From a virus: a DNA stretch of 22,213 nucleotides. The notes beneath the pieces were generated by a model. The model did no database searches and was not told the origin of the DNA. It saw only the letters and a list, made by a program, of their open reading frames with translations. This document shows, piece after piece, positions 1 through 22,213 of the stretch. Both the position numbers and the translations under genes were made by a program. Where the stretch lies: positions 1 to 22,213 of IMG/VR virus record IMGVR_UViG_3300018080_000638; one strand, 5' to 3'. Each line of letters opens with the position of its first letter. Position 1 is the stretch's first letter.

Positions 1-1131
1 AACCGAACCAAGTTTGAGGGTTATGAGACTGGTTCTCTGACACCCAACTGGGTGAACATAGGTGTATGGTTGGACGAGTATTTGGAGGATGGGGATTTGG
101 TGGAGACGTTCCGCTTCCGTCTAGCCACCCGTAACTCTAAGATGCTGCTTACCTTCACCCCCATCGACGGTTACACGCCGTTTGTGGCTGAGTTCCTGAA
201 GAATGCAGAGACGCTGGAGACTAGGAAGGCTGAACTGCTCGACAACAAGGACGTTCCATTTGTCCAGTATAGCCCAAACAAGGAGGCTGGCATCATCTAC
301 TTCCACTCTATCCTGAACCCCTTCGGTGGCTATGAGCGTATCGCTAAGGAGCTGCGGAATGACGCTAAGGATGTGATAATGACTCGTGCTTACGGCATTC
401 CAGTCAAGAGCATGGCTACCATTTTCCCACTATTCTCCACCGCCATCCACGTCAAGGACGAGCTACCAAAAATCACGAAGGAGACGCACACGGTCTACCA
501 GGTCATTGACCCGGCAGGGGCTAGAAACTTCTTCTGCATATGGGCTGCGGTAGACAAAGATGAAAATGTCACGGTTCTCCGCGAGTGGCCTGATCGTGGC
601 ACATACGGAGAATGGGCGACATTCGGAGATCCAAAGTGGAAGTTTGGCCCTGCGTCCAAGAAGATTGGCTATGCCATTAAGACCGACCACGATCAATACT
701 CATACGTGAAACTCTTTGAGAAGATTGAGGAAGAACTGGGGGTAGAAGTATTTGAGCGCATTGGAGACAGTCGCTTTATGGCCGCTGAGCACGACGAACA
801 CGACATGTTCTCTGACTTTGCCGAAAAAGGCATGTATATTGTGCCAAGTGATGGCAGGGATGAGAACAGCGGCATTCAATTGATCGACCAATGGTTTGCC
901 TACAATCCAAACATTGAAATTGATTCGGTGAACCGTCCGAAGCTGCATATACATGAAAGCTGCGGCAATCTAATCTACAGCCTCATAAACTATACGCCAG
1001 AGGGCAAGAAGGCAGAGGCGCTTAAAGACCCCATCGACGCCTTGCGTTATTTGCGGACAGCAAATTCCGGCGAGGGGCCACTGCATTACAATAAAATTGG
1101 GGCAATAAAGAGAGGACAAGGAGGATACTAA
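1..1131 (+). CDS. terL: Terminase large subunit, 5'-truncated by window edge
   Basis: This is the DNA-packaging motor: an ATPase that pumps DNA through the portal, plus a nuclease that cuts the concatemer. The frame is open from base 1, so the GTG at 52 is internal and the true start lies outside the window. Seen: a Walker B-like strand ending in Asp-Glu (VWLDE, codons near 61-78), then a coupling motif TFTP near 151-162. Next comes an RNase H-like nuclease part with acidic residues in the expected order: QVIDPAG near 508, RIGDSRF near 766, and DPIDALRYL at the C-terminus near 1027-1053. The Walker A part is missing because of the edge. The gene is followed after 2 bases by the next start and lies upstream of the portal, the usual order. 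The assignment rests on these motifs and the context; the subfamily is not determined. Confidence 0.93.
   Translation, partial: NRTKFEGYETGSLTPNWVNIGVWLDEYLEDGDLVETFRFRLATRNSKMLLTFTPIDGYTPFVAEFLKNAETLETRKAELLDNKDVPFVQYSPNKEAGIIYFHSILNPFGGYERIAKELRNDAKDVIMTRAYGIPVKSMATIFPLFSTAIHVKDELPKITKETHTVYQVIDPAGARNFFCIWAAVDKDENVTVLREWPDRGTYGEWATFGDPKWKFGPASKKIGYAIKTDHDQYSYVKLFEKIEEELGVEVFERIGDSRFMAAEHDEHDMFSDFAEKGMYIVPSDGRDENSGIQLIDQWFAYNPNIEIDSVNRPKLHIHESCGNLIYSLINYTPEGKKAEALKDPIDALRYLRTANSGEGPLHYNKIGAIKRGQGGY
1118..1124 (+). promoter_or_regulatory. Strong Shine-Dalgarno for the gene at 1134
   Basis: AAGGAGG ends 9 bases before the ATG at 1134, inside the last codons of the terminase gene. It is one of the few canonical ribosome binding sites in this window and fixes the start of the downstream gene. 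Confidence 0.75.
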
Positions 1132-1133
1132 TT

Positions 1134-1526
1134 ATGAAAGATAACGTAACATGCACAGAACTAGGCCGCGAGCTTGGTTTACACCGCCTACAAGTAGGCA
1201 GAATCCGCAAGGAGGTATGCACAGATGATGACATGGAGGGCAAGTCTATCAAGCCCTCTGGTGTTATGAAGATTTGTGCATTCTTGGAGCGAGAAATGGA
1301 AGTCATTGAGACGGCATCACCAGATAAGGTGAGGGTTCAAGTGCTTCCGCACGAGACAAGCAACCCACGCTTCATCTATGCCAAAGACCTAGAGCGCAAA
1401 GTAAAGGTTCTTGTTTCTATTCCGAAGAATCGCAAGGCCATTCTGAAAAAACCGCAGACTATTTTAACCGTTAACCGAGGAAGTGAAAATGGAGAGTTCC
1501 ACTACAGATACCCAGCAAAGCCCTGA
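1134..1526 (+). CDS. Small HTH-like protein downstream of terminase
   Basis: A 130-residue protein of unknown exact role. Residues about 6-28 (TELGRELGLHRLQVGRIRKE) look like a helix-turn-helix, which suggests DNA binding. The second half contains NPRFIYAKDLERKVKVLV and a basic stretch KNRKAILKK, consistent with a small beta-rich basic domain. Similar HTH-plus-basic-domain small proteins commonly sit beside terminase genes in phages, from memory and not checked. It could be a packaging or transcription regulator, or a terminase small subunit in an unusual position after the large subunit; I cannot decide. The start is set by the AAGGAGG at 1118-1124. Its 3' end overlaps the next gene by about 38 bases. 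Confidence 0.75.
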   Translation: MKDNVTCTELGRELGLHRLQVGRIRKEVCTDDDMEGKSIKPSGVMKICAFLEREMEVIETASPDKVRVQVLPHETSNPRFIYAKDLERKVKVLVSIPKNRKAILKKPQTILTVNRGSENGEFHYRYPAKP

Positions 1527-1710
1527 TCGAGGCTTTATAGAGCGGCACGTCGATTATTGGTCTAAGATTGATAAAATCGAGTGCGAGTTATACGGAATGC
1601 CGATGAAATACTTCAACCTGCAAGACTTGCACGATGGGTTAGGTGTAAATGACAGTTATAGCCGCAATTTACTCTCATTGTTGCGAAAACGGCTAAGTAA
1701 TGCGCAATAG
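1489..1710 (+). CDS. Hypothetical small phage protein
   Basis: A 73-residue protein with no family I recognise. I chose the ATG at 1489 over the GTG at 1483 because GAGGAA at 1477-1482 is well spaced for 1489, whereas 1483 would lie in that site. The protein is mixed charged and aromatic (HVDYWSKIDKIE) with a basic C-terminal helix ending RKRLSNAQ. The last codons overlap the left part of the AGTAATGCGC-N7-TATAAT motif, so the end of this gene and the putative promoter of the portal gene share sequence. Confidence 0.65.
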   Translation: MESSTTDTQQSPDRGFIERHVDYWSKIDKIECELYGMPMKYFNLQDLHDGLGVNDSYSRNLLSLLRKRLSNAQ

Positions 1711-1718
1711 CATATAAT
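1696..1718 (+). promoter_or_regulatory. Putative promoter, bipartite motif copy 1
   Basis: AGTAATGCGC at 1696-1705, a 7-base spacer, and a perfect -10 hexamer TATAAT at 1713-1718. The same box, spacer length and hexamer recur at 4091-4113. There is no TTGACA at the -35 position; the box would lie at about -29 to -20, as an activator-dependent phage promoter could place it. The portal ATG at 1729 is only 10 bases past the hexamer, so a transcript from here would be nearly leaderless. Promoter function is inferred from motif and placement. Confidence 0.5.
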
Positions 1719-1728
1719 CGCAAAAACT

Positions 1729-3855
1729 ATGGACGATCCAGAAATCTATTTCTCGGAGGACTTTGATTACGAAGAACTCACCCAATCATATAAGGATAAT
1801 GTCAACGATCTACGAGATTACTTCACGCGATGCTCTCGGAATCGAGATATTCGTAATTGCAAGTGGTCTGGTAAGAGCGATGATTTAAAGAAGAACAACG
1901 AGGATGCGTTCCCCCATGAAGGGGCGAGCGACACCGAGGTTTGGCTGGTCGACCAAAAGATCAATAACAACAAGGCTTTGCGGATGAATGCACTGAGTAA
2001 GTCTCAGATAAGAGCGTATCCCCGCGAGTCTAGCGACGTTCAGCGTAGCACGGAGGTCTCCGTATTCCTTCGCTGGCTACGTGACAGTGGCATCGCCAAC
2101 TTCACCCGTGAGATGGAGCTGGCTTCGTCCTACGGTGACGAGAAGGGGCTGATGGTTACATATGTGGACTGGAAGCCTGCGCGTAAGCGAACATATAAAA
2201 AGCTATTTGAGCTAGACCAAATCATCGAAACAATCCCAGAGCTCGCCGAGATCCTTTCGGATGCAGAGCGAGATGAAGAAGCCTTCGACTGGTTCAACAG
2301 TGTTGATGGATGGGAGCTTAGCGAAGGGCGTGTGAAGGTTGCACTCCGACAGCTGCGCAAGACTGGGGTGGCAGAAATACCTGTAGCAATCTATGACAAA
2401 GGTGGGCCAGATGTGCGCACACTTGCTCCAGATGCGGATGTAATCTTTCCTGCCTATACCATGAACTACCAAGAAGCACCTGAGTGCTATCTTCGTCTCA
2501 TTATGAGCAAGGTAGAGGTCATGGCCATGGTGGATTCTGATGGATGGGACAAGGAGTGGGCTGAATATGTCATCGAAAACCACACCGGTATGACCGAGAG
2601 CCAGTTCAATTCGCCAGTTGGCGTAGTTGGATACGGAAACTTCACACGTTCTGGGCGTAGTGGCGTCACTACCGCTATACAAGCCCGTGATGCTATCGAG
2701 ATTGTATATAAATTTGAGCGAAGAATAGACGAGACCGACAGCTCGGAGGGCATCTATCTCACCGTCTTTGCGCCAGAACTGTCTGGACAAGCTGGCGTGC
2801 CTGAAGTCGCCAAGCGAGTTCTGCTCAGTGGGGTTACGAAATACCCATTCGTTGTCACGCAGATTTGCTACGACAACCGCACGATGTATGAGTCCAACAC
2901 AATCGTCGACAGGCTCAAGGCTGCGCAGAAGACACAGAAGGTGCTGCGCGACAGCTACATTGATGAATCAAGCTGGAGCATTAGCCCAACAATGTGGGTT
3001 GCTCCAGGCGTCGACGCCTCCCAAGTGGGGCCGGGCGCAATTATGTCGGGGCCAGTCGGTCGCAAACCAGAGTATATTGACCGTCCCTCCAAGTTCCAGC
3101 CGAACCTACAGCTGGAAGCACTAATGGTGAATGAGGCTAATCAGATAGCAGGGCAAGATCCAAATGATCCCCTTAGCCAGCAAGTTCAGGGCTTCGGCAT
3201 CAATCGCTTCCTTGAGCATAGCCAGAACGTCCTCAGGGCTGTTTACGATGCCTACAAGATGAAAGGGCCTAATGAACTGTTCTTCCGCGTAACGGGGCGT
3301 CCAGAGCCAATCCAGTTCACTAAGACGGGTGGCGAGGGCGACATGGATGTTGTGGTCTCTTTCAATAGCACATACAATGACCCAGAGAAGACGGAGAAGA
3401 TGTTGAGTGGCTTGTATCAGATTATGCAATTTGATCGCAGTGGCCGCGTCAACAGCGAAGCAATCACTGACATTGCCTTATCCGCAATTGACCCAATGCT
3501 TGCCGACCTAGTGCTTATGCCTAGTGAGCAGGGGAGCGAGAAGGTTCGCAATGAAACCCTGTCCGACATCTCGCAAATGGCTAATGAAATTCCACGGAAT
3601 GCACCAAAGAATGCGTCCCAGTTGCGTATGCAGACGGTGCAGGACTACCGTTCGCAGCAAGAGCAAATTCTTGCGCAAACCGGTTCCAGCAAGCTAGCTT
3701 CGTCTCCAGCCTTCCAGTTCTACCTTGGGGAGTATGAGAAACAATTGCAAATGCAGCTAGATCAACAAGTGAATGCCACCGAGAACGGCATCCTTGGCAC
3801 ACAAGCAGCCCGTATGGGCGGCAATACTCAACCGATGACCAATGAAGGACAGTAA
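1729..3855 (+). CDS. Portal protein
   Basis: A 708-residue protein, in the size range of the large podovirus portals (P22-like). The portal is the dodecameric ring at one head vertex through which DNA enters and leaves; it docks the terminase and the tail adaptor. Evidence is the position between terminase and scaffold/capsid, the length, and a layout typical of portals: an acidic N-terminus, a long mixed alpha/beta middle, helical segments around residues 455-520 (NEANQIAGQDPNDPLSQ and following), and a Gln-rich helical C-terminus (QLQMQLDQQ) like a barrel. The ATG at 1729 has no clear Shine-Dalgarno sequence. The stop overlaps the next start by 14 bases. I cannot name the closest portal family from sequence alone. 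Confidence 0.85.
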   Translation: MDDPEIYFSEDFDYEELTQSYKDNVNDLRDYFTRCSRNRDIRNCKWSGKSDDLKKNNEDAFPHEGASDTEVWLVDQKINNNKALRMNALSKSQIRAYPRESSDVQRSTEVSVFLRWLRDSGIANFTREMELASSYGDEKGLMVTYVDWKPARKRTYKKLFELDQIIETIPELAEILSDAERDEEAFDWFNSVDGWELSEGRVKVALRQLRKTGVAEIPVAIYDKGGPDVRTLAPDADVIFPAYTMNYQEAPECYLRLIMSKVEVMAMVDSDGWDKEWAEYVIENHTGMTESQFNSPVGVVGYGNFTRSGRSGVTTAIQARDAIEIVYKFERRIDETDSSEGIYLTVFAPELSGQAGVPEVAKRVLLSGVTKYPFVVTQICYDNRTMYESNTIVDRLKAAQKTQKVLRDSYIDESSWSISPTMWVAPGVDASQVGPGAIMSGPVGRKPEYIDRPSKFQPNLQLEALMVNEANQIAGQDPNDPLSQQVQGFGINRFLEHSQNVLRAVYDAYKMKGPNELFFRVTGRPEPIQFTKTGGEGDMDVVVSFNSTYNDPEKTEKMLSGLYQIMQFDRSGRVNSEAITDIALSAIDPMLADLVLMPSEQGSEKVRNETLSDISQMANEIPRNAPKNASQLRMQTVQDYRSQQEQILAQTGSSKLASSPAFQFYLGEYEKQLQMQLDQQVNATENGILGTQAARMGGNTQPMTNEGQ

Positions 3856-4075
3856 AAAGAAAAGCATCTCGGACGTAATTAAGTTCCTTGAGTCCAACCC
3901 GGAGTATGGTCGTGCCTTCCACGAATACTACGAAGACCTGAGGGACGAATTAATTGCTGTAAAGTGGACGCGCACAGACCCAAACTTCGATAGGAAGTGT
4001 TCAGTTGGTGCTGAGTTCATTCAGTCCAACATTCTCAATGTCTTCAACCTGAAAAAGCTATCAAGACTCGATTAG
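3842..4075 (+). CDS. Hypothetical small protein between portal and scaffold
   Basis: A 77-residue unrecognised protein whose ATG lies inside the portal 3' end. It is mainly helical, charged and aromatic (YGRAFHEYYEDLRDELIAVKW). No strong ribosome binding site is seen, so translational coupling to the portal is likely. After its TAG at 4073-4075 the same frame stays open for 19 codons, and the first of these (PPKRLSNA) match the last codons of the small gene at 1489-1710 (KRLSNA). This suggests either that the two small genes share history or that both contain the same promoter box. Confidence 0.6.
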   Translation: MKDSKKKSISDVIKFLESNPEYGRAFHEYYEDLRDELIAVKWTRTDPNFDRKCSVGAEFIQSNILNVFNLKKLSRLD

Positions 4076-4090
4076 CCGCCAAAGCGTCTC

Positions 4091-4113
4091 AGTAATGCGC
4101 GTAGTCGTATAAT
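4091..4113 (+). promoter_or_regulatory. Putative promoter, bipartite motif copy 2
   Basis: AGTAATGCGC at 4091-4100, a 7-base spacer of different sequence, and TATAAT at 4108-4113. This repeats the arrangement at 1696-1718. It lies in the 83-base gap before the scaffold gene, leaving a predicted leader of roughly 40 bases, and would give extra transcription of scaffold and capsid. Similarity extends leftward as AAA(A/G)CG(G/T)CT(A/C). Confidence 0.55.
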
Positions 4114-4158
4114 GCCGATTACGAACAACACCTAGTTCGGTTAAATTGTAGGTAGATT

Positions 4159-5247
4159 ATGATAGACATAGCAGACACGGCTAACCTTGAGGCCGAACAA
4201 GTTCAAGAGATTGCAAAACCATTGACATTAGCTGAGGCGCGAGCCGCACGGATGTCAAAGATTGAGCAAAGTAGCGCGACCGAGATCGAGGAAGCCGAGG
4301 CTAAACCAGATGCCCCAGAAGTTCCAGAGGAACCAACGGAAATTGAGGAGCCAGAATCGGATGAAGTCGAGGAGGTCGTTGAAGACGGAGACGTTCTTTC
4401 ACAGGTTGACGAGATTGATGTGGATTCTCTTTCTGATGACGACATCTACGCACTAGCCAAACTTAAGGGGATTGATATTGAAAATCCAAAGAGCAGCAAG
4501 GCGTGGGCAGAGCAACGGAAAGAAATCAAAGCACTGAAGGAGCAGATTGAAACTGCACAGCGAGAGAAAGAGGAAGCCCTCGCACTTGCACCAGTCAGCG
4601 ATAACCCATTTGCAAATCTGCGTGACACAGAGTCCGTAGACAGAGCAATTGAGCAGGCTGAATTAAATGCCGAATACTGGAACGAACAACTGATTCTCAA
4701 TCAAGAGACCCAGTGGGACGAAAATTCAGGCAGGGACATTAAAGGTGTAATGCACGAAGGCAAGTTTCACGCGGCAGAAGCCATTTTACAGTTTGTAAAG
4801 GGTGAACGTGCCAAGGTGAAACCACTCTCAGAGCGCAAGTCAGAAATTGCAAAGCAATCAGAGTTGTTCGCCGACGAAGGTGACAAGATTGCTTCCATTA
4901 AGTCTGAACTGGCTCTGGATGGAGAAGTAGGCGAGTCCTACGAGGCCATGCTGAAAAGCCCTAAGTTCGCATTAGTCAAGTCTCTCATTCCTGAGTATGG
5001 GATGGAATTGTTGGAATTGCTGGGACACGCCGCACGATCAAAGGCGGGAGTCACAACCAAACCAACCATTAAGCGAAAAGCACCCAAGTCAAAGGATGAG
5101 AACATTTCGATCGGAAGCACTGGTAGAACATCTTCCAATGATTCTGGTCGGGAAACAGCCTTAAACAAGATCGTTAACGGCAGCGGCTACAATTACAAGC
5201 AAAAAATGGATGCTATGCGTGAATTAAGAATACTACGCAACAAATAA
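4159..5247 (+). CDS. Scaffolding protein
   Basis: A 362-residue protein lying directly between portal and capsid genes, the standard place for the internal scaffold that guides procapsid assembly and then leaves. Residues about 40-100 are extremely acidic and Pro/Glu-rich (EEAEAKPDAPEVPEEPTEI), followed by a predicted coiled coil (KEIKALKEQIETAQREKEEA, about residues 115-140). The C-terminal 60 residues are basic (TIKRKAPKSKDE near 310 and a final helix KQKMDAMRELRILRNK), matching the basic capsid-binding tail of known scaffolds. There is only a weak GGTAG ribosome-site candidate. Expression is probably driven by the motif at 4091-4113. No protease gene is seen nearby. Confidence 0.85.
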   Translation: MIDIADTANLEAEQVQEIAKPLTLAEARAARMSKIEQSSATEIEEAEAKPDAPEVPEEPTEIEEPESDEVEEVVEDGDVLSQVDEIDVDSLSDDDIYALAKLKGIDIENPKSSKAWAEQRKEIKALKEQIETAQREKEEALALAPVSDNPFANLRDTESVDRAIEQAELNAEYWNEQLILNQETQWDENSGRDIKGVMHEGKFHAAEAILQFVKGERAKVKPLSERKSEIAKQSELFADEGDKIASIKSELALDGEVGESYEAMLKSPKFALVKSLIPEYGMELLELLGHAARSKAGVTTKPTIKRKAPKSKDENISIGSTGRTSSNDSGRETALNKIVNGSGYNYKQKMDAMRELRILRNK

Positions 5248-5269
5248 CTCAACTAATAGAAAATAAATT

Positions 5270-6226
5270 ATGGCTTATACAAGCACAACTGTAACAGGAA
5301 ATCGCGAAGATCTCAAGCAACTCGCTACGGTCATCGCCGCCACATCTGCACCCGTTTGCGGATTGCTTCCAACCCGGAAGATTACTAACAAGCGCCCAGT
5401 CGTCCTCATGGATGCGCTGGCTGCCCCTAGCACCACTGGCCACATTGAAGGAACCGACACCGACACAGGTGTTGACAAATTCTCTGGTGTTGGCGAATAC
5501 ACCGGTCAGGCAATGCGACTTGTCCGTGAGTGGAAGGTAACACGTGAGCAACAAGCACACGAATCTGCTGTTATCGCAGACAAGGCTGCTGCGTCCGAGA
5601 AAGCTCTTAAAGAGCTCATGCGCGACAAAGAGAGCATTGTTTGTGGCGACCAAGGCAAGACTGCCGACGTCCCCGGTGCAACTGCTGGTGTAACTGCTGG
5701 TCTTGGTGACATCACCGATTCCGCTAACACCGACTTCTCCGCCGCATACCGCACACCAGCCGCTTCCATCTATTCTGGACTGAAGGCTAACTTCGACGAC
5801 GCTGCTTTGAACGCAGTTCTCGCCTCGATGTTTGGTCAAGGTGGAGAGTTCCTGGACTTGCACTTGGTTGCTGGCACAGGTCTCCGTAGCCACATCGTCG
5901 AACAGTTCACTCGCACGGCGGGTGCTGCTTCCCAGATTGACTACAACATGAATGGCACAGCCGTCATCCCATACACTGTTGAAATGTATGACTCGGACTT
6001 CGGCACAATCAAGATTATCAATGGTAATCCTGCATGTATGCCTTCCGTTGACCGCGGCTACCTCATTGATCCACGCTACCTTGAGTGGGGTGAAATCTGG
6101 GGTGAAGGTTCCGAGGAGTATGAAGATCGTGGTTCCGGCCCCGTTGGAGCAGTTGACCTCTATGGCACAACTCTCTCGCAAGGTCCTAATGGACTCGGCA
6201 AGATCAAGTTCTCTGACGAAGCATAA
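5270..6226 (+). CDS. Major capsid protein
   Basis: A 318-residue protein directly after the scaffold and followed by a terminator-like hairpin, as expected for the most abundant virion protein. The N-terminal part (GNREDLKQLATVIAATSAP, then PVVLMDALAAPSTTGHIEGT) is typical of SU10-like HK97-fold capsids (the DUF5309 group, from memory). A middle helix-rich segment (AHESAVIADKAAASEKALKE) would fit the spine helix, and the C-terminal half is beta-rich. No N-terminal delta domain is present, in keeping with a separate scaffold. The leader is A-rich without a Shine-Dalgarno sequence. A long antisense frame across this gene is a shadow. Family naming is from pattern memory; capsid identity is well supported by context. 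Confidence 0.87.
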   Translation: MAYTSTTVTGNREDLKQLATVIAATSAPVCGLLPTRKITNKRPVVLMDALAAPSTTGHIEGTDTDTGVDKFSGVGEYTGQAMRLVREWKVTREQQAHESAVIADKAAASEKALKELMRDKESIVCGDQGKTADVPGATAGVTAGLGDITDSANTDFSAAYRTPAASIYSGLKANFDDAALNAVLASMFGQGGEFLDLHLVAGTGLRSHIVEQFTRTAGAASQIDYNMNGTAVIPYTVEMYDSDFGTIKIINGNPACMPSVDRGYLIDPRYLEWGEIWGEGSEEYEDRGSGPVGAVDLYGTTLSQGPNGLGKIKFSDEA

Positions 6227-6240
6227 CCCTTAACTGATTT

Positions 6241-6278
6241 GGGAGTCGTGGGTTTTATTCCCGCGACTCCCTTCTCTT
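6241..6278 (+). terminator. Terminator-like hairpin after capsid gene
   Basis: Stem GGGAGTCGTGGG (6241-6252), loop of 7, stem CCCGCGACTCCC (6260-6271), then TTCTCTT. It is a 12-bp stem whose single non-Watson-Crick position is a U.G wobble in rightward RNA but an A.C mismatch in leftward RNA, which argues for rightward use. The T-rich tail runs straight into the ATG at 6279, so the hairpin covers the whole leader of the next gene. It likely gives partial termination that keeps capsid mRNA in excess. Confidence 0.8.
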
Positions 6279-6551
6279 ATGAAAAAAACACCAAGACAAA
6301 AGCTACAGGAACTCCCAATCCACGAGAAGATTGCCTTGATCAAGGGTATCAAAGCAAATGACCCTAAAGTGTTGCAATACTATTACCGCAACTTCGCCGA
6401 AACGGGTAAGTTGAGGAAGGGAAAACAGATGGATCAAATGCACTACATGATTGCTCGGCAAGAGTGCGAACAAGTTGACGGAGTGGGTGGAAACTCAGAC
6501 TTCGACAAATACATTTTCAAAAAAGGCTATGAAGCCGCAATGTTAGCATAA
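6279..6551 (+). CDS. Hypothetical small basic protein after capsid
   Basis: A 90-residue unrecognised protein with a basic N-terminus (MKKTPRQKLQELPIHEKIAL) and a predicted helical body. The start codon sits immediately after a strong hairpin and there is no room for a Shine-Dalgarno sequence, so initiation must be leaderless, coupled, or unusual. The next gene begins in its TAATG stop-start overlap. The position between capsid and adaptor genes suggests a head-completion role, but nothing in the sequence shows it. Confidence 0.7.
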   Translation: MKKTPRQKLQELPIHEKIALIKGIKANDPKVLQYYYRNFAETGKLRKGKQMDQMHYMIARQECEQVDGVGGNSDFDKYIFKKGYEAAMLA

Positions 6552-7171
6552 TGGCATTAGGAACACGCACATATCAAGAGCTATACGACTTAATCCTCGC
6601 CCGCGCGGGTGGTGGAATTTCCGCAAATGCCAAGACTCGGATACAGGCTCTGGCAAATAGCGCAGCGCAGATTGCGATTGATGAAAGCCCCTACTGGCCT
6701 CGGCTACTGGTTCTGGAAGAACGGACAGTGACAAATGGGTATGTAGATTACGAAGAGGTTGGCAAGGGCACGATAGACGAAGTGCACGGTGTCTGGGATG
6801 GTGCTAAATGGACGGGAGCTTCGCCCCAGAGCTTGAACTTCTACCCAGACGGCAATGGTATTAGGATTACGAACGGCGATACGGCTACCGTGTATGTGGC
6901 GTATAAGAAGGTGCTGACCGATATATATGGTGATGGAACAAGTGGAACGGTGAGCGACGTGCCACGCGAGTGGTTCGAGTTTATGGCGTATCACGCAGCC
7001 TTCAGCTATCAAGTGGCAGAGCGCGTAGGTATTGAGCAAATGACCATTGCGTATCGTGACGTGCAATCCCGACTTGATACACAACTCTTGAAGATTAGCA
7101 GACAGGGCATTTGGAGGACAATTGCCAACCAGCTTGAAACGTATTACGGTAGAGATGTGAGTGTTAGCTAA
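6551..7171 (+). CDS. Probable head-tail adaptor (tail tubular A-like)
   Basis: A 206-residue protein, close in size to T7 gp11 (196 residues) and P22 gp4-type adaptors that join the portal ring to the tail. It starts with a helical region (TYQELYDLILARAGG, then ARIQALANSAAQIAID-like helices), has a central beta part (residues about 60-130, with VDYEEVGKGTIDEV and VYVAYKKVL), and ends in helices containing REWFEFMAYHAAFSYQVAE, a pattern usual for this group. It begins in a TAATG overlap with the preceding gene and overlaps the next gene the same way. Homology is judged from layout and position, not from a search. Confidence 0.65.
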   Translation: MALGTRTYQELYDLILARAGGGISANAKTRIQALANSAAQIAIDESPYWPRLLVLEERTVTNGYVDYEEVGKGTIDEVHGVWDGAKWTGASPQSLNFYPDGNGIRITNGDTATVYVAYKKVLTDIYGDGTSGTVSDVPREWFEFMAYHAAFSYQVAERVGIEQMTIAYRDVQSRLDTQLLKISRQGIWRTIANQLETYYGRDVSVS

Positions 7172-7371
7172 TGACTAGAAAATCGTGCAAACCAACAAAG
7201 GGAAAGGCAGCCTGCAAGGTCGTTGATGGCAAGAAGGTTTCCTACGGAAAGAAGGGTGTGACTCCAGGTAAACCGGGAAGCGCACGACAGAAAAGCTACT
7301 GCGCTAGAAGTGCAAAGATTGAGAACTCCGGCCCAGCAAACAAGCTGGCCCGCAAACGCTGGAAGTGCTAA
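7171..7371 (+). CDS. Small Lys/Cys-rich phage protein
   Basis: A 66-residue, very basic protein with four cysteines and the pattern VSYGKKGVTPGKPGSARQKS then YCARSAKI and a C-terminal RKRWKC. I recognise this as a common type of tiny phage protein (YG.KGV ... SYCARS ... WKC) that often lies among structural genes, without a known function. The Lys-rich character suggests nucleic-acid binding or a place in the virion; that is inference. It is translationally coupled by TAATG to the adaptor gene. Confidence 0.75.
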   Translation: MTRKSCKPTKGKAACKVVDGKKVSYGKKGVTPGKPGSARQKSYCARSAKIENSGPANKLARKRWKC

Positions 7372-7374
7372 CAA

Positions 7375-8733
7375 ATGAATAGATATAGATTTAGACGTAG
7401 TTTCGGACAGGTTCAACCAGTTGCTTTTCGTGGGGCACGACTAAGCACAATATTTCGTGGCCTGCTAGATAAATATACCGGTGCAGCGGCTGCGTATTCG
7501 CTGCGCAAGCTTTCAAGTTCGATTAGCAATGTCGTGCGCGTGCGTCGCAGCTTTGATGATGCAGAGCAGGACTTCACGGCTGCTCAGGTTGACAACGGGA
7601 CGCTGGAGGCTTGGGTTAATACGGATTTTACTATTTATCAATCAGATTTTAGTTCTGGTATAAATGGGTGGATTGGCGCCCTGGTATCTTTAGATGCAAA
7701 TCAAGACGGAGTAAGTGACGGAACTACTTCTAAGGACAATGTATTAAAGTTGACAAAAAATGGAGATGCCCAAGCTTATATCCAGAGAGACCAAGGAGTT
7801 ATTGCTGGTTTGACTTACACCGTATCTGGGTCATTTTATGCACCTTCTTCAAATACTGCTGTTGACGGCATTCTAATCAAGGACGGGGTAGCTGGTAGTT
7901 CATTGTCAGATTATCCAAGCGGTTATCTGATTCCTACTGGGGCATGGACTAACTTCTCATTTACTTACACTGCAACAGTTAGCGGATCGCAGAGAATAAA
8001 TATGGGAATTAGCTCATTAGGAAGCACTCCTACTGGCAGCGCAACAGGTTCAGCTGGAGACGTGGTTTATATATCGGACTTGCAGTTTGTTCAGACTACC
8101 TCAAACGGCTTTGTCGCCACATGGTATGACCAGAGTGGGAACGGCAATGATGCTACGCAGAGTGTTGCTGGGAGTCAGCCGAAGATTGTTGATGGTGGTA
8201 GTCTTGTTGCTGGTGGGATTGATTTTGATGGGGTTGATGACTACTTCGTAAGTTCACACATTTTATCTTCTGATGATGTTTTGTCTCTATATGCAGTAGG
8301 TGCATTTGATGACCTGACTCAACGAGGGCGAATAGTAGGAGATTTCTTCTACGTTAATGATTTAGATAACGGCGGATTTACTTTTGAAAATAAGGCCCTT
8401 AATCGACTTGATCCAATTGCTGGATATGGCGATGACGATTTATTTCTTCAGGGTTCTGTATCTTTTGTAACGGAAGGAAGCGAATCATTGTTTGAACTAC
8501 AGTTAGCTAGTGGGTCTTCAAGATTTTACGTTAACGGAAGCAATGTAAATACAATATCAGCAACAATGAATTCGGAAGATGGAGGTAACGTATTATCCAT
8601 TGGAGCTAGCGCAACTGGAGCGATTCCACTCATTGGGCAAATAACAGAGATTATTATTTACAATGCTGATAAAACCTCAGACATGGCTAACATAAGAGGC
8701 AATATCAACGCTCACTATTCCATCTACCCATAA
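7375..8733 (+). CDS. Tail appendage protein with arabinofuranosidase/lectin-type fold
   Basis: A 452-residue probable receptor-binding or tail-surface protein. Residues about 30-81 (TGAAAAYSLRKLSS, VVRVRRSFDDAEQDF) and about 243-300 (NGFVATWYDQSGNGNDATQS, GIDFDGVDDYF) together match the alpha-L-arabinofuranosidase B / concanavalin-like fold often carried by phage tail proteins. The two parts are separated by about 160 residues (82-242) that look like a separate jelly-roll carbohydrate-binding module: FSSGINGWI, then LTYTVSGSFYAP, AWTNFSFTYTAT and DVVYISDLQF. The DNA of the insert and of the C-terminal half looks richer in A and T than the neighbours, suggesting exchange. Enzyme activity is not shown; binding to host sugars is the simplest reading. 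Confidence 0.7.
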   Translation: MNRYRFRRSFGQVQPVAFRGARLSTIFRGLLDKYTGAAAAYSLRKLSSSISNVVRVRRSFDDAEQDFTAAQVDNGTLEAWVNTDFTIYQSDFSSGINGWIGALVSLDANQDGVSDGTTSKDNVLKLTKNGDAQAYIQRDQGVIAGLTYTVSGSFYAPSSNTAVDGILIKDGVAGSSLSDYPSGYLIPTGAWTNFSFTYTATVSGSQRINMGISSLGSTPTGSATGSAGDVVYISDLQFVQTTSNGFVATWYDQSGNGNDATQSVAGSQPKIVDGGSLVAGGIDFDGVDDYFVSSHILSSDDVLSLYAVGAFDDLTQRGRIVGDFFYVNDLDNGGFTFENKALNRLDPIAGYGDDDLFLQGSVSFVTEGSESLFELQLASGSSRFYVNGSNVNTISATMNSEDGGNVLSIGASATGAIPLIGQITEIIIYNADKTSDMANIRGNINAHYSIYP

Positions 8734-9161
8734 TGAGTTATCTAATCCTAAGCCAACCAAGTGAAGCCTACGCAGAAGCCATCAGCAGCAGCCTATGGGC
8801 GCTGTCACGGCCTGAGCATGTGCGTGACGCAAAGGATGTCAGCCAGCTATACACGTCATGGCTAGTGCATACAGATGGCAGAGTTGCGCTTTATCTGCCG
8901 GACGAGACAAAGCATGTGCATTCTGACGGCGACGTGGACTCATTCTGCGGCTTAATTGGAAACCCGGATGTCACTATCACCATCACCGACGAAGAGGGCG
9001 TAGAGAGCAGCCAGACGCTGCCAATGGACGATCATCTGAACACCATGCGTGGTGGCAGCATCAATCCGCTGGCGCTCATTCAATCTACGGCATTTACTGT
9101 CAATCTCAAAACCCGAACCGAGATGGAAGCCGATGGCTGGTTTTCATCTGAGGATATCTAA
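8733..9161 (+). CDS. Hypothetical protein after tail appendage gene
   Basis: A 142-residue protein, function not recognised. It starts in a TAATG overlap with the appendage gene, a common arrangement for a partner such as an assembly chaperone or a capping protein. It is acidic, without a signal peptide or membrane segment, and has a beta-like middle (VTITITDEEGVESSQTLP). The chaperone idea is an inference from position only. Confidence 0.7.
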   Translation: MSYLILSQPSEAYAEAISSSLWALSRPEHVRDAKDVSQLYTSWLVHTDGRVALYLPDETKHVHSDGDVDSFCGLIGNPDVTITITDEEGVESSQTLPMDDHLNTMRGGSINPLALIQSTAFTVNLKTRTEMEADGWFSSEDI

Positions 9162-9602
9162 ATGAATACGATCCAAGATTATGCCGAGCTAGTTTCACTA
9201 GGCATGACGATTCCAACAGTTGTGCTGGCAATCGCCGTAGTCCACATGTGGATGCCATCAGCGAAAGAAGCATGGAAGCAAGAAAGTAAATCCGGACATG
9301 ACTGGTTTATCATGGGCGTCGTCGCTGGATTCTGCGGCTCCGCTCTCGACAACATTTACTGGTTCCTGCCTTGGACGGCAGCCTTCCTAGACCATCCAGC
9401 ATTCGCAGACCTGACAAACTTTGGCGTCTTCTTTAACATTTTCTTCAGGCAAGGACTTGGAATAGTTGCAGCATTCTGCCACTTACGTGCAGCTGAACTG
9501 TCTACTCGGCCAAAATTGAAGTTCCTCAATTCCGTGCTTGTTTCATCCTACTTGCTGGGCATTGCTTACGCAATTATTCTCGTAATTTCATATGGAAACT
9601 GA
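9162..9602 (+). CDS. Four-helix membrane protein, holin candidate
   Basis: A 146-residue protein with about four hydrophobic segments: residues 14-30 (GMTIPTVVLAIAVVHMW), 47-70, 88-110 and 122-143 (NSVLVSSYLLGIAYAIILVI). It begins the block of small membrane and secreted proteins at 9162-11209. Its place beside a TM/coiled-coil protein and a lipoprotein suggests a holin or another lysis-associated membrane protein, but it is larger than most holins and I recognise no holin family. The start follows the previous stop directly (TAAATG); the end overlaps the next start as TGATG. Confidence 0.68.
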   Translation: MNTIQDYAELVSLGMTIPTVVLAIAVVHMWMPSAKEAWKQESKSGHDWFIMGVVAGFCGSALDNIYWFLPWTAAFLDHPAFADLTNFGVFFNIFFRQGLGIVAAFCHLRAAELSTRPKLKFLNSVLVSSYLLGIAYAIILVISYGN

Positions 9603-9817
9603 TGGACGTTGGGCATCTAATAACGCTAGTGCTGGCAGCCGGGGGTGCTCTCACGGCTGCTATTGGCGTCATGTATCGAACCATCATGGAATTGAACAAA
9701 GATCAGGCAAAGATTCGTGAAGAACTCGGCGAGATGCGAGGTAAGAACAAGGGCATTAAGAATTTATCAGAAGAAGTGTTACAAGTAGTCCACAATGCTT
9801 TGAATAACAAGGAATGA
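9602..9817 (+). CDS. Short TM plus coiled-coil protein, inner-spanin or XhlA-like candidate
   Basis: A 71-residue protein. Residues about 5-27 form one membrane helix (LITLVLAAGGALTAAIGVMY), followed by a charged coiled coil (ELNKDQAKIREELGEMRGKN) and an amphipathic C-terminus. This plan fits an inner-membrane spanin subunit or an XhlA-like holin helper. It is shorter than most i-spanins. A lipoprotein gene follows 40 bases downstream, which supports a spanin pair. It is coupled to the preceding gene by TGATG. Confidence 0.65.
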   Translation: MDVGHLITLVLAAGGALTAAIGVMYRTIMELNKDQAKIREELGEMRGKNKGIKNLSEEVLQVVHNALNNKE

Positions 9818-9857
9818 GGCCGTCATTTCCCGTATTGACAAAATAAAATAAAATACC

Positions 9858-10061
9858 ATGATTACAAAAATGACATACCTACTCTTAGCTTTAGCCACCA
9901 TCTGCTTCGCCCTAACTGGCTGTATCAATATCAAACAAGCGGAAATCAATGAGGCCACGTTTAATACGGCAGGGTGGAAATCCCAGGCAGGAGTCAGCGG
10001 AGATGCAACCATCGAAGCCACAACCACTCCAACTACCGACATAAGCCCTATGGGACTATGA
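9858..10061 (+). CDS. Small lipoprotein, outer-spanin candidate
   Basis: A 67-residue protein with a lipoprotein signal peptide: basic start MITKM, hydrophobic YLLLALATICFALTG, and lipobox ALTGC with the lipidated Cys at residue 21. The mature part is about 46 residues and Thr/Asp-rich at the end (ATTTPTTDISPMGL). A lipoprotein of this size next to a TM/coiled-coil protein in a lysis-like block is what an o-spanin (Rz1-like) would look like, although it is not proline-rich like Rz1. Its stop overlaps the next start as ATGA. The leader is A-rich (AAATAAAATAAAATACC) with no Shine-Dalgarno sequence. Confidence 0.72.
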   Translation: MITKMTYLLLALATICFALTGCINIKQAEINEATFNTAGWKSQAGVSGDATIEATTTPTTDISPMGL

Positions 10062-10495
10062 ATATTTCTGGACAATCCATACACCACATGATGCACAGGC
10101 GATACCCGAATGCGGATATCTTTGTGCTAGACGAAACGTATGAATTGCCAACTCGTGACGTGATCCAAGCGGCCTACAACAAATTTCAGCGAGGCTTATG
10201 GACATACAAATTAACCAAATGGCTGCGCAACAAGTGGGACTGTGACTCATTCGCATGGAGCTTTAAGGCTTCCTGCACGGTTGGTAATGCCCTCTCCAAG
10301 AATACACATGCTGCACCAATCGGATTCATCTGTTACTTCGTCGACGGCAACCAATCCAAAGGTCATGCAATTAACAACGCGGTATGGGGTGACAGTCAGC
10401 TTAGTGTGGTTTGCGAGATCGAACCACAGCCAGAAGGAGGAATCGTGGAACTCACCAAGGAAGAAAGGGACAGCGCATGGCTCGTAGTATTGTAA
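10058..10495 (+). CDS. Papain-like / MOA-type putative cysteine peptidase
   Basis: A 145-residue protein. I chose the ATG at 10058, which overlaps the lipoprotein stop as ATGA; the upstream ATG at 9974 would give an Arg/His-rich tail that is a shadow of the lipoprotein frame. Seen: NKWDCDSFAWSF with Cys62, then KGHAINNAVW with His103, then EIEPQPEGGIVEL, with Glu122/Gln124 as a possible third residue. This Cys..GHA..EPQ order resembles the C-terminal papain-like domain of the Marasmius agglutinin family, a pattern also seen in phage proteins annotated lectin MOA-related (from memory). No signal peptide is seen. Its place inside the lysis-like block makes it a candidate cell-wall peptidase or endolysin. 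That is inference: no search or structure was run. Confidence 0.62.
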   Translation: MNISGQSIHHMMHRRYPNADIFVLDETYELPTRDVIQAAYNKFQRGLWTYKLTKWLRNKWDCDSFAWSFKASCTVGNALSKNTHAAPIGFICYFVDGNQSKGHAINNAVWGDSQLSVVCEIEPQPEGGIVELTKEERDSAWLVVL

Positions 10496-10665
10496 TTGCT
10501 CTTTGTGTATTGTTCTTGTCTATCACAGCGATTGTGTATGCTGTGTGCGCCTCCGACATCTCTGTTAACGTAAAGGGCGCGTATGAGATTAAGGTGGACA
10601 TGGGGCAAGGCTCTCAGCCAATCATCATTCACCAACACATAAAGGAGGCGAACTTCGGTGCGTAA
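10477..10665 (+). CDS. Small signal-anchored protein in lysis-like block
   Basis: A 62-residue protein. I chose the ATG at 10477 because it is preceded by a purine-rich AAGGAAGAAAGG and gives a clean signal peptide or anchor (ARSIVIALCVLFLSITAIVY); upstream starts in the same frame give an Arg-rich tail read from the preceding gene. A possible cleavage site follows AVCAS. The exported remainder is about 38 residues, beta-like (DISVNVKGAYEIKVDMGQ). It overlaps the gene before it by 19 bases and the gene after it by 8. The role is unknown; it may be a further lysis accessory or a periplasmic small protein. Confidence 0.6.
   Translation: MARSIVIALCVLFLSITAIVYAVCASDISVNVKGAYEIKVDMGQGSQPIIIHQHIKEANFGA
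10640..10648 (+). promoter_or_regulatory. Strong Shine-Dalgarno deciding a GTG start
   Basis: The run containing AAAGGAGG ends 9 bases before the GTG at 10658 and lies inside the 3' end of the preceding gene. It supports GTG at 10658 as the start of the hydrolase-like gene although the codon is not ATG. Confidence 0.7.
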
Positions 10666-11209
10666 GGCAATCATTATTTTTAGCGGATTTACGCAGGGCT
10701 GGAGCAAGAACACCGGTTCAGACAAGTTGTATATGGACATGCAGTCTTTTCAAAAGATTGATGGACATGACGACATGGTTCTTGTTTACAAGAAGGAGTG
10801 GAAAGACTGGGAGAAGCTCGTGGAATGGCTGAACATGCACAAGTTCTCAGAAGCCTTTGTATGCGCTTACAGCTGGGGGGCTGGTTACGGCCTTCGGGAA
10901 TTCTCCAAAGCCTTTGACGGGCAAATTACGGCGGTTCTGTGCGATCCTGTGCACAGGAGCAAGTGGCCTTGGATGCGGTGGAAGTCCATTTCCTCTTGGG
11001 TTACACCAATTGTCAAATATGGAGCCAACGTCAAGGTTGTGAAACATTTTACGCAAAAACTAAATGAGCCGGGCGGCGACAGAGTTGTAACCGTCCAGCC
11101 AAAGCCCTCTTATATCACCCTACCATATGTGCATCAAGAAATGGATGATGCGCTAGAATACCACAAGGCCGCCTACGATCAAGTTAGGTTATGGCTCAAA
11201 TCACATTAA
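10658..11209 (+). CDS. Alpha/beta-hydrolase-like protein in lysis-like block
   Basis: A 183-residue protein starting with GTG after a strong ribosome site. Seen: an N-terminal strand (KAIIIFSGFTQGW, like the first strand and oxyanion loop), a nucleophile-elbow-like AYSWGAG with Ser72, an acid strand end AVLCDPVHR with Asp96, and a late His in LPYVHQEMDD (His159). This order fits a Ser-Asp-His triad of an alpha/beta hydrolase, although the elbow begins with Ala instead of Gly and the protein is short for the fold. The substrate is unknown. In this block it could act on envelope lipids or esters, but it could also have an unrelated role. No signal peptide is present. Confidence 0.6.
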   Translation: MRKAIIIFSGFTQGWSKNTGSDKLYMDMQSFQKIDGHDDMVLVYKKEWKDWEKLVEWLNMHKFSEAFVCAYSWGAGYGLREFSKAFDGQITAVLCDPVHRSKWPWMRWKSISSWVTPIVKYGANVKVVKHFTQKLNEPGGDRVVTVQPKPSYITLPYVHQEMDDALEYHKAAYDQVRLWLKSH

Positions 11210-11212
11210 AAT

Positions 11213-13663
11213 ATGGCCTCAAGCACAACTACAGTAACAGGAAGACTCTTAGACGCAACTGGAACCGCAATTGCGAATGAGTATGTATTTTTCCGCCTCA
11301 AGACGAGCGGCGTTGACTCCGACGTAACCCCAGAAGAAGTGTATGCCGCGAAATCGGTTGAAACCCAGACGGATTCTAGTGGCGACATTAGCGTTGTTCT
11401 ATGGGTTAATGGTGACTCTGATATTGAGAGTGTGTATGAGATTACGACCAAGAATAGGCGCATTACGCCAGTGTCGGTCATCATCCCCACTGCTTCCAGC
11501 GGCGGAACCATTGATATTGCTACACTGATTGCAGATCACCGCGCTTCCGGAAATACACAGCAAGACACGATCATAAGCCAGTTGGATGCTTTTGCTGCAT
11601 CCCCTTTGGCCAACGCGAACTTCAGCAGTGCTGCATGGCTCAGTGGACTAAATGTAGCAGCTGGTGCGGACGTGACGAGTGCAATCAACGTGGAAGCGGC
11701 TGGTGCGCTCATGGACTCTGAGCTTACCGACGAGGCAAGTGTCAAGGCAATCGACCAAGGCTTATCGACTTCCGATACACCTGTTTTCTCTGGCATTGAT
11801 GCCAACGGTGGTAATATCATCATCGACTTAGACGGCGACACCTACATTAACGGGAATACAGATGACCGCATTGATATTGTAATTGGTGGTGTGACGGAAA
11901 TGACTCTCACTGCTGCGAAGGCAGACAATCTCGACGATCTATCCGCGCTGACTCCAACCAACAGTAACATCATCGTTGGCAATGGCACTGGGTGGGTGAA
12001 TGCCAGCAACCTTCGGGTGGACGCTGGAACCGCAAGTAGCGGCACAGAGATGGGGACTGGCACGGCTAACGGGATTTACTCTGTGGCCGAAGGCGGTAGC
12101 ACCATTGCATCGGGTAACTACTCACACGCCGAAGGCCAATCGACTTTAGCATCTCAATCAACCGCACACGCCGAAGGTGAATCTACAGCAGCATCTGGAG
12201 CCGCATCACACGCCGAAGGATTTTTCACGGAAGCCAGCGGACTTGCATCGCACGCCGAGGGCACATTTACCACCGCATCTGGCGACTACTCATCAGCTAC
12301 TGGGCGACGCGGTAAAGCTGTTCACGACGGTGCACGCGTCGAAGCTGACTCACAGGATGCCGACGTATCCAGCACCACTACAGATCAATTCACGGCACGC
12401 TTCCAGAATGGCTATGAATTCAAGGGCGGAATAGCTGCATTTGAAGGCGGCGCATCATTTGGCGATGCAAACGCCCAAGCAACAACGCGCGCAAACCTTG
12501 GAGTGACGGATGACATATCGAATGGCAATGTGGTATATGTTAACGACAACACGGATTTTCCAGCAGCTGTTACTGGCGTCATTACTCTTGAAGCTGGAAA
12601 AACCTACATCATCAACACCGACGTAGACCTACTGGGCGACCGCATCCTGTGCCCGGCATCAAACATAACCATGCTGGGTCGATCCTCGGAGACTTCATCG
12701 CTAACTTCATCGACACTGAACGCAGCGCTTCCGCTTATCACTGCGACGCGGACTCTGGCGCTACGAGATTTCACGGTCAAAGATGTCGGCACAGCATTTG
12801 ACATCGACGGACTCGGCGGAACCAATGTTGCATTAGATTGGCGCGGATTCAATGTCTCCAATGTTCCCACAATCGGCACAATTCAGAATATTGATAATCA
12901 CATTTGGCAAATTTGCGCCATCCTCGATTCTGGTGGCCTTACTTACACAAACGGCGTCAATACGATTGCATTCTCCGACTCGATCATTTCGGCAAAATCC
13001 GGCACCACTGCTGTGACATTAGATTCAAACATCCTGCTGGGAAGGCGCTTTCGCGTGATTTACTCCGCTGTGATTGCTGGCGACCCTACTTCGACCGCAT
13101 TTGATGTAGACGCATTAGCAGCAGTTCCGATTGAGGGCTACATCCTCGACACTGTGAATTTCTCAGGCGGTGGAACCTACCTAGCGGGCAAATCCGTCAC
13201 GGACAACGAGGCGCTCTTCGTGAATTGCAAAGGCATCCCTAATTCCAGAGAGATCAGTAATTACTACATGAACGGAAACGCAACGGCGACAACCATCGTG
13301 GCGCAGAATGCAGAGGTAAAGGTGGCTGGGACGACGACATCAAACACGCTGACCCAGAAGTTCACAAATACGGACAACCGAGCAACCTACGTGGGTGCGA
13401 TTTCGAGATTCTTTAAGGCCGCAGTGACTGTATCCGTTGAGTCGGGGAACAGTCAGCAGATCGGCGTTTATTTGGGCAAAAACGGAACAATCATTCCTTC
13501 CACTGAAGTGTATGGAACGACGTCTGGAAACGGGCGTGCAGAGAACATCGTCGTTCAGGGGCTCTTTGAACTACAGTCCAATGATTACATCGAAGTATTC
13601 GTTGAGAACTCAACCGCAATCAATGACATTACTGTCACAGATTTGAACCTAATTATCGAATAA
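11213..13663 (+). CDS. Tail fibre protein with YadA-head-type repeats
   Basis: An 816-residue probable trimeric tail fibre. Domains in order: an N-terminal beta domain (residues 1-100, with TTTVTGRLLDATGTAIANEY); linker and shaft regions with GGVTEMTLTAAK; six 14-residue repeats at residues 287-370 of the form ..SHAEG.ST.AS, the pattern of YadA/trimeric adhesin heads; then TTDQFTARFQNGYEFKGG; a beta-rich middle (about 430-690) that reads like a parallel beta helix; and a C-terminal beta domain (about 725-816: AISRFFKAAVTVSVESGNSQ to the final LNLIIE) resembling a TNF/C1q-type trimerising tip. No lyase residues are identified. The gene follows the lysis-like block and shares its stop with the next start (TAATG). 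Confidence 0.8.
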   Translation: MASSTTTVTGRLLDATGTAIANEYVFFRLKTSGVDSDVTPEEVYAAKSVETQTDSSGDISVVLWVNGDSDIESVYEITTKNRRITPVSVIIPTASSGGTIDIATLIADHRASGNTQQDTIISQLDAFAASPLANANFSSAAWLSGLNVAAGADVTSAINVEAAGALMDSELTDEASVKAIDQGLSTSDTPVFSGIDANGGNIIIDLDGDTYINGNTDDRIDIVIGGVTEMTLTAAKADNLDDLSALTPTNSNIIVGNGTGWVNASNLRVDAGTASSGTEMGTGTANGIYSVAEGGSTIASGNYSHAEGQSTLASQSTAHAEGESTAASGAASHAEGFFTEASGLASHAEGTFTTASGDYSSATGRRGKAVHDGARVEADSQDADVSSTTTDQFTARFQNGYEFKGGIAAFEGGASFGDANAQATTRANLGVTDDISNGNVVYVNDNTDFPAAVTGVITLEAGKTYIINTDVDLLGDRILCPASNITMLGRSSETSSLTSSTLNAALPLITATRTLALRDFTVKDVGTAFDIDGLGGTNVALDWRGFNVSNVPTIGTIQNIDNHIWQICAILDSGGLTYTNGVNTIAFSDSIISAKSGTTAVTLDSNILLGRRFRVIYSAVIAGDPTSTAFDVDALAAVPIEGYILDTVNFSGGGTYLAGKSVTDNEALFVNCKGIPNSREISNYYMNGNATATTIVAQNAEVKVAGTTTSNTLTQKFTNTDNRATYVGAISRFFKAAVTVSVESGNSQQIGVYLGKNGTIIPSTEVYGTTSGNGRAENIVVQGLFELQSNDYIEVFVENSTAINDITVTDLNLIIE
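12071..12322 (+). repeat. Six in-frame 42-base repeats in the fibre gene
   Basis: Six units of 14 codons, with the most conserved part TCACACGCCGAAGG or a close variant recurring every 42 bases. They encode ..SHAEG.. units. The units differ at many bases, so this is an old protein repeat kept by selection and not a recent DNA expansion. Confidence 0.75.
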
Positions 13664-14925
13664 TGGCTGAACATAGAAACGAAGGTTTAAAAATTAGCGG
13701 ATTTCAGGCACCAGAGGTCACGCAATTACAAAACGGGCGGTATCGCCTTGAGTTTCGATGCACTGGTTTCTCCAAGAGCGAGGACTGGTATTACGAAAAC
13801 AAGGAGGCAATCTTCGCCGAATACGGCTCATTGTCTAATGCGCTAATGGCAGTAGATGGTCTGAATGGCTCAGAGGCCATTGATCCATCCATCTATCCGA
13901 ACATGAGACTCTTTCGCAATAGGCTGGAATATACGCCTAGCGGGAATTTCGTCGTCTATTTCCTCTACGAGACACTGACCACTTCCTTTGTCCAAGAATC
14001 TGCGGATAAGGTGGATTATGAATTAAACGGCCTCAGACGCGTTACACGGTCTTTGATTGCCAAAGAAGGCGCTAACTATGGAAAGACCGTTGCGACGGAC
14101 ACAATCAGCCATAGCGAGCATGGATACAGTGCTATAACGCTCTACCTTGCGAGTGCAATTGAAGACACTAAGGACGTAGACGAAGGCGGCTATGTTCGCA
14201 TCATAGAGACATGGGTGGAGGCCGGAACACTGCGAGTCATCGAGGGATATGCAACCGCTGATAATATCAAGACGCTCACATACACATACTTGGTGAATGA
14301 GGGCAGCCAACCGAGCGGATATGCCAAGAAGACACGAACAGTTGAGAATTACGATGGCCTGCAGACAATTACGGTAGAGTATTGGAATACTTCATCTGGT
14401 ATAGATGGGGGCAACTACTCTTATCAGGAAACTGCAAGCTTCGTGATGCCCGGAACAGTTGACGCTGAATCCAAGGGCATCGGCACAAATATTGATGCCG
14501 GGTATCTTGTGGTGACGTCGCCGTATCGCGTGAGCGCAACGGCCACCGTTGATGTTTCGTATTCGACAATTTCGACAGTTTCAGGTGCGTCATTATACAA
14601 AGAACCAATCGTTGATACCCAAATATACGGTTCAAGTAATTTCAACCGTGGGTTTACGAAAACTTCGTCATATAGTAATTACGTTCGACTAAGCTCTGGG
14701 CTTTCCAAGAGTCAAAGTGAATTTCCAGATGGTAGTATCGAATACATTCAAGGTGCTCGTGTTTATGGTGGCACGACGGGTTACATTGACATTAATGGGA
14801 GCAACAGCGATCCAGCAGGCTCCACTATCACGGTGTCCCGCAAGGCCGCTCCCGCCTACAAGGATATTAATGGGACGCAGTATTATAGGCACACAACCGT
14901 AACATACCTAATTCCAAGTCGATGA
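13663..14925 (+). CDS. Putative structural (tail) protein, unrecognised
   Basis: A 420-residue protein directly coupled (TAATG) to the fibre gene and overlapping the following coiled-coil gene by 4 bases (ATGA). It is rich in Tyr, Thr and Ser and looks beta-rich throughout (LEYTPSGNFVVYFLYETLTT, TLTYTYLVNEG, ITVEYWNTSSG). No signal peptide, membrane segment or coiled coil is visible. The composition and position suggest a second fibre, spike or tail protein. I do not recognise a family, and no catalytic motif stands out. Confidence 0.7.
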   Translation: MAEHRNEGLKISGFQAPEVTQLQNGRYRLEFRCTGFSKSEDWYYENKEAIFAEYGSLSNALMAVDGLNGSEAIDPSIYPNMRLFRNRLEYTPSGNFVVYFLYETLTTSFVQESADKVDYELNGLRRVTRSLIAKEGANYGKTVATDTISHSEHGYSAITLYLASAIEDTKDVDEGGYVRIIETWVEAGTLRVIEGYATADNIKTLTYTYLVNEGSQPSGYAKKTRTVENYDGLQTITVEYWNTSSGIDGGNYSYQETASFVMPGTVDAESKGIGTNIDAGYLVVTSPYRVSATATVDVSYSTISTVSGASLYKEPIVDTQIYGSSNFNRGFTKTSSYSNYVRLSSGLSKSQSEFPDGSIEYIQGARVYGGTTGYIDINGSNSDPAGSTITVSRKAAPAYKDINGTQYYRHTTVTYLIPSR

Positions 14926-15707
14926 GTTTAGACGATTTAAATCTAGAAGCCAGAGACTTGTTCGATGGGGAGCCATTCTTGGAGCAAGACATCCAAACCT
15001 ACGACCCAAACTTGGATGTTGCCCTAGACTTAGTTGCGCCAAATTCACGCTTCCTCAGGGACACTGCCGACGACGGAGACCTTTCAGATTGCGAAGAAGA
15101 ATTGAATGATTGCAGTCAAGCCGTATCTTCGTGCCGGTCATCACTAGCCGCAGCCCAGGCGGAAATAGCCGCAGCCCAAGCGGAACTACAAGAACTTAAA
15201 GATTTGCTTGCTCCACCAGAGGGTTCGGGGGGCTCTGGGGCATGGTCTCATAGCACGCCAAGCTCCGTTGGTTGCAGATTCGGAGATGCGAAGGTGACAG
15301 GTAGCTACACCGACCAGCTGTCCGTTGAATATGTATCCGGCACAAGCTTTGAATTTACACGAGAAAACTCATCCGCGATTGAAGTTGATGACAATGGCGT
15401 GACCGTCAAGGTGCCAGGTAATGTTAATTTCAAGGTCACAACGTCACCAGACCCATCTTCAACTGGTATTTCATTGAGCCTGAGCGGGAACAGAGGTGTT
15501 ACTTCTACGGATACGGTCAATCTTACGGCTGGCACGACTTACTATGTTTTTGGACAAGGGGCGAACGTCATACCATCCTGCGGCGACCCAAGTTATTCCG
15601 CTAATTTTGAATTAAAGGGAACATTTGATACCACAGATCCAACTAACTTGGGTCGTGAATTTGTTATAACACTCACAGTTGATGCAGAAGGAAATATAAT
15701 AGAATGA
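14922..15707 (+). CDS. Coiled-coil plus beta-domain protein with heptad cysteines
   Basis: A 261-residue protein. Residues 1-50 are acidic; residues about 53-97 form a coiled coil with Cys57, Cys64 and Cys71 exactly seven residues apart, followed by a near-perfect repeat AAAQAEI/AAAQAEL and ELKDLL; a Gly/Ser linker (GSGGSG, 101-106) leads to a beta-rich domain (107-261) with many Thr/Ser strands and two further cysteines (C117 and one near C229). The plan is that of a small oligomeric tail appendage or virion decoration protein. No family is recognised. It is coupled by ATGA on both sides. Confidence 0.7.
   Translation: MSLDDLNLEARDLFDGEPFLEQDIQTYDPNLDVALDLVAPNSRFLRDTADDGDLSDCEEELNDCSQAVSSCRSSLAAAQAEIAAAQAELQELKDLLAPPEGSGGSGAWSHSTPSSVGCRFGDAKVTGSYTDQLSVEYVSGTSFEFTRENSSAIEVDDNGVTVKVPGNVNFKVTTSPDPSSTGISLSLSGNRGVTSTDTVNLTAGTTYYVFGQGANVIPSCGDPSYSANFELKGTFDTTDPTNLGREFVITLTVDAEGNIIE
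15147..15188 (+). repeat. Tandem 21-base repeat in coiled-coil region
   Basis: Two adjacent 21-base units (15147-15167 and 15168-15188) beginning GCCGCAGCCCA and differing at two positions. Each encodes one heptad (AAAQAEI, AAAQAEL), which indicates growth of the coiled coil by duplication of whole heptads. Confidence 0.75.
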
Positions 15708-15871
15708 ACAAACCAAGCTTAACATCACAAAAAACCGAAGGACTTGGAGACAAGGTAGAGCGCATAGCGAAGCCAATTGCCGTTGGTATTGACCGAGTAT
15801 TTGGAACCAATGTAAAGAACTGCGAGGCCTGTAAGAGGCGTCGGGACTGGCTGAACAAGCACTCTAAGTAA
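15704..15871 (+). CDS. Small CxxC phage protein
   Basis: A 55-residue protein whose ATG overlaps the preceding stop as ATGA. It reads TEGLGDKVERIAKPIAVGID and ends with NCEACKRRRDWLNKHSK, so it has a GLGD..VE start and a CxxCKRRR..LNK end. This is a type of tiny phage protein I have seen often near structural genes (GLGDTIE...CGCKKRxExLN), without known function. A single CxxC is not enough for a full zinc site in a monomer, so dimerisation or redox use is possible. Confidence 0.7.
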   Translation: MNKPSLTSQKTEGLGDKVERIAKPIAVGIDRVFGTNVKNCEACKRRRDWLNKHSK

Positions 15872-16062
15872 TTATGCAAAATAAAAGAAAAACCGAAAAA
15901 AAGAAAAGCGAAAGCGCAGCGAAGCTTTTCCTCGTGCCACTAATCAAATTTTAATCAAAAAATCAGAAACATGTCAAGCTTAAAATCACCGAACGGTTAA
16001 AATATTATGCACCTTGACACCAATCTAAATTTAATCCACACTCTCAAGAAAGGAACAAAACT
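15872..16062 (+). other. A/T-rich intergenic stretch before ejection genes
   Basis: 191 bases, clearly richer in A and T than its surroundings, between the small CxxC gene and the first ejection gene. It holds a weak hairpin (15904-15929), a near-copy of the start of the upstream small gene (CAAGCTTAAAATCAC, 15975-15989), a TATTAT within GGTTAAAATATTATGC as a weak -10 candidate, and AAGGA at 16050-16054, eight bases before the ATG at 16063. I cannot place a convincing promoter. Confidence 0.4.
15874..15954 (+). CDS. Possible tiny Lys-rich protein
   Basis: A 26-codon frame starting 2 bases after the preceding stop: MQNKRKTEKKKSESAAKLFL and a short hydrophobic end VPLIKF. The close spacing supports it; the short length and A-rich composition do not. 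A weak hairpin (AAAAGC 15904-15909 with GCTTTT 15924-15929) lies within it. It may be only leader or terminator sequence. Confidence 0.25.
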   Translation: MQNKRKTEKKKSESAAKLFLVPLIKF

Positions 16063-17742
16063 ATGGCACTAACACCAGAAGAAATCGAAGCCCTCAAGCT
16101 CAAAAGAACACCACAAGCCCCAGTGGGACAAGTTGATGAGAACGAAAGTTTCGATCAGTTCACTCGTAACCTTCCGGAACCGTCACAGCAAGGATTTCCT
16201 GTGCCCAGCATGGGTGCCGTGAGTCAAGTTCCCGGTATTGGGAAGGTCACCCTTGGGCAAGCCCCAATCGTAACCAATGAGGGGATTCAATATCAAACAC
16301 CAGAGCGTGGAAGGGATGATATGAACGTCAAGGAAAGGATTTCTGATGCGTGGAATCAATCTGTTCTTGGTCAAAAAATGAAGGGTGCATTTGGGCAACA
16401 AGTGTTTGGAGTTGGTAATGATCAATATCAGATTCGCAATAAGTTTTTAGGCATTGTCGGTGGTCAAGTTCCATATTCCGAAGCTTCCCCACAGGCTAAG
16501 TCGGATGCTATGAAAGCACATTTTCTTGGAGGGATTACAGAAAGGCCAGTCGGTCAAACATATGAACAAGCCCGGGAACAGGCCACACAACCAGAGGCAG
16601 TGGCGGCACCGGTGCCTAGTATTGCGCCAGATCAAATTACCCAGCAAGCCCAAGCTGTGCCGTCGGCTCCCGGCGGCGTGCCCCAAATTGGTGGAACCAT
16701 TTCTAGTGGTGGCCGAACGTTCACCTTTGCTCAGGGAGGCGGACAAATTGCCGAGCCTAGCCAAGCCCAGATGCAAGACTTTGCGCAACGTTCGCAAGCA
16801 GCAGAGCAAGCGCGTGGTGGATCGGACATTGCCACCATTAATCAAAGTGGGGAATTTGTTAGTCCAAGTGCCAGAGGACTGAGTCCCGTTGAGCAACAAA
16901 ACGTAGCCGAAGGTCGTCCACCAAATGTTAGTGCAGCACGAGCCCAAGACGCGATGAGAGCAATGGCAGAACAGAGGACTGAACGCAAGATGCGAGACAT
17001 GATCGCTGGGGCACCAACAGAAGTCTTTAGGCAGCAAGCAGTTGCCAAGGGGTTTACTGGCGAAGCAATCGAACAATATGCAGATACTCAAAGCCGTGAA
17101 TGGGCTGCGGGTCAAGTAGCACAAAGCGCTACTGGAACTGGTGGTCTTACGCCGTATCAAGCAGTTTCTGCATCGCAACGTCAGCAAGAGATTGACATGA
17201 AGATCCGTGCCGGCATGGAGGAAAAACAGGCCAAGCAAGAGGCTGATCAACAAGCCTCCCTCGCCAATGTAAGAGCCTCGAAAGACGCATACGATAAGCT
17301 TGAGCCCGTAGCCAAAGAAATCGCCACACTATCTGGAAGCCCATTCACTCAGGGTGGAATGGGTTGGGTTGCAAGCAAGATTCCAATGGCAACGGATGCA
17401 AGGCAGATTGAACGCCTCTCGAAGGAACTGGAGGGAACTACGTTCCTGCAGGGATTAATTGAGGCTAAGGCGAAGGGGGCTACATTTGGTGCGCTATCGG
17501 AACGTGAAGGCGACAGAATCTTAGCTGCTCGCGGTAAGCTCATTGATCCAAGCTCAACTAATGAGCAAAGAATTAGTGCCGTCAATGATATGATGGAAAC
17601 TATCCAGAAATCAATGGAGCGAGCAACTGCCGATTATGAATCAAAATACGGCAAGCAATACCAATCCGACGGTCAACCCGTATCCACCCTGAAAGCTGGT
17701 CAGGTTCAGACATCTTCAGGCAAAACATACACAGTTAAATAA
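16063..17742 (+). CDS. Internal virion / ejection protein, Gln/Ala-rich
   Basis: A 559-residue probable internal virion protein carried in the head and ejected with DNA. Residues 1-60 are polar and Pro-rich; the middle (about 165-350) is low-complexity Gln/Ala/Pro/Gly (QITQQAQAVPSAPGG, SQAQMQDFAQRSQAAEQARG). The C-terminal third is helical and contains LEGTTFLQGLIEAKAKGATF with GALSEREGDRILAARGKL, a segment like those found in ejection proteins of many podoviruses (pattern from memory). The start has an AAGGA ribosome site at 16050-16054. The next gene begins 2 bases after its stop. A 268-codon antisense frame is a shadow of the Gln/Ala codon bias. Confidence 0.75.
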   Translation: MALTPEEIEALKLKRTPQAPVGQVDENESFDQFTRNLPEPSQQGFPVPSMGAVSQVPGIGKVTLGQAPIVTNEGIQYQTPERGRDDMNVKERISDAWNQSVLGQKMKGAFGQQVFGVGNDQYQIRNKFLGIVGGQVPYSEASPQAKSDAMKAHFLGGITERPVGQTYEQAREQATQPEAVAAPVPSIAPDQITQQAQAVPSAPGGVPQIGGTISSGGRTFTFAQGGGQIAEPSQAQMQDFAQRSQAAEQARGGSDIATINQSGEFVSPSARGLSPVEQQNVAEGRPPNVSAARAQDAMRAMAEQRTERKMRDMIAGAPTEVFRQQAVAKGFTGEAIEQYADTQSREWAAGQVAQSATGTGGLTPYQAVSASQRQQEIDMKIRAGMEEKQAKQEADQQASLANVRASKDAYDKLEPVAKEIATLSGSPFTQGGMGWVASKIPMATDARQIERLSKELEGTTFLQGLIEAKAKGATFGALSEREGDRILAARGKLIDPSSTNEQRISAVNDMMETIQKSMERATADYESKYGKQYQSDGQPVSTLKAGQVQTSSGKTYTVK

Positions 17743-17743
17743 T

Positions 17744-20593
17744 ATGCAAGACTTTACAATAGTTGATGATGATACCGGGATGGAAGTCACCATTTCTGGC
17801 GATCAAGCCCCTGCGCCAGACGAGTTCCCCGAACTGTTTGCAGCCGCTAGAAAACAGTCGTATGAGAAGCTTGCCAGTGGCGAGTTTAAGCTAGGCGAAG
17901 ACCTGCAGCACCTAGATAAGGCCGAGCAACGTGAAAGCATTCGCAAGCACGCATCTAGAGCAATGGGTATTTCACCGCAAGATGTAGATATTGAGAGCGG
18001 CATGGGCATGTGGGACAGGACAAAGTTGAGCTTCCAGCCAACCGACGCAGACCGCATGAAGCAACTGGAGGATGACTATGGTAAGGAGAATGTCTCCATG
18101 CTTCAGATAGGCGACAAGCAGAAGATGTTTTACCGAGACCCAAAGACCAAGAAGATGACGATGGTTGATGAAATGGGTGCTTCGTTGGCTGATTTTACAG
18201 CGGACATTGCTGGGACTGCACTACCAATAGCTGGAGCCATTGGAGCCGCAGTAGCAACTGGCGGCGCATCCATACCACTAATGGCTGGCGCAGCTGCATT
18301 GGGCGGATTTGCCGCTAGTGCAGGTCAGGATATTGCGGTTCGTGCTGGCTCGGATGAAGACATACGTCTAGGGGAGATTGCCAAGCGCAGGGGTATTGAG
18401 GCCGCGATAGGCATTCCGATTGATTTAGTTACTGGTGGCTTTGGTCGCGTTATGGGCAAAGCTTTTGCCAAGCGCAGTGGCCTGCAAGCCATTGATGAAC
18501 TCACTAGGGGAACCAAGGAACTCAATGAAGCCTATGGCACTCAGATTAAATTAACTGCCGCACAATCGGCAGACCCAGACGCCTCGATTACGCAAAGTTT
18601 GCGAGCAGGACTAGACCCTAGGGGTCGGGAGGCTCAATGGTATAATAAGCAACTGGATGAAATTGGGAAGATTGATAAAGCCATTAAAACTGGCGTTGCT
18701 TCAGACGAACCGGTTGAGAATGTCATGGCTCGCATGGCTGATGAGCATTTAACAAAACTTGACGACTATAGGGCAAGAATGGATGCGCTCGATGAAGTCA
18801 AGATCAATCAGCAAGTGGCAGCCAAGAAGCAAACAGCCGAATATGCTGCTGAGCAAAAGACGAAGATGAAGAAACAGCGCCAGCTAGAGCATGAAGCCCG
18901 CGTTGACAAATATGAAACCGCATACAACAAGGCTCGTAATAGCGTAGAAAAACTTGACCGAGTGAGGGGCGGAGAGGTTAGGGGGCAGGTCGAGCGCCAA
19001 TACGCTTCTAAGCAAAAAGCCAACGATGACTTATACGAAGAAGCATACCGCAGGACGGATACGCCACAGGCAAACACACCGGTTGCCGATGTCCAGAAGG
19101 TAGTTGATCGAATCGACGAAGGCCAATTTATTGCTGACTCGGCAGAGCTTCGAGCCTTGCAGGCACTTAAAAAGAGGATAGCGGACAACCCAGAAGACCT
19201 GACCTTCAGGGAGCTTGACGCATTTGTTCGCCAGTTTGGGGATCGCGTCAACTTCAAGAAGAAGCACGGACTGAAGTTTGACGAAATCAACTTCAGGAAG
19301 GCTTACGGACAATTGAATAAACTATGGAATGATGCCATCGGCGCACCAAAGAAACTAGGTGGTCGTGGTGCCGGAAAACCCGCAAAAGATGCGCACATGG
19401 CTGCCCGTAAAGACTTCCGTGAGAACATCTTACCATACACCGACGGAGAGCCATCTAGGATTCTCCAGAAACGTGCTGGCGGTATGGCTGGTGAAACCCT
19501 AGCGGACGAGAAAGTCTTGACGGAATCTTTGTCAACTTCTGCATCCGTAAGGAATTCGATTGCTGCTGGCGCAGATAGGAATACGCTGAAAGACGCATAT
19601 ATGCGTCAAATCCTGCAGCAAGCTGAGGGTGGCAAGCGAATCTCCTATGATGAAAGTGTGCTTGATGAGCTATATAAGACCACGAGTGGACGTGCTGGTG
19701 GGGTTAAGTCTCGGATCGCCAAGATTAACCAAATCCTAGAAGATTCAAAGAAGACACCAGATGCAGTTACAAGGGAGGATTTGCGTGAACTCGTTGATGC
19801 GTTCGATGCTCCAGCAGCGCGAAAGGCCGAAAAAGCGATACGCGACAAGATTAAGCTCAAGGAGGAATACGCCGAAGCCAATAGAAATGTCTTAACCAAG
19901 ATCATTAAGGGCGAGCAGCCTGCACCAGAGGATATTCATATCTTCATTAGTGACATAGCAAAACTGCGACCCAGTGAGATTCAGGGACTATTTGGACGAC
20001 TGTCACCAGCGGAGCAGAACTCGCTCAAGAGAAGCGGCATTGACTGGTTCCTTGAAAAGGCTGGTGCATCTAAAGAGGTATCACAACGGACTTCAGCTCA
20101 AACAGGTGGATTGGCACTATGGGAACCAGATGCGATGGAAGCTTTGTTGAGAGACTCGGCAACGCGATCAAAGTTGGAGGCATTGCTAGGTAAGGACATT
20201 GTGTCCGACTACGCTAAGGCCAATAAGGTTGTGGCCAATGCTGCAATTATCCGCAATGCCAAGGAGGGGGCTAGTAGCCGCGTCGTGTTGACAACGGGTG
20301 CGTCTGGCATCCCGACCCCACTAATTGTATCGCCGGGCATTCCCCGTTGGCTAGGTCGCAAAATGCTCGGAGTGATTCATACGTCCTCCATTGGGCGCAA
20401 CATGCTTAGACGCTACCTGCAATCTCCAAACGAAAAGTCAGCCGAAGACCTGTTCAAGAAGATGTTCTTTACGTCGATTGGGACTAGGGCGGGTATGGCT
20501 TCTGCTGCAGACGAAGCAGGAAAAGACCCCCAGTTCTCTGCATGGCTCCAAGAGTCATTTGCGGAAGGCGGGGAAGGGAACCAAGAACAATAA
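17744..20593 (+). CDS. Large internal virion / ejection protein
   Basis: A 949-residue protein, the largest in the window. The N-terminal 150 residues are mixed alpha/beta with WDRTKLSFQPTDADRMKQLE and GDKQKMFYRDPKTKKM, a segment I associate with phage internal virion proteins. Then comes a Gly/Ala-rich hydrophobic stretch (about 156-194: ADIAGTALPIAGAIGAAVAT) that could insert in or cross a membrane during DNA entry. The rest is long, charged and helical with coiled-coil parts (KKQTAEYAAEQKTKMKKQRQ, about 350-400). No lysozyme or transglycosylase motif is seen. It sits with the preceding Gln/Ala-rich protein as the ejection pair at the end of the rightward block. Confidence 0.77.
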   Translation: MQDFTIVDDDTGMEVTISGDQAPAPDEFPELFAAARKQSYEKLASGEFKLGEDLQHLDKAEQRESIRKHASRAMGISPQDVDIESGMGMWDRTKLSFQPTDADRMKQLEDDYGKENVSMLQIGDKQKMFYRDPKTKKMTMVDEMGASLADFTADIAGTALPIAGAIGAAVATGGASIPLMAGAAALGGFAASAGQDIAVRAGSDEDIRLGEIAKRRGIEAAIGIPIDLVTGGFGRVMGKAFAKRSGLQAIDELTRGTKELNEAYGTQIKLTAAQSADPDASITQSLRAGLDPRGREAQWYNKQLDEIGKIDKAIKTGVASDEPVENVMARMADEHLTKLDDYRARMDALDEVKINQQVAAKKQTAEYAAEQKTKMKKQRQLEHEARVDKYETAYNKARNSVEKLDRVRGGEVRGQVERQYASKQKANDDLYEEAYRRTDTPQANTPVADVQKVVDRIDEGQFIADSAELRALQALKKRIADNPEDLTFRELDAFVRQFGDRVNFKKKHGLKFDEINFRKAYGQLNKLWNDAIGAPKKLGGRGAGKPAKDAHMAARKDFRENILPYTDGEPSRILQKRAGGMAGETLADEKVLTESLSTSASVRNSIAAGADRNTLKDAYMRQILQQAEGGKRISYDESVLDELYKTTSGRAGGVKSRIAKINQILEDSKKTPDAVTREDLRELVDAFDAPAARKAEKAIRDKIKLKEEYAEANRNVLTKIIKGEQPAPEDIHIFISDIAKLRPSEIQGLFGRLSPAEQNSLKRSGIDWFLEKAGASKEVSQRTSAQTGGLALWEPDAMEALLRDSATRSKLEALLGKDIVSDYAKANKVVANAAIIRNAKEGASSRVVLTTGASGIPTPLIVSPGIPRWLGRKMLGVIHTSSIGRNMLRRYLQSPNEKSAEDLFKKMFFTSIGTRAGMASAADEAGKDPQFSAWLQESFAEGGEGNQEQ

Positions 20594-20595
20594 AT

Positions 20596-20712
20596 ATGCC
20601 AAAGAAACTAGAAAGATGCGTAAAATCCGTAAAGAAAAGCGGAAAGAGCAAGTCATCAGCCTACGCCATTTGCACGGCAGTGTCTAAGCGCAAGGGCAAG
20701 GGGCGTAAATAG
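20596..20712 (+). CDS. Tiny Lys/Ser-rich phage protein
   Basis: A 38-residue protein starting 2 bases after the stop of the large ejection gene: MPKKLERCVKSVKKSGKSKS, then SAYAICTAVSKRKGKGRK. I recognise this as a frequent tiny phage protein (LERCV..V...GKS..SAYAICTA); the function is unknown. It has two cysteines and a basic tail. Its stop codon overlaps the left arm of a possible terminator. Confidence 0.65.
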   Translation: MPKKLERCVKSVKKSGKSKSSAYAICTAVSKRKGKGRK

Positions 20713-20746
20713 CCCTTAATTGCACAGAACATAGCCTAGAAGGGCT
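20711..20746 (+). terminator. Possible rightward terminator of the late block
   Basis: AGCCCTT (20711-20717) pairs with AAGGGCT (20740-20746), with a 22-base loop, followed by TTGGGCTGTTTATT. An alternative shorter pairing uses AGCC at 20733-20736. The T-tract is weak, so this is uncertain, but it sits exactly at the end of the rightward genes. Confidence 0.35.
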
Positions 20747-20779
20747 TTGGGCTGTTTATTGGACACTTGGTATGCAGGC

Positions 20780-20807
20780 AAAAAGAAAGCCCCTTGTGGG
20801 GGCTCTC
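20780..20807 (-). terminator. Leftward terminator facing the late block
   Basis: Read on the minus strand: GAGAGCCCC, loop CACAA, GGGGCTTTC, then TTTTT. The 9-bp stem has one G.U wobble in leftward RNA and an A.C mismatch in rightward RNA, and the T-tract is on the leftward side. It ends the leftward operon at 20868 and prevents collision with the late genes. Confidence 0.8.
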
Positions 20808-20867
20808 AGTGTTGGTTCACTTAGTGATTTCTGACCATTAAGACGCGACCATCGGCTAGGGTGATTA

Positions 20868-21095
20868 TTAACTTGCGGTTGCCAGTGTTAGCGTAACAGG
20901 GATCTCGTGGAATGTAACCGTGCCGTCCTGACCTTCCTTCATCAGTTCTACCCAGTTTTCCGCTTCCCCTGTATTGCAACAAAATTGCGACACCCCATCT
21001 TCATTTTCGCAAACGATCACATGACCGCCTCCGATTACGTCAAAGATGTTGTAAGCTGTTCCGCCCGTGTAGTGATATAGTTTCTGTGTTTTCAT
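20868..21095 (-). CDS. Hypothetical small protein, last gene of leftward block
   Basis: A 75-residue unrecognised protein, beginning MKTQKLYHYTGGTAYNIFDV and containing CENEDGVSQFCCNTGEAENW. Its start overlaps the preceding stop as ATGA, so it is translated with the 120-residue gene. It looks beta-rich, acidic and soluble. In the -1 frame relative to its own, an open reading continues past its stop to about 20824 and ends KLIITLADGRVLMVRNH; this may be chance. Confidence 0.6.
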   Translation of the reverse strand: MKTQKLYHYTGGTAYNIFDVIGGGHVIVCENEDGVSQFCCNTGEAENWVELMKEGQDGTVTFHEIPVTLTLATAS

Positions 21096-21454
21096 GTGCT
21101 TTGTATTGTGGTTGTGGTTGTTGGCGAATAAAGCCCTTTTAGCTTATCGCATGGATTAAGATTTTCGTCTACTTCTAACAAAATTCGCAAGACAGTTGGA
21201 GCAGCATAAACATCTAAGTCGTCATCTATGTGCAATTCAGCCCAGAACCCTCCGTCATATTTCTCTAAGGTGAGGTTGCATTCAACGCAGTCTTCCACTA
21301 GGTCAGCCATTAAGTCGCGCATTCCTTCTTCGTCAATTAACAGTGCGTTGTCCAAAGTGCGGTCGGGATTTTGGTCATCCAGCAAAACAACCTCAGTCCA
21401 GTAGTCCGAATCCCATTCATTGATGTTAATTCCATGTAGTTTTAATTGAATCAT
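21092..21454 (-). CDS. Hypothetical acidic protein in leftward block
   Basis: A 120-residue unrecognised protein, strongly acidic (DSDYWTEVVLLDDQNPDRTL, ALLIDEEGMRDLMADLVEDC). It has a Thr-rich C-terminus (SPTTTTTIQST). It has no signal peptide or membrane segment. Its leader is rich in C and A with no Shine-Dalgarno sequence (CCAAAACCAATAATATG), like that of the 68-residue gene to its right. Its end overlaps the next start as ATGA. Leftward orientation and small size fit an early or regulatory region; acidity alone does not show a function. Confidence 0.62.
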   Translation of the reverse strand: MIQLKLHGININEWDSDYWTEVVLLDDQNPDRTLDNALLIDEEGMRDLMADLVEDCVECNLTLEKYDGGFWAELHIDDDLDVYAAPTVLRILLEVDENLNPCDKLKGLYSPTTTTTIQST

Positions 21455-21617
21455 ATTATTGGTTTTGGTTGATTATTGTGTTTGTTAGTGAAAGAAATGC
21501 CGACAGCTTGGTTATCGCTTACAAGAGCTAAGATTGAAGGACTCGCGGAGTATATGTCTGAAATCTCCCAGCCCACTCATTGCCCCTCGGACTTCGGGGA
21601 TTTTTATTCACCATGAA
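21455..21617. other. Gap with hairpin and two opposing tiny frames
   Basis: 163 bases between two leftward genes. A rightward frame at 21497-21616 (39 residues, MPTAWLSLTRAKIEGLAEYM...) and a leftward frame at 21528-21614 (28 residues, MVNKNPRSPRGNEWAGRFQT...) overlap; the leftward one begins 3 bases after the stop of the 68-residue gene. Neither is convincing alone. The terminator-like hairpin at 21585-21605 is oriented rightward. Confidence 0.35.
21585..21605 (+). terminator. Rightward terminator-like hairpin among leftward genes
   Basis: CCTCG (21585-21589), loop GACTT, CGGGG (21595-21599), then ATTTTT. One pair is U.G in rightward RNA. The T-tract follows only in the rightward direction, although flanking genes are leftward. 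It could end an antisense or small RNA, or be chance. Confidence 0.4.
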
Positions 21618-21824
21618 CTAGAAATTTAATAAATCGTGGTCAATGCAGTCTTCCCAGAGCGCATCTAGGAGTTCTTCTGCATCTTTGAACCTGTGTCCAT
21701 GTTTGCGCCATGTGCGGATCTGCTGGGCTAAGTCCCACAGGTTGGAATGTAGATCACTAGCCCTGTGGCATAGGTCAAAATCTTGTTGCTCTTCCGGTAG
21801 GTCAAATTCTAGTCGTGCCTTCAT
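21618..21824 (-). CDS. Small phage protein, MKA.L.FDLPEE type
   Basis: A 68-residue protein: MKARLEFDLPEEQQDFDLCH, then HSNLWDLAQQIRTWRKHGH and an acidic C-terminus with LLDALWEDCIDHDLL. I recognise the plan MKA.L.F.LPEE...F......LWDLDQ.LR as a frequent early phage protein of unknown function. The start at 21824 lies about 23 bases past the predicted start point of the leftward promoter at 21854-21881. There is no Shine-Dalgarno sequence; the leader is C/A-rich (ACAAATCCAAACAATG). Confidence 0.75.
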   Translation of the reverse strand: MKARLEFDLPEEQQDFDLCHRASDLHSNLWDLAQQIRTWRKHGHRFKDAEELLDALWEDCIDHDLLNF

Positions 21825-21853
21825 TGTTTGGATTTGTTTGTGTTGTAGTAGTT

Positions 21854-21881
21854 ATAATACGATTCGTGTTGGTTGTTTCAA
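21854..21881 (-). promoter_or_regulatory. Predicted sigma70-like leftward promoter
   Basis: On the minus strand TTGAAA (21881-21876), a 16-base spacer, and TATTAT (21859-21854). It would start transcription about 23 bases before the gene at 21824. It lies immediately downstream of the perfect hairpin at 21896-21923. Assigned by consensus matching only. Confidence 0.5.
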
Positions 21882-21895
21882 AATGTGGCTTATAT

Positions 21896-21923
21896 ATGTT
21901 CCCGAAATTCGTTTCGGGAACAT
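21896..21923. repeat. Perfect 12-bp inverted repeat with 4-base loop
   Basis: ATGTTCCCGAAA (21896-21907), TTCG, TTTCGGGAACAT (21912-21923). The arms are fully complementary. There is no T-tract on either side, so it is not a simple terminator. It sits between the right-edge gene and the leftward promoter, where it could be an operator, an mRNA 3' end structure or a processing site. Confidence 0.85.
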
Positions 21924-21952
21924 CCGTAAGTTGTTGAATGTCAGGCAGGTTA

Positions 21953-22213
21953 TCATTCGTGATATTCTCCGTCGTTCAGTGATTGTCCCACGTAGCACGT
22001 AAGATTGACCCGCGCCCACTTGTCCGTTGTGTTAATTGTGCAAGTGGCCTCTAAGCAACCACTGTTACTAACGCAGACCTCACTTGAATCCTTCTTGGCA
22101 CATCTGACAGCCTCTGCCATACGCTCTCTAGCGTGTTGCCGCAGTTCAAACCCTCGATCTTCATCATCTAGTTTATTAATCCAGCAGTGTTCAACGCAAC
22201 GCAAGGCTTCGGA
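21953..22213 (-). CDS. Cys-rich hypothetical protein, 5'-truncated at window edge
   Basis: The frame is open to the right edge, and the only start inside is a TTG at 22204, so the gene most likely begins outside the window. Visible residues read SEALRCVEHCWINKLDDEDR, then a charged helix (RGFELRQHARERMAEAVRCA) and a C-terminal part with several cysteines (SSEVCVSNSGCLEATCTINT, NLTCYVG): seven cysteines in about 87 residues. This could be a small metal-binding protein, but no standard zinc-finger spacing is evident. The family is not recognised. Confidence 0.55.
   Translation of the reverse strand, partial: SEALRCVEHCWINKLDDEDRGFELRQHARERMAEAVRCAKKDSSEVCVSNSGCLEATCTINTTDKWARVNLTCYVGQSLNDGEYHE

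Follow-up and report, generated by a model that had tools for sequence, protein, structure and literature searches.

A MOA-like papain-fold cysteine peptidase as a possible lysis enzyme of a tailed phage

The product of a small gene in a virus record is, on balance, read here as an endolysin, the enzyme by which a tailed phage would lyse its host, and it belongs to the papain-like soluble cysteine peptidases of the MOA/PSL type (Marasmius oreades agglutinin and Polyporus squamosus lectin). The support for lysis is comparative: the conventional wall-cutting enzyme that relatives encode was not recognised in this phage, and for this reason the MOA-like protein probably represents a phage lysis enzyme of a new type. 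The window, that is, the whole stretch of DNA that was analysed, is a 22.2-kb IMG/VR virus record with an SU10-type capsid, and its tail fibre gene has DNA in common with the Verrucomicrobia phage P8625. The source phage is probably marine and its host is probably a marine member of the Verrucomicrobia. The features of interest are collected in Table 1.

Table 1. Features of the window (first ten lines) and of two related contigs (last two lines), with predicted roles.
Feature	Position	Strand	Remark
146-aa polytopic membrane protein	9162..9602	+	holin candidate by architecture only
71-aa protein with a single TM segment at the N terminus and a coiled-coil-like tail	9602..9817	+	putative holin-like/accessory protein, by architecture
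67-aa lipoprotein, lipobox LTGC	9858..10061	+	outer-spanin-like by architecture; putative spanin
145-aa MOA-like cysteine peptidase, standalone, papain fold	10058..10495	+	proposed lysis enzyme
Codon W55	10220..10222	+	corresponds to MOA Trp208 of the oxyanion hole; the Cys follows 7 residues later
D61-C62-D63	10238..10246	+	C62 predicted catalytic Cys (MOA Cys215); acidic flanks, possible metal ligands
H103-A104	10364..10369	+	predicted catalytic His (MOA His257); HA invariant
E122-P123-Q124	10421..10429	+	MOA Glu274 and Gln276 equivalents; EPQ invariant
62-aa signal-anchor protein	10477..10665	+	possible inner-membrane partner of the lipoprotein
183-aa protein with AYSWG	10658..11209	+	alpha/beta-hydrolase-like nucleophile elbow; last block gene before tail fibre gene
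SleB-type hydrolase, G005	L034:2916-3272		early region
SleB-type hydrolase, G006	L037:4533-4949		early region

The MOA-like, papain-type identity that the original prediction had proposed is borne out by the profile scores, by the fold and by the residues matched. The Pfam profile Lectin_C_term matches the protein at E=1.9e-4 (22.2 bits, under the curated cut-off of 27.1) and Agglutinin_C at E 0.021; as the score lies under the cut-off, the protein is filed as a divergent homologue and not as a formal Pfam member. PSL was matched at E 0.0069 in a phmmer search against the PDB. Using a leave-one-out profile of 11 homologues the protein scores 71.5 bits (E 7e-21), and 2000 shuffled controls reach at most 8.4 bits with the same profile, so that the match to the MOA-type family, judged by these scores, is far above chance. 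The PHROGs and NCBIfam searches gave nothing useful for this protein, and close relatives were found neither in viral contigs (single-sequence query) nor in 50,697 phage records, nor in plasmids.

The AlphaFold model of the protein (pLDDT 83.7, pTM 0.79) was compared with known structures, a check that had been suggested for the MOA C-terminal domain and for the NlpC/P60 families. The only confident PDB fold matches are PSL (5mua) and MOA (6tsl, 6tsm), with TM 0.69-0.72 and probability 1.00; the best four matches are all PSL or MOA (E 8.9e-5 to 4.3e-4), and the next one, unrelated, appears at E 0.18. Among viral models, the fold is matched by an unnamed 137-aa protein and by one from Pyrobaculum filamentous virus 1 (PFV1), its Agglutinin C-terminal protein. 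Membership of CHAP or NlpC/P60 was rejected, there being no Pfam match to PF05257 or PF00877 and no fold match to either at E <0.001. A fungal chimerolectin was also discarded, since the 145 residues correspond to the protease domain alone, with no N-terminal beta-trefoil lectin.

In MOA, catalysis depends on Cys215 and His257, the latter being oriented by Glu274, whereas the oxyanion hole holds Trp208 and the position of papain Trp177 is taken by Gln276; the enzyme requires calcium or manganese (PMC8244254). All five residues (Trp, Cys, His, Glu and Gln) are matched in the window protein by W55, C62, H103, E122 and Q124, including the Trp-Gln swap (W55, Q124), and in both proteins the Trp lies 7 residues from the Cys and the Glu 2 residues from the Gln. 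The papain-like order of Cys62, His103 and EPQ (122-124), already pointed out in the original prediction, was confirmed in the open reading frame, with the C62 codon at 10241-10243, inside WDCDSFAW, and the H103 codon at 10364-10366, inside GHAINNAVW. The residues D61 and D63 around C62 are compatible with a two-metal site of the MOA type, and D61 is invariant among 16 homologues. A signal peptide or a TM segment was looked for in the 145 residues and none was predicted.

Unrelated phages, prophages and MAGs yielded homologues in profile searches; one such homologue, from phage contig G007, scores above the Agglutinin_C cut-off (27.7 vs 26.8). The pattern D-C-x-x-F...HA...EPQ is shared by all 16 aligned sequences, whose invariant columns are D25, D61, C62, F65, H103, A104 and E122-P123-Q124; the Gln is therefore constant and the Trp position is merely aromatic in several of them. 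Together the homologues make up a widespread, hitherto undescribed family of standalone proteins with viral members, and no account of phage Agglutinin C-terminal proteins was found in the openly accessible literature. The domain also occurs in predicted lipoproteins of cellular Verrucomicrobia (L056, L057, L060 and L067), a putative host protease family, in some of which the Glu of EPQ is changed to Asp (IDPQ/VDPQ); the lipoboxes carried by some cellular homologues indicate that in those cells the envelope is where the domain acts. Besides, MOA-like genes lie on contigs binned as archaeal, from a Methanosarcinales MAG (L027, with a small TM protein and capsid genes beside the MOA-like gene) and a Nitrosopumilus MAG (L028). 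In the cellular homologue L067 the Cys is replaced by Ser, a loss that would suit a remnant of the fold, inactive or without any enzymatic role; for the window protein this is very improbable, considering that Cys, His and Glu are kept in 16/16 homologues as diverse as about 20% identity.

The genes surrounding the MOA-like gene form a compact block. The stop of the lipoprotein gene overlaps the start of the MOA-like gene by 4 bases, and the 3' end of the latter is overlapped by the signal-anchor gene (best start 10477, within the listed open reading frame 10411-10665), so the placement between these two genes that had been described is correct and involves overlaps on both sides. By architecture, the gene would thus have holin- or spanin-like neighbours. 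The polytopic protein upstream had no family match in the Pfam, PHROGs and NCBIfam searches. The signal-anchor gene overlaps in turn the gene at 10658-11209, whose end lies 3 bases short of the tail fibre gene and whose product shows an alternating strand/helix pattern around AYSWG, possibly that of an alpha/beta hydrolase. This product could be, from its sequence pattern, a second enzyme of the lysis block; it had no database match, no related contig and no relatives in any collection searched, and its single-sequence model (pLDDT 51) gave no meaningful fold match.

No Pfam lysin was detected in the window or in the G001 contig, which belongs to the same virus (99.99% identity over 7522 bases) and adds 11.9 kb; together they cover about 34 kb, and about 3 kb of the virus, to judge from G005, is unsampled. 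A lysin hidden in the large virion proteins or in the tail fibre was also considered and discarded, with no Pfam match. The earlier remark that the window has no classical endolysin therefore holds over the extended sequence as well. Structural genes are common to the window and eight related contigs (capsid identity 85-89%), and those related contigs that cover the region have a replacement for the lysis-like block and lack the MOA-like gene. Three of these sisters (G003, G005 and G006) carry instead a SleB-type cell wall hydrolase (PF07486, E 2e-17 to 2e-18); G003 stops short of the late lysis-like block, and both halves of the swap are consequently visible only in G005 and G006. The markers flanking the SleB locus are present in G001 (an 84-aa gene at 6448-6696 and an exonuclease at 2452-3216, together with a helix-turn-helix gene at 4119-4616 read by eye), and the syntenic interval between them, which is sequenced, contains no SleB. 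The absence of the MOA-like gene exactly where the sisters have SleB suggests a functional replacement. The SleB gene of the sister phages is located far from the holin-like genes of their late region.

Phage P8625 (L041) shares with the sister phages two holin-like genes at 20244-20797. Profile searches with the families tested excluded it as a carrier of the MOA-like family and recognised no lysin in it; given that P8625 has neither gene, failure to recognise a lysin says little when taken alone.

A similar neighbourhood is found in phages unrelated to that of the window. In G007 (37.5 kb) the order is MOA-like gene, TM protein, Phage_holin_10 protein (E 2.4e-16, with a lipoprotein-like tail) and terminase, and in G011 (38.4 kb) the MOA-like gene adjoins an apparent terminase small subunit; neither contig has a Pfam lysin. 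In a Verrucomicrobia prophage (L069), read as Mu-like from gene order without profile confirmation, the gene stands beside terminase-like genes and a membrane/lipoprotein gene that matches its G007 counterpart at E 3e-13, and in large phages, T4-like ones among them (L017-L021, L052), the MOA-like gene overlaps a short lipoprotein gene. An automatic count placed a TM/lipoprotein gene next to 6 of 16 homologue loci, vs 8.5% of other genes (P 0.0014), the loci not being fully independent and the ORF caller having missed the overlapping neighbours of the window gene itself. Two of the membrane genes (L011:6758-7363 and L069:9155-9781) combine a holin-like segment at the N terminus with a C-terminal part that bears a lipobox, possibly as a holin-spanin fusion or through an internal start.

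Some homologues are located outside lysis-like blocks (L047, L051, L070, L024, L026 and L028): that of L070 is among tail genes, and those of L051 and L047 are in other contexts. Directly upstream of the L047 gene there is a TM-anchored, transglutaminase-like protein (L047:3998-4681; FDCDDQAEN...SHSF). Such locations, the missing signal peptide and the position of the window gene shortly before that of the tail fibre would suit an intracellular protease, acting in host takeover, anti-defence or virion-protein processing, for which the vicinity of membrane genes would be incidental. This explanation is improbable, because in unrelated phages the gene is repeatedly accompanied by holin, TM or lipoprotein genes and the SleB swap is seen in the sister phages. 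Of the original proposal of a possible new lysis enzyme, then, the MOA-like papain-type part stands, and the lysis part is partly supported by comparison, through the SleB swap, the holin/lipoprotein neighbours in unrelated phages and the lack of any other recognised lysin in three MOA-type phages. Of the two observations that the original prediction had named as contrary, a fold without Cys-His contact and a conventional endolysin elsewhere in the genome, neither was encountered at the level of the overall fold and over the about 34 kb sampled.

In lysis, the protein, having no signal sequence, would build up in the cytoplasm, and the membrane protein or proteins encoded upstream (9162-9817) would open the inner membrane and allow it to reach the periplasm. 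Its C62/H103/E122 site would then cut envelope peptide bonds, most likely in the peptide part of peptidoglycan, which is the first choice of substrate. By analogy with MOA, a divalent metal (calcium) might switch the enzyme on in the periplasm; the expected activation by calcium implies that it would be kept silent in the low-calcium cytoplasm. Finally, the lipoprotein and the signal-anchor protein may act as a spanin-like pair to breach the outer membrane. The biochemically known relatives are proteases and none of them is a peptidoglycan hydrolase, which counts against the endolysin reading.

A different proposal is that the enzyme is a lysis-time protease directed against envelope proteins (lipoproteins, outer-membrane or S-layer proteins) and not against peptidoglycan, the wall being broken by another unrecognised enzyme or not needing to be broken. 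The host of PFV1 is not known to have peptidoglycan. This possible, if unlikely, rival is serious because PFV1 bursts such cells and yet carries the fold, and PFV1 together with the contigs binned as archaeal argues for a peptide or protein target beyond peptidoglycan; if L027 and L028 are true archaeal viruses, the target there cannot be bacterial peptidoglycan. MOA cleaves peptides and proteins (PMC8244254), PFV1 leaves its host by rupturing the envelope (PMC12662031), and the neighbour at 10658-11209 could provide the second enzyme. Nevertheless, the MOA-like gene is missing exactly in those sisters that carry the SleB wall hydrolase, and the window and G001 yielded no further wall enzyme. 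A wider idea, which is doubtful, would make the calcium-switched MOA-type peptidase a new class of virus lysis enzymes common to tailed bacteriophages and archaeal viruses, cutting envelope peptide bonds with or without peptidoglycan, with the mushroom toxin domain drawn from the same pool.

Phage lysis enzymes fall into a limited set of folds, to which a peptidase of the MOA type, if confirmed as a lysis enzyme, would add a branch. Lysis genes would then be recognisable in many uncultured phages that have none annotated, a mushroom defence protease would be linked to a viral family, a calcium switch would be suggested as what keeps a lysis enzyme safe until it is needed, and a testable idea would be available on how archaeal viruses like PFV1 rupture a cell without peptidoglycan.

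As regards known systems, the closest solved relatives of the window protein are mushroom defence proteins. With the protease domain of MOA and PSL (Agglutinin_C PF18021, Lectin_C_term PF18022) it has in common the fold, the identity and order of Trp, Cys, His, Glu and Gln and the acidic flanks of the Cys, at about 20-30% identity; unlike them, it is a standalone protein without beta-trefoil lectin encoded in a viral gene block. The CHAP and NlpC/P60 endolysins (such as LysK, LysGH15 and PlyC) likewise use a papain-like Cys-His pair in phage lysis, whereas the window protein matches neither by Pfam or fold. LysGH15 is also cited as binding calcium (PMC10318531), and in the fungal agglutinin one strand is permuted and reversed (PMC10318531), which places the agglutinin in a different superfamily branch from CHAP and NlpC/P60. 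The SleB-type hydrolase (Hydrolase_2) has the same proposed role and occurs only in relatives without the MOA-like gene, but it belongs to an unrelated family and its locus is in the early region, not in the late lysis-like block. The PFV1 protein (A0A140F3M5, 'Agglutinin C-terminal domain-containing protein') has the same predicted fold (E 9e-4, probability 1.00), and PFV1 is a lytic virus, but one of archaea, unlike the phage of the window.
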